The notes under the pieces were generated by a model that was not told the origin of the DNA, ran no database searches, and saw only the letters and a program-made list of their open reading frames with translations. Both the position numbers and the translations under genes were made by a program. Below, in pieces: positions 1 through 64,000 of a stretch of DNA of 64,000 nt. The stretch comes from Acidobacteriota bacterium (lineage in GTDB: Bacteria > Acidobacteriota > Terriglobia > Terriglobales > Acidobacteriaceae), in assembly GCA_031296115.1 (NCBI GenBank), contig JARLGI010000023.1, forward strand, positions 62,001 through 126,000. Reading direction: 5' to 3'. The stretch's first letter is position 1. Each line of letters opens with the position of its first letter.

Positions 1-145
1 GGGAGCGCAGAGCCGCCACTCGGTGGGGACGACGGTCTTCGGCGGCATGATCTTTTCGACCGTGCTGAACCTGTTCTTCATTCCCGTGCTGTACGTGATC
101 GTGAAGTCGCTGACGGACAGGGAGAAGGCGGAGACGGGCGGTTAG
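1..145 (+). CDS. RND efflux permease, C-terminal end (partial)
   Basis: Only the last ~47 codons are in the window; the frame is open from the left edge to TAG at 143-145. The peptide starts GAQSRHSVGTTVFGGMIFST and continues through a hydrophobic segment with LFFIPVLYVIV to a short charged tail. This matches the end of the last transmembrane helix of AcrB/MexB-type (HAE1) inner-membrane pump subunits, where G-x-x-x-R-x-S-x-G-T-x-V-F-G-G-M is conserved. Substrate cannot be told from this piece. The rest of the gene and any membrane-fusion partner lie to the left of the window. Confidence 0.8.
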   Translation, partial: GAQSRHSVGTTVFGGMIFSTVLNLFFIPVLYVIVKSLTDREKAETGG

Positions 146-148
146 CTA

Positions 149-182
149 TTGGTAGTTGGCAATTGGCAATTAGCAACTGGCC
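149..182. repeat. Degenerate tandem octamer repeat (AATTGGCA/AATTAGCA type)
   Basis: Right after the RND stop codon the sequence is a run of related units (GTAGTTGGC, AATTGGC, AATTAGC, AACTGGCC). Similar runs occur at 1508-1556 and 6142-6194, always between genes. They look like simple degenerate tandem repeats rather than a coding or regulatory element. No function is assigned. Confidence 0.55.
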
Positions 183-254
183 AGCAGCATTCAGCAATCA
201 GAAAAGCGATGCGGGCGAGGGTCTACCCTGTCCGCTATTTGGTCGCGGCTTGTA

Positions 255-627
255 TCAGGGCACGACTTTAACCAGTCCGCGTTTTACGAGATTCCGGTGA
301 AGGTAGCGTAATTTCACGCCGAATCCCGCGCATCCCGTACATGGCGGTCGTAGTAGCGTTTTTGCCAGAAGGATCCCTGTTTTCCTGACCCCAAGTTAGC
401 CCAACGGAGGGGCGAACTTGGGGCACCAATTTTTCGGCTGCGCAGCCGTTTTGCGAACGACAACGTCAGGTAATGCATGGCCTCGGCCAGCGTGCTATGT
501 TCCGGCTCACTCAGCAGCAGGTGAACGTGTTCGGGCATCGCGACGTATCCGTAGACGCGCATGTCGAAGCGGCGACGCATGTCCCCCAGGCAAATGGGGA
601 ACAGGTCGTAAACTGCGGCAGCGATCC
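255..627 (-). pseudogene. REP-associated tyrosine transposase (RAYT/IS200-like), broken
   Basis: On the minus strand, frame 314-580 encodes the RAYT core: YGYVAMPEHVHLLLSEP contains the H-x-H of the HUH motif, followed by a region ending FWQKRYYDRHVRD, where RAYTs carry the catalytic tyrosine region. That frame stops at 314. The next part of the family signature, KLRYLHRNLVKRGLVK, is intact one frame away and ends at TGA 255-257, so there is a frameshift near 315-325. A hairpin repeat (389-423) lies inside the reading frame and adds about 17 foreign residues. The N-terminal part is cut off at a second hairpin (626-662). RAYTs are single-copy housekeeping transposases thought to move REP palindromes; this one is dead. 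Confidence 0.8.
389..423. repeat. REP-like hairpin, copy A (inside the RAYT remnant)
   Basis: A near-perfect palindrome: CCCCAAGTT (389-397), a bulged A, GCCC, a 7-nt loop AACGGAG, GGGC, a bulged G, AACTTGGGG (415-423). It is followed by CACCAA. Copy B at 626-662 has the same architecture and loop with paired base changes. It lies in the middle of the RAYT reading frame. Confidence 0.75.
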
Positions 628-662
628 CAGGTTAGCGTCCAACGGATGGACGCGAACCTGGG
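626..662. repeat. REP-like hairpin, copy B
   Basis: CCCAGGTT (626-633), bulged A, GCGTCCA (635-641), loop ACGGA, TGGACGC (647-653), bulged G, AACCTGGG (655-662), then GCACCAA as in copy A. Relative to copy A the stem differs at paired positions on both arms (AAGTT/AACTT versus AGGTT/AACCT), so the structure is conserved while the sequence is not. It marks the point where the RAYT homology stops. Confidence 0.75.
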
Positions 663-803
663 GCACCAAGGCCGGGGCTATCACCTTGCGTCGCGCGGGG
701 CGCGACTGGAGTTGTGGCACGATACGCGGTCCGCGAGAATTTTGGTTTCTTGGGGGGACGGACAACGAGGTTGGCCGACGGGTACACGGCGCCCAGCCCA
801 GGC

Positions 804-1379
804 TCACGCCCTCCCCGCGAATTCCCGCGTCTCGGTCGAGACTTTGACTTTCTCACCCTCTTTGATGAAGAGCGGGACGCGGATTTCCAGGCCGGTTTCC
901 AGCCGCACGACCTTGGTCACGCTGCCGCCTGCCGAATCGCCCTTCGCGCCGGGCTCCGCGTAGACGACGCCCAGTTTCACCTGCATCGGCAGTTCCAGGC
1001 CGATGGGATTGCCGTTGTACTTGTGCAGCTCGATCAGGCTGCCCTCCACCAGGAAGTCGAGCGCCTTGCCGATCATCTCCTCGCTCAGGGTGAGGGTCTC
1101 GAAGGTCTCCTGGTCGAGGAAGTGCGTGCCGTCGCGGTCGCTGTACAGGTAGGAGGCCGGGCCCATCTGCAGGTCGGGCTCCTTGAACTTGTCGCTCGCT
1201 TTGAAGGTCTTCTCGAAGACGGCGCTGGTAAGCAGGTTGCGCATTTTCAGGTGCACCAGGGTCTGGCCGCCGCGCGCGGTGGGGGTGCTGACCTCCGCTT
1301 CGAGGCAGCAGTACGGGGTATTTTCAAACTCGAAGAACATCTTGCGCTTGACGCTGATGGCGTCGATGAGTGCGGCCAT
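804..1379 (-). CDS. efp: Elongation factor P family protein (EF-P / YeiP-like)
   Basis: 191 residues, the usual EF-P length, with KOW-like N-terminal domain and two OB domains. Conserved blocks include MRNLLTS...EKTFKASD in domain I and GAKGDSAGGSVTKVVRLETG...VPLFI in domain III. EF-P binds the ribosomal E/P region and relieves stalling at polyproline. The domain I loop that carries the modified lysine in E. coli (PGKGQ) reads PTARGGQ here, closer to the YeiP loop PSARGAA, so the modified residue is probably an arginine or none. ATG at 1379 follows TTGAGGAGTTC, a good ribosome binding site. Minus-strand neighbour is the CDF transporter gene, about 180 bp downstream of which it does not overlap; likely its own unit. 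EF-P versus EF-P-like paralogue is not settled by sequence reading alone. Confidence 0.88.
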   Translation of the reverse strand: MAALIDAISVKRKMFFEFENTPYCCLEAEVSTPTARGGQTLVHLKMRNLLTSAVFEKTFKASDKFKEPDLQMGPASYLYSDRDGTHFLDQETFETLTLSEEMIGKALDFLVEGSLIELHKYNGNPIGLELPMQVKLGVVYAEPGAKGDSAGGSVTKVVRLETGLEIRVPLFIKEGEKVKVSTETREFAGRA

Positions 1380-1507
1380 GAACTCCTCAAGGGGAAAGTC
1401 GGCGGGAAACTCGTGAGCCGAACCTGGGTCCCAGTTGCCTGTTGATTATAAAGTGAAAGGCCTCCCGGAAGAGATCGCGCGCAGCCTTGCGGCCGGCGGA
1501 GCAAATC

Positions 1508-1556
1508 GAGTTGCTAATCGCTAATTGCTAGTCGCTAATTGCTCGTTGCTCCCGCT
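1508..1556. repeat. Degenerate tandem octamer repeat (GCTAATTGCTA type)
   Basis: Units GTTGCTAATC, GCTAATTGCTA, GTCGCTAATTGCT and CGTTGCT follow each other between the EF-P gene start region and the end of the CDF gene. Same family as the runs at 149-182 and 6142-6194. Confidence 0.6.
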
Positions 1557-1558
1557 CC

Positions 1559-2980
1559 TCACCGCCGATTGTCGGTCTGCGGCTCGGGGTGGATGAGGAC
1601 CTTGAACAGCTCGGGCACTTCCTGGCGGAAGCGGCCTTCCAGCGCGGTCTGGATGTCGTGCACGCGGGAGAGCGGCAGGTCGTCCTGCATGGTGCAATGC
1701 AGCGACAGGTACAGCCGGCCGCCGACGCGCTTGAACATCAGGTCGTGCATGTCCACGACCTCGGGAAAATTCTGGGTGACGGTCAGCAGCCGCTGCTCGA
1801 AGCTGGGCGCGGGTACCGGGCCGTCGCTGGCCTCGATGGTGGCGGGCTCGCTTTCGATGTGGGTCAGGATGCGGGAGATTTCGCCGATGTCGTGCCGCAT
1901 CTCCGCTTCCAGCCGGGTGACGCGATCGTGGGCTTCTTTCAGGCTGAGCCGCTCGTCGAGCTCGACATGCTGCTCGACATGCAGGCTGCCTCCCACGTCC
2001 TGCACGCTAATGTCGTGCACGTTCAGGTTGTTGCGCGTGGCCACGGCGCGAATCCTGTCGAAGAGGCTCTCCTGGCGGCTGGCGCGCGCGACCGCGTTGA
2101 CCACGACGTCGGCGTGGGGCAGCAGCGCCCGGATGCAGGCCCCGACTTCGACGGAGACCTGCTCTGACTTCTGGAAGGTCACGTTGCGCGGCATGGCGAC
2201 GGAGACGTCCACGAAATAATGGGCGCCCACGCGGCGAATGCGTACACGCACGACTTCCAGCACGCCGTCAACCCGGTACACCTCTTCGATGATGCGGGCG
2301 CGCACGCCGGCCGGCGCGGCGTCCAGCAGCGCGTCGATGGTCTGGCGCGCCAGCCTCCAACTGACGTACACCACGATGCAGGCCACCACCAGCGCGGCGA
2401 TGGGATCGGCCTTGCTCAACCACGGCAGCGAGTACATCCGGCCCAGCAGTACCAGCGCCAGTCCGAGGATGACCACGGAGCTCGACCAGATGTCAGTACT
2501 GAAGTGCAGCGCGTCAGCCTGCAACGCCTGGCTGTCGTACTTGTCGGCGACGAATCTCAGGCGGCGCGAGCGCCAGGAGTCCACCACGATGGAAATGCCC
2601 ATCACTACGAAGGCCCAGATGGTGGGTTCGATTTCGACAGAATGAAAGAACAGCCGCTTGCCAGCCTCGTAGACAATCCAGACGCAGGTCAGCAGCAGGA
2701 CGCCGGTTTCGATGAAGGCGGAGAAGCTCTCGAACTTGCCGTGGCCGTACTGGTGATCGGCGTCCGCCGGCTTGTCGGACACGCGGACCGAGAAGTAGGT
2801 GAGTACGGCGGCCACCAGGTCGAGGCCGGAGTGCGCCGCCTCGGAAAGAATGCCCAGGCTGCCGGTGGTGATTCCGACGGCGATTTTCAGCGCCGTGATG
2901 CCGACTGCGGCAAAGATGGAGTTCAGCGCGACCGACTTTTTTTCCCGGCGCATGCTGGTGGTGCTGCTGGACTCCGCCAT
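1559..2980 (-). CDS. Cation diffusion facilitator (CDF) family metal transporter
   Basis: 473 residues. Residues ~20-215 form the CDF membrane domain with six predicted helices. The HSGLDLVAAVLTY segment in TM2 and HFSTDIWSS in TM5 carry the H/D-x-x-x-D metal site, and the loop DHQYGHGKFES is typical of FieF/YiiP-type proteins. Residues ~215-300 are the cytoplasmic dimerisation domain. A further ~170 residues repeat this fold-like pattern (two more VHDI/VVDMHDL blocks at ~325 and ~405), so the C-terminal part appears to carry extra copies of the dimerisation domain. CDF proteins export Zn2+, Fe2+, Mn2+ or similar ions by proton antiport. Start ATG at 2980. Metal is not predictable with confidence. 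Confidence 0.9.
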   Translation of the reverse strand: MAESSSTTSMRREKKSVALNSIFAAVGITALKIAVGITTGSLGILSEAAHSGLDLVAAVLTYFSVRVSDKPADADHQYGHGKFESFSAFIETGVLLLTCVWIVYEAGKRLFFHSVEIEPTIWAFVVMGISIVVDSWRSRRLRFVADKYDSQALQADALHFSTDIWSSSVVILGLALVLLGRMYSLPWLSKADPIAALVVACIVVYVSWRLARQTIDALLDAAPAGVRARIIEEVYRVDGVLEVVRVRIRRVGAHYFVDVSVAMPRNVTFQKSEQVSVEVGACIRALLPHADVVVNAVARASRQESLFDRIRAVATRNNLNVHDISVQDVGGSLHVEQHVELDERLSLKEAHDRVTRLEAEMRHDIGEISRILTHIESEPATIEASDGPVPAPSFEQRLLTVTQNFPEVVDMHDLMFKRVGGRLYLSLHCTMQDDLPLSRVHDIQTALEGRFRQEVPELFKVLIHPEPQTDNRR

Positions 2981-3106
2981 AGCCTCGATTATTCACATTT
3001 CGGCGGTAATCCGCCAACCTCGGGCGGCGGCGGTGTTGTGATACGATTTTTAGTTACATCTCTCTGCCCCGCCTTAGGCGGCATTATTCCGGAGGAAAAC
3101 CACTAC

Positions 3107-4225
3107 ATGTCACGTTCTACTTTATTGATGCTTGCGATGTCGTGTGCTCTCACCTGCGCCAGCTTTGGCCAGGCTTCGAGCCAGAAACCGCAATCCCCCG
3201 CCCCGGCGCCTACGCCGGCGGCCACTCCAGCCCCTCCTCCCCCGGCCCCGCCGGAACCCACCCTGCCCTCGACCAGCGTGGTTCCCATGAGCCAGCCCGT
3301 GGTTACGCTGAAGGGCGCCTGCAAGCCCAAGGAAGGCAGCACGGTCCCGCCAGCGGGATGCGTCAGCAGCCTGACCCGCCAGCAGTTCGAAGACATCACC
3401 AAGGCGCTCACTCCAGCGGACCGCCCGCTCATGTCGCCGGACATGATGCGTAAGTTCGCCACGCAATATTCCAAGCTGCTGATTTTTGCCGATCAGGCGC
3501 GCGAGATGGGCCTGGAAAATGATCCCCGGGTGCAGCGGATCTTCGCCTTCGCCAAGAACCAGATCCTGACCGAGGCACTCAATCAGCAAATCACGCAGCA
3601 GTATGCACATCCGTCGGACCAGCAGATCGAGGACTACTACAAGGCGAATCCCAAGAAGTACCTTGAGGCCACGCTGATTCGCATCATTGTTCCCAAGGCC
3701 ACTGGCGCGCCTGACAATCCCAAGCGGACGGACGCCGAAGAAGCAGCCTACGCCGAGGAGATCCGGAAGCGTTGGGTCGCCGGGGAGGATCCGGAGAAGC
3801 TGCAGAAAGAAGCTACCGAGCACGGCAAAGCCGCCGGTGCGCCGCCCGCCGTCAACATCGGCGGACGCCGCCCCGGCGCGCTGCCGGAAGCGCACGAGTC
3901 GGTCTTCGACTTGAAGGCCGGCGAGATTTCGCCGGTATTCAACGACCCCGCCGCGTCGTATATCTACAAGGTGGTTTCGGTGCGGCAGGTGCCGCTCAGC
4001 GACGTAAAGTCCGTCATCTCGTCCACGCTGTCGCGGCAGATGATTACCGATCGCATCCAGCAGATCCAGAGTTCGGTGACACCGGTGCTGAACGACACCT
4101 ACTTTGGGCCGGAGAAGCCGCCGAGCGTCAACCAGACGATCATCACTCCCAAGCAGGGACCGCCGATGAGACCGGGGACGCCGCCTCCGCCACCGCAGCA
4201 GAACCAGCCCGCTCCTCCGAAGTAA
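3107..4225 (+). CDS. Secreted peptidyl-prolyl cis-trans isomerase (SurA/PrsA-like, parvulin)
   Basis: 372 residues. The start at 3107 has a strong ribosome binding site (GGAGGAAAAC, 6 nt before ATG); the frame is open further upstream but that stretch is the antisense of the CDF gene. Residues 1-21 are a signal peptide (MSRSTLLMLAMSCALTCASF). A Pro/Ala-rich linker (~25-55) is followed by a SurA-type helical chaperone region and a parvulin-like domain (~185-300; EATLIRIIVPK, then GGRRPGALPEAHESVFDLKAGEIS). The C-terminus is again Pro-rich. It would act on outer-membrane or periplasmic protein folding. It sits 2 bp before the epimerase gene and is probably co-transcribed with it. Confidence 0.82.
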   Translation: MSRSTLLMLAMSCALTCASFGQASSQKPQSPAPAPTPAATPAPPPPAPPEPTLPSTSVVPMSQPVVTLKGACKPKEGSTVPPAGCVSSLTRQQFEDITKALTPADRPLMSPDMMRKFATQYSKLLIFADQAREMGLENDPRVQRIFAFAKNQILTEALNQQITQQYAHPSDQQIEDYYKANPKKYLEATLIRIIVPKATGAPDNPKRTDAEEAAYAEEIRKRWVAGEDPEKLQKEATEHGKAAGAPPAVNIGGRRPGALPEAHESVFDLKAGEISPVFNDPAASYIYKVVSVRQVPLSDVKSVISSTLSRQMITDRIQQIQSSVTPVLNDTYFGPEKPPSVNQTIITPKQGPPMRPGTPPPPPQQNQPAPPK

Positions 4226-4227
4226 GT

Positions 4228-5283
4228 ATGCCCGGGGAACGGACTGTCCTGGTCACGGGCGTCGCGGGGAACCTAGGTGTCCGGGTTCTCCCGATGCTCT
4301 CGGACTTTCGCGTGGTGGGCGTGGACATGCGCCGACCCGACAGTTCGCTCCCGCTGGCGCAGTTCGCGGAAGTTGACTTGGGCCGTGAGGCCTCATGCTG
4401 GCAACTGATTGACCTGCTGCGCGAGACTGGCGCCAGTTCCGTCGTTCATCTTGCCTTCGTGCTGGACCCGGTGCGTACCGGCGTGCTCGATGTGGAGCGC
4501 ATGTGGCAGATCAACGTCGCCGGTACCGCGCGCGTGATGGAAGCCATCAGCGTGGTCAACCGCACCGGCGGCCAGATTAAACAGTTCATCTTCCCCAGCA
4601 GCGTTTCGGCCTACGGGCCGGAGACATCCGGGCCCGTCAATGAAGAAGCTCCGCTGCGGGCCCACACCCTGCCCTACGCCATTCACAAGCGGGAGAGCGA
4701 CGAGGTGGTGCGCTACCGGGCGGAGAGCCTGGGCGATTGCCGCATCTACCTTCTGCGCCCGCACATCTTCACCGGGGCCAGTATGCAGAACTACATGGTG
4801 GGAGCCCTGCGGGGCACGCCGTCGGGCACGAGCAAGCGCGCTGCGCGTATGCGTGCCGCCGGCAAGCGGCTTCCGCTGATGCTGCCGCGCGGCCAGAAAT
4901 ATTTGGACACCCGTTGGCAGTTCGTGCACGTGGACGATGTAGCACGGCTCATCGTTTACCTTCTGCATCGCGCGGAGAACGGTCCGCTGATGACCATTCT
5001 CAACGTGGCGGGACGCGGCGAGCCGATTACGCTGCAGCGATGTACGGCGATTGCCAACTCGCAGATCAAACGCGTGCCCACGCGAGCGGCCTGCGCCGCA
5101 ATCCTGCGATTGATGTGGAAGTGGGGCATCACCTCGATCCCTCCAGAGGCGCTTCCCTACATGATCGGCTCCTACACCATGGACACCAGCCGGGTGCAGC
5201 AGTTCCTCGGACGAGACTACGAGAGCGTCATCCAGTACACGGTCGAGGACGCGCTAAGGGACAGCTTTGTAGGCAGGGATTAG
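4228..5283 (+). CDS. NAD(P)-dependent epimerase/dehydratase (extended SDR)
   Basis: 351 residues starting at ATG 4228, directly after the PPIase stop codon. The N-terminus VLVTGVAGNLGVRVL holds the Rossmann G-x-x-G-x-x-G motif, D at the end of beta-2 (VGVDMRRP) suggests NAD(H). SSVSAYGPETSG supplies Ser and YAIHKRESD the Y-x-x-x-K catalytic pair. Later blocks LLRPHIFTGASM and WQFVHVDDVARLIVYLL are typical of sugar-nucleotide or sterol-type extended SDRs. The substrate is not evident. The 2-bp spacing to the PPIase gene indicates an operon but the functional link is unclear. Confidence 0.85.
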   Translation: MPGERTVLVTGVAGNLGVRVLPMLSDFRVVGVDMRRPDSSLPLAQFAEVDLGREASCWQLIDLLRETGASSVVHLAFVLDPVRTGVLDVERMWQINVAGTARVMEAISVVNRTGGQIKQFIFPSSVSAYGPETSGPVNEEAPLRAHTLPYAIHKRESDEVVRYRAESLGDCRIYLLRPHIFTGASMQNYMVGALRGTPSGTSKRAARMRAAGKRLPLMLPRGQKYLDTRWQFVHVDDVARLIVYLLHRAENGPLMTILNVAGRGEPITLQRCTAIANSQIKRVPTRAACAAILRLMWKWGITSIPPEALPYMIGSYTMDTSRVQQFLGRDYESVIQYTVEDALRDSFVGRD

Positions 5284-5395
5284 GGCGATGGGGCCGATCG
5301 AAAAGCGGATTGCTTGGGATACGGGGGATTTGTCAACAGCTACGGGCAGACGGCTTTAGAATCATTCGATAAACACAGAGGGGGACTCTGGCTTT

Positions 5396-5640
5396 ATGAG
5401 AAACCTCGGCGCGGCGCTATTTATTGTCATCTTCGCTGCTCTCATGACAGCTCAGGAACCGGTCATCACTCCTGATACAGCAGTCGATTCTGCCACACTT
5501 CACCAGTAGTTCCACAGCGGCGATCCTCGTCTGATCGCCTGGGCAGCCGACTTCGCCCGCAGACGGCATGACGCGGCGATTATCGCGGAAATGCCTGATT
5601 GGCTCGAAGATACAGCCATACCACTTGGTTATGGCGGCGA
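5396..5640 (+). pseudogene. Secreted hypothetical protein, broken by an in-frame stop
   Basis: ATG at 5396 opens a signal peptide (MRNLGAALFIVIFAALMTAQ). After 37 codons there is TAG at 5507-5509. The same frame then continues without interruption: FHSGDPRLIAWAADFARRRH, then DAAIIAEMPDWLED. The stop sits between ATLHQ and FHSGDPRLIAW, exactly where a Trp (TGG to TAG) would give a smooth sequence. The homology-like part fades at ~5640, where an IS110 remnant begins. Most likely a gene for a small secreted or HEAT-like protein killed by a nonsense mutation and truncated by the IS. The family is not recognised with certainty. Confidence 0.5.
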
Positions 5641-5655
5641 TGACCGGCAGGCAGC

Positions 5656-5967
5656 ACGGAGACCCGGATTAGCGCGGAATACAGTTTTGCAACCGGCCAA
5701 CTCCGACGCTCCAAGAAGCTCATTTCCATTCGGGGCCTCAACAAGGACCACAACCATGATCTGAAAGGTCTATTCAAAGGTGCGGCCACGATGGCCAGTG
5801 TGCGCCCCGGACCGTTCCAGGACTTCTATCAAGCGTTGCTGACCAAAGGCATGAAGCCGACGATGGCCCGTCTGACGCTAGCGCGCAAGATCGCAGCCAT
5901 TACGTTGACCCTTTGGAAGAAAGGAGCACACTTCGACGCAGAAAAACTAAAACCGCAAGCCGCTTGA
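5656..5967 (+). mobile_element. IS110-family transposase, C-terminal remnant
   Basis: About 103 codons ending at TGA 5965-5967. Residues read TRISAEYSFATGQLRRSKK, RGLNKDHNHDLKGLFKGAAT, then MARLTLARKIAAITLTLWKK. This is the IS116/IS110/IS902 C-terminal (transposase_20) domain, in which the short NHDLKxLFKGAA block and the basic terminal helix are conserved. The DEDD N-terminal domain is absent, so it is not mobile. Its left edge joins the truncated secreted gene. Confidence 0.8.
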
Positions 5968-6193
5968 GCGTCTCCTGTGGAGAGCCCCCTTCCATCTCCG
6001 GTAGATCTTTCTGGTAGTGGTCAGTCGGTTCTTGAGACGCTCGGGTTCGAGCGTGAGTATGACAATCGCCTGTCGGCACACGACAAAGCTTTAACTGGAC
6101 TGCATTCGACCTGAAGTCCTCGCTCGCGATGACAGACTGATGGGTTGATTGCTAGTTGCTACTTGCCAATTGCCAATCGCTAGTTGCTACCCG
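5968..6193. other. Intergenic region with decayed repeat pieces
   Basis: No gene is visible. Positions 6103-6134 (TTCGACCTGAAGTCCTCGCT then CGCGATGACAG) are a partial copy of the repeat seen at 7337-7379 and at the right arm of 47545-47658. Positions 6142-6194 are the third run of AATTGC/GCTAGTTGCT tandem units, ending at the rsmE stop codon. Confidence 0.5.
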
Positions 6194-6907
6194 CTAACAC
6201 CCCCGCGCGATGGCCAGCGCGGCGATGGCTGCGGTTTCGGCGCGGAGGATGGTGCTGCCGAGCGACGCGGAAATCCATTGTGCTTGCTGGAAGCCCTGCA
6301 ACTCCTCCGCTGTCCAGCCGCCTTCCGGGCCGATGGCCAGCGCGAGCGATTGCGCTTGATTATGCGAGTTGAGGACGTCGGCAAGAGAGGTCTTGCTCTC
6401 GCTCTCGGCGAGGACGATGCGCAGGACTGCATCGCAGTGCAGCGAGTCTGCCAGCTTTACCGGATCGGCAATCTCCGGCGGCGAAACGCGGCGCGACTGT
6501 TCGGAGGCTTCGCGTGCGATTCGGCGCCAGCGTTCGACACGCTTATCGGCGGCTGCTGCCAGGTGCTTCTCGGTGCGGCGAGCGACCACGGGAACGATGG
6601 TCGCCACGTTCAGCTCGGTACACTTTTCAATCGCCCATTCCATGCGGTCAAACTTGAAGACCGCCAGCAGCAGCGTGATGGGTACCGCTGTTCCAGCGGC
6701 AACATCGCCGCCCAAACTGAACTCCACGCGGTCGTCGGCGATGCTGGAGATAACGCCGCTGCGTACGCGGTCGCCGCAGGCAATCTCGAACTCCTGGCCA
6801 ACGCGCGCTCGCAGGGTGCGCGCCAGATGCGCGGCATGCTCACCGATAAGGACGGCGGTGTCTGCGGAATGAGAATACTCGTCGGCGATCCAGCGGCGTC
6901 GGGTCAT
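6194..6907 (-). CDS. rsmE: 16S rRNA (uracil-1498-N3)-methyltransferase RsmE
   Basis: 237 residues, the normal RsmE length. N-terminal PUA-like part begins MTRRRWIADEY; the SPOUT methyltransferase domain has KFDRMEWAIEKCTELNV, the family motif AIGPEGGWTAEE (SAM-binding trefoil knot) and the C-terminal LGSTILRAETAAIAAL. It methylates U1498 of 16S rRNA in the assembled 30S subunit. Its start codon overlaps the stop of the upstream membrane-protein gene by 4 bp (ATGA), so it is translationally coupled; it is the last gene of the hrcA operon direction, an arrangement known from other bacteria where rsmE lies downstream of dnaJ. Confidence 0.95.
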   Translation of the reverse strand: MTRRRWIADEYSHSADTAVLIGEHAAHLARTLRARVGQEFEIACGDRVRSGVISSIADDRVEFSLGGDVAAGTAVPITLLLAVFKFDRMEWAIEKCTELNVATIVPVVARRTEKHLAAAADKRVERWRRIAREASEQSRRVSPPEIADPVKLADSLHCDAVLRIVLAESESKTSLADVLNSHNQAQSLALAIGPEGGWTAEELQGFQQAQWISASLGSTILRAETAAIAALAIARGC

Positions 6908-7287
6908 CGGGTGAAGAGTAGCAGACCGACGGCAATCGCGATCGACGCATACACTCCGCCGAAGTAGCGGTTCTGGCGGGCGAGCGCGTCTTCGCTGAAG
7001 AGGCGGCTGTTGAGCAGGAACTCCAGCGCCGAGACCGCGCCCACCAGCACCGCCATGACAAGCCAGCGCTCCTGATGCATCTCGGCGCGCAGCAGAAACG
7101 GGATGGCGAACAGCGACAGCCCAAGATAGATCATTCCGCCGATGCGGGCCCGCTTGCGCCTGCGGGGATCCTCATAGCGCACCATGAGGATGCGCGCCAA
7201 TTCGCGCGGCCGCGCCAGCCGCGCGATTGCGGGCAACACGGTCACAACCAGCAGAAACCACGCGTAGATGCGGAGGGCTTTATCCAA
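6904..7287 (-). CDS. Small integral membrane protein, unknown function
   Basis: About 127 residues with four predicted helices (ALRIYAWFLLVVTVLPAIAR, a second at MIYLGLSLFAIPFLL, a third at WLVMAVLVGAVSALEFLL, a fourth at GGVYASIAIAVGLLLF). The frame is open further upstream to 7380, but that stretch overlaps the dispersed repeat at 7337-7379 and has no membrane or conserved content, so a TTG start at 7287 (TTG GAT AAA GCC) is preferred; this is not certain. The 4-bp overlap with rsmE suggests joint translation. No family is recognised. Confidence 0.6.
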   Translation of the reverse strand: MDKALRIYAWFLLVVTVLPAIARLARPRELARILMVRYEDPRRRKRARIGGMIYLGLSLFAIPFLLRAEMHQERWLVMAVLVGAVSALEFLLNSRLFSEDALARQNRYFGGVYASIAIAVGLLLFTR

Positions 7288-7336
7288 GGGAAGAGTTTTC
7301 CGACAATGGAAAGAGAATTGTAAACGCCAGCGAAAA

Positions 7337-7379
7337 GCAGGTCCCTCGACTCGGACTGAAGTCCTCGCTCGGGATGACA
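7337..7379. repeat. Dispersed intergenic repeat (GCAGGTCCCT...GGGATGACA)
   Basis: GCAGGTCCCTCGACTCGGAC, then TGAAGTCCTCGCTCGGGATGACA. The same sequence with few changes is the right arm of the long inverted repeat at 47545-47658, and a partial copy is at 6103-6134. It lies between dnaJ and the membrane-protein gene. Confidence 0.7.
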
Positions 7380-7443
7380 CAATGAGAGAGTCTGACGGCG
7401 TGCCCTTCCGTGCAACGCGGCGCGCTCTGCTGCAGGAAAGGCT

Positions 7444-8574
7444 TTATTGAAAAATCTCGCGCACCTTGTTCAGCAGCGAGCGGCTGACCGGCTTGTTCTC
7501 CACCGAAGTCAGCGCCTGCAGCTCTTCCAGCAGTTCGCGTTGCCGCTTGCTGAGCTTGGCCGGCGTCTGCACCTTCACCTCAACGAACAGATCGCCGCGG
7601 CCGTGGCCGTTCAGGACCGGCACGCCTTTGCCCTTTGCCTTGAAGGTGGTCCCTGTCTGCGTACCTTCCGGCACTTTCAGCGTGTATTCGCCATCAAGCG
7701 TCGGCACCTGGATCTCGGTACCCAGCGCCGCCTGCGGTACCGAGATGGGCACCACGCAGTACAGGTTCTTGCCCTCGCGCTCGAAGAAGGAATGCTCTTT
7801 GGCATGCAGCACGACGTAAAGATCGCCGGGAGGCCCGCCGTACAAACCGGCTTCGCCCTCGCCGTTATAGAGAATGCGCGCCCCTTCTTCGACGCCGGCC
7901 GGGACCTTCACCGTCACCGTGCGCTCGCGCTGGATGCGCGCCTGGCCTTTGCACTTGGGGCAGGGATCGACAATCAGTTTGCCTGAGCCCTGGCAGGTGT
8001 TGCAGGTGCGCGCGATGGCGAAGAACCCCTGCTGATAGCGCACCTGGCCATTGCCACCGCAGGTAGTGCAGGTGATGGGCCGCTTGCCGGCAGCCACTCC
8101 GCCGCCTTTGCAGGCATCGCACTCTTCCATCCGCCGCACTTGCACCTGCTTGGTAACGCCGAAGACCGCTTCTTCGAACTCCAGTGTCAGGTCCTCGCGC
8201 AGGTCAGCGCCACGTTGCGCGCGCGAACGGCGACGTCCGCCGCCCTGGCCGAAGATGTCGCCGAAACCGAAGAGGTCGCCAAAGATGTCCTGGAAGTCGA
8301 CGGTGGTGGCGTCGAACCCGCCAAAGCCGCCCGCTCCGTTGGTCACGCCGGCATGACCAAAGCGGTCGTAACGCGCGCGTTTATCGCCGTCGGCCAGAAT
8401 CGCGTAGGCCTGGCTGCATTCCTTGAAGCGCTCCTCCGACTCGGGATTGTCGGGATTGCGATCAGGATGATACTGCAGCGCCAGCTTACGATAGGCGCTC
8501 TTGATCTCCTGGTCGGTCGCCGTACGGGAGACGCCCAGAACTTCGTAGTAGTCGCGTTTTACGTTAGTCGCCAG
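7444..8574 (-). CDS. dnaJ: Chaperone DnaJ (Hsp40)
   Basis: 376 residues if started at 8574, equal to E. coli DnaJ. The J domain (KRDYYEVLGVSRTAT near the start, then YHPDRNPDNP with the HPD tripeptide), a Gly/Phe-rich linker with GFGDIFGQGGGRRRS, four zinc-finger CxxCxGxG repeats (CDACKGGG, CTTCGGNG, CNTCQGSG, CPKCKGQA) and the substrate-binding C-terminal domains are all present. It stimulates DnaK ATPase and delivers substrates. No ATG, GTG or TTG lies between the upstream in-frame TAA (8585 area) and the J domain. The best start is CTG at 8574-8572, 9 nt after AAGG, giving MATNVKRDYYEV. It is in the hrcA-grpE-dnaJ set; dnaK is not adjacent. Confidence 0.95.
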   Translation of the reverse strand: MATNVKRDYYEVLGVSRTATDQEIKSAYRKLALQYHPDRNPDNPESEERFKECSQAYAILADGDKRARYDRFGHAGVTNGAGGFGGFDATTVDFQDIFGDLFGFGDIFGQGGGRRRSRAQRGADLREDLTLEFEEAVFGVTKQVQVRRMEECDACKGGGVAAGKRPITCTTCGGNGQVRYQQGFFAIARTCNTCQGSGKLIVDPCPKCKGQARIQRERTVTVKVPAGVEEGARILYNGEGEAGLYGGPPGDLYVVLHAKEHSFFEREGKNLYCVVPISVPQAALGTEIQVPTLDGEYTLKVPEGTQTGTTFKAKGKGVPVLNGHGRGDLFVEVKVQTPAKLSKRQRELLEELQALTSVENKPVSRSLLNKVREIFQ

Positions 8575-8647
8575 AAGCGTTTACCTTTTTCAAAAGGGCG
8601 CACGTTCAGGTACGCCGGTCCAACTGATTGAACTCAATGTTGACGGG

Positions 8648-8792
8648 GGTGGCGCAGCGCTTCAGCGCTGCATCTACAAACACGTCATCCGCCGGCTTTA
8701 GCCGCTGAGGTCATTCAAAACCTTACCTCAGGCGCTAAAGCGCCAAAATCATCCGCCGCTGCAACTGCAGGCCTGAAGGCCTGCTCCACCCG
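8648..8792. repeat. Cluster of palindromic intergenic repeats
   Basis: Between grpE and dnaJ lie at least four short palindromes in about 145 bp: GCAGCGCTTCAGCGCTGC (8654-8671), GGCTTTAGCC (8694-8703), GGCGCTAAAGCGCC (8731-8744) and CAGGCCTGAAGGCCTG (8768-8783). The block starts GGTGGCGCAGCG and ends CTGCTCCACCCG, so the outer ends are also inversely related (GGTGG / CCACC). This is a REP/BIME-like mosaic. It could fold in mRNA between grpE and dnaJ. Confidence 0.7.
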
Positions 8793-8851
8793 AACTAGCT
8801 ATTGCGAACCCCTCGTGCTCGTCACTTCGAACTCGATGTAATCATGAAGTT

Positions 8852-9430
8852 TCAGTGGTTCGGATTACGCGCCACGCGCACCATCGCCGGACGCAGCAGC
8901 CGGTCCTTCAACTTGTAGCCGCGCTGCAGTTCGTCGATGACGTGATTGTCCTCGACCTCGTCGGTGTCCACCACTTGCACCGCCTGGTGTAAGTTGGGAT
9001 CGAAGGACTCACCTTCAGCCGGAATTGGTTGCACACCCAACTTCGCCAACACGTCGTGGAACTGCTTGTCGATGAGCGCGATACCCGAACGGAACTCTTC
9101 CAGCGAAGCCGCATCGGTCTTGAGCGCACGGTCAAGGCTGTCGAGGATCGGCAACAGGCTGCCGAGTGCGCCGGCCAGCGCATAATCGCGGAAGTCCTGC
9201 TGCTCTTTGGCGTTGCGCTTGCGAAAGTTGTCGAACTCGGCCTGCAGCCGTGCCAGCCGGTCCAGATACGCCGCTCTTTCCGCGAGCGCCTGTTCCAACT
9301 CGGATTCCGGCCCCTTCGCAGCCCCGGCCTGGGCAGCCGTCCGCGACCCGGAGCCGTCATTCTCTTCCGCTGGCGGAAGTTCGTGGTCCAGCTCCAGCTC
9401 AGCGTCAGAGCTTCCGTTGTGCTTCTTCAC
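8852..9430 (-). CDS. grpE: Nucleotide exchange factor GrpE
   Basis: 192 residues. A charged, low-complexity N-terminus (~1-50) is followed by the long coiled-coil (DRLARLQAEFDNFRKRNAKE) and the C-terminal beta domain (FDPNLHQAVQVVDT...LQRGYKLKDRLLRPAMVRVA), the GrpE signature. GrpE releases ADP from DnaK. Start is GTG at 9430 with AGGTGG a few bases upstream, 11 bp after the hrcA stop codon. It is co-transcribed with hrcA and separated from dnaJ by ~280 bp of repeats. Confidence 0.95.
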   Translation of the reverse strand: MKKHNGSSDAELELDHELPPAEENDGSGSRTAAQAGAAKGPESELEQALAERAAYLDRLARLQAEFDNFRKRNAKEQQDFRDYALAGALGSLLPILDSLDRALKTDAASLEEFRSGIALIDKQFHDVLAKLGVQPIPAEGESFDPNLHQAVQVVDTDEVEDNHVIDELQRGYKLKDRLLRPAMVRVARNPNH

Positions 9431-9441
9431 CTTCCCACCTT

Positions 9442-10491
9442 CTACGTTGATTCGTTCCAGAGATGGTCGAACAGGCGCGCGATATACGATACGGCGGTGA
9501 TGGTGTGCTCGTAATCCATGCGAGTCGGCCCGATAACGGCCAGCGAACCCATCACCTCATCGCCTACGCGCGCCGGCGTACCAATCAGTACAAAATTACT
9601 TAGATGCGGCATGGCGTCTTCCAGACCCACAACCACGCGTACCGCCTCTTGGCGGACGTCGAGATAGGCTGAAAGCAGGTCCACGATGCGCTGCTTCTCT
9701 TCCAGCGTAGCCAGCAGCTGGCGCAAGCGCTCCTTGTCCTGTTCGGTCACAACCAGGTTTGACGCGCCTTCCACGTACACCGCTTGCGCCGTGCCCTCGC
9801 TGGCCAGCGCTCCCTGCGAATACAGCTGCTCGACCGAGTGCATCAGGCGATCGTATTCGCTGCGCTCCTGCTGGACGCGGCGGGCGATCTCGTTGCACAG
9901 CGCCTCCATCTCCCAGCCGCGGAAATTCTGGTTGATGTAGGTGGCGGCGGCGTCAAGGTCAGCGGTGGACAGTTCGTCAATCAACCGGAGAACGCGGTCG
10001 CGCACCAGACCATTGCGAGTAACGACGACAGCCAGCACCTTCTTCTCGGCCATGCGCTGAAAGTAGACATGCTCCAGCGCATTGCGCTGCCCGGTACCCG
10101 AGGTGACGGTGACGCCCACCCCATGCGAAATCAGCGAGTGCACGTGCGAGGTACGCTCCATGAACTCCTGCACATCCTGGATGCCCTGCAGATTGCCCTG
10201 AATCAGGCCCTCGTCGGCGGGCGACAGGCGCGCCTCGCCGGTCAACTGCTTCACGTAGAAGCGGTAGGCCTGCGCGGTCGGTATACGGCCAGCCGAAGTG
10301 TGCGGTTGTTCCAGAAAACCGGCCTCGGCGAGATCCGCCATCACGTTGCGGATGGAGGCGGGGCTCAGGTTCTCGCGATTGCCGCGCGCCAGAGTGCGCG
10401 ATCCCACCGGCTCACCAGTCGAGATGTAGGTCTCGACGATGGCGGTCAGAATTTCGCGCTCACGGCGTCCGATGTTGGGAGTGCTACCCAT
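9442..10491 (-). CDS. hrcA: Heat-inducible transcription repressor HrcA
   Basis: 349 residues. Winged-helix N-terminus (REREILTAIVETYISTGEPV, then SPASIRNVMADLAEAGFLEQ and PHTSAGRIPTAQAYRFYV) and C-terminal GAF-like domain ending with IGPTRMDYEHTITAVSYIA. HrcA binds CIRCE operators and represses class I heat-shock genes; its activity depends on GroEL in the studied systems. A CIRCE site lies 101 bp upstream of the ATG at 10491, next to a good sigma-70 promoter, so the gene is autoregulated. Confidence 0.97.
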   Translation of the reverse strand: MGSTPNIGRREREILTAIVETYISTGEPVGSRTLARGNRENLSPASIRNVMADLAEAGFLEQPHTSAGRIPTAQAYRFYVKQLTGEARLSPADEGLIQGNLQGIQDVQEFMERTSHVHSLISHGVGVTVTSGTGQRNALEHVYFQRMAEKKVLAVVVTRNGLVRDRVLRLIDELSTADLDAAATYINQNFRGWEMEALCNEIARRVQQERSEYDRLMHSVEQLYSQGALASEGTAQAVYVEGASNLVVTEQDKERLRQLLATLEEKQRIVDLLSAYLDVRQEAVRVVVGLEDAMPHLSNFVLIGTPARVGDEVMGSLAVIGPTRMDYEHTITAVSYIARLFDHLWNEST

Positions 10492-10559
10492 GTCCTGCCA
10501 AGCTAACCTTTTTATTTTGCAACAATTTAGCGAGATATGACCAACAGTGCCGCATGTTC

Positions 10560-10589
10560 ATTCTAGGAACCTGCATAGCCCGGTGTCAA
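10560..10589 (-). promoter_or_regulatory. Sigma-70-type promoter of hrcA-grpE-dnaJ
   Basis: On the minus strand: TTGACA (-35, 10589-10584), 18-nt spacer, TAGAAT (-10, 10565-10560). Transcription would start near 10553 and give a ~60-nt leader before hrcA. The CIRCE operator ends 3 bp upstream of the -35 hexamer. Confidence 0.75.
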
Positions 10590-10591
10590 GG

Positions 10592-10618
10592 TTGGCACTC
10601 CCGTCAACGGAGTGCTAA
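10592..10618. promoter_or_regulatory. CIRCE operator (HrcA binding site)
   Basis: TTGGCACTC-N9-GAGTGCTAA, against the consensus TTAGCACTC-N9-GAGTGCTAA; one mismatch in 18 defined positions (A to G in the left arm). The spacer is CCGTCAACG, exactly 9 nt. It lies directly upstream of the -35 box of the hrcA promoter, so HrcA bound here would block RNA polymerase. Confidence 0.93.
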
Positions 10619-10772
10619 GAGCGCTGAAAAACTCGTCCGCGATAGCAAAAGCCCCGGACAGGCAGTGCTGCCCAGCCACCCTTTGCAGACTCGGTGTCGA
10701 ATCGATCAGTGTGGACTCACTTGCGAGATGAGATTTATCGCCAGCTACCCAAGCAGGGAGTCTACCTTTCTG

Positions 10773-11188
10773 CTAAGGCTGCTCAGAGATTATCCAAGGA
10801 CACTTTCGCGCCGGAGAATTCGACCACCAAAACATTTTCGCCGAAGTCACCTGTCGATTCTGGCAAGCGTGTGGCATCCGCAAAAAAAACTGAAAGCCGG
10901 AACCAGCATCGATCATGCGCTCCCCCGGTTCAATCAGCCCTCCGCTGAAATAGAACCATCCGCTGTACACCCATAAACCTCGCCTTCTTTCGCTGGATCG
11001 ATCCCAAGCTGATCTAGAACGCGGCGAAAAGTCTCAGGGTAGGCTGTGCTCCGCTGGGCCGCGAAGTTCCGGCAATGGGAGCAGCCGCACTCCTCGGCAT
11101 CGCCGCTCGTCATCCCGGCGTAGGCTCTTTGAGTCCGCTCACGGTCGTAGAGGATCTTCTGATCGCCCAACTGCAGCTGCTCCATCAT
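10773..11188 (-). pseudogene. Conserved small protein with CGCSHC motif, multiply frameshifted
   Basis: On the minus strand, 11188-10934 reads a convincing protein start with AYAGMTSGDAEECGCSHCRN, then FRRVLDQLGIDPAKEGEVYG. The frame then breaks, and VYSGWFYFSGGLIEPGERM, then DAGSGFQFF continue in the next frame. At a run of eight A (8 T on this strand, 10882-10889 area) the sense moves again: ADATRLPESTGDFGENVLVV, EFSGAKV follow in a third frame. Finally PWIISEQP and TAG appear back in another frame at 10773. Joined, these give one ~135-residue protein with no gaps in meaning, so the gene had at least three disruptions. Function unknown; CxCxxC resembles a metal or Fe-S site. Confidence 0.65.
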
Positions 11189-11378
11189 GCCGTTGATTAT
11201 GGCCTATCGAAGGCTTATCCGAAACGGGCGAACGGTAAACACCCCCTTTCACAACCAATCCGGGGGTCGTGGCGTGGATCACTCGTCAAATGGCGATTTG
11301 GCGCCCTTCAGTTACGCCCCACGTGCTTCAGCCAGGAACGTTAACTACGCTCCGGAGCTTCGTACAAGTGCAAAAAAA

Positions 11379-12227
11379 CTACTGGATTTCGATGACGCTG
11401 CCGCCAGCCGATTCTTGCACTTCCTTAGTCCGCTCGATGACACGGTGGGTGAAGGCGAACAGCGACTTGGCGTGCGGGGACTGGTCGCCATCAAGCACGA
11501 CGGGTTGGCCGCTGTCCCCGCCTTTGCGGATGTCGGGACTAAGCTCGATGCTACCGAGGAACGGCACGTCGAACTGCTTGGCAGTGCGCTCGCCGCCGCC
11601 CTTGGAGAAGACGTCGATCTCGTGCTGGCAGTGCGGGCACACGAAGAAGCTCATGTTCTCGACGATGCCGAGGATATCCACCTTCACCTGGCGGAACATC
11701 TCGATGGCCTTGCGCGCGTCCTGCAGCGAAACATCGCTGGGCGTGGTAACGATGACCGCTCCGGTCACGGGCACGGTCTGCACCAGCGAGATGACGACGT
11801 CGCCGGTGCCGGGCGGCAGATCGATGATGAGGTAGTCGAGCTGGCCCCACTCCACCTCGCTGAGAAACTGTTTCACGATGGAATGCAGCATGGGCCCGCG
11901 CCACACCAGCGGTTTGTCGCCCGGGCTCAGGAAGCCCACGGAGATGACCTTCAGGCCGTAGCGTTCGGGCGGCAGAATGCGGCGTTCACCAACCACGTTG
12001 GGCGCCATGGTAGTGCCGAGCATCAGCGGGACGTTGGGCCCGTAGACGTCGGCGTCGAGCAGCCCGACTTTGTAACCCAGGCGCGCCAGGGCGATGGCCA
12101 GGTTGACGGCGAGCGTGGTTTTGCCGACGCCGCCTTTGCCGGAACCGACGGCGATGATGCTGTCCACGCCGGGAAGGGGCTGCGGGCCGGCCGGTTGCTG
12201 GCCGGGCATGTGCGAATGAGAGCTCAC
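11379..12227 (-). CDS. mrp: Mrp/NBP35-family Fe-S carrier ATPase
   Basis: 282 residues. Deviant Walker A GSGKGGVGKTTLAVNLA (the KGGVGKT of MinD/Mrp ATPases), switch DADVYGPNVP, YLIIDLPPGTGD (Walker B) and the Mrp-specific NMSFFVCPHCQHE with the C-x-x-C that bridges an Fe-S cluster between monomers. Such proteins hold and transfer 4Fe-4S clusters to apo-enzymes. The N-terminal MIP18 (DUF59) domain found in longer Mrp proteins is missing. The start is taken as GTG at 12227; an ATG six codons later is possible. Confidence 0.93.
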   Translation of the reverse strand: MSSHSHMPGQQPAGPQPLPGVDSIIAVGSGKGGVGKTTLAVNLAIALARLGYKVGLLDADVYGPNVPLMLGTTMAPNVVGERRILPPERYGLKVISVGFLSPGDKPLVWRGPMLHSIVKQFLSEVEWGQLDYLIIDLPPGTGDVVISLVQTVPVTGAVIVTTPSDVSLQDARKAIEMFRQVKVDILGIVENMSFFVCPHCQHEIDVFSKGGGERTAKQFDVPFLGSIELSPDIRKGGDSGQPVVLDGDQSPHAKSLFAFTHRVIERTKEVQESAGGSVIEIQ

Positions 12228-12314
12228 GAGAGGTGTACCTGACTTGTATGGGATGAGGTGCGCAAACCTTGATTATACGCATTCCGACGCGAACGTCATG
12301 CACCGCGGCGCTGC

Positions 12315-12860
12315 CTACTTCCGCTCGTACCGGAGCTTGAACTCCTGCACCCACTCGCCGTCTTTCTGCAGGAAGACGGCGAACCAGTAGGCGTTGTCGC
12401 CGTCGCGCACCAGCGTGGAGCGGACGTGATTGGTCTTGCCGTTGGGCTCATTGATTTCGAGATCCTGGTGGATAGTCTTCCCGTCGGCATCCGCCGTGGC
12501 GGTGCCGGTGGAAAACTGGCCTTCGGAGTTCGTGTAGTAGAAGCCGATGGTCTTGGTGGCGGGATTATAGGCGTAAAAGCCGTTGTAGTGCGGCTTGCCG
12601 TTGAAGTTGGCATTGAACTCGATGGCCTGGTGATTGGGCGCCCAGCGAATGTGGTTCTCCACGTGGGTCGTGGTGCCGCCGGAAGGGTCTTTAATGTCAG
12701 TCACCCATGTTCCGCCGGCCAGCCATGCAACGGGGGCCAGCGTCTCAGAGGCATTCAGCCCGGCGGGCTTCACCTGCGCCAGGCTTTGAGTTGAGAAAAG
12801 CGGAATCGAAAAAAGGGCAACCGACATAAAGAGCAACGCACAGCTGGAGCGGGTCATCAT
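12315..12860 (-). CDS. Secreted hypothetical protein (lipocalin/DUF1579-like)
   Basis: 181 residues from ATG 12860. The frame is open to 13124 but the upstream part has no signal, while from 12860 there is a clear signal peptide (MMTRSSCALLFMSVALFSIP to AQV). The mature part, ~155 residues, starts PVAWLAGGTWVTDIKDP and has repeated short beta-strand pattern (WAPNHQAIEFNANFNGK, TIGFYYTNSEGQFSTG, VQEFKLRYERK). The W-L-x-G-x-W opening is common in small secreted DUF1579/lipocalin-like proteins. Role unknown. It is transcribed divergently from cysK. Confidence 0.7.
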   Translation of the reverse strand: MMTRSSCALLFMSVALFSIPLFSTQSLAQVKPAGLNASETLAPVAWLAGGTWVTDIKDPSGGTTTHVENHIRWAPNHQAIEFNANFNGKPHYNGFYAYNPATKTIGFYYTNSEGQFSTGTATADADGKTIHQDLEINEPNGKTNHVRSTLVRDGDNAYWFAVFLQKDGEWVQEFKLRYERK

Positions 12861-13168
12861 GGGGTATGCCTCGGGGAAATGAATTGGCGATTGTGCCACG
12901 CCGAGGGACGACCCACAAGCGCAATGAGACCAACTGCTGCAGCTGATGGGCGAAGACCTTATGGAACAATGGTAGTCTATTGGCATTCCCGTTGATGGGG
13001 CGATGGATGTCGGGAATTCGTACATTCCCGCGTGCTTCTTGTGCGCATGGCGCCCGCCAATCGACATGTCTGTGCTGCTGTTGTTGTCGGTAGCGTTTTC
13101 GCGGAAGCTTTCACCCAAACTCAATCACCACCCTCTGGGAAATTGACCCAGAGTTTTCGGAGACCGTA
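12861..13168. other. Divergent intergenic region (secreted protein gene / cysK)
   Basis: 308 bp without a convincing gene. It must hold promoters for the leftward secreted-protein gene and rightward cysK-cysE. No repeat or riboswitch-like structure was recognised. The cysK ribosome binding site (CGGAG) is at 13158-13162. Confidence 0.5.
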
Positions 13169-14134
13169 ATGAAGATCGCTGACGACGTCACAGAATTAAT
13201 TGGCCACACACCCCTGGTGCGGCTGAACAAAGTAACCGCCGGGGCCAAGGCGACGGTAGTCGCCAAGCTGGAGAGCCAGAACCCCTGCAGCAGCGTGAAG
13301 GACCGCATAGGGGTCAGCATGATCAACGAGGCGGAGCGCGCGGGGAAGATCCACCCCGGCCGCACCACGCTGATCGAGCCCACCAGCGGCAATACCGGCA
13401 TCGCGCTGGCTTTTGTAGCGGCGGTGAAGGGTTACAAAATCATCCTTACCATGCCCGACACCATGAGCACCGAGCGCCGCGTCCTGCTGAAGGCCTTTGG
13501 GGCGGAGATCGTGCTGACTCCAGGACTCAAGGGCATGAAAGCCGCCATCGCCAGAGCAGAAGAACTGCTGGCCAAGACGCCAGGCGGCTACATGCTGCAG
13601 CAGTTCGACAATCCCGCCAATCCCAAGATTCACTTCGAGACCACCGGCCCGGAAATCTGGGAGGACACGGACGGCACAGCGGACATCCTCATCTCAGGCA
13701 TCGGCACCGGCGGAACGCTGACCGGCATTTGCCAGTACATCAAGCCGAAGAAGCCGTCGTTCAGGGCGATTGCCGTCGAACCGGTGGAAAGCCCCGTGCT
13801 CTCCGGAGGCTCGCCCGGCCCGCACAAAATCCAGGGCATTGGCGCGGGCTTCGTGCCCAGCATTCTGCGCACCGACTACATCGACGAGGTCATCCAAGTA
13901 TCCAGCGATGACGCGCTGACGATGGCCCGCCGTCTGGCCAAGGAAGAGGGCCTGTTGGTGGGCATTTCCTCAGGCGCGGCGGTGGTAGCGGCTTTGCGGG
14001 TTGCAGCGCGCGAAGAGAACGCGGGCAAGTTGATCGTGGTGATCATCCCATCGTTTGGTGAGCGCTACCTGAGCAGCCTGCTGTTCGAGCATCTGCGCAA
14101 CGAATCGCTGGCCATGGTGGCGGAAGGCGTATAG
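13169..14134 (+). CDS. cysK: Cysteine synthase A (O-acetylserine sulfhydrylase)
   Basis: 321 residues, PLP fold type II. PLP lysine lies in [17 protein letters not shown], the substrate loop is [16 protein letters not shown], and the phosphate-binding loop is [10 protein letters not shown]. The C-terminal [10 protein letters not shown] is typical of CysK. It makes cysteine from O-acetylserine and sulfide. The gene ends 3 bp before cysE, which makes its substrate, and the two proteins usually form the cysteine synthase complex. ATG at 13169 has GGAG 7 nt upstream. Confidence 0.97.
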
Positions 14135-14137
14135 CAC

Positions 14138-14836
14138 ATGTTTCGCTCGATGCGGGAAGACATCGCTGCTGTGAAGGAACGCGATCCCGCGGCGCGCTAT
14201 TCCCTCGAACTTGTACTGCTCTATTCCGGGCTGCACGCGTTGTGGGGTTACCGCTTCCACCACTGGCTGTGGGTGCGCGGCTGGCGGTTCGCGTCGCGCG
14301 CACTGTCGCAGTGGGCCAAGGTCATCACCGGTATAGAAATCCATCCCGGAGCGGAAATCGGCCGGCGCTTGTTTGTCGATCACGGAATGGGAGTGGTCAT
14401 CGGGGAAACCACCATCATCGGCGATGATGTGACCCTCTACCAAGGCGTGACCCTCGGCGGCACCGGCAAAGAAACCGGCAAGCGGCATCCCACCATTGGC
14501 AATAACGTCGTGATTGGCGCGGGCGCCAAGGTGCTGGGCAACATCACCGTCGGCGAGAACTGCCGGGTCGGCGCCGGCTCGGTGGTGCTGCGCGATGTGC
14601 CCGACAATTCCACCGTGGTCGGCGTGCCCGCGCACATCGTCTTTCGCGAAGGCAAACGGGTGGTCATCACCGATCCCAAGCAGATCAACGACCCTCTCTC
14701 AGAGGCGCTGGCCGCCGTCGCTAACGAGGTCAGGAAGCTGAAGGAAGACGTTCGGCTACTGCAAGGCCGCGAGCCGTCCCCAACGAACGGCACCGACAAG
14801 TTGCAGCAGGTGATCGACATCGACTACCAGATCTGA
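14138..14836 (+). CDS. cysE: Serine O-acetyltransferase
   Basis: 232 residues, short CysE/EpsC type. N-terminal helical part ([17 protein letters not shown]) precedes left-handed beta-helix hexapeptide repeats. Conserved [40 protein letters not shown] and [19 protein letters not shown] contain the catalytic His and acetyl-CoA site. The C-terminal ~60 residues ([16 protein letters not shown] onward) are charged and helical. It acetylates serine with acetyl-CoA, the first step of cysteine synthesis, and would feed CysK encoded just upstream. The protein ends in isoleucine, which fits the usual CysE tail that docks into the CysK active site. Confidence 0.95.
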
Positions 14837-14851
14837 GCAGATTGCTTTTCG

Positions 14852-15949
14852 CTAGTCTACCCAATCGGCAATGAAGATATTCGTCTCGTGCGGCTGCTTG
14901 CCGTTGCGGTTCGACGCCCACACCAGGCGCTTGCCATCCGAGGTGAACATGGGGAACGAGTCGAAGTCGGGATAGTAGGTGATGCGCTCCAGCCCGGTGC
15001 CGTCCAAGTTGATCACATACAGATCAAAGTCGCGGCCATTCTTCGGATCGTTCATGTTCGAGGCAAAGATGATGCGTTTGCCGTCGGGCAAGAAGAACGG
15101 GGCGAAATTGGCGGCGCCATTGTGCGTGACCTGGTGCTTGTTGCTACCGTCGGCGTCCATCACCCAGATTTCCAGGTTGCCGGGACGGATCAGTCCCTGC
15201 GCGTACAGCGCCTTGTAGTCGGCGATCTCTTGCGGCGTTTTGGGATGTTCGGCGCGATAGACAATCTTCTTGCCGTCGTACGACCAGAAAGGCCCGCCAT
15301 CGTAGCCGAGTTCGTGCGTAAGCTGCTTCACGTGGCGGCCGTCGGCGTCCATGGTGTAAATGTCGAGATCGCCGTTACGAGTGGAGGTGAAGGCTATCTT
15401 TTTTCCGTCACGAGTAATCGTAGCCTCGGCGTTGTAGCCGGGAGCATCGGTGAGCAGGCGGAGATCGCGGCCATCGAGCTTGGAGGTGTAGATCTTGTAC
15501 GTGCTGTAAATGGGCCAGACGTAACCGTGCGAGTAATCGGGTTTGGGAGGGCACTCCGGACTGGCAGCATGGGTTGAGGAAAACAGCATGCGATCGCCCA
15601 ACGGAAAGACGTAGCTGCAGGTGGTGCGGCCCTTGCCGGTGCTGATCAGTTTTGGCGTTGCTGGCTTGCCGTCAGGCGTATCCACCGGAATGATGTAAAT
15701 CTGGTCGCAGGGCACGCCGTCTCCCTGGTGCTGAAAGCTCAACAGTTTGTCGTCAGCGGAGAAGTACGCTTCGGCGTTCTGGCCACCCGCAGTGAGTTGG
15801 CGGACGTTACGCAGGTGCTTCTCTTCCCCGGGAACCAACAGGGGTGACGGCGCCGGCGGATTCGATTGTTGCGAATGCAATGGCACGGAGGCCGCGGCGG
15901 TTAGTAACAGGGCGGTTGTAAGTGCTGGAAGAGACGATTTCCGGAACAT
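14852..15949 (-). CDS. Secreted PD40/TolB-type beta-propeller protein
   Basis: 365 residues from ATG 15949. Signal peptide (FRKSSLPALTTALLLTAAA to LHSQQ), then repeated WD40-like/PD40 blades: SADDKLLSFQHQ, TRDGKKIAFTSTRNGDLDIY, SYDGKKIVYRAEH, LPDGKRIIFASNM and TSDGKRLVWASNRNG. The pattern (G-K-x-I/L-x-F/W-x-S-x-R/N) is the TolB-propeller signature. Such proteins in Acidobacteria are predicted to bind peptides or glycans outside the cell; no catalytic domain is attached here. Converges on cysE with 15 bp between stops. Confidence 0.85.
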   Translation of the reverse strand: MFRKSSLPALTTALLLTAAASVPLHSQQSNPPAPSPLLVPGEEKHLRNVRQLTAGGQNAEAYFSADDKLLSFQHQGDGVPCDQIYIIPVDTPDGKPATPKLISTGKGRTTCSYVFPLGDRMLFSSTHAASPECPPKPDYSHGYVWPIYSTYKIYTSKLDGRDLRLLTDAPGYNAEATITRDGKKIAFTSTRNGDLDIYTMDADGRHVKQLTHELGYDGGPFWSYDGKKIVYRAEHPKTPQEIADYKALYAQGLIRPGNLEIWVMDADGSNKHQVTHNGAANFAPFFLPDGKRIIFASNMNDPKNGRDFDLYVINLDGTGLERITYYPDFDSFPMFTSDGKRLVWASNRNGKQPHETNIFIADWVD

Positions 15950-16021
15950 CAACGGACTTACCTCGGAAATAGGAAGACAGAAACGCAGTCCCGAGGATAT
16001 CTGATTTTGCAGGATCAGTCT

Positions 16022-17320
16022 TCACGAAATGGCGTGCGGTTCCGACTTCGCAGACTGGAAGAGTTCCTTACTGGCACTCTGCATGCGACTGGCACGCTTG
16101 GCGGCGTACATCGCATTGTCGGCGGCGGCACGAAGCGAGTCGGTATCGATACCGTCGTCCGGATACAGCGCAAAGCCGATACTAACGCTGGCGCTGATCA
16201 AATTCCCTTCCAGCCTGAACGGAATGCTCAGCGCCGACTTCAGCGCCGAGACCAGGACCTCCGCGCCCTGCGGGCTGGCGATCTCACTGATTACCGTGAA
16301 CTCGTCACCCCCGCTGCGCGACAGCGTGTCAGACACGCGCATGCGGGTGGTCAGCCGCAAGACCGTGTGCTGGAGCAGCAGGTCACCAATCCTATGCCCG
16401 TAGGTATCGTTCACTTCCTTAAAGTTATCCAAGTCGAGCAGCAAGACGGCCAGTTTGTTGCTCGACCGTTTGGCGTGAGCCATGGCCTGGTCCATACGGT
16501 CCAGCAACAGGCGCAGGTTAGGCAGGCCGGTGAGTTCGTCGTGATGCGCGAGATATTCGCTGCGCTGGATTTGGTCTTCCAGCAGCGTGAGAATCATGCC
16601 GACCGCCACGAAGTACTTGGGAAGGTTCCATACCTCCGACTCCACATGAGCCGTCGGCACGTAGGCCGTCAAGAGGTAGTAGCAGGGAAACACGGCTCCC
16701 CACGCAACAAAGCCGCCCGATGTGGTGAGCACCCCGGCGGTGGACCGGGGGAAGCGCAACCAATACAAAACCGCGGCAGCAAGGTTGAGGGAGAACAGAA
16801 GCACGGTCAACCCGATATCAGTGTGGTTGCGCGCAACGCAATAAGCCATGACCACTGAAACCAACAGGGAGGCGGTCACGAGACCGGCCACGTAAAGGGT
16901 CAGTTTGCGATAATACTGCCAGGCCAGCAGCACCGTGCTGCTAAAGGCAAGCACGATCACGGCGTAGAAGAAAGCGTGCGACGTAATATTCCAGATCGGT
17001 GCATTGGTATATAGGAGTGAAGGAATTCCCAACCCGGCTGCCATCATGTACTGGTGCCGCCGGTCTTCGGCCATGGGGGAAAAAGAGATCAGGAAAACGA
17101 TGGTCGCCAATTCCAGGAAGCTGAGGTTGCAGGCCGACATCCAGCGTGCCCAAGCCCCTTGCCCAACCTGCACGAACTGGGCAACAAAGTGAACCAGTAC
17201 CAGGAACCAGCCCGTCAGCCAAAGTTCCAGGCGCTCGGTGTTCCTCTGCCGCAGGATGGCACGGAAGACTGCCACCAGGATGGCCAGGGCGAAGAGGCTC
17301 GGTATGACATCATAGTTCAT
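16022..17320 (-). CDS. Membrane-bound diguanylate cyclase (GGDEF)
   Basis: 432 residues. Residues ~1-235 contain seven or so hydrophobic helices in MASE-like arrangement (for example IPSLFALAILVAVFRAIL at the start). The catalytic domain (~265-425) has DELTGLPNLRLLLDRM, LDLDNFKEVNDTYGHRIGD and SRSGGDEFTVI, i.e. an intact GGDEF active site. RVSD lies exactly five residues before GGDEF, matching the RxxD inhibitory I-site, so c-di-GMP feedback is likely. No EAL domain. The membrane part presumably senses a signal. It follows the UDG gene by ~50 bp in the same direction. Confidence 0.93.
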   Translation of the reverse strand: MNYDVIPSLFALAILVAVFRAILRQRNTERLELWLTGWFLVLVHFVAQFVQVGQGAWARWMSACNLSFLELATIVFLISFSPMAEDRRHQYMMAAGLGIPSLLYTNAPIWNITSHAFFYAVIVLAFSSTVLLAWQYYRKLTLYVAGLVTASLLVSVVMAYCVARNHTDIGLTVLLFSLNLAAAVLYWLRFPRSTAGVLTTSGGFVAWGAVFPCYYLLTAYVPTAHVESEVWNLPKYFVAVGMILTLLEDQIQRSEYLAHHDELTGLPNLRLLLDRMDQAMAHAKRSSNKLAVLLLDLDNFKEVNDTYGHRIGDLLLQHTVLRLTTRMRVSDTLSRSGGDEFTVISEIASPQGAEVLVSALKSALSIPFRLEGNLISASVSIGFALYPDDGIDTDSLRAAADNAMYAAKRASRMQSASKELFQSAKSEPHAIS

Positions 17321-17372
17321 GACGCTGTTACTTAGAACGATGGCTTAGGTGGAGGCCGGCTGTCAAACGATT

Positions 17373-18260
17373 TCAGGGGTTTTCTGGGTTCGCTTCCCTT
17401 TTTGGGGCGCTTAAGCCGAGATGCCGCATGACCATTTGCAGGTCCTTCCACGCCTCTTTCTTCTGCCGCGGATCCCGCAACAGGAAAGCTGGATGATAGG
17501 TAACGACCAACTTGCATTCCAGGGGTTCGCCGCCGGTGAGCGTGCCTGGCGGCGAGAAATCATAGAAACGTCCCCGAAGTGAGGCCATGGAATCGTTCAG
17601 GCCAAGCAGGTGCTTGGCCGCGGTCGCGCCCAAAGCAACGATGACCTTGGGCTGGATCACGCTGATCTGGCGCATGAGGAAGGGCGAGCAGGTCTCACAC
17701 TCGTCCCGCTCCGGCGTGCGATTGCCGGGTGGACGGCACTTCACGATGTTGGCAATGTACACCTGTTCGCGCTTCAGACCCATGGCGGCAATCATGTTGT
17801 TCAGCAACTGTCCAGCGCGGCCGACGAACGGCAGGCCCTGCGCGTCTTCATCCGCCCCCGGACCTTCGCCAATGAACATCAACTCAGCGTTCGGAGCGCC
17901 TGTCCCGAAGACAATCTGTTTCCGCCCCTGCTTCGCCAGCTTGCAGCGCTGACAGTTCGGGCCGATGTCGTCCAGGATCAAGCGTAACCGCGCGCTGCGG
18001 TCTTCCAATTCCGCCGGGCGCCTCTCCGCCTTTGCAGAGGCCCCCGTATTTGCGGAAGGAAGATACGACTCTTCCGATATCGTCTCCGCTTCGGCCTCCA
18101 ATTCGTCTGCGATCGCGGCCAACCCATCAATCAATTCCGCGCCGGGATCCGGGGTCGTCGGCCTGCTAACTTCCCGGCGATACAACGGCCCGACACCTAG
18201 TTCGCGATAGAACTGAAGGCGTTCGAGCAATGCGGCTCTGATGTTTGGGTCGAGGGTCAT
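17373..18260 (-). CDS. Family 4 uracil-DNA glycosylase (Fe-S type)
   Basis: 295 residues. The ~90-residue N-terminal extension is acidic and poorly conserved; the enzyme core starts at [19 protein letters not shown]. Motif 1 is [20 protein letters not shown] (family: GExPGxxED), motif 2 is TYHPAFLLR. Four cysteines expected to hold the 4Fe-4S cluster are visible (CQRC, then the first C of KCRPPG and CETC). It removes uracil from DNA after cytosine deamination. Often misannotated as a phage DNA polymerase-like protein. Downstream of coaBC by ~100 bp. Confidence 0.92.
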
Positions 18261-18366
18261 TGGATCGTCGCGGGGTCACCGCCGGGAAGTCTGGAATACA
18301 AAGTATGGCATGCCTGGTGGCGTTCTTTCGAGGCTGGTGAGAAAATTGCGATGGCTCGGGACCGGG

Positions 18367-19602
18367 CTAGTCAGCGAAGATCGCCGCAGCCGGATGTGGC
18401 TGCCGGATGCGCAGAGCGGCATCGAGGATCCTCTGCGCGACGTCCAACTTGCTGGCTTCCGGCACGAGAATCGCATCGCCGGCAGTGACGATAGTCACCT
18501 CATTCCGTTCCGAATTGAAACCGATGCCCGGGCGCGAAACGTCGTTGACCACGATTGCGTCTACCAACTTCCGGGTCAGCTTGTCGCGGGCATTCTCCAG
18601 AAGGCTTTGCGTTTCGGCAGCAAAGCCGATGAGCACCGGCGTGCGTTTCCCGGCGGCGTGGCGCAGGCTGCCAAGGTCAGCTAGGATGTCGGCGTTAGGC
18701 TCGAGTTGCAGCTCAATCGCGCCGTTGCGCTTGATCTTCTCCGGCGAAATGCTCTTGACGTGAAAGTCGGCCACGGCCGCTGCCATGATGATGACGTCAC
18801 ACCGCTCCCAGCGGTCGAGCACCGCCGTACGCATCTGCTGGGCTGTCTCGACAAAAATCGTCTCGGCGGCGGCAGGTGGTTGCAGGGCAGTCGGCCCACT
18901 CACCAGAATGACCTTCGCTGCGCGACGCAGCGCCGCTTCCGCCAGGGCGTATCCCATCTTGCCGCTGGAGCGATTGCCCAGGTAGCGTACCGGGTCGATG
19001 GGCTCATGGGTGGGACCGGCGGTGACCAGCACCGTCTGGCCCGCAAGATCTTGTGCCATGCCGAGTTGCTCGAGCGTGGCGGCAACAATCTGTTCCGGCT
19101 CCGCCAGTCGCCCGGCGCCGACCATGCCGCAGGCCAGGTATCCGCTGCCCGGCTCGACAATGTGCACGCCACGGCGGCGCAGGATGTCGAGGTTGGCCTG
19201 CGTAGCGGGATGTTCCCACATGTTGACGTTCATGGCGGGAGCGATGATCACGGGAGCTTTGGTGGCAAGATAAAGGGTGCTGAGGAAGTCGTTGGCAATG
19301 CCTTGGGCAAATTTCGCGATGGTATCGGCGGTGGCCGGAGCGACCAGCAATGCGTCCAGGGATTGCGCAACGGAAATATGTTCGACCGCGGAGTCCAGGT
19401 TAGGCTGTTCGGCACCGGCGCTGAACATGCTGGTAATGACCTTCTCGCCGGAAAGCGCCGCGAAAGTCAGCGGGCGGACGAATTCTTGCGCCGCGGCGGT
19501 CATGATGACCTGCACGCGCGCGCCGCGCTCTTGCAGCTGGCGGACAATTTCCGCTGCCTTGTAGGCGGCGATGCCGCCACTTACGCCCAATGCAATTTTC
19601 AT
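18367..19602 (-). CDS. coaBC: Bifunctional phosphopantothenoylcysteine decarboxylase / phosphopantothenate-cysteine ligase
   Basis: 411 residues from ATG 19602 (MKIALGVSGGIAAYKAAEI), chosen over an upstream in-frame start because family proteins begin here and AAGG lies 8 nt before it. CoaC flavoprotein half (1-~180) has the catalytic His in SAVEHISVA and the PAMNVNMWEHPAT loop with the decarboxylase signature. CoaB half (~190-411) has TAGPTHEPIDPVRYLGNRSS, the IMAAAVADF block, and IKRN. Together they turn 4'-phosphopantothenate into 4'-phosphopantetheine for CoA synthesis. Part of the conserved gmk-rpoZ-coaBC string. Confidence 0.96.
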   Translation of the reverse strand: MKIALGVSGGIAAYKAAEIVRQLQERGARVQVIMTAAAQEFVRPLTFAALSGEKVITSMFSAGAEQPNLDSAVEHISVAQSLDALLVAPATADTIAKFAQGIANDFLSTLYLATKAPVIIAPAMNVNMWEHPATQANLDILRRRGVHIVEPGSGYLACGMVGAGRLAEPEQIVAATLEQLGMAQDLAGQTVLVTAGPTHEPIDPVRYLGNRSSGKMGYALAEAALRRAAKVILVSGPTALQPPAAAETIFVETAQQMRTAVLDRWERCDVIIMAAAVADFHVKSISPEKIKRNGAIELQLEPNADILADLGSLRHAAGKRTPVLIGFAAETQSLLENARDKLTRKLVDAIVVNDVSRPGIGFNSERNEVTIVTAGDAILVPEASKLDVAQRILDAALRIRQPHPAAAIFAD

Positions 19603-19697
19603 GTTTGCGCCTTGGCCCTCCTCCGCCAGCAACTGCAAGATGTCCGTCCCCATCTACCAGCCAGATGCTGCGGCCATGTGGCGATTCTGGGGCCCGC

Positions 19698-19940
19698 CTA
19701 GTCGTCGCCGTCGTGGCCGACCGGCTCCAGTACTTCGCTGGCCAATTCCGCGGGGCTCTTGGTGGCAGGGGGGATTTCCCACTTCACCCTGCCCGCCTGG
19801 ATCTCTTCCTCCGCGATGCGGCAAGGTTTCCGTGAGTGGGTATCAACGACCGGCCGGGCGCCGTTCTGGATTTGCCGGGCGCGGCGCGCCGCAACCAGGA
19901 CGTAGCGATAATTGCTGTCGAACCCTTCAACCAGTTTCAT
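19698..19940 (-). CDS. rpoZ: RNA polymerase omega subunit
   Basis: 80 residues. MKLVEGFDSNYRYVLVAARR then ARQIQNGARPVV matches the omega N-terminal helices (the usual RYxLVxxxAxRARQL). The C-terminus is acidic, as in other omegas. Omega helps assemble beta' into the core enzyme. It lies 3 bp after gmk stop, in the classic gmk-rpoZ arrangement, and 95 bp before coaBC. Confidence 0.93.
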   Translation of the reverse strand: MKLVEGFDSNYRYVLVAARRARQIQNGARPVVDTHSRKPCRIAEEEIQAGRVKWEIPPATKSPAELASEVLEPVGHDGDD

Positions 19941-19943
19941 AGG

Positions 19944-20693
19944 TCACTCCGTGACAGTGGAAGATCGGGAAAGGGCAAACGTCGCCAGAATTGTCTGCAC
20001 TTGCGGCATCATTTGCACGCGCAAGGCACGATCAGCGGCAGCCAGCACATCTTCATCCCGGGCCTTGTTTCCCGTAGTCGATCGTCTGATCCGTTCAGCT
20101 TCCACGATTGACCTCAGGGTGTCGATGGACTGCTCCAACCGGTCGTTGACCAAAATATAGTCGTACCGGGAAAAATTCTCAATTTCTTGTGCCGCGGTCT
20201 GCAGCCTGCGCTGGATGATTTCTTCTGTATTGAAGAGCCGGGCACCGTTGCCCAGCAATTTGCGCTGCTCCTCGTCATCCGCCTCGCTGCGGCGGCGCAA
20301 CCGTCGCTCCAACTCTTCGCGTGAGGGCGGCAGGATAAAGATGCTCACCGCGTCCGACGCTTTCTGTTTCACCTGCGCTGCGCCCTGCACGTCGATGTCG
20401 AGCAGCAAATCGTGCCCGCGCGCCGCGGCTTCGCGCAGGAACCGCCTGGCTGTCCCGTAATAGTTGCCGAACACCTCGGCGTATTCCAGGAACTCGTCTT
20501 CTTCAATCATCCTCTGAAACTCTTCACGGCTAATGAAGAAATATTCGCGCCCCGACTGCTCACTGCCGCGCGGAGGCCGGGTGGTATAGCTGATGGAGAA
20601 TTCCAGGTTGGGCACGATGCGGCGCAGTTCGTTGGTCAGGGTCGACTTCCCCGAACCCGACGGCGCCGAAATGATGAAGATGATTCCGCTCAT
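19944..20693 (-). CDS. gmk: Guanylate kinase
   Basis: 249 residues; the kinase core is the usual ~200 residues with a C-terminal extension of ~45. P-loop SAPSGSGKSTL, the GMP-binding SYTTRPPRGSEQSGREYFF, and LLDIDVQGAAQVK are all present. It phosphorylates GMP to GDP. ATG at 20693 overlaps the yicC stop by 4 bp (ATGA), so the genes are translationally coupled. Confidence 0.96.
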   Translation of the reverse strand: MSGIIFIISAPSGSGKSTLTNELRRIVPNLEFSISYTTRPPRGSEQSGREYFFISREEFQRMIEEDEFLEYAEVFGNYYGTARRFLREAAARGHDLLLDIDVQGAAQVKQKASDAVSIFILPPSREELERRLRRRSEADDEEQRKLLGNGARLFNTEEIIQRRLQTAAQEIENFSRYDYILVNDRLEQSIDTLRSIVEAERIRRSTTGNKARDEDVLAAADRALRVQMMPQVQTILATFALSRSSTVTE

Positions 20694-21580
20694 TCGAGGT
20701 TTTGCACCTGCTCGCGGGCCTTCTCGATCTCCGACTTCATCGCGAGCCCCAATCCAGTGATGCGCAGCGCTTCGCCAGCCACACCCGAGGTCTTGGACAT
20801 CAGGGTGTTGGCTTCGCGGTTCATCTCCTGCAGCAGGAAGTCGAGCTTCTTGCCGACTTCTCCTCCCCCATCCAGCAGTCCGTTGAAGTGCTGGATGTGG
20901 TTCTTCATGCGCACAATTTCTTCCTGGATGTCGCTGCGCTCGGCCAGCATGGCGGCCTCCTGGAGAATGCGGTCGGAGTCCACGTGGGTGTTCAGCAACT
21001 CCTGCATTCGGCCCTGGACCTTCTCATGGTAGGCCCGCAACACCTTGCCGCGCAGCGCATCGAGCTCCTGGGTGACCGAGGACAGGTGCGTCATACGGTT
21101 GCATAACTCGGCCACTGCGCCGCGGCCTTCCTCCTCGCGCATGTGGTTGAGCCGCTCGATGCACTGCTCCAGCGCGCTGGTGACAGCTTCCTCCAGCGCG
21201 GCCGTGGCGTCGCCGTCTTCGAATGCGTTCAGAGCTCCCGGCAACTTCAGCACCGCATTGAGGTCGGGCTCGGCGCTCACCCCAAATTCCTCGGCGACCT
21301 GGCGGAACGTGGCGAGGTATCCACCCACCAACTCACGATTGACGGCGAAGGCTGCGCCGCCAACACGCTCCAGCACCAGTGTCACTTCAATGTGACCGCG
21401 GTGCAGGCGCTCGTTGAGAATGCGGCGGACCTTGATCTCCAGGGGATCCAGTCCCACCGGCAGGCGCAGGTGCAAATCGAGAAAACGGTGATTGACGGAC
21501 TTCAGGCTCAGTGTCAAAGCCTGCTGGTCGTCCACCTGTGCCTTGACCTGCGCATAGCCAGTCATGGAGCGAATGTTCAT
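20690..21580 (-). CDS. yicC: YicC/YloC-family endoribonuclease
   Basis: 296 residues from ATG 21580 (MNIRSMTGYAQVKAQ), the canonical MxxSMTGYA start; an upstream in-frame start would add 18 residues overlapping the ABC gene end. Blocks KSVNHRFLDLHLRLP, and near the C-terminus EMNREANTLMSKT are hallmarks. The family is a hexameric endoribonuclease implicated in RNA turnover. Genetic neighbours gmk and rpoZ are the conserved context in many phyla. Confidence 0.92.
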   Translation of the reverse strand: MNIRSMTGYAQVKAQVDDQQALTLSLKSVNHRFLDLHLRLPVGLDPLEIKVRRILNERLHRGHIEVTLVLERVGGAAFAVNRELVGGYLATFRQVAEEFGVSAEPDLNAVLKLPGALNAFEDGDATAALEEAVTSALEQCIERLNHMREEEGRGAVAELCNRMTHLSSVTQELDALRGKVLRAYHEKVQGRMQELLNTHVDSDRILQEAAMLAERSDIQEEIVRMKNHIQHFNGLLDGGGEVGKKLDFLLQEMNREANTLMSKTSGVAGEALRITGLGLAMKSEIEKAREQVQNLE

Positions 21581-21587
21581 GGCGCAA

Positions 21588-23423
21588 TTACTCGCTTCCG
21601 GGAACGGCCTCGATATCGATGAACTGCAAATCATACAGCCGGCGATAGGTCCCCGTATGCGTCATCAGGCACTCGTGCGACCCTTCGTCGGTGATCATGC
21701 CATTTTCCAGCACCAGAATTCTGTCGGCACGGCGCACCGTGGACAGCCTGTGCGCGATGACAAACACAGTACGGCCAGTCATCAAGTTCTGCAATGCCGA
21801 TTGCACCAGCGACTCGCTCTCGGTGTCGAGCGCGGAGGTGGCTTCGTCGAGAATCAGGATGGGCGCGTTCTTCAGGATGGCGCGGGCAATGGCCAGGCGC
21901 TGGCGTTCGCCGCCGCTCAGGCGGAGGCCGCGCTCGCCGATCCTGGTGTCGTAGCCCTCGGGCAGCATCATGATGAAATCATGCGCCAGTGCGGCACGGG
22001 CAGCGTCTTCCACGGCCTGCTGCGCTATGTCCGGTTGACCATAGGCAATATTGTTGCGCACCGTGTCATTAAACAGAATGGTGTCCTGGGTGACGAGGGC
22101 GATCTGCGATCGCAAGGACGCCACCGTCAAGTCGCGGGCATCGTGGCCGTCGATCAGCAGCCGGCCCTGCGTGGGATCGAAGAAGCGTGGCAGCAGATGC
22201 ACCAGCGTGGTCTTACCCGAGCCACTGGAGCCGACAATGGCCACCACTTCTCCCGGCCGGACTTCCAGGTTGATATCGACCAGGACGTCGCGATGGTCCC
22301 CGCAATTGCGGTAGCTGAAGTACACGTTTTCGAAGCGAATTCCCTGGTGGAACGGCGGCAACTTGACTGCGCCGGGACGCTCGCGCACGTCATCCTGGGC
22401 GTCGAGGAACTTGAAGATCTCCGACGACGCGCCCAGGGCCTGCTGAAAGTTGTTGTTGAACTGCCCGAACTTGCGCACCGGTTCGTACAGCTTGAAAACG
22501 GCGATGATGAATGCCAGGAAAATGCCTTCGGTGAAGACATGGTGCTTGATGTACTCACGCCCGATGAGGATGAGGGCGGCGATGGCGATCGCGCCGAAGA
22601 TGTCCATCATGGGCGAACTGATAGCGGCGGCGCTCACCGACCTCAAGTTGGCCTTGAAAAGACGGCGGGCCGCTTCACGGAAACGGCCCGTCTCCCAGGC
22701 TTCCATGCAAAACGCCTTCACCACCCGCACGCCGGTGATGGTCTCGTGCAGGATGTTCTGGATTTCCGCCAGCTTGTCTTGTCCTTTGCGGGTGGTAGAA
22801 CGCACGCGCTGCCCGATGCGCCGCGCCGCCATCACCACGAACGGAACGAAGATGGCGAGCACCCAGGTGAGCCGGCCGCCCAGGAAGATGACCACCACCG
22901 CCGTGAAGATGAGGGTGAAGAACTGCTGCAGGAACTCGGCAAGCACCGTCGAGAGCGCGTACTGCACACGCTCGATATCGTTCACGATCGTCGAGAGCAA
23001 AGTGCCGGTGGTGTACTTCTGGAAAAACGCGATGGAGCGCCGCAGGGTAGCGGTGTACAGCTCATTGCGCAGGTCCGTGATCATGCCGAAGCCGGCATAG
23101 TTCACCAGGTACGTTCCCAGGTAGTCGAATATCCCCTTTAGCACCGTGGAGACGACCAAGGCAAACGCCACCATGGTCCACACGTTATGGAAATGCTCAG
23201 GGACGAACCAGCTCAGGTCAATTGTTTGTTGGGTGAACGGCATGCGGAATAGCGGCAAATCGCGCGACTGCGTCGAGGGGTTCAGCACGCGGTCGAAGAT
23301 GGGACCAATCAGCAGCAGCCGGAAGGCGTCAAACAGTCCGACCAGCGCCATGGAGATCACCGACGCCAGCAGGTAAAACCAGTAAGGCCGGACATAACGC
23401 AGAAGCCGGTTCAGTTGGCGCAT
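21588..23423 (-). CDS. ABC exporter, MsbA-like (fused permease-ATPase)
   Basis: 611 residues. Six-helix exporter domain (~1-330; starts LLRYVRPYWFYLLASVIS) and nucleotide-binding domain (~350-600) with Walker A GSSGSGKTTLVHLL, Q-loop ALVTQDTILFNDTV, signature LSGGERQRLAIARA, Walker B ILILDEATSALD and H-loop VIAHRLSTV, all intact. It works as a homodimer. By family and by position next to envelope/nucleotide genes it may flip lipid A or another lipid, but no LPS genes are adjacent, so the substrate is an inference. It ends 7 bp before yicC starts. Confidence 0.9.
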   Translation of the reverse strand: MRQLNRLLRYVRPYWFYLLASVISMALVGLFDAFRLLLIGPIFDRVLNPSTQSRDLPLFRMPFTQQTIDLSWFVPEHFHNVWTMVAFALVVSTVLKGIFDYLGTYLVNYAGFGMITDLRNELYTATLRRSIAFFQKYTTGTLLSTIVNDIERVQYALSTVLAEFLQQFFTLIFTAVVVIFLGGRLTWVLAIFVPFVVMAARRIGQRVRSTTRKGQDKLAEIQNILHETITGVRVVKAFCMEAWETGRFREAARRLFKANLRSVSAAAISSPMMDIFGAIAIAALILIGREYIKHHVFTEGIFLAFIIAVFKLYEPVRKFGQFNNNFQQALGASSEIFKFLDAQDDVRERPGAVKLPPFHQGIRFENVYFSYRNCGDHRDVLVDINLEVRPGEVVAIVGSSGSGKTTLVHLLPRFFDPTQGRLLIDGHDARDLTVASLRSQIALVTQDTILFNDTVRNNIAYGQPDIAQQAVEDAARAALAHDFIMMLPEGYDTRIGERGLRLSGGERQRLAIARAILKNAPILILDEATSALDTESESLVQSALQNLMTGRTVFVIAHRLSTVRRADRILVLENGMITDEGSHECLMTHTGTYRRLYDLQFIDIEAVPGSE

Positions 23424-23541
23424 AGTCCCCGCAGGTTACGGCGCTGAATGGCAGGCCGGAACGCTATAGAACAGTTGACGTGCAATTATTGATTTTACTG
23501 GATTTCCGGGCGGGGACGAAGCGGGAGAACTGCGCGGGAAG

Positions 23542-24480
23542 CTATGTCGCCACCGGCGAGTCCCGGTGCACCACTTTCACGTTGTACCCCGCCTTGACCA
23601 GCCGCTTCTGGACATCCTCGGCGATCATCACCGAGCGGTGCTTGCCGCCGGTGCATCCGAAAGCAATGGTCAGATAGCTCTTCCCTTCCACGATGTAGTG
23701 CGGGATCAGGTAGACGAGCAGCTCGGAGATGCGGCGGATGAATTCCTTCGTCTGGGGAAACGAACGAATGTATTTCGCAACCTCGGGATGCTGACCGGTG
23801 TGGGGACGGAACTTGGGAATGAAGTGCGGGTTCGGCAGAAAGCGCACATCAAAGACCAGGTCAGCGTCTTCCGGCACGCCCTCGCGGTAGCCGAAACTCA
23901 CGCACGAGATGAGGATGTTCTTGTCGCGATTGCCGGCGTGGAAGCGCTCCGTCAGCAGCGCGCGCAACTCGTGCACGTTGAACTTCGTGGTGTCCACCAC
24001 CAGGTCGGCCAAGGCGCGCAAAGGTCTCAGGCGGCGGCGTTCTGCCGTCAGCGAGGCCTTCACGGTATTCTGCTGTCCCAAGGGGTGCGGCCGGCGCGTC
24101 TCGCTGTAGCGACGTACCAGCGCCTCTTCGTCTGCCTCCAGGAAGAGAACAGTGGTCTTCAGCATCCGCCGTAGCGAGCCCAGAATCTGCGGCAGCTTGT
24201 CCAGCCGCGCGCCCTCGCGGATATCCACCACCAACGCTGCGCGCTGGATCTCCAGCGAGTCCAGCACCAGTTCGGCAAAATTCGAGATCAACCCGACCGG
24301 CAGGTTGTCCACGCAGTAATAGCCGAGATCTTCAAAAGTCTTGAGGGCGGAGGCTTTACCCGCGCCGCTCATGCCTGAGATGAGAACCAGTTCATGATGA
24401 TCGCGGCTAGGCGGCAGGGGAATGGACTGTGCCTTACCCGGCTTCGTAGTGGCTGGACGTCCGGTTTTCTTGGAGGGCAT
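23542..24480 (-). CDS. rapZ: RNase adapter protein RapZ (nucleotide-binding, YvcJ family)
   Basis: 312 residues. P-loop GMSGAGKASALKTFEDLGYY (residues 36 on) followed by CVDNLPVGLI, the RapZ signature; the P-loop ends GKA instead of the more common GKS. The C-terminal domain has PNPHFIPKFRPHTG and IAFGCTGGKHRSV, highly conserved in the family. In E. coli RapZ directs RNase E to GlmZ sRNA; elsewhere the role is less clear. The first gene of the leftward housekeeping run, ~120 bp before the ABC exporter. Confidence 0.94.
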   Translation of the reverse strand: MPSKKTGRPATTKPGKAQSIPLPPSRDHHELVLISGMSGAGKASALKTFEDLGYYCVDNLPVGLISNFAELVLDSLEIQRAALVVDIREGARLDKLPQILGSLRRMLKTTVLFLEADEEALVRRYSETRRPHPLGQQNTVKASLTAERRRLRPLRALADLVVDTTKFNVHELRALLTERFHAGNRDKNILISCVSFGYREGVPEDADLVFDVRFLPNPHFIPKFRPHTGQHPEVAKYIRSFPQTKEFIRRISELLVYLIPHYIVEGKSYLTIAFGCTGGKHRSVMIAEDVQKRLVKAGYNVKVVHRDSPVAT

Positions 24481-24584
24481 GGTCTTGCAATTCCCCGCTG
24501 GCCGAGATTACCAGAGTTGCTTCCCCGGCGTCAGCAGTACCCCCGGCCACAAGCCAAGAAACACCAGGGGAGCACCAGAATTGC

Positions 24585-24614
24585 ATGACTTTCCGCTGGA
24601 AGTCTTGCTATAGT
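24585..24614 (+). promoter_or_regulatory. Possible promoter of the CsgG-like/caspase locus
   Basis: TATAGT at 24609-24614 is a good -10 match; a weak -35 (ATGACTT, 24585-24591) lies 17 bp upstream. It is the only promoter-like sequence noticed in the 198-bp gap before the gene at 24679. Tentative. Confidence 0.3.
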
Positions 24615-24678
24615 GTCGGGAAAATCTGGCTGCCATTCTTGCGGCTTTCACACCTCTGGTAGAAGGAAGGCGAGGCAC

Positions 24679-26061
24679 ATGTCCGGCTCCGTGAGAATCT
24701 CTCGCTCGGTCTTGTTCTGGCTGCTGTGCATCGGCGCATTTTGCGCATTATCGGCGCCCGCGGCCCTCGCGCAAGGCTTCGGCAGCACCAAGAAGAAGGT
24801 CGTCCTGCATCGCAAGCTCCCGCCGACGGCCCACCTGTCAGGCTCGACCTTCAAGGTCGAGGTCAACGCCCACGGCATTCAGCAGGATGTGCCGGAGGAC
24901 CTGAAGAGCATGCTGGAAACCGAGCTGATGAAAGACGACGCCCGGCTGCGGCAGGACGACCGCAATCCCGACACGGTGATCGTTTGCACGGTAACGCAAT
25001 ATTCCCAGCCCACGCCGCAATCCACCACCAGCCAGCAATACCAGCTGGGCTCCAAGAAGCCGCAGAACGTGACCGTCACTCGTTACACGGGGCTGCTGAC
25101 CGTTTCGTACCAGGCCACGGATCGCCACAGCGGTCGCACCGTGGACTCGGCCAACCTCACCTCGAAGTACGACGACGAGTTCGACCAGGGCGGCTCCACC
25201 AGCCACGGCCTGATGCACACTATCACCGGGCACGTGAACTCGACCATACACGGCAAGGGAGAGGCGGATACCCCGCCCTCCCCGGCTGAGCTGAAAAACA
25301 AGATGCTCAATGACGTTGTCCACCAGATTGCGTCTCGCCTGGTCAACACCGACGAGGGCGTCGAGGTGCTGCTGGCCCGTGGCAAGCTCGATGACTGGAA
25401 CAATTACGCCGAGAACGCCCGCTGGAGCGACTACGTCGAAAAGCTGGAAACCATGACGCCGCTGCCCGGCAAAGAGGACGATGCCTATCGCCTATACAAC
25501 ATCGGCGTGGGCTATGAAGCGATGGGCTACGCCGCGGAAGACCAGAAGGCCGCCAAGAAGAACCTGCAGGACGCGGCCATCAATTACGGCAAAGCGGTGG
25601 ACGGCAAGCCCAGCGAGAAGTATTTTCTCCAGCCGCAGAACCGCATCGAAACCGCGTTAGTCCACTACAAGCAGCTGCAAGACCAGAATTCCGGTACGGT
25701 CTCGGCCAGCGCCGGTAGTTCTTCCACCAGCAGCGACCGCGGTTCTGCCTCGACCAAGAGCAGCAGCACGCGCAGCACCCACAGCGCGAGTTCGTCCGGT
25801 TCGACGCAGACCGCTTCGGCAAAGCCACCAGCATCGTCGTCCACTCCGGCAAAGCCTACCGGACCGCCCCTCACGAATGAGCAGGTCATCAAGCTGGTGA
25901 AGGCGAATGTCGATGAAGAAAACGTTATTGACACCATTCGCCACGCGCCGGCGGTGAATTTCGACTTGAGCGTGGACGGCGTCGTCAACCTTGCGAACAA
26001 TGGCGTGAAAGGCAAAATCCTGACTGCCATGAAATCACGCGCGCGTCAGACGCACCCATGA
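24679..26061 (+). CDS. Secreted CsgG/FlgO-like protein with TPR-like region and conserved C-terminal motif
   Basis: 460 residues from ATG 24679, with AGAAGGAAGG upstream. Signal peptide: ISRSVLFWLLCIGAFCALS to ALAQ. Residues ~30-210 (FKVEVNAHGIQQDVPEDL, TELMKDDARL, TVIVCTVTQY) resemble the CsgG/FlgO fold that assembles at the outer membrane in other systems, judged only by pattern. Residues ~255-340 are helical and TPR-like (AYRLYNIGVGYEAMGYA). Then a Ser/Thr/Lys linker of ~60 residues, and a C-terminal block LTNEQVIKLVKANVDEENVI that recurs at the ends of many acidobacterial secreted proteins. First gene of a four-gene locus with the caspase 3 bp downstream. Confidence 0.7.
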   Translation: MSGSVRISRSVLFWLLCIGAFCALSAPAALAQGFGSTKKKVVLHRKLPPTAHLSGSTFKVEVNAHGIQQDVPEDLKSMLETELMKDDARLRQDDRNPDTVIVCTVTQYSQPTPQSTTSQQYQLGSKKPQNVTVTRYTGLLTVSYQATDRHSGRTVDSANLTSKYDDEFDQGGSTSHGLMHTITGHVNSTIHGKGEADTPPSPAELKNKMLNDVVHQIASRLVNTDEGVEVLLARGKLDDWNNYAENARWSDYVEKLETMTPLPGKEDDAYRLYNIGVGYEAMGYAAEDQKAAKKNLQDAAINYGKAVDGKPSEKYFLQPQNRIETALVHYKQLQDQNSGTVSASAGSSSTSSDRGSASTKSSSTRSTHSASSSGSTQTASAKPPASSSTPAKPTGPPLTNEQVIKLVKANVDEENVIDTIRHAPAVNFDLSVDGVVNLANNGVKGKILTAMKSRARQTHP

Positions 26062-26064
26062 GCA

Positions 26065-27231
26065 ATGAGCCTTAAACGCCTGAGCATCGTATTGCTGGGG
26101 GCTTACGTCCTGGTCGCTGTCGCTGGCGCACAGGACCGCTGCGCTGTCGGCAAAGACCTCATCCTCCAGATGCTGGAGCGGGTGCATCCCGGCAGCAGCG
26201 CCTCCACCATGCAGGACGGGGTCGAACTGCTCAAGCATGCCACCTCCACGTGCCCCAGCCTGGGCGATGCGTGGTACTACCGCTCATTGCTGGAGCGAAA
26301 GCTAGGCAATGCACGCCTGGCGGATTATTCCCTTACCAAGGCACAGGACAATGACTCTGAAGCTTACCGGCAGCGGCTGGATCCCTTTACGCTCTCGACC
26401 CAACCCAGTGCGCCGCCCTCGGCCCTGATGCGCGACAAGTGGGCGCTCATCGTCGGTATCAGCACCTTCAAGCAGCCGGAGATCGAGAAGCTGGGAATCG
26501 AGTTCACGACCACCGACGCCGCCGAGTTTGCCGACCTGCTGAAAAACCCCGGCGTCGGCCGCTTCAAGAGCGACCACGTTGTCTTGTTGAAGAACCAGCA
26601 AGCGACCACAGTCGGCATCAAGGAGCGGTTGAATTGGCTGGCACGCATGGCCGGGCCGGATGACCTGGTGCTGGTGTACTTCGCCACCCACGGCTCGTCG
26701 CGCGATCTGGACACCGCCAACGCCAGCTACATCGTGACCTACGACACTAACGTCGGCCGCAATCTTGACGACCAGGACGCGCTCTTTGCCACCGGGCTCG
26801 GCATGGCGGAAGTGGCCAGCGCGGTGGCCAGCCGGGTGCGCGCGCAACGCGCCGTCATCGTGCTCGACACCTGCTATAGCGGGGCAGCGTCAGCCGGCGG
26901 AAAGGGGCTGCTAACGCCCGGGTCAGCGGTTTCCCGGGACACGCTCGATCTGATGAAACAGGGTGCTGGGCGCGTGGTACTCGCCGCCAGCACTGGCGAC
27001 CAGGAAGCGCTCGGAGATTCGACACTGGCCGGTGGTCATGGGGTGTTTACCTACTACCTGATGCAGGCCATGAAGCAGAGCAAAGGACTCGACACCGTCG
27101 GCAAGATGTTTCCCTATGTTCGCCAGCAGGTGGAAGCCCGCGCCCATGGCGCGCAAACGCCCGTTATGAGCCAGAGTGACCAGGGCGACCAGATCGTCAT
27201 TGGGGCGGGCGCGGCGACGGCCGCAAGATAA
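26065..27231 (+). CDS. Secreted caspase-like (C14) peptidase
   Basis: 388 residues. Signal peptide (RLSIVLLGAYVLVAVAGAQD). Residues ~25-105 form a helical, TPR-like N-domain. The caspase-hemoglobinase fold (~125-380) starts KWALIVGISTFKQPE; the catalytic His is in LVYFATHGSSRD and the Cys in VIVLDTCYSGAA, both within intact motifs. A later block, VVLAASTGDQEALGDSTLAG, then GHGVFTYYLMQAM, is also typical of bacterial C14 proteins. It should cleave after a basic or acidic residue in the periplasm, by family. Only 3 bp separate it from the CsgG-like gene. Regulation by proteolysis or by CHASE2 signalling is inference. Confidence 0.85.
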   Translation: MSLKRLSIVLLGAYVLVAVAGAQDRCAVGKDLILQMLERVHPGSSASTMQDGVELLKHATSTCPSLGDAWYYRSLLERKLGNARLADYSLTKAQDNDSEAYRQRLDPFTLSTQPSAPPSALMRDKWALIVGISTFKQPEIEKLGIEFTTTDAAEFADLLKNPGVGRFKSDHVVLLKNQQATTVGIKERLNWLARMAGPDDLVLVYFATHGSSRDLDTANASYIVTYDTNVGRNLDDQDALFATGLGMAEVASAVASRVRAQRAVIVLDTCYSGAASAGGKGLLTPGSAVSRDTLDLMKQGAGRVVLAASTGDQEALGDSTLAGGHGVFTYYLMQAMKQSKGLDTVGKMFPYVRQQVEARAHGAQTPVMSQSDQGDQIVIGAGAATAAR

Positions 27232-27347
27232 CTAAGTCACGGAAGTCAGTGGCGCGAAGATTTACATTGCATTCCGGATTGGGCGGTGCATACTTTCGGA
27301 GCCAGCCCGAGCGGCGCCAATCCTGCCCGCAGATGTGAGGAATTTGT

Positions 27348-27683
27348 ATGTTTCAGCAACTGAGAAAACTCGCCACCCTTGGAATTGCCCTGGTCGGTCT
27401 TTCTGCTGCCGTGCCGAGCGCCTCTGCCACCCCGCAGACGCAGGACCAGACAGACGCTCAACAGAAAAAAGACACGGACAAGTCGGCCAAGCAGCAGGAC
27501 AAAACTGACAAGCAAGCCGACTCCAAGAAGGACACCGCCAAGGACAGCGCGAGTGATAAGAAGAACTCCACCACCGCAACCTCAGACAGTCTTTCCCACC
27601 GCGGGCTGAAGGGCAAGAAACCCGGGCCCCCCGCCGGCACGCCCGGAGAGGCGCCTGCGGCCGATGACAAGAAACCCCAATGA
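27348..27683 (+). CDS. Small secreted Lys/Asp-rich protein
   Basis: 111 residues. Signal peptide (LRKLATLGIALVGLSAAVPS to ASA), then a low-complexity mature part of ~85 residues made mostly of K, D, Q, S, T and A, with a Pro/Gly-rich end. No domain. ATG at 27348 is preceded by GAGGAATTTGT. It lies between the caspase and CHASE2 genes, in the same direction, and could be a processed or structural partner; possible proteolysis substrate given its Lys/Asp content, but this is only speculation. Confidence 0.6.
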   Translation: MFQQLRKLATLGIALVGLSAAVPSASATPQTQDQTDAQQKKDTDKSAKQQDKTDKQADSKKDTAKDSASDKKNSTTATSDSLSHRGLKGKKPGPPAGTPGEAPAADDKKPQ

Positions 27684-27780
27684 TCGAAAATCGAGTGCCG
27701 CGAAGTAAGTTATCGTCGCTCGGCGCTTTCACGCTCCCAAGCAGAGAGGTAACGCGGCCGGGCAAAGGGGCAGCAATCGC

Positions 27781-29100
27781 GTGAACCCGCCCGTCGAAGC
27801 TCCGCCCGGGCTGTTGCGCCGTCTGCCCCGCCGCTTCTGGTATCGCTTCCTTCTGGCTTGCGCGGTCGTGCTGGCGCTGGAAGCGGTATTCGAACATGTG
27901 GTGGAGAACGAGGATTTTCCCGGGATCACCCAGTCGGTCTTTAACATCAGCGGACTCTACCAGCGGATCGTCGCCTCGCCACGGGACCCTATAGTGCGTT
28001 ACACCCAGGTGGTGATTATCGATCCTGAAAAGGACCCGTCCGTGCCCGGACTGACCGAGGTCTGCGAGCAGCGCCAGAAGATGACGATCCTGCTGCGCAA
28101 CATGGCGAAGGCACTGCCTGACGTTATCGTGTTTGACAAGTATTTCTCCAAGTCCTGTCCCGGCGACGCCGAATTCATTCAGACCGTTCAGGACCTGCGA
28201 CGGAACACGATTCCGGTCGTGGTGGGCCGCCGGATCGCTGACGAAAGCTCCTCCGCTAATTCCGAAAAGAACTATTATCTTTTGCCCAGCCTGGCGCTCG
28301 GCGAGCCTTGCCAGCAGCCATGCCTCAACGTCGACGACTCGACCAAACTGCAGGAAGGGGTCGTGAACATTGATCCCGACACCCGCAGGCTGCCGTTGCA
28401 ATGGTGGGTCTTTCCCGGTACCGACGCCGCCAAGGAAGGCAAGGGCGGGGCCTACCGCGATACGTTGGCTCTCAGCGCCGCCCGTTCCTACAACGACCAA
28501 CTGCTGAACGATCACCCGCGACTGGCTCGCTTCATCAAGTCCGAGGCACATCCCTACATCAGCTTCCTGAAGGCCGCCGACTTTCAGCCCATTCCGGTTG
28601 GCGACCTCCTGAAGCCCGACGCGGTAGTGGAAGCGGCTAGCGGCAGCCCTGCTCTGCCGAAGCTGTCACCGCAACTGCGCAAGCTGAGCGGCAAAATCGT
28701 CTTGATCGGCGAGATCAATCCCGACGTGGACGAGCATCCGACCGTGGTGGGCCGGATGTCGGGAGTGTACCTCCAAGCCAACTACATCGAGGCACTGATG
28801 GACGACCGCTACTACCGTCCCGTCCCCGTGCTCGACTACGCTTTCGGCTTCCTGATCCTGGCGGCGCTGGAGCTGATTTTGATCGCCTATCGCGATCGCT
28901 GGCTGGTCATGGCTGGGCTCATCGCACTGTTGATGTTCGCGGCGGCATTTGTCCTGTACTTGTTTATCAAGCTGCCGGGCTGGTACGTCAATCCCGTTCC
29001 CGTCGGCGCGGCTGCGGTCCTCATCAAGGTCCTCCACGTGTTATTTGCTCCCGCCGAGCGCGAGCTTGAGGCCGCGGAACACCCGCCCGCTCACCACTGA
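27781..29100 (+). CDS. CHASE2-domain membrane sensor protein without output domain
   Basis: 439 residues from GTG 27781. One N-terminal helix (FLLACAVVLALEAVFEHVV), a ~290-residue periplasmic CHASE2 domain (VVIIDPEKDPSVPG, MAKALPDVIVFDKYFS, KIVLIGEINPDVDEHPTVV, GRMSGVYLQANYIEALMDD) and three C-terminal helices starting near residue 350. In most proteins the C-terminal helices lead to a kinase, cyclase or CHAT domain; here the protein ends ~25 residues after the last helix. CHASE2 is an extracytoplasmic sensory domain. The lone sensor next to a secreted caspase suggests they work together across the membrane. Confidence 0.85.
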   Translation: MNPPVEAPPGLLRRLPRRFWYRFLLACAVVLALEAVFEHVVENEDFPGITQSVFNISGLYQRIVASPRDPIVRYTQVVIIDPEKDPSVPGLTEVCEQRQKMTILLRNMAKALPDVIVFDKYFSKSCPGDAEFIQTVQDLRRNTIPVVVGRRIADESSSANSEKNYYLLPSLALGEPCQQPCLNVDDSTKLQEGVVNIDPDTRRLPLQWWVFPGTDAAKEGKGGAYRDTLALSAARSYNDQLLNDHPRLARFIKSEAHPYISFLKAADFQPIPVGDLLKPDAVVEAASGSPALPKLSPQLRKLSGKIVLIGEINPDVDEHPTVVGRMSGVYLQANYIEALMDDRYYRPVPVLDYAFGFLILAALELILIAYRDRWLVMAGLIALLMFAAAFVLYLFIKLPGWYVNPVPVGAAAVLIKVLHVLFAPAERELEAAEHPPAHH

Positions 29101-29240
29101 ATTCCGGCTTTCAAGTCCCCTTCTTGCGTTGCTGGCTCAAAAGCACTGCGTATTCGACCCTGGACCGCGCTTTGCTTTCGGCGGGCTATCACAAGTGGTT
29201 CACACGCGCAGCCGTTTCTATTTGCTATCCTCACCTCGTG

Positions 29241-30719
29241 ATGCCGACGCTCCGCACTCGCGATTTGGTCCTTTCGTCTGCCTTGGTTAGCACATTGCTT
29301 CTGTCGCTGGCTGCAGTGGCACAGACTCCCGCCGCTCCTGCCTGGATACCTGAGGTGCTACAGCAGATGAACCAGATTCAGCAGGCAGCACTGGAAGATA
29401 ACTATGTCTATCAGCAGACAGCACACCTGTCGGATAACATTGGGCCACGCCTCTCCGGCTCAGCCCAGGCCGCGGGCGCCGTGCAGTATGTCGCCGACGA
29501 ACTACGCAAACTTGGCTTGGCGGTGACGCTCGAGAGGGTCACGGTGCCACATTGGGTGCGCGGCGAGGAGCACGCGGAACTGGTCAGCTATCCCGGCCAG
29601 GTTCCCGGTACGCAGCAGAAGATCGTGGTGACCGGCTTGGCTTCGCTCAACAACTCAACTCCGCCTGAAGGCATAACGGCTGAAGTCGTTGTGGTCAACA
29701 GCTTCGACGAACTCGCAGCGTTGCCGCGCGCCAAGGTCGCCGGCAAGATTGTCATCTTCAACGAGAGGTTTCACCACCGCATGGCAGACGCCGGCTTTGC
29801 GCTCGCGGCCTATGGCGAGGCTGTCGCTTACCGGGAAGGTGGGCGCGAAGCCGCTTCCCGTCAGGGCGCGGCCGCTGCGTTGGTGCGCTCCGCCGGCGGC
29901 GCAGAATTCCGGTTGCCTCACACCGGCGAGACTGGCTACGACCCGAAGCTGCCGAGCATACCCGCTGGCGCCATCACCGCGGAGGACGCCGAACTGCTGG
30001 CACGCCTCTCGGCACAAGGGCCTGTGCGGCTGCACCTGGTGCTCACGTCGAAAATGCTGCCCGACGTCGAGTCCTACAACGTCATTGCTGACCTGAAGGG
30101 CAGCGAACATCCCGAGCAGGTGGTGATTGTCTCCGGCCACCTGGATTCCTGGGACTTGGGGACCGGCGCCATCGATGATGCCGCAGGAGTGGCGGTAGCC
30201 ATGGAGGTCGCGCAAATCCTGAAACAGTTGCATCTCCAGCCCAGGCGCACCATCCGCATAGTGGCCTGGATGGCGGAGGAGGTCGGCGTCTTCGGCGGAA
30301 AGGCCTATGGAAAGGAGCACACCGCCGATGTAGCCAATCATTTTGCGGCCATCGAGACCGATCTTGGCGCCGGACATCCGGTCGGCATTAACGTCTGTTG
30401 CGACGAGTCCATGCTCAAGCAACTCCAGCCGGTGAGCGACGTACTGCAAAGCTCGGGCGCAGGAATTTTGCGGGAGTCCGAGGAAACTGGCGCGGACATC
30501 ATTCCGCTGACCGTCGCCGGCGTCCCAAACTTCAGCCCCATCCAGGATGTTCGCAAGTATTTCGACTATCACCACACCGCAGCCGACACGCTGGACAAGA
30601 TTGATCCGCAAGAGTTGCGCGAGAACGCGGCCGTGGTCGCCGTGCTGGCCTACGCGCTGGCCTCGATGAACGCTGAATTGCCAAGGCATCCCAAGCCGGT
30701 GCCCGATTGGCTGAAGTAA
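29241..30719 (+). CDS. Secreted M28-family metallopeptidase (carboxypeptidase Q-like)
   Basis: 492 residues from ATG 29241; longer in-frame starts exist but the signal peptide (LVLSSALVSTLLLSLAAVAQ) is near 29241. PA-like insert at ~125-250. Zn ligands of the M28 fold: His and Asp in VSGHLDSWDLGTGAIDDAAG, Glu-Glu in AWMAEEVGVFGG, Asp in AIETDLGAG and His in FDYHHTAADTLDKI. It would remove N-terminal or C-terminal residues from peptides outside the cytoplasm. Same direction as the CHASE2 gene, 140 bp away. Confidence 0.9.
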   Translation: MPTLRTRDLVLSSALVSTLLLSLAAVAQTPAAPAWIPEVLQQMNQIQQAALEDNYVYQQTAHLSDNIGPRLSGSAQAAGAVQYVADELRKLGLAVTLERVTVPHWVRGEEHAELVSYPGQVPGTQQKIVVTGLASLNNSTPPEGITAEVVVVNSFDELAALPRAKVAGKIVIFNERFHHRMADAGFALAAYGEAVAYREGGREAASRQGAAAALVRSAGGAEFRLPHTGETGYDPKLPSIPAGAITAEDAELLARLSAQGPVRLHLVLTSKMLPDVESYNVIADLKGSEHPEQVVIVSGHLDSWDLGTGAIDDAAGVAVAMEVAQILKQLHLQPRRTIRIVAWMAEEVGVFGGKAYGKEHTADVANHFAAIETDLGAGHPVGINVCCDESMLKQLQPVSDVLQSSGAGILRESEETGADIIPLTVAGVPNFSPIQDVRKYFDYHHTAADTLDKIDPQELRENAAVVAVLAYALASMNAELPRHPKPVPDWLK

Positions 30720-30733
30720 CATAGTCAAGAGGC

Positions 30734-31759
30734 ATGATGCGATTGTTTCGTCCCAGTGTCGTCGTCTGCGCAGCATGGGTACTTGCCATGACCTGTAGCT
30801 TCTGCGTCGCGCAGCAGCAGCAACAGCAACTTCCAAACAGCCCCACCCCGCAGCCTTCAGGAGATAAACCGCTGTCCCGTACTTCGCCGAGCCCGGCTGG
30901 TGCGCCGAGCCCTTCGGCCGCGCAACCCGCGCCGTCGACCGCTCCGCCGTCCACCGAGCAGCAATCTCCACCGGCCAAGGAGAAGGTAATTATCCCCGCC
31001 AGCGCCGAGCGCCACTTCCATCAGGCGGTCCAGTATGAGAAAGAGGGAGACGCCGAAGGAGCAATTTCGGAGTACCGCGACGCGATCAAGGAGTTTCCGG
31101 ATTACGCGGCGGCGCACTACAACCTGGGACGGCTGTATCTCGACCTGCGCGGCTACGCCAACGCGATTACGGAGTTTAATGAGGCGATCCGCCTGCACCC
31201 GGACGACGCCAACGCGCACAATAATCTGGGCCTGGCATTAAAGCACAACGGCGACTTTGCCGGTGCCATCGCCCAATACCGCGAGGCCGTGGTGCTGGAC
31301 CCCAAAATGGCCAGCGCCCAGAACAACCTCGCCAACGTGCTCTACGCCCGGAGAGACTTGGCGGGAGCCATCAAGCACTATCGCTCGGCGTTGGAGCTCA
31401 ACCCTAAGAGCGCACAGACCCACATGAACCTGGGCAGCGCACTTGACGACGCCGGCAAGCATGACGACGCGATCGCGGAGTACAAGGAAGCGTTGAAGCT
31501 CGAGCCCAGGAACGCCAGCATCCACTACAACCTGTCGATCGTGTATCAGAGGAAGAAAGACATGCCGTCGGCGATTGCGGAATTGAAAGAAGCCGCCAAG
31601 TTATCGCCTGACTGGCCGACCCCGCACATCATGCTTACCAAGCTGCTGAAAGATTCCGACCCCAAGTCGGCGTTCGGCGAGTGCATGGTCGCCGACGGCC
31701 TGACGCACGATGCCAAGCTGCACGATCAGTGCATGGAGTTGCAGAAAAAAGCGCAGTGA
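30734..31759 (+). CDS. Secreted TPR-repeat protein
   Basis: 341 residues. Signal peptide (FRPSVVVCAAWVLAMTCSFC), a Gln-rich then Pro/Ser-rich linker (to ~85), and about six canonical TPRs from residue ~93: FHQAVQYEKEGDAEGAISEY, AAHYNLGRLYLDLRGYANAI, AHNNLGLALKHNGDFAGAIA and further copies at 34-residue spacing. No enzymatic domain. A periplasmic scaffold by inference. 14 bp after the peptidase stop, so likely the same transcript. Confidence 0.88.
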   Translation: MMRLFRPSVVVCAAWVLAMTCSFCVAQQQQQQLPNSPTPQPSGDKPLSRTSPSPAGAPSPSAAQPAPSTAPPSTEQQSPPAKEKVIIPASAERHFHQAVQYEKEGDAEGAISEYRDAIKEFPDYAAAHYNLGRLYLDLRGYANAITEFNEAIRLHPDDANAHNNLGLALKHNGDFAGAIAQYREAVVLDPKMASAQNNLANVLYARRDLAGAIKHYRSALELNPKSAQTHMNLGSALDDAGKHDDAIAEYKEALKLEPRNASIHYNLSIVYQRKKDMPSAIAELKEAAKLSPDWPTPHIMLTKLLKDSDPKSAFGECMVADGLTHDAKLHDQCMELQKKAQ

Positions 31760-31829
31760 CCAGAGGAAGGTCCAACTGCGCGAATTCCGTGGGTTGGCGA
31801 TGGTGCAGGCGAAATCGGCGCGGGTTGAT

Positions 31830-32465
31830 TCAGCGGTGCTTGCGCTGGTAGTGGCGGCGGGCCTTCTCGCGGTTACCGCAAATGCTCATGTCGCACCAGC
31901 GGCGGCTGTGGTTTCGGCTCTCATCCAGGAACAACCAGGCGCAGGTGGCCGCTTCACACTGCCGCACGGCATCGAGTTTTCCTGAGGTCAGCAGTTCGGC
32001 GGCCGATTGTGCAATGGGCCAAAGAATGCGATCAAACTGGTCTTTCGCACCCGGCTCCGACTTCCACTCCCACTGGTAATTGTCCCTGTGCCCACTCAGC
32101 GTCCGATGTCTTAGCGCCTCAAGGGCAGCTCCCTCAATCCTCCGCAGGTCAGGCTGTTCCACGGAATTGCCCGCAGCGATCGCTGAGAAGGCACGGAACA
32201 GGCTCTCGCGAAGAATTAGGGACTTGCGAAAGGCCCGATTCGCCCGGGAGCGCTCACGTGCAGCGTGTGCACGCAGGTCATTGCCTTGCTCCGGTGAAAT
32301 CAGTTCGCACTGCTCGGCAAAGCTGACCAGGTCGCCGTGGCAGTTGATGTGGTCGGTGGCCCCGTCGGGATCCTGGCGACGGTTGACCGTATTGGCGAAG
32401 TCCAGACATAGATTTCCACCGCTCAGGTCGAACTCGTACTCGGCATGACCAACAATATCGGCCAT
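31830..32465 (-). CDS. ABATE-CGNR zinc-finger protein (putative transcription regulator)
   Basis: 211 residues from ATG 32465. N-terminal ABATE-type domain opens FDLSGGNLCLDFANTVNRR; C-terminal CGNR zinc finger is CEAATCAWLFLDESRNHSRR followed by WCDMSICGNREKARRHYQRK, i.e. C-x4-C ... C-x4-C with the CGNR tetrapeptide. Members are predicted DNA-binding regulators. It is transcribed away from the TonB-receptor gene, so it may act on the shared 390-bp region, which is an inference. Confidence 0.85.
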   Translation of the reverse strand: MADIVGHAEYEFDLSGGNLCLDFANTVNRRQDPDGATDHINCHGDLVSFAEQCELISPEQGNDLRAHAARERSRANRAFRKSLILRESLFRAFSAIAAGNSVEQPDLRRIEGAALEALRHRTLSGHRDNYQWEWKSEPGAKDQFDRILWPIAQSAAELLTSGKLDAVRQCEAATCAWLFLDESRNHSRRWCDMSICGNREKARRHYQRKHR

Positions 32466-32856
32466 CAACTGAATTGTAACCGCCTTGCATAAAATCGCGG
32501 GTTAGCCGAGCGGGATCGGGCCGCGCAAGCTGTCAAGCCGTCATGTTCCCGACCCGCTAACTCCGCAAATATCCGCTCGTGCGGCGGCAGTGCTATGAAA
32601 AACAGAATGCTGCCCCCAGCGAATATTCTGTAATTGGTATCGATTTTCGACAAGAACAGCACCTTTTCGCAATATTTACAAGTACTTAACAATTTGGCGA
32701 AGCGGGTGCATCTACGCAGCCCAATTATTCCCGGCTTTATTTGTGTAAGTGGATTTTTTTGCGCTGCACCCGGGCCGTGCGCGATGGTTGTCTGCGAACG
32801 CTTCCATCCAGCCGCTTCTCATCACCAGATGTAAGAACTAGGACAAGGAGCCGTAC
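32466..32856. other. Divergent regulatory region (CGNR protein / TonB receptor)
   Basis: 391 bp between divergent genes. The stretch 32600-32720 is visibly richer in A/T than its surroundings, as expected for a promoter region. No convincing -35/-10 pair or known operator was picked by eye. The receptor's ribosome binding site AAGGAG is at 32844-32849. Confidence 0.5.
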
Positions 32857-35800
32857 ATGAAGAAACTGGTTCTGCTGTCGCTCTTTATCTTGATCTTGGC
32901 AACCACGCTAGTGGCGCAAGAGTCGACCGCGAGTATTAACGGGACGATTGCCGACACTACCGGAGCAGTAGTTTCCAAAGCCAAAATTACGGTCACCCAG
33001 CCGGCCACCGGCTTCTCGCGCGAAACCGTTTCCGGGTCCGCCGGCGATTACAGCGTTCCGCTACTGCCTCCTGGCACCTACGAAATGAAGGTGCAGGCCG
33101 CTGGGTTTGCCACGGTGGAGCAGAAGAACATTAGTCTCCAAGTAGGCCGGGTGGTGACCCTAAACCAGACTCTCAAGCCGGGCGGCGCCAACCAGGTGAT
33201 CGAAGTCACGGCGGCGCCCCCGATGATCGAGACCACGGTCTCCAATGTCGTCGGCTCGGTTTCGCCGACCGAGGTTTCCAACCTCCCGATCCAGGACCGC
33301 AATTTTTCCGGACTGGAAACCCTGATACCGGGTGTGCGTCAAGCCGAGGGATTTGACCCCACAAAATCGCGCGTGGGCAATATCAGCGTTAACGGCGGCG
33401 ACGGCCGTCAGGTTGACACCAGTGTGGATGGGGGCGACAACAAGGACCTGGTCGTCGGTGGATTAGTGCAGAACTTCACCATGGAAGGCATCCAGGAGTT
33501 CAACGTTTCCACCAACCGCTACACCGCTGAAGCCGGCCACTCGGTGGCGGCTGTGGTGAACGTTGTCACCAAGTCGGGCACCAATACGATCCACGGTTCT
33601 TTGTTTGGCTTGTTTCAGAATAGCGGATTGAACAAAAACAATTACTTTACCCTGCAGGGATGTGCCAATCAGGGTATTTCCTCTGGTAACTGCCCCAAAC
33701 CCCTGGTCCACCAGTATCACTACGGCGGCTCGATTGGCGGCCCTATTGTCAAAGACAAACTCTTCTATTTCGGCGCTTTCGAGCAGAAGCGCGAACCCGG
33801 CAGCATCGTGGTGAATCCCCCCGCATTCAGCGATTTGACGACGTTTGCTGGTCTGACGCAGGGCTATGCGGGGGGGCCGTACGCGTATCCGGTAAATACT
33901 CTGCCGGCGCCCTATGTTGACACCCTGGTGACGGTCAAAATGGACTGGACGATTAACCAAAAGAATAACTTTTTCGTCCGCTTTGGCGGCCAGTGGTGGA
34001 ACTCGCCCAACGACCAGTTGGGTTCTATCTTCAGCACCGATGGTACCCAGTCAAACAATGACGTCAACAACTTCTACGACCTGGCCATCCAGTTGAATAC
34101 GACGGTATCGCCTACCATGGTGAACTCCTATACCGCCCATTTCCAAGATTTTGTGAACAAGATACCCCCGGCGCCAATCCACACCTTTACCTACCCGGTG
34201 GCGGGTGGCGGAACGCTCACCAATCCCAACATTCTCTTCGCCGACGGCACCAACGTCGGCATTAACGCCAATGTTCCGCAGGAAACCTTGATCCGCAAGT
34301 ACCAATTCAGCGATAACTTCACCTGGAGCCACGGCAAGCAAAACTACAAGTTTGGCGCCAACTGGATTTACTTCTCCAAGATGGGAGGCTACTTCTACTC
34401 GCAGTATGGCTACACGCTGACCTTCTGGGACAATCCGGCTTGCATGGCTGCCGGTGACTGCACGGTTGGGGGTAGTGGCGGACTGTATCCTCAGGGTATC
34501 CAAACGCCCGGGGCGCTCCAGGATATCCTGCTGAACGGCGGCAGCGGTTCTACCGCGCAGCCACCCTGGAGCTCTCTTGGGCTGTATTTTCAGGACGATT
34601 GGAAAGTCTCACCAAGGCTGACCCTGAATTTGGGCTTGCGGTGGGACGCCAACATCGACTTCCTGCAACCCCAACTGGGCAACAGCTTGACTGACAGCAA
34701 CAAGGGGATTTGGGACCTGCGGCAGGTCATGGAAAATCCCAACTTCCCTGTGAACAATGCGGGCGCTCAGACCATCAGCTATCTGGCGGGCAATACTGGC
34801 AATCTGACGCGCACTACTTCCGACTGGAAGGAATTCCAGCCGCGCATTGGATTCGCCTGGGACATCACCGGGTCAGGCAAACATTTGCTTCGCGGCGGTT
34901 ATGGCATCGCACGTGATCAAATCTTCCAGAACATCACGCTATGGTCTATCCAACAATCACAGCCCACCATCTACCAGGCGGTTTTCGAGCAGACTGGCGC
35001 CAACCCGCCAAACGTGCCCGGTTCGCCATGCACCAATGTGGGCACGGGCCCGGTGGACATCTGCAAGTTCCGGTTTGGTGTGGACCCGCTGCCAACCCCG
35101 CCACCCCCGACCACCGACCTCGCCTTTGGAGCGACCCCGCGTATTACGAGTCCCACCATCACCGATCCGTGGTCGCAGCAATTCGGTATAGGGTACGCGT
35201 GGCAAATTAATAACGATTATGCTTTTTCTGCCGACTACGTTCACATTCTGGGCACACATGAAGAGCGCGTGATCAACCAGAACCCAACTATCAAAACCAC
35301 CTGCGACCCCGCCTACGGTGGTGACCTTAGCAATCCCGTCTGCGTGAACGGTACCGGCACCCGTCTCATGGATTACGCTTTTGAGCAGACCGGTGTGGGC
35401 GCGGGCCGCTTCAACAAGATCTACGATTATTCCACCAACAACCGGTCGTTCTATGACGGCATTAACCTGCAACTGCGCAAGCGCATGAGCAAGCACTTCA
35501 TGTTCCAGGTCAGTGACGTGATTTCCTGGTCGCGGTCGTGGGGTGGGTTCCCCGTGGCCTCTTACGGCGGCAGCGGCTTGGCCATAACCCCGGACCAGCA
35601 GTTCGCATCGAACGAGTTCAACTACACCAACTACGACGAGCGTAACCGGTTCGTCGCTAGCGGCTTGTTCCAGTTGCCGGCCGGGTTCCAACTGTCGCCG
35701 ATCTTCACAGCAGCCTCAGCCCGTCCGTACAGTTTCCTGGCGGGCACCGACGTTGACGGCGATGGACGCGTCGTTATCGACCGAGTCTGTGTCGGCAGCA

Positions 35801-36147
35801 CCCTGGCAGCGCCTATCACCACTCCTGGGTGCACCATGATCAAACCCAACACCCTCAGGGGCATACCGCTGGTCCAGATGAATCTGCGTGTGGACAAGTC
35901 GTTCAAGCTTGGCGAACGCGCGCAGCTCCTCCTTTACTGGGAGTTCTACAACCTGTTCAACCGGTCGAACTTCTGCAACAGCTATGAACAGAGCGTCGCG
36001 GCCGGCCTACCGCCGAATGGCACGTTCAACACCCCGCAGTCGTTCTGCAACGGACCGAGCAATGCCGCTTTTGGCGGTATCTCTGGCTACTCGCCGGCTG
36101 CGACAGCTTCGTTGACCAGCCAGTTCGGCTTCCGTATCAACTTCTAA
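32857..36147 (+). CDS. Oar-like TonB-dependent receptor
   Basis: 1,096 residues. Signal peptide (KKLVLLSLFILILATTLVAQ). Residues ~24-105 form a carboxypeptidase-regulatory-like (CarboxypepD_reg) domain (INGTIADTTGAVVSKAKITV). A plug follows (~120-230; ETTVSNVVGSVSPTEVSNLP, GGDNKDLVVGG), then the beta-barrel to the terminal FGFRINF, whose last Phe suits the outer-membrane assembly machinery. SusC-like start features are lacking; this is the large Oar type expanded in Acidobacteria, for uptake of large or glycan-like ligands by inference. No SusD or other partner gene is adjacent. A perfect terminator follows. Confidence 0.93.
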   Translation: MKKLVLLSLFILILATTLVAQESTASINGTIADTTGAVVSKAKITVTQPATGFSRETVSGSAGDYSVPLLPPGTYEMKVQAAGFATVEQKNISLQVGRVVTLNQTLKPGGANQVIEVTAAPPMIETTVSNVVGSVSPTEVSNLPIQDRNFSGLETLIPGVRQAEGFDPTKSRVGNISVNGGDGRQVDTSVDGGDNKDLVVGGLVQNFTMEGIQEFNVSTNRYTAEAGHSVAAVVNVVTKSGTNTIHGSLFGLFQNSGLNKNNYFTLQGCANQGISSGNCPKPLVHQYHYGGSIGGPIVKDKLFYFGAFEQKREPGSIVVNPPAFSDLTTFAGLTQGYAGGPYAYPVNTLPAPYVDTLVTVKMDWTINQKNNFFVRFGGQWWNSPNDQLGSIFSTDGTQSNNDVNNFYDLAIQLNTTVSPTMVNSYTAHFQDFVNKIPPAPIHTFTYPVAGGGTLTNPNILFADGTNVGINANVPQETLIRKYQFSDNFTWSHGKQNYKFGANWIYFSKMGGYFYSQYGYTLTFWDNPACMAAGDCTVGGSGGLYPQGIQTPGALQDILLNGGSGSTAQPPWSSLGLYFQDDWKVSPRLTLNLGLRWDANIDFLQPQLGNSLTDSNKGIWDLRQVMENPNFPVNNAGAQTISYLAGNTGNLTRTTSDWKEFQPRIGFAWDITGSGKHLLRGGYGIARDQIFQNITLWSIQQSQPTIYQAVFEQTGANPPNVPGSPCTNVGTGPVDICKFRFGVDPLPTPPPPTTDLAFGATPRITSPTITDPWSQQFGIGYAWQINNDYAFSADYVHILGTHEERVINQNPTIKTTCDPAYGGDLSNPVCVNGTGTRLMDYAFEQTGVGAGRFNKIYDYSTNNRSFYDGINLQLRKRMSKHFMFQVSDVISWSRSWGGFPVASYGGSGLAITPDQQFASNEFNYTNYDERNRFVASGLFQLPAGFQLSPIFTAASARPYSFLAGTDVDGDGRVVIDRVCVGSTLAAPITTPGCTMIKPNTLRGIPLVQMNLRVDKSFKLGERAQLLLYWEFYNLFNRSNFCNSYEQSVAAGLPPNGTFNTPQSFCNGPSNAAFGGISGYSPAATASLTSQFGFRINF

Positions 36148-36177
36148 CCTTTCGCCACTTCGTCATGGCGTTCCGCA

Positions 36178-36203
36178 GGGCACTCGCAAGAGTGCCCTTT
36201 TTT
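36178..36203 (+). terminator. Rho-independent terminator of the TonB-receptor gene
   Basis: GGGCACTC-GCAA-GAGTGCCC then TTTTTT: an 8-bp perfect stem with a tetraloop and a six-T run, 30 bp after the receptor stop. Confidence 0.95.
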
Positions 36204-36328
36204 CAGGCCCGCACGAACTTCCTTTTATTAAAGAATGGGGTAAAGCTCCGATTCTCTCTGGAGGGTCGTTACGTTGTGTTTTGCAGGCGGGCGAACTACC
36301 CTATTTTCGACTGCCGAGGAGTGGACCT

Positions 36329-36817
36329 ATGCTGCATCGCGCTCAATGGTTGCTGTTGTCGGCCCTGCTCTTCATGATTTCCGCGCCCCTCGCCCTGTAC
36401 GCTTCCAGCAAGGGCGACCGGGTTCAAATTGGCAAGAGCATCATCATCGAAGAGAACGAGCAGGTGGGCGACGTGGTCTGCATCGGCTGCTCAATCCGGA
36501 TGTCGGGATCCTGCGGAGATGTGGTTGCCATCGGCGGCAGCATTATCGTGGATGGGACTGTAAAGGGCGATGCCGTCGCCGTTGGTGGGGAGGTACGACT
36601 CCGAGAGAACGCCTCGATTGCCGGCGATGTAGTTACCGTCGGGGGCGGGCTGAATCGCTCTCCTGGGGCCACGGTAAGAGGCGACGTCAAGTCGCAGCCA
36701 GCCGCCCCAATCCTGCTGGCAATGGTGCTGGTTCCTCTGATTCCGGTTATCCTAGTCGTCGCCCTTATCGTTTGGTTGCTGAGGCGCAACCGTCCGCCGG
36801 AAGTCAGACCGGTCTGA
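36329..36817 (+). CDS. Bactofilin-like beta-helix membrane protein
   Basis: 162 residues from ATG 36329 (CCGAGGAG upstream). N-terminal signal/anchor (WLLLSALLFMISAPLALYAS), then a polymer-forming repeat pattern: GDVVCIGCSIRMSGSCGDVV, AIGGSIIVDGTVKGDAVAVG, GEVRLRENASIAGDVVTVGG. The G-D-V/A-V-x-I/V-G-G-x-I/V-x-V-x-G units are typical of bactofilin-like beta-solenoids. A C-terminal helix (ILLAMVLVPLIPVILVVALI) ends in a basic tail. Unlike cytoskeletal bactofilins, the repeat is predicted outside the cytoplasm. Role unknown; ~135 bp before the sensor kinase gene. Confidence 0.65.
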   Translation: MLHRAQWLLLSALLFMISAPLALYASSKGDRVQIGKSIIIEENEQVGDVVCIGCSIRMSGSCGDVVAIGGSIIVDGTVKGDAVAVGGEVRLRENASIAGDVVTVGGGLNRSPGATVRGDVKSQPAAPILLAMVLVPLIPVILVVALIVWLLRRNRPPEVRPV

Positions 36818-36951
36818 GCTGCCTTCGCCAAACGCGCCCCTTCGTCAGTGCGCCTCTTCGACGGAAGTTATAATAGAGCTTGGGATTTCAGCCGTGTCTC
36901 GACCTGCTTGATCGGGCGCCGCTAAAAACCCGGTGCACTCTTGGGCCACGG

Positions 36952-39196
36952 ATGCCTTTGTCCACGCCCCCAACTCGCCCGCAACCCAAGCGAAATCGCA
37001 CCCCAGCAATCGTTGCGCTTTCCGTCTGCATTTTCTTTCTGTTCGCGGTCATCTTCGCCCAAGCCACTTTTAACCTGACGTTTCTGCAACCGGACACCAG
37101 CGAAGAAACGCTGATTTTTGCCGCGGTTTCGGCACTGATCTTCCTCCTTTTCGTGGCTTTGACCTTCGTGCTGCTGCGAACGTTACTGCGCCTTTACGCC
37201 GAGCGGAAGACCGGGGTGCTCGGCTCCAAGTTTCGCAGCCGAATGGTTTTGGGAGCTTTGCTGTTGTCGCTTGGACCGGTCATCTTCTTGTTCCTTTTCT
37301 CGTATGGGCTGATGAACCGGTCCATCGAGAAGTGGTTCTCGCGGCCAGCGGAAGACGTGCAGTACCGTACCAACACCGTCGTCTCGCTGCTGACGGAGTA
37401 TGCCTCTACCAACGCTCACGATGAGGCGGTGCGCATCGCGGCTTCGCCGGAGGCGCAGAAGGCCTCTCATACCGGCAACTTCAGCGGTATGATGGACGAG
37501 TTTCGGCACAGTGAGGTCACCCTCCAGGGAGGGTTCGCTTTCGCCATCGTCGCCGACCGGGCCGAGGCCAGCTTTCATGCCCCTGAGGCCTGGCCGCTGC
37601 TTAAATCCAAACTGGCTGTGAAGACGGACCTGAACCAGCCAGTGGCGTTGGAAATCCTAGGCCAGACGTATGTGGTGGGGCAAGCTCCGATCGGCAATAC
37701 CGTAACAATCCTGGTCGCCATGCCGTTGCCGGCGAACTATTCGGCCGTGCTTGGCGACCTGGAAGCCAGCCAGCGGCAGTACCAAGACCTTCGCGTGCAA
37801 AGACGCCGCCTCCGCCGCACTTACATGGGATTCCTGCTGCTGCTGACGGTCGCCGTGCTGTTCGCCTCAACCTGGCTGGCGCTTTACCTTTCCAAGATGG
37901 TGACCCGACCGCTGGTGGCGCTGGCGGAGGCAACTCACGAGATTTCGCGCGGCCGGCTCGATTACCGCGTCGATATACAAGCGGGCAGCGAGATCGGTCA
38001 ACTGGTGGAATCTTTCAACCGCATGGCCGGCGACTTAGAAGCCAGCCGCGCCGGTATTGAGGCCTCTCGTCACGACCTGGCCGACGTGAACGTGCAACTG
38101 GAACAGCGTACCCGGCACATAGAGACCATTCTGGAGAGTGTTCCCTCGGGCGTGCTGTCGCTCGACGCCTCTCGCCGGGTCATTCATTCCAACCGGGCCG
38201 CGCGCCGCCTGCTGCGTTTGGGCGATGGGTCGTCGGACACGAACCAGACTCTGTCCGACCTGTTCCCGCCCGAGGTGGTCGCCGATCTGGAGCATCTGCT
38301 GCGCAAGGCGGAGCGTATGGGGACCACGGCCAGCCAGATGGAAATCGTGACCGCGCGAGCCAATCTGAACGTCGCCGTGACCATCGCTTCGCTTGACCCG
38401 CCGTCGCGTTCGGCGCTCAATGGCGAGCAGCGAATGGGATATGTCATCGTCCTCGAGGACCTGACCGACCTGTTGCGGGCGCAGAAGCAGACGGCGTGGC
38501 GTGAGGTGGCTCGCCGTATCGCGCACGAGATCAAGAATCCGCTCACTCCCATCGCCTTGTCCGCGGAGCGAATTCGCCGCCATTTGGAGCGGGGCACTCC
38601 ACCGGACGCCGCCTCTTGGAATGTGATCCGGCACTGCGCTCAGACCATCGGCTCGTCGGTGGAAACGGTCCGCGCCCTGGTCGACGAATTCTCGGCCCTG
38701 GCGCGCTTCCCGGCTTCCCAGCCGCAGCCCTCGGACATCAACAGCATTGTTGACCAGGCGCTGCTCATGTTTGACGGCCGGCTCGAGGGCATCCGCGTAC
38801 AGAGCTTCCTCGCGCCGGACCTGCCCCGTGTGCAGGCCGACCCTGACGCCATGAAGCGCGCTCTGGTCAACCTGGTGGACAACGCCGCCGAGGCCTTACA
38901 CGACTCGATGCTGAAGGAGATCCATATCTCCACCGCGCTGCTGGGTGAGCGTGACACCGTCGAAATCGTGGTCTCTGACTCCGGCCACGGCGTGACGCCC
39001 GACGTGAAGGAAAAGCTTTTCCTGCCCTATTTTTCCACCAAGCGGCGCGGAACCGGCCTGGGACTTGCCATCGTGAGCCGCATCGTGGAAGACCATCATG
39101 GATCGATTCGCGTGGAGGAAAATGCGCCTGTCGGCACCCGGTTTATCGTAGAGTTGCCTGTGACCCAGGAAGTGGCGGAAACGACTGTCCCGGAAA

Positions 39197-39222
<26 letters not shown>
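36952..39222 (+). CDS. NtrY-like sensor histidine kinase
   Basis: 756 residues from ATG 36952. Three N-terminal helices (IVALSVCIFFLFAVIFAQAT; FAAVSALIFLLFVALTFVLL; ALLLSLGPVIFLFLFSYGLM), a ~160-residue periplasmic domain, a fourth helix (~290), HAMP (KMVTRPLVALAEATHEISRG), PAS (~385-470), HisKA with phospho-acceptor in RIAHEIKNPLTPIALSAERI, and HATPase with LVNLVDNAAEAL, SDSGHGVTPDVKEKLF, STKRRGTGLGLAIV. This order is that of NtrY. The gene overlaps the response-regulator gene by 26 bp, so the two are translated together. The signal is unknown; NtrYX systems sense nitrogen or envelope/redox conditions. Confidence 0.92.
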
Positions 39223-40549
<1,327 letters not shown>

Positions 40550-40600
40550 GCCCCAGCCTGCCGTGAGCGGGCGCCCCGGCTTATATCAAGACCCAACCCT

Positions 40601-40626
40601 GCCAGAGCCAAAGCTCCGGCTTTTTT
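40601..40626 (+). terminator. Rho-independent terminator after the NtrYX-like pair
   Basis: GCCAGAGC-CAAA-GCTCCGGC followed by TTTTTT: an 8-bp stem with one A-C mismatch and a strong T run, ~50 bp after the regulator stop codon. Confidence 0.85.
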
Positions 40627-40730
40627 GTGCCATTGCGGTGTGCAGCAGGTCACAGACAAGCGTCTCCCGCCCGCAGGATCATAAGGTCGAGCGCAAGTTC
40701 GGACTTGCCGCGTTCAGCAGAGGTTTGACC

Positions 40731-41630
40731 ATGTTGACAGGTATCCATGTTCTTCTCACCTATAAGTGCACCTTCGAATGCGATCACTGCTTTCTCCACT
40801 GCGGGTCGCACCGCGAGGGCACATTTACGCTCCGGAAGTTGCGCGACTTATTGGACGAGGTCGAGAAGATACCAACCGTGGACACCGTTTACTTCGAGGG
40901 CGGCGAGCCGTTCCTGTTTTATCCCATTCTGCTCGAGGGCCTGCGATGGGTACGCGATGCGGGATGGCACGCGGGCACTGTGACCAATGGGTATTGGGCG
41001 ACCTCGATGGAAGATGCCGAGCAGTGGCTCCAGCCCGTGGCCAAAATCGGTATCGCCGATTTCAGCGTGAGCGATGACCAGTTTCACAGCACAAAAGACG
41101 CCGACAGTCCCGGCTCCATCGCGTCCGGTGCTGCCCTGAAGATGGGTTTGCCGTGCGACAGGATTTGCATCGCAGCACCGACCGTCGCTGCGCCCTCCGA
41201 TTCAGCCGTCGAAAAGGGTCAGCCAGTTACCGGAGGAGGTGTCAAGTTCCGCGGCCGCGCAGCGGAGAAGCTCACCAGCGGGCTGCCCGTGCGCCCATGG
41301 CAGGAACTAACAACCTGTCCCTACGAAAAACTTGCCGACCCGGAGCGCGTGCATGTAGACGCTTACGGCAATGTGCATCTGTGTCAGGGAATCAGCATCG
41401 GGAACATGTGGAGCACGCCGCTCAGCAAGCTCCTGCATGACTACCAGGCCGAAAAGCACCCAGTCGCTGGCCCGCTGCTGCAAGGCGGTCCCGCACAATT
41501 GGCCAGGCAGTACGGCATCGGGCCGGCGGAGGGCTACGTGGACGAATGTCATCTGTGTTATATGCTGAGAAAGTCTCTGCTGCCGGTTTTCCCGCAATAT
41601 CTGGCCCCGGCACAGGTGTACGGAATGTAG
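40731..41630 (+). CDS. Radical SAM protein with SPASM-like cysteine tail
   Basis: 299 residues from ATG 40731 (AGAGG upstream). Cys13, Cys17 and Cys20 (LLTYKCTFECDHCFLHCG) form the CxxxCxxC cluster that binds SAM. GGEP is in TVYFEGGEPFLFYP. The C-terminal part has extra cysteines (TTCPYEK, VHLCQGISIG, DECHLCYML) like auxiliary-cluster regions in SPASM/twitch proteins. Substrate is not evident: no peptide-like short gene was seen beside it, and the next gene encodes a TPR protein. RiPP maturase, sugar or cofactor enzyme are all possible. Confidence 0.75.
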   Translation: MLTGIHVLLTYKCTFECDHCFLHCGSHREGTFTLRKLRDLLDEVEKIPTVDTVYFEGGEPFLFYPILLEGLRWVRDAGWHAGTVTNGYWATSMEDAEQWLQPVAKIGIADFSVSDDQFHSTKDADSPGSIASGAALKMGLPCDRICIAAPTVAAPSDSAVEKGQPVTGGGVKFRGRAAEKLTSGLPVRPWQELTTCPYEKLADPERVHVDAYGNVHLCQGISIGNMWSTPLSKLLHDYQAEKHPVAGPLLQGGPAQLARQYGIGPAEGYVDECHLCYMLRKSLLPVFPQYLAPAQVYGM

Positions 41631-41688
41631 TCAGAATGTCTTTTTGCTGAGGTGCTGTCTGCACGATTGGGAAACAGGAGTGGTGAAC

Positions 41689-42528
41689 GTGCTGCGTGAG
41701 AGATGGCGCGGAATAATTGTTGCCAGTGTGCTGCTGGTGTTCGCCTTCACAGTCGCCGGTTCCGGCCGTGCTATTGCGCAGCAGCCGACCGCTGCCGAGG
41801 AAATGCACGCCGGGGTTCTGGCTTACAAGTTCTCGGACTATCCGGGCGCTACCGAGCATTTTCGCGCGGCACTCGAACTCAATCCCAATCTGCCGCAGGC
41901 GCGCCTCTTCCTGGCGACTGCCTTGGCTCAGCAGTACATCGCCGGGGACGACACGCCGTCGAACGTTGCCCTGGCCGAGCAGGCACTTGACGAGTTCAAG
42001 AAGGTGTTGAACGACGACCCTACCGAAGTCGAGCGCTACAAGTGCATCGTGCCGGTGGCTTCACTGAACTTCAACCTGAAACACTTCGGCCTGTCCCGTG
42101 AATATTACGGTCAGGCCATAGGACTGAAGCCCGACGACGCCCACAACTATTTCATGCTGGGATTGATGGATTGGATGGAAGCTTCCCGGGTGCGAACCAA
42201 AACGCGCTCGGAGATGAAGTTGGGCGAAAGCGAGATGCTCAGCGACCCAGCAGCCTGTGCCGCGCTGCGGGAGGCGAACCAGAAGGACGTGGAAGACGGA
42301 ATTCAGCGCATGCAGAAGGCGCTTGAGTTGCAGCCCGCCGACGGCGATGCCATGGCCTACCTGAACCTGTTGTACCGCGAACGAGCTGAGTACGAATGTG
42401 ACGACGCGGAAGTGCGCAAGGCCGACCTGAAGACCGCGGACGAGTGGGTGGACAAAGCTGTCGCGGTGAAGAAGGCTGTTACGGAAAAACCGGCGGCTGC
42501 GCCAGAGACCGTCCCGCCGCCCCAGTAA
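41689..42528 (+). CDS. Secreted TPR-like protein
   Basis: 279 residues from GTG 41689, placed 8 nt after GGAG; a GTG two codons earlier is possible. Signal peptide (IIVASVLLVFAFTVAGSGRA), then TPR-like helix pairs: MHAGVLAYKFSDYPGATEHF, LARLFLATALAQ-like segment near residue 75, YYGQAIGLKPDDAHNYFMLG, and QKALELQPADGDAMAYLNLL. The tail is Pro/Ala-rich. No enzymatic motif. It lies ~58 bp after the radical SAM gene; whether they work together is unknown. Confidence 0.8.
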   Translation: MLRERWRGIIVASVLLVFAFTVAGSGRAIAQQPTAAEEMHAGVLAYKFSDYPGATEHFRAALELNPNLPQARLFLATALAQQYIAGDDTPSNVALAEQALDEFKKVLNDDPTEVERYKCIVPVASLNFNLKHFGLSREYYGQAIGLKPDDAHNYFMLGLMDWMEASRVRTKTRSEMKLGESEMLSDPAACAALREANQKDVEDGIQRMQKALELQPADGDAMAYLNLLYRERAEYECDDAEVRKADLKTADEWVDKAVAVKKAVTEKPAAAPETVPPPQ

Positions 42529-42542
42529 CATCCAAGTGGAAA

Positions 42543-43499
42543 CTACGAATCCGTTTCCGGCTCATCGGCCGGCCCGGCGTGCGACATGCGCTCCAGTTGC
42601 GTGCGCCAGTCGGTCTCCTCGACAAACTGACGCGAATCCCGCCAGCCGGGCCGCACCTTCACGAACAACTCCAGAAAGACCTTGGTGTTGAGCAGCCGCT
42701 CGATTTGCAACCGCGCTGCTGTGCCCATTTTTTTCAGGTTGCTTCCGTGCTTGCCGATCAGGATCGCCTTCTGCCCCTCGCGTTCGCAGAAGATAGCCGC
42801 CGCAATGCGCGTTAGCTTTCCCCGCTCCTCGTATTGCTCGATCAGCACCGTCGTCGCGTAGGGCACTTCCTGCCCAGTCGCGAGCAACACCTGTTCGCGA
42901 ATGAGTTCGGCCACCAGGAAGCGCTCCGGCTGGTCGGTAACCTGGTCCTTGGGAAAATATCGCGGGCCTTCCGGCAGCGCCCTCACGACGGCATCGCGCA
43001 GCGTATCCAGCCCCTGGCCCTTCATGGCCGAGATGGGAAGTACCTCCGCGAAATCGTGCAGCTCCTTGTACTCGGCGATCAGCGGCAGGAGCCGCTGTTT
43101 GTCCAGCCTGTCAATTTTGTTCAGCAGCAGGAAGCACTTCTGGCCGGTCTTCTTCACGATGTCGAGGACGAACTTGTCGCCCGCACCGAATCTCTCGTTG
43201 GCGTCCACAATCAGCAGCAGCAGGTCGCAGCCTTCCACCGCATCGTACACTTCCTTCATCATGCGCCGGTTCAGCGAGTTGATGGGCTTGTGCACGCCGG
43301 GCGTGTCCATCAGGACAATCTGTCCGGAGGGCAACTTGCCCTTGTGCTCAACGTTGACGATTCCCCGGATGCGGTTGCGCGTGGTTTGCGGCTTGCGGGT
43401 CACGATGGCCAGCTTTTCGCCGACCAGCGCGTTCAACAATGTGGATTTTCCGGCGTTGGGACGGCCGATGATGGAGACGAATCCTGAGCGGAATGCCAT
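42543..43499 (-). CDS. era: GTPase Era
   Basis: 318 residues. G1 IIGRPNAGKSTLLNALVG, G3 VLMDTPGVHKP, G4 LLLNKIDRL, G5 PISAMKGQGL, and a C-terminal KH domain (ILIGKHGSNLKKMGTAAR). A ~25-residue C-terminal tail follows. Era binds the 3' end of 16S rRNA and helps 30S maturation. The start is 2 bp after the upstream CBS-protein stop, in a phoH-ybeY-corC-era operon; the order is conserved in many bacteria. Confidence 0.95.
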   Translation of the reverse strand: MAFRSGFVSIIGRPNAGKSTLLNALVGEKLAIVTRKPQTTRNRIRGIVNVEHKGKLPSGQIVLMDTPGVHKPINSLNRRMMKEVYDAVEGCDLLLLIVDANERFGAGDKFVLDIVKKTGQKCFLLLNKIDRLDKQRLLPLIAEYKELHDFAEVLPISAMKGQGLDTLRDAVVRALPEGPRYFPKDQVTDQPERFLVAELIREQVLLATGQEVPYATTVLIEQYEERGKLTRIAAAIFCEREGQKAILIGKHGSNLKKMGTAARLQIERLLNTKVFLELFVKVRPGWRDSRQFVEETDWRTQLERMSHAGPADEPETDS

Positions 43500-43500
43500 A

Positions 43501-44760
43501 TCAGGCTTGGACCTGCTTGGCCTCGAGGCTGACGCGCACGCGATCTACGCGGCGTTCCGTCGATTCCAGCACCTCTAGTCGCAATCCGTTCTCGTGGAAA
43601 ATTTCACCAGCCTTGGGAATGTGCCCCGCAAGTTCGCTGACCATGCCCGCGATGGTGGTGGCCTCCTGTTCATCCAGGCGCACACCTAACAGCTTCTCCA
43701 GCAGGTCTACATCGGTGTTGCCATTGAATATGTAAGACCGATCACTCTCCTTGACGATCTCGGCCTTGTCGTGCTCGTCGCGGATTTCGCCGACGATCTC
43801 CTCCACCAGGTCTTCGATGGTGACCACCCCGCCGACACCGCCGTACTCATCAATCACGATGGCCATGCGGATGTTGTCGCGCTGCATCTCGCGCAGCAGC
43901 TCGCTGATCAGCTTGGTTTCGGGCACAAAGTACAGGTCCGGCTTCATCAGGTCGCGGACGGTCTTGGAGCGCGCATCCGTGTCCAGTACCTGCAACAGGT
44001 CCTTGGCGTGGACGATCCCCTTGATGTGGTCGAGGTCGCCCTCATACACCGGTATGCGCGAGTAGGGATATTTCTTCAGCACCGCGGTCAGATCTTCAAT
44101 CGTTGTGGTGGCGGGTACCGCGACGACCTCCGGCCGCGGCGTCATCACCTCGCGGACGCGCTTGTCGCCGAACTCGACCACGGACTGGATGAGGTCGCGG
44201 TCACCCTCCTCCAGAATGCCTTCTTCCTGGCCCGCTTCGATCAGCGCATCCACCGCCTCCGACGGATGTTCCGGAGCCTGCTCGCCATGTTCCTTGGAAA
44301 GTTTGGCCACCGAGAGCGCAAACCCCAGGATCAGTGTTGCCGGCAGCGAAAGATAGATCAGGCCGCGCAATACCGGCACCCAGTGTGCCAGCCATTCGCC
44401 CCGGGTGCGCACGAAGAAGACATAGGGCAGCAGGCGGTTGAAGATGACGATGATGAACACCAGGCTAACCGCGCCTTGCAGCAGGTCGAGCCCCACCCAG
44501 CGCTTCTCCATGAAGAGCGCGTAGCCGATAATCACGCCGATGCTGGCCATGCAGATTTGTTCCAGCATCGCCATCGAGAGCGCCGCGCGCTCCCGGCTCA
44601 CATGCAGCCGTGGTCCCACGTCCTGCTCGTAGGCGTCGATGTTCTCCTGGAACTCGCGCGACAGGAACTTGCCCATCTCTGCGTACAGCCGGTCCACGTA
44701 GGAAACCAGGGTCAGGAGACCCATCAGCACCAGCAGAAGGAGGGATAACGGGAGGTTCAT
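43501..44760 (-). CDS. CorC/HlyC-family membrane protein (DUF21-CBS-CorC domains)
   Basis: 419 residues. Residues ~1-150: hydrophobic DUF21-like domain with four helices. Residues ~190-310: two CBS domains (REVMTPRPEVVAVPATTTIE; VRDLMKPDLYFVPETKLI). Residues ~325-405: CorC/HlyC transporter-associated domain (YIFNGNTDVDLLEKLLGVRL). Such proteins take part in Mg2+/Co2+ homeostasis, gene names differ. The ATG at 44760 overlaps the ybeY stop by 4 bp, so it is translationally coupled to ybeY. Confidence 0.9.
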   Translation of the reverse strand: MNLPLSLLLLVLMGLLTLVSYVDRLYAEMGKFLSREFQENIDAYEQDVGPRLHVSRERAALSMAMLEQICMASIGVIIGYALFMEKRWVGLDLLQGAVSLVFIIVIFNRLLPYVFFVRTRGEWLAHWVPVLRGLIYLSLPATLILGFALSVAKLSKEHGEQAPEHPSEAVDALIEAGQEEGILEEGDRDLIQSVVEFGDKRVREVMTPRPEVVAVPATTTIEDLTAVLKKYPYSRIPVYEGDLDHIKGIVHAKDLLQVLDTDARSKTVRDLMKPDLYFVPETKLISELLREMQRDNIRMAIVIDEYGGVGGVVTIEDLVEEIVGEIRDEHDKAEIVKESDRSYIFNGNTDVDLLEKLLGVRLDEQEATTIAGMVSELAGHIPKAGEIFHENGLRLEVLESTERRVDRVRVSLEAKQVQA

Positions 44761-45245
44761 CTCCGGCCACCTCGCGAGCGCGGCGCGGACCGTTTCTTCG
44801 CTGACTTTCGGGCAGTGTGCCCGTCTTGCGCACGCTCGATCAATCCCACCGGCAGGCTGAGTTTGCGGCGCAAAGCTATCTCGCGCAAAAGCATCTCGCC
44901 GTTGTCGGCCTCGTGATCGTAGCCCGCCAGATGCAGCAGGCCATGCAGGATCAGGACTTTCAGTTCGGTTTCCATGGGATGCCCGATCTCCGCCGCCTTG
45001 GCTGCAGCGATCTCCCTTGAAATAGCGATGTCACCGGCCACTTTCGGCATGCCGGAGGGAAAAGACAGCACGTCTGTCGGCTTGTCCTTCCCGCGAAAGC
45101 GGCGGTTGAGCTCCTGCAACTCGCGGCTGGAGGTGATGCGGACGTTGACCTCGCCCTCGAGTCCAATCGCACGCTGGGCTTTGCCGGCGAACAGGCTCAA
45201 TGCCCGTTCGCTGATCTCTGTTTCGCTCTGTTGCAGAACAATCAC
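44757..45245 (-). CDS. ybeY: Endoribonuclease YbeY
   Basis: 162 residues. Zinc motif H-x3-H-x5-H in LILHGLLHLAGYDHE, and LQELNRRFRGKDKPTDVLSF upstream, both diagnostic of YbeY. It processes the 16S rRNA 3' end and takes part in ribosome quality control. Start is GTG at 45245. The C-terminus is very basic. Sits between phoH and corC. Confidence 0.94.
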   Translation of the reverse strand: MIVLQQSETEISERALSLFAGKAQRAIGLEGEVNVRITSSRELQELNRRFRGKDKPTDVLSFPSGMPKVAGDIAISREIAAAKAAEIGHPMETELKVLILHGLLHLAGYDHEADNGEMLLREIALRRKLSLPVGLIERAQDGHTARKSAKKRSAPRSRGGRR

Positions 45246-45304
45246 TTTCTTTCTAAGAACAAATGGGAACGCGGTATGCCCTGCGACAGCAGGATATCAA
45301 GGAT

Positions 45305-46411
<1,107 letters not shown>

Positions 46412-46870
46412 CTAGGGTCGGAAGTCTGCCTCCATATGTTCCGCCGCGCCGGTTTCGCGGCAGGTTCGCGCGACCCGGATTTGAGCTCTAGAGTTTCGAA
46501 GTCTGGCTGGACGACTGGCAGACCAACCGCTTCGGTCTGACATTGGAATGCATGGCACTGTTCTGGCGCGGTAGAAGAATTGTTGCCGCGGGTTTCGCCG
46601 AAGCGAAAAACTACTCTCATTGGCCGCTAGCCTATCCCCGAATCGAAGCTGAGTCAATGGATTAAACAAGCTTGGCAATGCCGTTCGAGGTACATTTCTG
46701 CGACTCAGCGCAAACGCACTGCCTGCCAATTCATTAGATGGCCCGCCGCAGAAAAGGGAGCACCCGATTTAGCTGGCGTTGTTCTGAATTCCGACAGCGT
46801 CGGGCGACTATAGCAAACTGATGTGAAAACCAGGTTAACCGGGGAACATAACTTCGCAAACTTCCTAGTC
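46412..46870. other. Intergenic region upstream of phoH
   Basis: 459 bp between the phoH start and the cyclophilin stop. No convincing gene on either strand; the open frames present have no family resemblance. It should contain the phoH operon promoter, not identified by eye. Confidence 0.5.
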
Positions 46871-47398
46871 CTACACCCGCTCAATCGTAACGGACTTCAG
46901 CACCACATCCTTGTCGGGCTTGTCCTGGCGATTGCGCGGGACCTTGGTGATTTTGTCCACCACGTCCCGGCCTTCGACGACCTCGCCGAAGATTGTGTGA
47001 TTGCCGGTAAGCCAATCCGTCGCCGCCACGGTAATGAAGAACTGCGAACCGTTGGTCCCCGGCCCGGCATTGGCCATGGCCAGCTTGCCCGGCTTGTCGA
47101 ACTTGTAGCGCGAGCCCTTGGTCTCATCCTGGAACTGATAGCCCGGGCCGCCCATGCCGGTGCCGGTCGGATCGCCACCCTGCACCATGAAGTTGGGAAT
47201 CACGCGATGAAAGATGGTGCCGTTGTACAGCGGGGTCTTGCTCTTGGTTTTGGTGCGCGGGTCGGTCCACTCGCGCGAGCCTTCCGCGAGTTCGATGAAG
47301 TTCTTGACGGTGATGGGCGCTTCTTCTTCGAAGAGCCGGCAGACGACGGTTCCTTCGCTGGTATCGAAAGTTGCGTACGTTCCAGGTTGGCGGGCCAT
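46871..47398 (-). CDS. ppiB: Cyclophilin-type peptidyl-prolyl isomerase
   Basis: 175 residues from ATG 47398 (AAGGA 6 nt before), without signal peptide, so cytoplasmic. Blocks FHRVIPNFMVQGGDPTGTG, GPGYQFQDE, LAMANAGPGTNGSQFFIT and FGEVVEGRDVVDKI are the cyclophilin signature; the catalytic Arg of FHRVI is present. It catalyses proline cis-trans isomerisation. An upstream in-frame extension to 47473 runs into repeat sequence and is not used. Confidence 0.93.
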   Translation of the reverse strand: MARQPGTYATFDTSEGTVVCRLFEEEAPITVKNFIELAEGSREWTDPRTKTKSKTPLYNGTIFHRVIPNFMVQGGDPTGTGMGGPGYQFQDETKGSRYKFDKPGKLAMANAGPGTNGSQFFITVAATDWLTGNHTIFGEVVEGRDVVDKITKVPRNRQDKPDKDVVLKSVTIERV

Positions 47399-47446
47399 GA
47401 GGGTTCCTTTCGTGATTGCGAAAACAATAGGGTACAACATCGCACC

Positions 47447-47485
47447 AGTTGTCAGTGGCCAGTTGTCAGTCATCAGTCGTCAGCG
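47447..47485. repeat. Degenerate tandem repeat (AGTTGTCAGT/CATCAGTCGTCAG)
   Basis: CCAGTTGTCAGTGGCCAGTT, then GTCAGTCATCAGTCGTCAGC: tandem GTCAGT-like units upstream of ppiB. The unit differs from the AATTGC-type repeats but is placed similarly. Confidence 0.5.
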
Positions 47486-47497
47486 GCCGGTCCTTTC

Positions 47498-47658
47498 TTG
47501 TCATCCTGAGCGAAGTGAGCTCGCGAATCCGGAAACCCATGATCTGTCATCCTGAGCGGAGTGAGGCTGCGCAGCGGCCGAGCGCAGTCGAAGGGCCTGC
47601 TTTTATCCGGGGAAAGCAGGTCCCTCTGCTCGGACTAAAAGTCCTCGGTCGGGATGAC
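47498..47658. repeat. Long inverted repeat of the GTCATCCTGAGC family
   Basis: TGTCATCCTGAGCG occurs at 47498-47512 and again at 47545-47558. From 47545 the arm runs through GCGCAGTCGAAGGGCCTGCT (near 47582-47601), then a short centre, and the reverse-complement-like arm GAAAGCAGGTCCC ... CGGTCGGGATGACA ends at 47658. The two arms can pair over ~40 nt with interruptions. The right arm is the same as the repeat at 7337-7379, so one family is spread through the chromosome. No gene in this block. Confidence 0.7.
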
Positions 47659-47724
47659 AGCCTGTGGTTACTGATTGCTGAATGCTGATGGCTCACGGCT
47701 TCTTCCCGCTACAATGAACCGACG

Positions 47725-48675
47725 ATGCCATCCAACTGGCTGTTCTGGATTCTGTTCAACGTGTTCGTACTCGCGATGCTGGCGATCGACCTCGGCGTCT
47801 TCCATCGCGAGAAGCACGTCGTCAAATTCCGCGAGGCCATCGGCTGGACCGTGTTCTGGATCGCCCTCGCGGCCGGGTTCGCTGTCCTCATTTACTTTTT
47901 CGGACACACCATCACCGGCGGACATGCCCACACGAACTCGCGGATGTCGCTGGAGTTCGTTACTGGCTACCTGATTGAGCTGTCACTCAGCGTTGATAAC
48001 CTGTTCGTCTTTCTGCTCATCTTCCGCTACTTTCGCGTGCCCCGCCATCTGCAGCACAACGTGCTGTTCTGGGGCATCGTGGGCGCGCTCATCATGCGCG
48101 CCATCTTCATTCTGGCGGGCATCACGCTGCTCAACCGCTCCCACTGGTTCATCTACGTCTTCGGTGCAATCCTCATCTACAGCGGCATTCAACTCCTGCG
48201 GGAAGAGGGCAAGACCATCGATCCCGAAGCAAACCCCGTGCTGCGCGGCTTCCGCAAGCTGTTTCGCGTGACCGAGGATTACCACGAAGACAAGTTTGTG
48301 GTGCGACGGGGGCGTTGGAAGTACGCCACGCCGCTCGCGGTAGTGCTGCTCCTGGTGGAGACTACCGACGTTCTCTTCGCCACCGACTCCATTCCCGCCG
48401 TGCTGGCCGTCACCCGTGAGCCGTTCATCGTGTACACCTCGAACGTTTTTGCCATCCTCGGATTGCGCTCGCTCTACTTCGCTCTCGCCGGGATGATCGA
48501 GGCCTTCCACTTCCTGCACTACGGCCTGTCGGTCATCCTCATCTTCATCGGGCTGAAAATGCTGACGTCGAACTACATCGAGATTCCTATCGGGATTGCT
48601 CTGGGCGTTGTGGCGGGAGTGCTAGTCGTCTCGGTCGCGCTGTCGGTAATGTTTCCCAGGAAGGCGCACGCGTGA
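47725..48675 (+). CDS. TerC/Alx-family membrane protein
   Basis: 316 residues, eight or nine helices. Acidic intramembrane motifs ELSLSVDNLFVFLLIFRYF and LVETTDVLFATDSIPAVLAV match TerC/Alx; the Asp residues may bind Mn2+ in the family. The loop with FRKLFRVTEDYHEDKFVVRR is typical of Alx. Proposed roles are metal export or co-translational metalation. ATG at 47725; the ribosome binding site is weak. Confidence 0.9.
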   Translation: MPSNWLFWILFNVFVLAMLAIDLGVFHREKHVVKFREAIGWTVFWIALAAGFAVLIYFFGHTITGGHAHTNSRMSLEFVTGYLIELSLSVDNLFVFLLIFRYFRVPRHLQHNVLFWGIVGALIMRAIFILAGITLLNRSHWFIYVFGAILIYSGIQLLREEGKTIDPEANPVLRGFRKLFRVTEDYHEDKFVVRRGRWKYATPLAVVLLLVETTDVLFATDSIPAVLAVTREPFIVYTSNVFAILGLRSLYFALAGMIEAFHFLHYGLSVILIFIGLKMLTSNYIEIPIGIALGVVAGVLVVSVALSVMFPRKAHA

Positions 48676-48896
48676 GACGTGGAAGTCCCGCTGGCACCGC
48701 CCCTTCGCATCAAGTGGATATGCCCACGGAAGTTATTTGGGCGGCTTGGTTCGGTAGCAACGGTTGTCACGTATCACTGCGTCACAGGTCACTGACAAAT
48801 GCCACCGCCGGGAGTAACAATAGCCTTCGAAGCGCCGAGAGGATTCCAGGTTCTCTTTTTACTTCCGGGCATCAGAATGTTATAAGGATGTCTTGT

Positions 48897-49295
48897 ATGG
48901 CATGCAGTAGGGCATTGCGGGGCATCTTACTCAGTTTGCTGCTGGCTGTCGGTTTTGTGCCAGGATCCACGCCCGCATACGCTTGGACGGCGCCCGGTTT
49001 GTCGGCTGAAGGCCAACAGATCGCCAAAGTTGTCAGCGTCCGGAAGGTTTTGCGAACTCCGTACTTCGCTAGCCGCTATCCCCAGATCCACTACTACACT
49101 CTCTATTTCTCGGTTCGTGATTCTGACCAGACTTACTGTGCCGAATACGAAACCGCTATTGTCGATGAGATCGACGATCTGTTTTCGGCAAAGAACCAGA
49201 ACGTCGAGATTGTGCTTGAACGCAAGGGCCTCACGCTAACCACCCCAGCAGGCCGGAAGATCAAGGCCTACTTCTCGGAAGAAAAGCACTGTTAG
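48897..49295 (+). CDS. Small secreted hypothetical protein
   Basis: 132 residues from ATG 48897, AAGGA 8 nt upstream. Signal peptide (ALRGILLSLLLAVGFVPGST to AYA). The mature part has PYFASRYPQIHYYTLYFSVR and SAKNQNVEIVLERKGLTLTT and ends EEKHC. No family assigned. Cysteines are few, one near TYCAEY and the terminal one. Confidence 0.6.
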   Translation: MACSRALRGILLSLLLAVGFVPGSTPAYAWTAPGLSAEGQQIAKVVSVRKVLRTPYFASRYPQIHYYTLYFSVRDSDQTYCAEYETAIVDEIDDLFSAKNQNVEIVLERKGLTLTTPAGRKIKAYFSEEKHC

Positions 49296-49375
49296 CCTGG
49301 TGCGATTCTCCGCGCCCCGGACACGATGCGGAACCGGACTAACCGGCCGGTTGGCGTCCGTCGGCTGGCGCAAAT

Positions 49376-50842
49376 TCAGTCGCCGACTGCAACCGCATCG
49401 GCTTGTTCTTTGAATCCATTTGGTTGTGCTGGAGTGCAGAGGCTGGCCGTCACGGTGACCGCAATGTTGACGCACAACGCTACGAACCCGGCATTCAGGC
49501 CGAAGAACGGGTCGTGCTTGGTGAATACCAGGATCATCGCCATGCCCACTCCAGCCAAGAGGCCGCTAAACACTCCCGCCGTGGTTACGCGCCGCCAGCA
49601 GAGACCGAGGATTACGCCGGGAAAGAACTGCGCGATTCCGGCATAGGCCAGCAGGAGCAGTCCGACCAGCGTCGTGGAGCTGTAGATTGCAAAATAAAGA
49701 GCGACTCCGGTCATCACCACCACCATAACCTTCGCCAACTTCGCGACTTCGTCATCTTTCATGGACGGCTTGAACAGCGGGCGGAAGAAGTTCTTGGCAA
49801 ATAAGGTGGCAGCGCTCAGTATCAGGACGGCAGCCGGAACCATGGCCGTCAGCGCGCCGGCTCCGCCCACCAAGCCCAGAAACCAGGGAGAGAAGGTCTG
49901 CCGCACCATGGTCAACAGCGCCAGATCGCCATTCTTCAGTCCGGGAATGACCAGGATGGCCGTGAAACCCACGAAAAACAGCAGCGGCAGGGTAATGCCG
50001 TAAAGCGGCATGATTACGGCGTTGCGGCGCAGCGTGTCGCCGCTCTTTGCCGTAAATACGGAGCCAAATGCATGCGGCCACATGTAAAAGCCGCACGCCG
50101 TGAGCAGAACGGTCGAGACATACCAGGCGTGTCCCATGTGGGCAGTGCTGCCCGGCATGGTGAGATGCGCCGCTTTCGCCTGCGTCAGCGCATAAAACAT
50201 CGGCCTGATTCCGCCGAAGTAGTGGTACGGAATTCCGATGCCGATGCTGAAGGCCGCAACCAGCATAAGAACGTCCTTTATCACGCTGACCCACGCCACC
50301 GCCCGAATGCCGCTGGCAAAAACGAACCCGGCCACGATAACGAACGCGATCAGCATCGCCAGCGCGCGGCTGATGGCCTGGTAGCTCGCCACTTCCACAA
50401 TGATGCCCAGCCCGGTCAACTGCAGCTGTAAGTAGGGGACGATGAAGATCACTCCGACGATGGCCACCAGCGCGGCCAGATACGGGCTGTCATAGCGCTG
50501 CCGAAAAAAATCGGCCGAGGTGTGCATCTCAAATTTTCGGCCCACCTCCCAAATCTCCGGCAGGATAAAGAAGGAGATGACGTACGCCAGGGTCAGGTAC
50601 GCGAGGATGTACAGCGTCGGGCCGCCGCGCGAATACGCCCACCCGCTGGCTCCCAGGAAAGCGAAGGTGGTGTAGACCTCTCCCGCCATCAACAGCCACA
50701 TAAAGACCAGGCCGAAACCGCGGCCCGCAACCGTCCACTGCTCCAGGCTCATCTTGCGGTGAAACCCGGAGTAGATACCGGTGATTGCACCCACCAGGAC
50801 GATGCCGAAGATGATGGTCATGGCGACCAGGCTGGGGCTCAT
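49376..50842 (-). CDS. Sodium:solute symporter family transporter
   Basis: 488 residues from ATG 50842, which overlaps the DUF3311 stop by 4 bp (ATGA). Twelve or thirteen helices; WTVAGRGFGLVFMWLLMAGE near residue 45, YSRGGPTLYILAYLTLAYVI, and GFYMWPHAFGSVFTAKS are typical of SSS proteins of the MctP/monocarboxylate type. With the DUF3311 partner, an organic-acid uptake role is plausible, but this is inference. The last ~25 residues are hydrophilic. Confidence 0.9.
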   Translation of the reverse strand: MSPSLVAMTIIFGIVLVGAITGIYSGFHRKMSLEQWTVAGRGFGLVFMWLLMAGEVYTTFAFLGASGWAYSRGGPTLYILAYLTLAYVISFFILPEIWEVGRKFEMHTSADFFRQRYDSPYLAALVAIVGVIFIVPYLQLQLTGLGIIVEVASYQAISRALAMLIAFVIVAGFVFASGIRAVAWVSVIKDVLMLVAAFSIGIGIPYHYFGGIRPMFYALTQAKAAHLTMPGSTAHMGHAWYVSTVLLTACGFYMWPHAFGSVFTAKSGDTLRRNAVIMPLYGITLPLLFFVGFTAILVIPGLKNGDLALLTMVRQTFSPWFLGLVGGAGALTAMVPAAVLILSAATLFAKNFFRPLFKPSMKDDEVAKLAKVMVVVMTGVALYFAIYSSTTLVGLLLLAYAGIAQFFPGVILGLCWRRVTTAGVFSGLLAGVGMAMILVFTKHDPFFGLNAGFVALCVNIAVTVTASLCTPAQPNGFKEQADAVAVGD

Positions 50843-51054
50843 CGGGCTGCACCTTTTTCCTGGCTTCGGCTTTGTACGCGGTATGCACCCCACAGGCACA
50901 GGCTGGTCAGCGGAATCCAGCAGATCAGCCAGAAGAAGTTAAAGGGAAGCCCCAGCACCAAGGGATAGACGCGATCCCACAGCGGTACCGAAAAGCAGAC
51001 GGCGACGAAGGGAATGAGCGCAAGCAGCAGCGATCCGGTTGGCGGTTTTTTCAT
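50839..51054 (-). CDS. DUF3311-type small membrane protein (symporter partner)
   Basis: 71 residues, two helices (LLLALIPFVAVCFSVPLWDR; FFWLICWIPLTSLCLWGAYR) with a basic tail, the DUF3311 pattern. Such proteins are regularly encoded directly before SSS symporters, as here, and overlap them by 4 bp. Confidence 0.8.
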   Translation of the reverse strand: MKKPPTGSLLLALIPFVAVCFSVPLWDRVYPLVLGLPFNFFWLICWIPLTSLCLWGAYRVQSRSQEKGAAR

Positions 51055-51178
51055 TCGTGCGAGCTCCCACTCCTTAACGAAAACAGAGTCCTGCGTTCCA
51101 ACGCGCGCAGCGCCCTCTCCTATCAGCTCGGATTATGGCCATAGGCGGGCGCTGCACGTCTTTCCCGGGAATTTGCGA

Positions 51179-51643
51179 TTACTGCTTGTCGTATACCGCC
51201 TTGCTATGAAATGTTTTGCCGGACGAGTCCATTGCCGTCACATCCAGCGTGCGGCTCTTGCCGTCTTTCGCCACCTCGATGCGGCCGCTGCTGGTGACTT
51301 TGCCGCCCTTCTTGTTTTCCAGCTCCAGCGTCCGTTCGTTGACCTGCTTATAGGACCGCGAGTCAGCGCTGGGATCGCCGGTGAGCGGGTAGTCTTTGCC
51401 GTCGAACTTGCCGGTCCACTCGGTATGCATCGGCTTGCCATCTTTGTCGGTGCCATCCGTGGTCACCTTGACACTGTCACCTGCCGCCGCGTAAACCACG
51501 GTCGTGTTCTTGCCAAAACCGGCCGGGATTTTCGACTTGGCCTCGTTCAGCTTCCAGGTGCCCATGTTGGGATTTTCGGCTGCAAATACCGCAATTCCGA
51601 TGAGACACAGCGCCAGCGTCAAAAGGATGTTTCTTGTTTTCAT
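51179..51643 (-). CDS. Small secreted protein, lipocalin-like
   Basis: 154 residues from ATG 51643; AGGAGA lies 5-6 nt upstream, which decides against the upstream in-frame start at 51685. Signal peptide (TRNILLTLALCLIGIAVFAA). Mature protein NPNMGTWKLNEAKSKIPAGF with repeated strand-like segments (VVYAAAGDSVKVTTDG, ERTLELENKKGGKVTSSG). W-x-L-N-x-x-K-S motif recurs in acidobacterial secreted proteins of this size. Function unknown. Confidence 0.65.
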   Translation of the reverse strand: MKTRNILLTLALCLIGIAVFAAENPNMGTWKLNEAKSKIPAGFGKNTTVVYAAAGDSVKVTTDGTDKDGKPMHTEWTGKFDGKDYPLTGDPSADSRSYKQVNERTLELENKKGGKVTSSGRIEVAKDGKSRTLDVTAMDSSGKTFHSKAVYDKQ

Positions 51644-52087
51644 GTCTTCTCCTGCCCAGGTGTGATGTCCAATTCCTGCTCGCAAGGCAGGAAGACACTA
51701 TACACGCAGCGCCGCCCCGATCCATCTGCGCCCGCGCTCCGGCCAGGATCGCCTGGGTCGTGCGGTCCAGCGGCAACGAGTATCAGCACCCGCCGCTAAC
51801 AGCAGCAGCCTGAGGCTGGCCGTGGAAAAGACGCTGAACCACTCAGTGAAATTTCGTTCGCAGAAATTGTAAAGCTGCAAGGCGAACAATCGGCGAAATC
51901 TTCCCTGGTAAGCCCTTTGCTTAGAAGACTCTACGTGCAACTCCCAACGGCCCAATACTTTGCCACGATTTTTTCGGCTGTCCCTATTGTTTTACAAGGC
52001 TTTGCACATGACAGGGGGAGGGGGAGTACCAGTTCGTCAACTTCGATTGAGTCTGGATGCCCCGGGATAGAACCTCAGATTGAGTGC
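51644..52087. other. Intergenic region without identifiable gene
   Basis: 444 bp between the small secreted-protein start and the bshC stop. Open frames here lack conserved features. Should hold the secreted-protein promoter. No repeat was seen. Confidence 0.5.
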
Positions 52088-53701
52088 TTACGACTGAGAG
52101 CTCAGCCGCAACACCTTGTGTTCGGGGCAGCGTGTTTGGGCGAGTTCAACAAGGCGTTCGATCAGCTCCGGGCCGTGCTGGGCGAAGAAACACAGCCCGC
52201 CGATTTCGCGCTCTTGGAGCGACTTGCGCGGGTACAGCGCGTTCTCGATCTGGGCCGCATGGCGCGAAAGGATCTCGTCGCGGCGCAACTGGGCCTGCGC
52301 AGCGCGCTTCTCCAGCCGCTCGACCTGGTAACGCATCTTGCTGGCGGCCCGGCCGGCAGCTTCCACCAGCGTCGGGTCGAGCTTCTGTAGCGACTCGCTG
52401 AGACGGCGGCTGGACTCCTCCACTGCTTGCCGCGCCTGCTCGAAGTTCTGCTTCAGGTCGGCAGGCAGCGCGCGGGCGGCAATGCAGTCGCGCAACTCGC
52501 ACTCGCCGTGAAATAGCTCGGGCAGCTCGACCTGGTATTTTTCCAGCAGCCGCTCAATGCGCGGCTCAATCAGTGTGGCGCTCATGCGCGGCAGGATGGG
52601 CGTGACGCGGCCCAGCAGCTTCTGGTAAACCACCGCCGCCTGCGCGAAGTAGGCGATCTCGGCCGGGCCGCCGATGTAGGCCAGCGTCGGCAGCAGGTAA
52701 TCCTGCAGCACCGGCCGCAGCAACACGTTGGCGCTGAAGTTTTCCGGCTCTTTCGCGATGCGCCATTCCAGGTCTTCTCCGGCGATGCGCTCCTTGCCGG
52801 CAGCGAAGACGCCGTTGCTGCGATGGATGGGTACACGTGCCCCATCGACGAGGGTGAACAGCGGCGTGGATTGCTGCGTGACTTTCACCTGCTCGTGGTA
52901 ACCGCCGTCGCGCAGCTGCTTGTTGCGCGCCAATACCGCCTCGTCGATCTCTGCGGAGCGGTGCAGCGCGTCCACCAGCAAGGGCGCGGCGATGCGGTGA
53001 AGCGCCGGATCGGCGGGATCGAGCAGGATGAGTCCGTGGCCGCCAAAAATGCGGGCGTTGAGCTTGGCGAATGCGTTGGAGAAAGTCTCTCCGACGACGT
53101 AGCTCTCGCGGAGATAATCAGCGGCCAGCGAATCGCCCAGCAGCTTTGCGGCTTCGACGACGATCGCGTTCGTTCCCTTGGCGAAGCGGATGTGCGCGAC
53201 CGGCGCGCCTTCGGCGCCGGAAGTCGGCGCGGTGAACGGCGTCAGGTGAAAATCGTGCGTGAGGAAAAGCGATTGGTTCACTTCGTGGAGGTCGTGGTCT
53301 TCCGACGCCATCCAGAAGATGGGAACACAATCGACGCCCGTCGCTTGCACCTGCTTCGCCAGGGCCAGCACCGACGCGGCCTTGAACAGCGACATCAGCG
53401 GGCCGCCGAAAAGCCCGACCTGCTGGCCGGTAACGACGGCAAAGGCGCCCTCGCGCAGGCGATGGATGTTGCGCAGCGTGGCTTCGGAAGCTCCCCAGGC
53501 GCGGTTCTGCAGCGCCAGCGCATCAGCGACGCGGGCCTGTCGCGCCACATCGCGCAGCACGGATTTCGCCAGCGCAGCAACGTGCGCGGCGTCCGGCGTC
53601 TGTGGGAAGAACTTCTGGATGTCCGGGGAATAATGCAGGAAGTCGCTAAAAATGCGCGTGGTGTGCGGAATGGAATTGAAGGAGATGCAGTCGGGGATCA
53701 A
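52088..53701 (-). CDS. bshC: Bacillithiol biosynthesis cysteine-adding enzyme BshC
   Basis: 537 residues from TTG 53701, preceded by GGGAG 8 nt upstream; the frame opens at 53731 with no ribosome binding site. N-terminus CISFNSIPHTTRIFSDFL, GAFAVVTGQQVGLFGGPLMS, FWMASEDHDLHEVNQSLFL (nucleotidyltransferase-like Rossmann core) and the long C-terminal coiled-coil are all BshC features. It adds cysteine to GlcN-malate in the last step of bacillithiol synthesis. bshA and bshB are not in this window. Confidence 0.92.
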   Translation of the reverse strand: MIPDCISFNSIPHTTRIFSDFLHYSPDIQKFFPQTPDAAHVAALAKSVLRDVARQARVADALALQNRAWGASEATLRNIHRLREGAFAVVTGQQVGLFGGPLMSLFKAASVLALAKQVQATGVDCVPIFWMASEDHDLHEVNQSLFLTHDFHLTPFTAPTSGAEGAPVAHIRFAKGTNAIVVEAAKLLGDSLAADYLRESYVVGETFSNAFAKLNARIFGGHGLILLDPADPALHRIAAPLLVDALHRSAEIDEAVLARNKQLRDGGYHEQVKVTQQSTPLFTLVDGARVPIHRSNGVFAAGKERIAGEDLEWRIAKEPENFSANVLLRPVLQDYLLPTLAYIGGPAEIAYFAQAAVVYQKLLGRVTPILPRMSATLIEPRIERLLEKYQVELPELFHGECELRDCIAARALPADLKQNFEQARQAVEESSRRLSESLQKLDPTLVEAAGRAASKMRYQVERLEKRAAQAQLRRDEILSRHAAQIENALYPRKSLQEREIGGLCFFAQHGPELIERLVELAQTRCPEHKVLRLSSQS

Positions 53702-53864
53702 GCGCTCATCTCCCGGCAACAGCATCTGCAAGGCAAAGGCATGGTCATGCGCACTCGTATGAGACTAACAGGCGAACAAGAGGTTTGGATGATTCGGCGG
53801 CGTGCGGGATGCAGAATCGCGGCGGGAATCGCATCGTGCGCAGCTCGCATCTATATGGGTGCGA

Positions 53865-53892
53865 TTGACTTCCCCGCCCTAACTGGTAGAGT
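53865..53892 (+). promoter_or_regulatory. Promoter of ssrA
   Basis: TTGACT (53865-53870), a 16-bp spacer, TAGAGT (53887-53892). Predicted start is ~15-20 nt before the mature 5' end at 53915, as expected since RNase P trims the precursor. Confidence 0.55.
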
Positions 53893-53914
53893 GAGGAAGA
53901 TCGAGGTTCACTTC

Positions 53915-54281
53915 GGGGGCGTCACGGCTTCGACGGAAGTGATTGCGGTAAAGAGGCATACCGGAGTGCGTGCATCCGTAATCGTGCGCAAAAACACAAT
54001 TGCCAATCAAAACCTGGCATACGCAGCTTAATTAATTAAGTTGCCGTCTTCCTCGGCTTTGCTCACGGGCCGAGAGCAGGCGTCGCACAGTGAGCTGGCT
54101 GCGAACTCTCCGCCTGTGAGTTCGTGGCGAGATCATCAGGCTGGCCGTCCGCGTTTCTTGTCCGTTCTGAGCGTGGAAGGCGAGAGTGCCGTCTAACAGC
54201 GGCGCGGGAACGCGACTAAGTATGTAGTCTCTTTGCTGGCAGCATTTTCGGACGCGGGTTCAACTCCCGCCGCCTCCACCA
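53915..54281 (+). ncRNA. ssrA: Transfer-messenger RNA (tmRNA)
   Basis: 367 nt. The 5' end GGGGGCGTCACGGCTTCGAC and the 3' end ACGCGGGTTCAACTCCCGCC, GCCTCCACCA can form the 7-bp acceptor stem (GGGGGCG/CGCCTCC, one G-U) and the T arm with GTTCAA. CCA is encoded. The mRNA-like part reads AKNTIANQNLAYAA followed by TAA (resume codon GCA near 53988), a normal tag ending in hydrophobic residues for ClpXP/ClpAP. tmRNA rescues ribosomes stalled at the end of broken mRNAs. Confidence 0.95.
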
Positions 54282-54284
54282 TAT
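54258..54284 (+). other. Island attachment site attL (in the ssrA 3' end)
   Basis: GTTCAACTCCCGCCGCCTCC, then ACCATAT at 54258-54284 is repeated at 63346-63372 with one mismatch. It spans the T-arm and acceptor 3' strand of tmRNA plus 3 bp, a common target of tyrosine integrases. Confidence 0.75.
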
Positions 54285-54427
54285 TATTTTGTTTGTTTTC
54301 ATTAGTTTAGTAGATGAAAATAGCAAAGTTACACAAAACAGACACAACTTTGCTCAAATCCAAGATATTTCTTCTGGACAGGTAACGGGCTGCTCAAGTC
54401 TGCCGTGGCATTGCCGCCACTAGCGGA

Positions 54428-56821
54428 TCACTGCTGTAGCCGCATCTTTTTCAAGATTTCAATATAACGCGGGTGCTGGTGCAAGGATTTGAACAGCGGA
54501 TCGAGTTTGAGTCCGATCAAGCCAGAGTCATGTTGTTCGTAGGCGCGATCGAGCCACTGTATCGCTTTGTCGACCTCTCCGCGATACGCATATACCTCAG
54601 CGATCTGAAATGCCGAATCGTTCGCATGGGCGGCGATGAGTTCTCTCAGTGCGGCATCTGACTCTTGGCGACGTCCCAGAGAGTAGTAAGCAAATGCTTT
54701 ACCCTGCAATCTCTCCCAATCAGCGGTCTCTTGCTGCATTTGGGCCAGCGCTTCCTGACGGTGCCCTTGTGCCAGCAAGATCTGGCCGAGCCCAGCGTGG
54801 GCGAATGCGTGCTGGGGATTTAACTCCAGGGCCTTCTGTAACGCGCCATTGGCTTCTTCGTATCGTCCAGCCTCGTATAACTGGTTGCTCAAAACTAGGT
54901 AAGCGCCAGCTTGCAGCGGATCCAGCGCAATCGCCTGTTTCTGTAACTCGATGGCTTCCTTTAAATTTCCCAACATCTCCTGCAATTCCGCACGATAGCC
55001 CAGTAGGTCAGCTCTTCCGGGTTCCAGTACCGCCGCCTTGTTCAAGGAAGCCTCAGCGCCTTGCCAATTGAAGTCATATTTGATCTGGACATTGGCCAAT
55101 GCGAGGTATCCTGCGGCCGAATTCGGGTCCAAAGCGATGGCTTGCTCTGCGTCTGCGCGGGCGCGGCGAAATCCTTCATTGGTGTCAACGAAGCCCTCTT
55201 GAGCAGCTTCGGAATAAGCGGCGGAGCGCAGGGACCAGGCTGGCGAGTAGTTCGCGTCCAGCTTGATCGCCTGGTCAGCGTATGCCAAGGCCGTGTCAAA
55301 GTTAGCTTTCCCTCCTCCGCGACTGCGAAAATATCCGGCCTGCAAATAGGCCTGGTAGGCGTCGGGATTGGTGCTTCGCGAACGCGCCGCGACGGGTGCG
55401 GCGGCCGTTCCGAGCAGCTTGACTTGCAATGCCCCAGTCACAGCGCGTGCGATTTCATCCTGCACCGCGAAGATGTCTTTCAGCTCGGTGTTGTACTCCT
55501 CAGACCAAAGCTGAAACCCGTCCGCAGCCTTGGTGACCTCTGCGGTGATGCGGACACGGCTGCCTTCCCGGCGCACGCTGCCTTCAAGAATGTTCGCCAC
55601 ATTCAGCGCCCTTCCGACCGTTCGGGGATCTTCATTCCTGCCCTTGAACTGAAAGGCTGAAGAGCGTCCTGCGACCTTCAAACCCGGTACTTTGGCAAGC
55701 TCGTTGGTCAACTCTTCGGCGAGTCCGTCGGAAAAATACTCCTGATCTTTGCCCGCGCTCATGTCAGCAAAGGGCAGTACCGCGATGGACGCCGTATTAA
55801 TTGCGGCGGCGTGCATCCGGGTGCGGCTTCGCCAAACATAGCTTCCCACCAGGGCTGCCAGCAGCAGGACTACCGCTAGGACTGCCAGCTTGCCACTCCG
55901 GAGCCTGGCAACTGGGGTTGGCGGCTTACCGCTGACGCTCGTGCTCTCTGCGAAGCGATCCGTTTCCAATCCGCGCTGCAATCTTAGTAAGTCTGCCCGC
56001 ATCTCCGAGGCATGCTGGTAACGCAGATCGGCATCCTTCTCCAAGGCCTTGTTGATAATGTCTTCCAGTCTGGAAGGACGGTCCGGATTCAGTCGCAGAG
56101 GCGGCGTCGGCGCTCGGTTCAAAATAGCGTCGAAGATGTCGGCGGGCGATTCGCCGCGGAATGGCAGAATCCCCGTCGCCATCTCGTAGAGCACGACACC
56201 GAAGGAGAAGAGGTCGGTGCGCGCATCCAGATCCTTGCCCCTGGCCTGTTCAGGCGACATGTACAGCAGCGTTCCGATAGGGATTCCGGGAGTGGTTAAG
56301 AAGCGCGACTTCGTCGTGGCCTCATCCGCGCTTGCCACCGAGGCACTTGTTGGCGCCACTTGTGCAAGACCAAAATCCAGGATTTTTGCGTGTCTGCGTT
56401 CGGTAACAAAGAGGTTGGCCGGTTTAATATCACGATGAACAATACCCTTGTTGTGAGCAGCGTCGAGCCCTTCGGCGATCTCGATTGCCAGGGACAACAA
56501 AGCTTCGGTTTCCAACACGTGTCCGGCGATGGTGTGCTTCAGTGTCTTGCCTTCGAGCAACTCCATCGCGATGAAGGTGCGGCCACCTTCCTCGCCGATC
56601 TCATAAATGGTGCAGATGTTCGGATGATTGAGCGCCGAAGCGGCCTGCGCTTCACGCCCAAAACGCTCTAAAGCCTGCGCCTCATGAGCCAGGTCGTCCG
56701 GCAGAAACTTCAGGGCGACAAAGCGATGCAGGGTTACATCTTCGGCCTTATAGACAACACCCATTCCGCCGCCACCCAGCTTCTCGACGATGCGGTAGTG
56801 CGAGATTGTTTGGCCGATCAT
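54428..56821 (-). CDS. Membrane Ser/Thr protein kinase with FlgO/TolB-N-like and TPR domains
   Basis: 797 residues. Kinase domain (9-275): [14 protein letters not shown], catalytic Lys38 in [38 protein letters not shown] and Arg-rich C-lobe; all catalytic residues are present. TM ~311-330 ([19 protein letters not shown]). Residues ~344-470 ([40 protein letters not shown]) match the TolB-N/FlgO-like module common after kinases in Acidobacteria, then TPRs to the end. It is predicted to sense envelope signals and phosphorylate cytoplasmic targets. First gene inside the ssrA island. Codon use seems less GC3-rich than that of the flanking chromosomal genes. Confidence 0.9.
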
Positions 56822-57203
56822 TGGCGCGAATCTTACGTCCCTAAGATGGGCAAGTCAATGAAGGTTGGGAACTTGGGAGCGTTCCAGGTTTGACTATTGG
56901 CGATCGCGGAATCAAGCACATAGGCTCCTCGCTGCGCCACCCTTTTTTGACCAGTTGGAAAAGCTAGACCCAGGTGTGTGAGCATCCGCGTGAATCACTA
57001 CCGCTATGCCGACTTGCACTAAGACTTCCCGGTAGTGATCCGATGAAAGCCACTTCCACGACTTGCCGACTTCTCGTCACGGTGATTTAGCGCCCGACAG
57101 GCGGATAACGAGTGCAATGGCTGACAGCGTCAACCGCCGTTCCTAATCTCATTTCCAAGTATTTCCACAGGATGAACGGGACGAGTGCTGCAGTTGTGCA
57201 GCA
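56822..57203. other. Intergenic region in the island, with one diverged 47-bp repeat
   Basis: 382 bp without a gene. Positions 56909-56955 (GAATCAAGCACATAGGCTCC ... CACCCTTTTTTGACCAGT) recur with changes at 61069-61116. The kinase promoter should be here. Confidence 0.6.
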
Positions 57204-57851
57204 TCAGAGCGACTTGTCCATCAATATCGGGCCCCCATGCTCAGCGATTGATGCAAAGACGTGCTGTCCGTCGAAACGATGAGCCGCGTATGACCGTTTT
57301 ACCCGTTCGACGAATCCCTGCTTGCGGAAAATGTGCTGGGAGGCTTTATTCGTCGCCTCGGTGACCGCTAACCGATAACCTCGCCGGTTCCCGTGCTCCA
57401 GGCAAGCCACGACGAGTTGCTGCGCCACACCCCGTCCAGCAACGCGATCGGATACCCCGAGCAGGAACAGGTGGAGGGACTCGCCGGGACGAACTGTCCG
57501 ACCACTCCGGTACTCCATATCTAACTGCCCCAGGATATCGAAGATCGGATTGAACTTTGCACTCAGCCGATCTATCCCGTCAGGCATCGCGGATGCCGAG
57601 TCCTCCGTCAGCAGCGCACCGACCAACTCACCCCTACCGGCGAGCCGGGCCACAATTGTTAAGGCGTCGATGGCAGCTTTAGGGCAGAGCAGCCGCACAA
57701 ATTCTTCGAATTCAGGAGCGGTAAGCGCGACTGCCACGGCGGGTGGATCGTGACGACTGAACACCTCGCCCAGCAGTTGCACCATTGCTTCGGCTTCGGA
57801 GGGGACATAGACGCCATATTCGATCAGTTTGTGTTCGGGTGAATCTGCCAT
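57204..57851 (-). CDS. GNAT-family N-acetyltransferase
   Basis: 215 residues from ATG 57851 (GGGAG 6 nt upstream). GNAT core: LHLFLLGVSDRVAGRGVAQQ (acetyl-CoA pyrophosphate loop, R-x-x-G-x-G/A), then NRRGYRLAVTEATNKASQHI and FRKQGFVERV (N-A/S-x-x-x-Y/I-x-K-x-G-F). The N-terminal ~60 residues are unusual. Substrate unknown. It is inside the island. Confidence 0.75.
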   Translation of the reverse strand: MADSPEHKLIEYGVYVPSEAEAMVQLLGEVFSRHDPPAVAVALTAPEFEEFVRLLCPKAAIDALTIVARLAGRGELVGALLTEDSASAMPDGIDRLSAKFNPIFDILGQLDMEYRSGRTVRPGESLHLFLLGVSDRVAGRGVAQQLVVACLEHGNRRGYRLAVTEATNKASQHIFRKQGFVERVKRSYAAHRFDGQHVFASIAEHGGPILMDKSL

Positions 57852-57973
57852 CGGCATCTCCCGCCTCTCGCCATTCTAGACTGTCCTTTTCTGGGCGATG
57901 AGGCTGGACTGGCCCGATTCGTCAATCGAGAGGACCGGAGACGCCGTCGCCTTGGATATAATCTTGCGCACGG

Positions 57974-58042
57974 ATGACGCTAGCCCCAGGTATCAAACTC
58001 GGCCCCTATGAAATTCGTGCGCCGCTCGGCGCCGGGGGAATG
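57974..58042 (+). pseudogene. Ser/Thr kinase N-terminal stub
   Basis: ATG at 57974 opens MTLAPGIKLGPYEIRAPLGA, GGMG, i.e. the first 24 residues of a PknB-type kinase up to the glycine loop. At 58043 it runs straight into transposase sequence in reverse orientation. The rest of the kinase gene is missing. Confidence 0.75.
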
Positions 58043-58320
58043 GGCCAGGACTTCGTCCTTGGTCTGCACCTTCTTCTCCAAGAACTCAATCCGTTTCTGC
58101 TTTTCCTCCACTTGGCGGTGAGGACGCTCCCGAGACTGAAAAGCGGCCGCTCCATTCCCGAACAGTTCCTTCTGCCAGCGATAGAACACAGTAGGGCGCA
58201 GACCCAGTTCTTCACACAACTCCGAGACGGGCACCTTGTCCAAAACTGAGGCAGGACAATGGCACCCGCTCCCAGCGCCGCCGCTCCTCGTTCCACCTGT
58301 ACCATCCCGGTGTCGTCATC
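58043..58320 (-). mobile_element. IS3-type transposase OrfA remnant
   Basis: On the minus strand: LDKVPVSELCEELGLRPTVF, YRWQKELFGNGAAAFQSRER and a coiled-coil EEKQKRIEFLEKKVQTKDEV, the HTH and leucine-zipper-like part of IS3-type OrfA. It ends at the kinase stub; the expected continuation (ELMAEH-type) is absent. Upstream, WYRWNEERRRWERV in another frame may be its N-terminus, implying a frameshift. No OrfB and no terminal repeats were found. Confidence 0.6.
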
Positions 58321-58755
58321 TGCCTTTTCCTTTGCTTGCCCTCTTGTGATGGCTCTCGGGAACAGACTAGGTAAAGCATGTGAATGTCCACAAGACACCA
58401 GGAGGGAGCAGGTAAGATGCCTTGTTATCAGGAGCCTAGATCACACAGCCGGAATCGGCGAGAGATCCCAATGAGGGAAAGATGTTCCCTTCCGCAATAC
58501 TGTGTGGGATTGGTACACAGGTGAAGCAGTGGTCCCAGCAAGTTAGTTAGAGAGGGGGTATTACCACTCTGGCTGAAATTGCTCGAACCCGGGACGGACA
58601 AAATCATCTGGTGCAGAGGACGGTATGACCACATCAGTGGAATAAGATCGTGAGTGCTAATGCCTGTTTGCAACAACAGTCGGCGCCCTCCGGTTTGGCC
58701 TATGCTCTAGTAAGCTCTGGATGTTATTGCCTTTATCGAAAACTCAGAACTGCGG
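58321..58755. other. Island region without recognised gene
   Basis: 435 bp. Open frames are short and show no family features; possible old mobile-element DNA. Confidence 0.4.
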
Positions 58756-58812
58756 ATGGCACGCGAGCGGATATCTGATATTTGGGGCGGCACTTCAAGT
58801 CCATGGGAAGAC

Positions 58813-59289
58813 ATGATTCGCTTGCCGCTTGTCAGGCGGATACTCGCCGTGTTGGTGGCGGTGCCATTGAGTGCGATAGGTTTCGCTATAGCCGACAACC
58901 CAAGCACGCCCGGAGCGACAAGACTGCTCGTCGCGCCCGGATATGTCGTTGCTTTCCATTTACCTATTTACGCTTACAATCCGGGATTCCTTGGCAACAT
59001 CGGTAGACTCGCCACGGCAGCCCTTGCGATAAACGTCTGCTACTACACTTCTTTGCTGCTTGGATTGATGAGATTTTGGTCGGCAGCCAAACGTAATAAG
59101 CGCCTGCACCGATGCCGAATCGGTCCCCAAGCCCCCGCGAAGGCAACGGAAAGAAGCGTATCTTGCCTCAATCCCTCACAAGCCAGAATATGTCCGTCTG
59201 GTTTCTCTAGCAGACAAAGTGCACAATGCGCGGACAATACTGGCCGACTATCGTGTCCTCAAGGAAGGCGTTTGGGAGCGCTTCGGTGA
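58813..59289 (+). CDS. Small membrane protein, C-terminus probably altered
   Basis: From ATG 58813 (GGGAAGAC before it; an in-frame ATG at 58756 is possible) the first ~95 residues have three helices: LAVLVAVPLSAIGFAIAD, LLVAPGYVVAFHLPIY, and ATAALAINVCYYTSLLLGLM. From ~59100 the frame runs over HD-domain DNA read in the wrong frame, so the last ~60 residues look artificial. Probably a membrane protein of ~95 residues whose end was replaced by the HD fragment. Family unknown. Confidence 0.45.
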   Translation: MIRLPLVRRILAVLVAVPLSAIGFAIADNPSTPGATRLLVAPGYVVAFHLPIYAYNPGFLGNIGRLATAALAINVCYYTSLLLGLMRFWSAAKRNKRLHRCRIGPQAPAKATERSVSCLNPSQARICPSGFSSRQSAQCADNTGRLSCPQGRRLGALR

Positions 59290-59446
59290 GAAAAAAGGGG
59301 GAACGCTTTGGTATTATCGTGCACTCGCCGATGTTTTCATGCGACTTGGGCCAAAGCTCCTTGCAGCCGAACTCGAAAGAACCGTATCTGGGATCGAGCG
59401 CCTTTCTGCGTCTTCGACTCGGCTCCAGAGGGAGGAAGTGGAATGA
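59098..59446 (+). pseudogene. HD-domain phosphohydrolase, 5'-truncated
   Basis: Frame ending TGA 59444-59446 encodes CTDAESVPKPPRRQRKEAYL, ASIPHKPEYVRLVSLADKVH, NARTILADYRVLKEGVWERF and LWYYRALADVF. This is the C-terminal half of RelA/SpoT-like or MESH1-like HD hydrolases. The N-terminal H-x-n-HD part is missing and no start codon precedes it in frame. Confidence 0.7.
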
Positions 59447-59961
59447 CAAGGATAGTTTCTGGAATGCTTGCGGTCATGTTTTCCGCCTTTGCCGTAGCGC
59501 AACAACCAGACAGCGGCATCACTCCAGGCAGCGTAGCTCAGCGAGCTGCCGGAGCGGCGGTAGCAGACCACCAGAATTCAGCTATGAGTGGCAACATAGA
59601 AGTCCTGAGCGACACTAAAGGCGTAGACTTCCGCCCGTACCTTTCCACGGTCGTTGAAACAGTCCGCACAAACTGGTACAAATTCATTCCAGATGAGGCA
59701 AGGGCTCCGGTGATGAAATCCGGAAAGGTATCAATAGAGTTCGTGATTCTGCCAGATGGACGCGTTGCCGGGGTAAAGCTCACCGCCCCTTCTGGAGATA
59801 GCGGGATGGATCGGGCGGCGTGGGGGGGGCTCACCGCTAGTGTTCCATTCGCCGCTTTACCAGCAAAGTTCAAAGGTCCCTATCTTGCCTTGAGGTTTAC
59901 TTTTTATTACAACCCGAAGAAGACGCCCTCAAACGATCCCAGCAAGAACGAGGCGCATTAA
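59443..59961 (+). CDS. Secreted protein with TonB-C-terminal-like domain
   Basis: 172 residues from ATG 59443, overlapping the HD fragment stop by 4 bp, with GGAGG upstream. Signal peptide (TRIVSGMLAVMFSAFAVAQQ). Residues ~60-155: RPYLSTVVETVRTNWYKFIP, KVSIEFVILPDGRVAGVKLT and DRAAWGGLTASVPFAALP match the TonB C-terminal fold (V-x-x-x-W, V-x-I/V-x-F-x-I-x-x-D-G). It lacks the membrane helix and Pro-rich region of a true TonB. The overlap shows it was coupled to an intact HD gene in an ancestor. Confidence 0.75.
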   Translation: MTRIVSGMLAVMFSAFAVAQQPDSGITPGSVAQRAAGAAVADHQNSAMSGNIEVLSDTKGVDFRPYLSTVVETVRTNWYKFIPDEARAPVMKSGKVSIEFVILPDGRVAGVKLTAPSGDSGMDRAAWGGLTASVPFAALPAKFKGPYLALRFTFYYNPKKTPSNDPSKNEAH

Positions 59962-60055
59962 TCCGGCGTAGCGAGGGACTGCAGCGTATCTAACTAACGC
60001 TTCTCCGTGGGGCATGCGGCGGCTGATTCGGATCTCCTATTCGAAAACCTAAATA

Positions 60056-60760
60056 ATGCCTGGGGCTACAGAAAAGTCGCTTGAGCTGGCGTGTCTCGTA
60101 ATCCTCGGGTGTCTTCTCGCAAGCGCACAAACCGTGCAAGTGCTGCCAGAAGTTGACACCTACCTTAAGCTGAGTTCCGATCTGCGTGCCAGTTTCCAGG
60201 TAAAGGAGACAAGAGAAGGCGGCGATCCCACGGAAGCTGAAATAGGGCCCAGCCTTGACTTATATCTGCAGCCGTTGGCTCGCCTACAAAACGCCACTGA
60301 GTTCGATCTGGACGACTCGAAGTCCCGGCCTTTGGTATTTACGGTCGGATATCGCTATCTGCCCCAGGCTAACAATGCACCAGCGATAAACCGAATCGAG
60401 CCGGTTGTAACATTACACTTTCCCCTGAAGGCGAAATTTCTGCTGACAGACGGTAATCGTGGGGATCTTGACTGGCAGAGCGGGGGCTTCTCTTGGCGTT
60501 TTCGCAACCGCATTCAAATCGAAAAGAGACTAACAATCCGCTCTTACCACCCTGCCCCGTACGTCAGCGCCGAGTTCTTCTACGAGAGCCAATACGGTAA
60601 ATGGAGTGATACCGCGATCTATGCCGGTTGTCTCCTTCCAATTGGCAGGCACGTTCAGTTTAACCCCTACTACGAGCACCAGAACAACACCGGCAAGAGT
60701 CCAAATCAGCAACTGAACCAGTTGGGACTGATGCTCAATCTCTACTTCTCAATCAGGTAG
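60056..60760 (+). CDS. DUF2490-type outer-membrane protein
   Basis: 234 residues. Hydrophobic N-terminus (LELACLVILGCLLASAQT), then a beta-barrel-like protein: PEVDTYLKLSSDLRASFQVK, FTVGYRYLPQANNAPAINRI, SWRFRNRIQIEKRL, YVSAEFFYESQYGKWSDTAI, FNPYYEHQNNTGKSPNQQLN and a C-terminal LGLMLNLYFSIR. DUF2490 is an uncharacterised family with this layout. A lone gene within the island. Confidence 0.75.
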   Translation: MPGATEKSLELACLVILGCLLASAQTVQVLPEVDTYLKLSSDLRASFQVKETREGGDPTEAEIGPSLDLYLQPLARLQNATEFDLDDSKSRPLVFTVGYRYLPQANNAPAINRIEPVVTLHFPLKAKFLLTDGNRGDLDWQSGGFSWRFRNRIQIEKRLTIRSYHPAPYVSAEFFYESQYGKWSDTAIYAGCLLPIGRHVQFNPYYEHQNNTGKSPNQQLNQLGLMLNLYFSIR

Positions 60761-61268
60761 AGGTCAGTGAACGAATGCTCCGCTCACTGCGCCGGGACCA
60801 CAGGAACCACGGTGAAGGCGGTCAGCGGGGCAGCACGGTCTGCGGTTCTCCGTAGCGGAGCCCCTCGTCCCCAAATTCAGTGAAGCTACTTGGTTTCCCG
60901 GTTGATGCAAAGACACGCGCCAGTAAAATCTTCCCCCGTAGAAGCGACCCGTTCGCGATGTTCTCCAGCCCGACTCGACTCTAAGTCGTTCCGCAAGGCG
61001 ATGATATGGCAACGGTTCACAATCTATAGTCTATTGACCGCCCAAACCTGAAAGGTTCCGAGCCCTTGGAATCAACCAGATAGGCCCTCTTCCTCCGTCA
61101 CCCCTTTTTGACCAGTGATCACAGCGCGCCATGGAGCGGAACGGACACATTCGGGAACACTGGCCGACTTGTGGGGAGTAATCTCCCACATGAGGGTTTC
61201 TGGATAGTCTCCGGTTGGTCGACTGCGCAGGAATTTAGCGCCTCCGCGCTGTTCCCGGTGTAGATCCG
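60761..61268. other. Island region with the second copy of a diverged repeat
   Basis: 508 bp without a gene. Positions 61069-61116 (GAATCAACCAGATAGGCCCT ... CACCCCTTTTTGACCAGT) copy 56909-56955 with scattered substitutions. Nothing else recognised. Confidence 0.55.
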
Positions 61269-61269
61269 C

Positions 61270-61350
61270 TCATGGGCTAGGCACCTCGGATTGCCGCCTG
61301 ATTTCGCGCTCGCGCAGCCAAGTGAAGATCACTGGCGTGACGATCAGAAC
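61270..61350 (-). pseudogene. Heavy-metal RND pump (CusA/CzcA-like), C-terminal fragment
   Basis: On the minus strand VLIVTPVIFTWLREREIRRQ, then SEVPSP and TGA (61272-61270). T-P-V/A-I-F-x-W/L-L-R-E-R-E is the end of HME-type RND pump proteins. Only ~26 residues are left; the left neighbour is another fragment. Confidence 0.65.
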
Positions 61351-61353
61351 ATG

Positions 61354-61604
61354 GGCTGATTCTCAACTACATGGTCATCGAAACCGAGGCGCACAGCCCT
61401 ACGGATTTCGACATAATGCTGATGACCGAATACAAGGACCTGGCGACCATGGAGGCCAACCAAGACAAAGAGGAAGCGGTAACCAACCAAGCTCTAAACA
61501 GCAACGATCAGAAGATGATCGCGGGCTACCAGGAACGCGCAAACTGGCGAGAGATTATCGGCAACCGGCTGGCACGGGAAATCATCCTGGAGCCGAAGAA
61601 GTAA
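61354..61604 (+). pseudogene. Secreted conserved protein, C-terminal fragment
   Basis: Frame to TAA at 61602-61604 gives LILNYMVIETEAHSPTDFDI, MLMTEYKDLATMEANQDKEE and ANWREIIGNRLAREIILEP. The pattern L-x-E-Y-K-D-x-A-x-x-x-A ... R-E-I-x-G-x-R-L-x-x-E-I resembles a family of small acidobacterial proteins of unknown function, without their N-terminus. It starts exactly where the RND fragment ends. The codon at 61371 (ATG) could give a 77-residue protein, but this is likely not native. Confidence 0.5.
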
Positions 61605-61980
61605 CCTGCTTTGCCTTGTTAAACGTCAAAGGCACGAGGGATCGCGCCTTTAGACTTTAATCGCAGCTACGATGCTGGATCGCGGCGTCCCCACGGTCAT
61701 TCGGCTGGCTGGCGAATCATTACTTCAGGGACGGTCTGTTGGGCTATTGGCGGTTGGTTAGCCAGGGGGGTGGCCAGAAACCACTGCGTTAAGGATGAGG
61801 ATATTGTCGTTCGATCTTATTAGGGGCTGACTACAGTTCCGGTTCGCAACCCGCGAACGGGATAAGCAGCGAGAGCACTCCAAAACGGGCGAGACTTTTG
61901 GGGCTATAATTGCTGCCCACGGCCCATTTGCAATATCCAACTAGCGGAGCATACTCGTGCCCGCAACAGGAGGTCGCCCC
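61605..61980. other. Island intergenic region
   Basis: 376 bp without an identified gene. The last ~20 bp carry the ribosome binding site AGGAGG of the next gene. Confidence 0.5.
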
Positions 61981-62583
61981 ATGCCAATCACTGACTGCAA
62001 TAAACCCACCGCTCCTCACAAGGACTCAGCTTCCGGCCATGGTAAGCGTTGCTCGGACGCACAGTGGGAAGCAAGGGAAAACGCGATTCGAAAAGCCATG
62101 ATTTGGGGTTTGGCGGAGGCTGAAGACTGCCTTTCGGGATGCAGACACCGTACAGTGAGCATAACACTGACCCTCTCTGACTGTACTCAAAAGGATGCCC
62201 ACCCCGGTTTGTTTTTTTGTACATGCGATTGGACGGCAACGGTTGAATGTAAGAAGGACCCGGTGAGCGCACCGGCTGGCAAAACAGAGGTGCAGCCGTC
62301 GTCCGGACATCCTGACTGCACGGAATATGTTGAGGCCCACGGTACTGGCAAGAGTAACGATCAGGTTCATGTGGGTGAGGCGAAAGCTGCTGCTGTAAGT
62401 GACGCCAAAGATAAGGCCCTAGAGGAGGTAAAAAAGGTCCCCACGAGTTGCCCGAGCAAGTGCCCTCATCCCAAGGTGACCGTCTCCCTTGGAGAGGCGA
62501 CGGCGAAAATCACGGGCACAGGTGCTCAGGCTGTTTATGAAGCAACCTGCGACTGGAAACTGATTATCGAGTGCTCCGGGTAG
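61981..62583 (+). CDS. Cysteine-containing protein with a duplicated domain, unknown
   Basis: 200 residues from ATG 61981, preceded by AGGAGGT at 6 nt, a very strong site. Two halves align: residues ~25-95 (EARENAIRKAMIWGLAEAED, CLSGCRHRTVSITLTLSDC, CTCDWTATVECKK) and ~125-200 (AKAAAVSDAKDKALEEVKKV, CPSKCPHPKVTVSLGEATAK, ATCDWKLIIECSG). Shared pattern: helix, C-x3-C-x-H/(P)H-x-x-V-x-x-x-L, then C-D-W-x-x-x-x-E-C. No signal peptide. The four cysteines per unit suggest a metal site or disulfides. No known family. Confidence 0.7.
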   Translation: MPITDCNKPTAPHKDSASGHGKRCSDAQWEARENAIRKAMIWGLAEAEDCLSGCRHRTVSITLTLSDCTQKDAHPGLFFCTCDWTATVECKKDPVSAPAGKTEVQPSSGHPDCTEYVEAHGTGKSNDQVHVGEAKAAAVSDAKDKALEEVKKVPTSCPSKCPHPKVTVSLGEATAKITGTGAQAVYEATCDWKLIIECSG

Positions 62584-62585
62584 GG

Positions 62586-62926
62586 ATCGGCGGCTACAGT
62601 CCGGTTTCGTACTTTGAAAAGGGCCGGAACTGGGCAAGCCTGAATTTGGAGCCGTTCACGGCGGCCACCTCACTTCTCAGGCACAAAAGAATCAGTTCAC
62701 AGCCGCTCCGGAAAAGTATCTGCCGGCCTTTGACGGTTTCTGCGCCTTCGGCCACACAATCGAAAAAGAGTTTGCCGTCGATCCGACCAGCTACAAGATA
62801 GTCGATGGCCGCCTGCTCCTGTTCCTCAAGAACAACGACGTTGACGCCCTGAAGCTGTGGAACCACGGCAACGAGAAGGAACTGATGGCTAAGGCAGAAG
62901 GTCACTTCGCTAAGAAGGCCGCATAA
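62586..62926 (+). pseudogene. YHS-domain protein, frameshifted
   Basis: IGGYSPVSYFEKGR at the left is in one frame; PELGKPEFGAVHGGHLTSQA, QKNQFTAAPEKYLPAFDGFC, AFGHTIEKEFAVDPTSYKIV and VDALKLWNHGNEKELMAKAE are in the next, ending TAA at 62924-62926. Together they form a YHS protein (G-Y-D/S-P-V-x-Y-F ... F-x-x-x-P-x-K-Y-x-P-x-x-D-G-F-C-A). There is a +1-type frameshift at about 62620 and the N-terminus is missing. Confidence 0.75.
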
Positions 62927-63008
62927 TCTGGGTGCCCCGTTCTACGGAAGAGCTTGCCGTGAGCGAAGTCAAAAAAGTAGGGCGGGGCCTATCTAACGCC
63001 GACGGACT

Positions 63009-63220
63009 CTACGAATCCTTCTTCCCCACCACTGCACTCCCCAACTGCTTCAACTGGTGGTCGCTTACTAGGGTGGGCGTGCGGCCATAATCAGGTCGAT
63101 GGCTTTTGCCGTCTTGGGGAAGGGCATGACTTCGCGCAGGATGCCGGCGCCGGCGAGGATCATCACAATGCAGTCGATGCCGAGGGCGATGCCTCTGTGC
63201 TGCGGCGTACCGTACGGTTC
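63009..63220 (-). pseudogene. Aspartyl-tRNA synthetase, C-terminal fragment
   Basis: On the minus strand [40 protein letters not shown], then a +1 shift, [14 protein letters not shown] and TAG. The motif 3 end of AspRS is recognisable (GTPPHGGIALGxDRxVMLLA in intact enzymes, with the R of motif 3 here replaced by Cys). Only the last ~70 residues; the functional aspS must be elsewhere. Last piece inside attR. Confidence 0.75.
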
Positions 63221-63345
63221 GCGGCGAAAGTCGCGTCTTTGAACGTGGTCAATACGCGGTCAACGATTTGCCCACTTTCGAGTGTTCAGCGTTTTGTGCG
63301 CCCCTAAGCATTCAATAAGTTCCCTGTTTTCAATGCGACGCGAAA

Positions 63346-63372
63346 GTTCAACTCCTGCCGCCTCCACCATAT
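63346..63372 (+). other. Island attachment site attR (ssrA 3'-end duplicate)
   Basis: GTTCAACTCCTGCCGCCTCC, then ACCATAT, 26 of 27 bases identical to 54258-54284. The bases just to the left (GACGCGAAA versus GACGCGG) are also related. A second complete tmRNA is not present here, only the duplicated end. Confidence 0.75.
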
Positions 63373-63439
63373 ATTCTGCATGCGCAGCGGGCTTCAGACC
63401 GCTGATTCCAGTTGTTGACAGCTCTCTTTTCTGCCGAGC

Positions 63440-64000
<561 letters not shown>

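Follow-up and report, generated by a model that had tools for sequence, protein, structure and literature searches.

Islander defines tDNA islands, in the excerpts of the source used here (PMC4383910), by an intact gene bounding the island on one side, a 3′ fragment of that gene, displaced but reading in the same direction, on the other side, a length of 2–200 kb and an integrase gene. In the Dehalococcoides islands at ssrA, the tmRNA gene, 20 bp of the ssrA 3′ end are duplicated, the T-loop region is used, islands stand in tandem and the enzyme is a serine recombinase, DsiB (excerpts of PMC3146451). In relatives of the bacterium studied here, the loci G469:C441 (L240), G181:C2 (L246/L247) and G015:C60 (L050) have the same core at ssrA and keep an integrase frame; L240 and L246 also keep an arm word at both ends, and L050 is without the right-end motifs.

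Here we describe an island at ssrA in the window, the whole 64,000-nucleotide stretch of acidobacterial DNA that was analysed. As in Islander's islands, the tmRNA gene is intact at one end, its displaced 3′ fragment closes the other end and points the same way, and the 9,061 bases between them fall within the Islander range. However, the window has no integrase gene, so the integrase filter described in those excerpts would reject it. The duplicated ssrA 3′ end and the use of the T-loop region are shared with the Dehalococcoides islands, which belong to another phylum. The right-end spacing is that of L240 and L246, but the window keeps only the right end. It is a decayed tmRNA-gene island and a well-preserved example of a common, known type of event.

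Results

The tmRNA gene is full length (Rfam model positions 1–374, 180.8 bits, with ARAGORN in agreement), and its end is part of a 27-bp repeat, GTTCAACTCC[C/T]GCCGCCTCCACCATAT, whose two copies are identical at 26 of 27 positions (Table 1). This repeat with its one mismatch was already reported in the first-pass annotation, and both copies were confirmed where it had placed them. At up to three mismatches the sequence occurs at only two places in the draft genome (3,748,931 bases, 125 contigs, 93.6% complete), which excludes a repeat scattered over many unrelated loci; the reversed control gave none, and none are expected by chance (100 shuffles of the window).

Table 1 Features of the ssrA locus (positions in the window).
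Feature	Position	Strand	Evidence or remark
ssrA (tmRNA)	53915..54281	+	Intact, tag ANQNLAYAA; ARAGORN, Rfam RF00023
Proximal 27-bp repeat copy	54258..54284	+	attL core; restored ssrA 3′ end
AT-rich flank after ssrA	54285..54321	+	Ambiguous: element left end or old ssrA flank
Inverted repeat	54322..54354		Probable terminator, convergent kinase gene
Ser/Thr kinase with TPRs, open frame, 797 aa	54428..56821	-	Pfam PF00069 1.3e-46
GNAT-type acetyltransferase, 217 aa	57204..57857	-	Pfam PF00583 1.4e-6
Kinase-like N-terminal stub	57974..58063	+	Candidate by eye; overlaps IS orfA fragment
IS orfA fragment (HTH_Tnp_1)	57980..58243	-	Pfam PF01527 1.2e-5
TonB C-terminal domain protein	59308..59961	+	PF13103 1e-7; true start probably near 59443
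DUF2490 protein, 234 aa	60056..60760	+	PF10677 3.4e-10
77-aa ORF, possibly fragment	61371..61604	+	No family match
Cys-containing orphan protein, 208 aa	61957..62583	+	2/399 class genomes
YHS-domain protein fragment	62618..62923	+	NF041384 2e-15
C-terminal class-II aminoacyl-tRNA synthetase fragment (aspS type)	63110..63214	-	PF00152 4.6e-8
Right end of element	63220..63345	+	Similarity to G005:C34 and G006
Direct repeat, 11-bp period	63243..63262	+	Presumed arm-type integrase sites
CAATAAGTT	63313..63321	+	33 bp before distal core
Distal 27-bp repeat copy	63346..63372	+	attR core; displaced ssrA 3′ end
Displaced hairpin sequence	63385..63413	+	Directly follows ssrA in G007 and G008
katG 3′ part	63440..64000	-	PF00141; outside island

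The sequence that directly follows ssrA in two same-genus relatives lies 9 kb away in the window, behind the second ssrA end. In G008 and G007 a hairpin starts 32–34 nt past ssrA and aligns to the stretch after the distal copy with scores of 33 and 32, which none of 500 background windows reached in either case (maxima 20 and 23); the flank of the window's own ssrA scored 13 and 12. In a scan of 630,711 bases of the own genome (17%), one of 35,954 windows scored that high per reference, namely this one. The clear match, and with it an uninterrupted site in the form of ssrA followed by the hairpin, is limited to these two relatives: the flanks of G001, G002, G003 and G005 were unremarkable, and the distal flank of G006 scored 17, a score reached by 29 of 500 background windows. 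In the window, this sequence does not form a clean stem any more. In G005:C34 a hairpin precedes the element end instead of following it, a position that a simple insertion model leaves unexplained.

It is this hairpin, not an ssrA–katG junction, that points to the putative empty site. Such a junction had been suggested for comparison, but none of the same-genus relatives showed katG next to ssrA; among them, four of seven ssrA contigs end 0.1–1.8 kb past ssrA, one genome is without a katG match and one has only a short match. On this side, the window's own contig extends only 513 bases further. Conserved gene order downstream of ssrA was likewise not found among these relatives beyond a 1.5-kb and a 140-bp match of G003 with G007, located at different distances, and 57 bp shared by G007 and G008 immediately after ssrA; with the window they share a generic kinase match in G007, the element end of G006 and nothing more. 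Across 20 ssrA loci of relatives, several of them short, none carried the island's genes in the same place, apart from kinase-domain similarity in two.

The interval between the copies is compositionally foreign. Its GC content is 0.555 compared with 0.600 (sd 0.013), and its tetranucleotide distance exceeds that of all 127 overlapping windows of the own genome; on these two measures the composition check proposed in the first-pass annotation came out in favour of an island. The three cargo genes tested have a patchy distribution among relatives: counting the own genome, GNAT matches occur in 10 of 300 family genomes (two of them weak) and the DUF2490 protein in 22 of 300, and the class genomes with the Cys-containing orphan are the own and one at 29% identity.

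The right end is that of an element family. Over 153 bp (63220–63372) it is 81% identical to the element end of G005:C34, with the match stopping where the repeat stops, and over 82 bp (63288–63369) it is 74% identical to G006. A repeat with an 11-bp period lies approximately 100 bp, and CAATAAGTT 33 bp, ahead of the distal copy, a layout that recurs in many further elements at the ssrA site in the family, some of which have a tyrosine integrase next to ssrA. A 10–11-bp-period repeat that starts at −106 to −95, a range chosen after inspection of the data, is present at 9 of 17 distal copies (window included) compared with 64 of 20,000 random stretches; under a looser test (any place, any period of 9–14), the level of 8 of 9 is attained by 147 of 3,000 random stretches. 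The motif CAAYAASTY stands at −32/−33 in 10 of 17 distal copies and is absent from the other 7, compared with 302 of 200,000 random 50-nt windows, or 533 of 65,135 windows at a GC content of up to 0.5 on either strand. The window carries both the repeat and the motif. G014:C14 (L250) and the G340 pair, two copies 62 kb apart on one contig, were left out of this comparison. Judged from these sequences, ssrA is used repeatedly as an insertion spot in related bacteria.

The left flank of the window has no arm-type repeat matching the right end. The longest word common to both ends is 6 nt, as in unrelated pairings, and the flank after ssrA is more similar to that of a truncated ssrA piece in G005 (score 33) than to the element left ends tested (at best 26). 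The fold around the inverted repeat is unremarkable compared with shuffles (z −1.5).

No integrase had been seen in the first-pass annotation, and a search for integrase fragments agrees: PF00589 has no match on the contig (C82) even at E ≤ 10, compared with 18 matches elsewhere in the genome. Hence, the island is a relic rather than a complete member of the tDNA islands and, without a matching left arm, is probably immobile at present. G469 has an integrase frame that begins 21 nt past ssrA, and its distal copy lies 5.5 kb further along; G181 (170 aa), G015 and G533 likewise have such a frame after ssrA or after a core copy. These were placed with a local profile built from PF00589 hits themselves, as a PF00589 listing of 16 genomes lacked the specificity needed to locate integrases at ssrA; a G201 piece picked up by the local profile has no Pfam match.

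Discussion

Positions 54285–63345 are, with high confidence, the remains of an integrative element inserted at ssrA by site-specific recombination. The element's own copy of the tmRNA 3′ end would have recombined with chromosomal ssrA and been joined to it, so that the tmRNA stayed whole, and the original 3′ end with its hairpin, a putative terminator, would have been pushed 9 kb away. The enzyme was very probably a tyrosine integrase; with neither integrase nor left arm in the window, its class is assigned from relatives. Deletion would later have removed both, an order of events that we infer. Most tests agree with the earlier proposal that an element inserted at the 3′ end of the tmRNA gene, restored the gene and afterwards lost its integrase: the displaced hairpin, the shared right end, the composition shift, the patchy cargo and the missing PF00589 match all support it.

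The missing left arm also suits a history in which two or more islands entered ssrA successively and a deletion removed the inner copies, integrases and inner ends, leaving the left flank of one element and the right end of another. Relatives do hold several copies on one contig (three in G533), the flank after the distal copy resembles that after the proximal copy in G533 and G469, the core on a soil viral contig bears unlike repeat words on its two sides, and the window's cargo is heterogeneous and includes fragments. However, the interval has no inner core copy (up to six mismatches) and no second CAAYAASTT motif, and fewer steps are needed if one island lost its left end; successive entries are the less likely history, if worth keeping in mind. 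The same right end bears on the enzyme: ssrA islands inserted by a DsiB-type serine recombinase are published for Dehalococcoides (excerpts of PMC3146451), but the window has the repeat and spacing of those family elements in which a PF00589-type integrase adjoins ssrA, and a serine recombinase is very improbable. A misjoin of contigs at the short repeat might be suspected in a draft of 125 contigs without reads; given that one contig holds both junctions in the correct order, that the copies differ by one base and that the displaced hairpin occurs once in the own bases examined, we consider such an artefact barely credible.

The shared end anatomy allows a broader suggestion, which we offer tentatively and with some doubt: that the acidobacterial family hosts an undescribed ssrA-specific element lineage with a fixed end layout, of which the window holds a fossil. 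The layout would comprise the core, CAAYAASTT at −33 and two arm sites, spaced by 11 bp, near −100, with arm words that differ between elements and recur at the left end of intact ones. If so, with the frame fixed and the arm words variable, one target could serve many elements, each recognised by its own integrase. The anatomy may be undescribed, a guess after a limited literature search in which a term look-up for tmRNA in PMC5900883 and PMC11924767 gave no match.

The displaced hairpin and the shared element end make it possible to recognise a tmRNA-gene island and set its limits without an integrase, whereas island finders that require one would miss this island. The locus also points to ssrA as a repeated entry point in uncultured soil acidobacteria, and the attachment-site arms could serve to find more fossil islands.

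Cargo genes

Family searches bore out the kinase, GNAT and IS-type labels of the first-pass annotation and, among its remnants, the aspS fragment and the YHS fragment, the latter at 57 bits, under the NF041384 cut-off of 70, and with no Pfam match. Its HD, RND and broken-kinase labels had no convincing match: the HD piece has nothing in Pfam and only an unrelated NCBIfam model (E 0.13), the RND piece no match in Pfam or NCBIfam, and the kinase stub none in Pfam and NCBIfam E values of 0.14–0.2. All three pieces are short and plausible by eye only. A longer frame at the 77-aa ORF (61341–61601) has no family match.

A defence role was considered for the kinase, which many PADLOC kinase models match (best PD-T4-6, 1.6e-86), and was not adopted because these matches run through the generic kinase domain. 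A phage origin was likewise set aside; among the seven cargo proteins scanned, PHROGs matched only the kinase and, weakly, the GNAT protein. The TonB C-terminal domain and DUF2490 proteins are additions to the earlier gene list.

Results

The interval 54285-63345, referred to here as the island, is most simply explained by one integrative element at the 3' end of the tmRNA gene. The first-pass annotation had stated that the end of ssrA is repeated once with a single mismatch, and this holds for the draft genome as a whole (3,748,931 bases, 125 contigs), in which the repeat, or core, occurs at two places only at ≤3 mismatches. The reversed pattern gave 0 matches at the same setting and none was seen in shuffles of the window, which spans bases 62001-126000 of a contig ending at 126513. 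The 24-base core (≤1 mismatch) was found in 233 of 300 family genomes, with at least two copies in 48 by hand count, each of these a candidate for an island, and the reversed-core control had none in the table. In G005 (same genus) and G019 the sole copy counted is one other than the ssrA copy, so a single core copy does not exclude an island. In neither of these two genomes is the tmRNA CCA end encoded (ssrA 3' ends of L035 and L045: CTCCATGC, CTCCACAC).

ssrA and its duplicated 3' end in the window
Feature	Position	Strand	Remark
ssrA	53915-54281	+	full length
ssrA-end repeat, proximal	54258-54284	+	last bases of ssrA
ssrA-end repeat, distal	63346-63372	+	one change, C to T

In the same-genus genomes G007 and G008 a strong hairpin, which we infer to be the ssrA terminator, follows ssrA after 32-34 bases (z -4.1 and -3.6, respectively). 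Its sequence in the window lies just past the distal core, at 63385-63413, with alignment scores of 32 (G007) and 33 (G008) and background maxima of 23 and 20 in 500 windows; the flank immediately downstream of ssrA in the window reaches 12 and 13, and no other stretch scored as high within the 630,711 own-genome bases examined. The stem in the window has decayed, and its spacing from the core is 15 bases as against 32-34 in the relatives. The case for a displaced hairpin rests on two relatives, because the flanks of G001, G002, G003 and G005 were unremarkable.

The right end of the element (63220-63372) matches a stretch of G005, on a contig other than that of ssrA, at 81% identity across 153 bp, the match stopping exactly where the repeat stops, and portions of it recur without the core in G003, G007 and G005. 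We compared 17 distal copies: that of the window, seven others and nine from same-contig pairs picked among the matches listed. Within the nine, inspection of the first copy revealed no ssrA in L239 and L243, and in L204 this copy is part of a truncated ssrA. The window and L204 have a common end, so the 17 copies do not count as independent. CAAYAASTY lies 32 or 33 bases upstream of the core in 10/17 copies versus 302/200,000 random windows (533/65,135 for windows with GC up to 0.5, either strand). A direct repeat with a 10- or 11-bp period (≥8/9 matches) starts at -106 to -95 from the core, a range chosen after looking, in 9/17 copies versus 64/20,000 random stretches; with place and period left free, 147/3,000 random stretches pass. 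The repeated word varies from element to element. In L240, L243, L244 and L246 each element has an 11-18-nt word in common between its left and its right end, these left ends sharing at most 8-10 in other pairings, and there was no clear case in the remaining 13 copies. The repeated words near the element ends are interpreted as putative arm-type integrase sites. A long left/right word in L050 was rejected as a shared arm, being an overlap of that locus's two flanks.

Among eight same-genus genomes, bshC adjoins ssrA upstream in all seven with a fetched ssrA region; G004 gave no full tmRNA match, and the G006 ssrA is interrupted by unread bases. Downstream of ssrA in these seven loci, the only likeness to the window at the BLAST thresholds used was a generic kinase match in G007 and the island end in G006. 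The ssrA-katG junction proposed earlier as a check in relatives did not appear: no katG follows ssrA in the seven loci, over 17-18 kb in G001, G003 and G007 and shorter stretches in G005 (1.2 kb), G008 (1.3 kb), G002 (0.1 kb) and G006 (1.8 kb). In 6/8 genomes katG is located on other contigs; G003 has a short match only, elsewhere in the genome, and G002 none. A bshC search for relatives gave 478, of which 80 were kept. Almost all of these carry labels of uncultured Acidobacteriaceae, Terriglobia, Terriglobales or Acidobacteria, one carries a Bacillota label, and 'bog' or 'palsa' is part of many of the names. One G002 contig (C155) starts exactly at a core copy (L203, 1-25) and the G002 ssrA contig stops 94 bases past ssrA, possibly another island split by assembly.

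PF00589 gave no match on the island's own contig and 18 at E≤10 in the genome, all on other contigs. Tyrosine integrase frames lie downstream of ssrA or a core copy in the family genomes G469, G181, G015 and G533, that of G469 (348 aa; PF00589 1.9e-4, below the cut-off; PHROG integrase 4.4e-25) starting 21 nt past ssrA and that of G181 measuring 170 aa. In G006 an integrase frame spans the core copy and beyond until cut by the contig end, partial frames at contig ends follow ssrA in L122 and in L070, there on the opposite strand, and pieces in G201 were matched by the local integrase profile only. A soil viral contig from IMG/VR (L251) has the core at 3832-3855 beside an integrase whose match begins 169 bases downstream of the core's start; the repeat words on its two sides are unlike, as at a two-element junction.

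Island GC is 0.555 versus 0.600 (sd 0.013) in 127 overlapping windows taken across 620,611 bases of the own genome, of which 1/127 was as low and 0/127 had as large a tetranucleotide distance. Earlier gene labels were upheld for the kinase (with TPRs) and GNAT as open frames and for IS orfA, YHS and a synthetase C-terminus as fragments; family searches did not confirm the HD, RND and kinase-stub labels. TonB-C, DUF2490 and a 208-aa orphan are further open frames, and no coherent function is seen in the cargo. Counts that include the own genome are 2/399 class genomes for the orphan, and 22/300 and 10/300 family genomes for DUF2490 and GNAT. In G502 a kinase gene is adjacent to the GNAT gene, in the island's order.

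Discussion

Integration at the tmRNA 3' end would have restored ssrA, and the element would subsequently have lost its integrase and left arm. An alternative is that the interval is a fusion of tandem islands. The flank after the window's ssrA is nearer to that of the truncated ssrA piece in G005 than to any tested element left end; it could be either a left end or a native flank, because element left ends and native ssrA flanks have a motif in common. In the literature, the Islander report describes a tmRNA enrichment among integration targets that exceeds every tRNA type, by a method that demands an integrase (PMC4383910), and the Dehalococcoides ssrA islands are ascribed to a serine recombinase (PMC3146451).

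L204 (G005:C34, 7755-9070, minus strand), a locus separate from the intact ssrA of G005, has in succession a truncated 3' piece of ssrA with its hairpin, one gene, and an element right end with a core copy, an order that a simple insertion model leaves unexplained. The orphan at 61957-62583 has, by eye, two related Cys-containing halves. L184 (1-9061; G000:C63 of the own genome, about 180-189 kb) is a candidate second island: at 0.548, it alone among the background windows has a GC as low as that of the island, and its tetranucleotide distance is the largest in the background.
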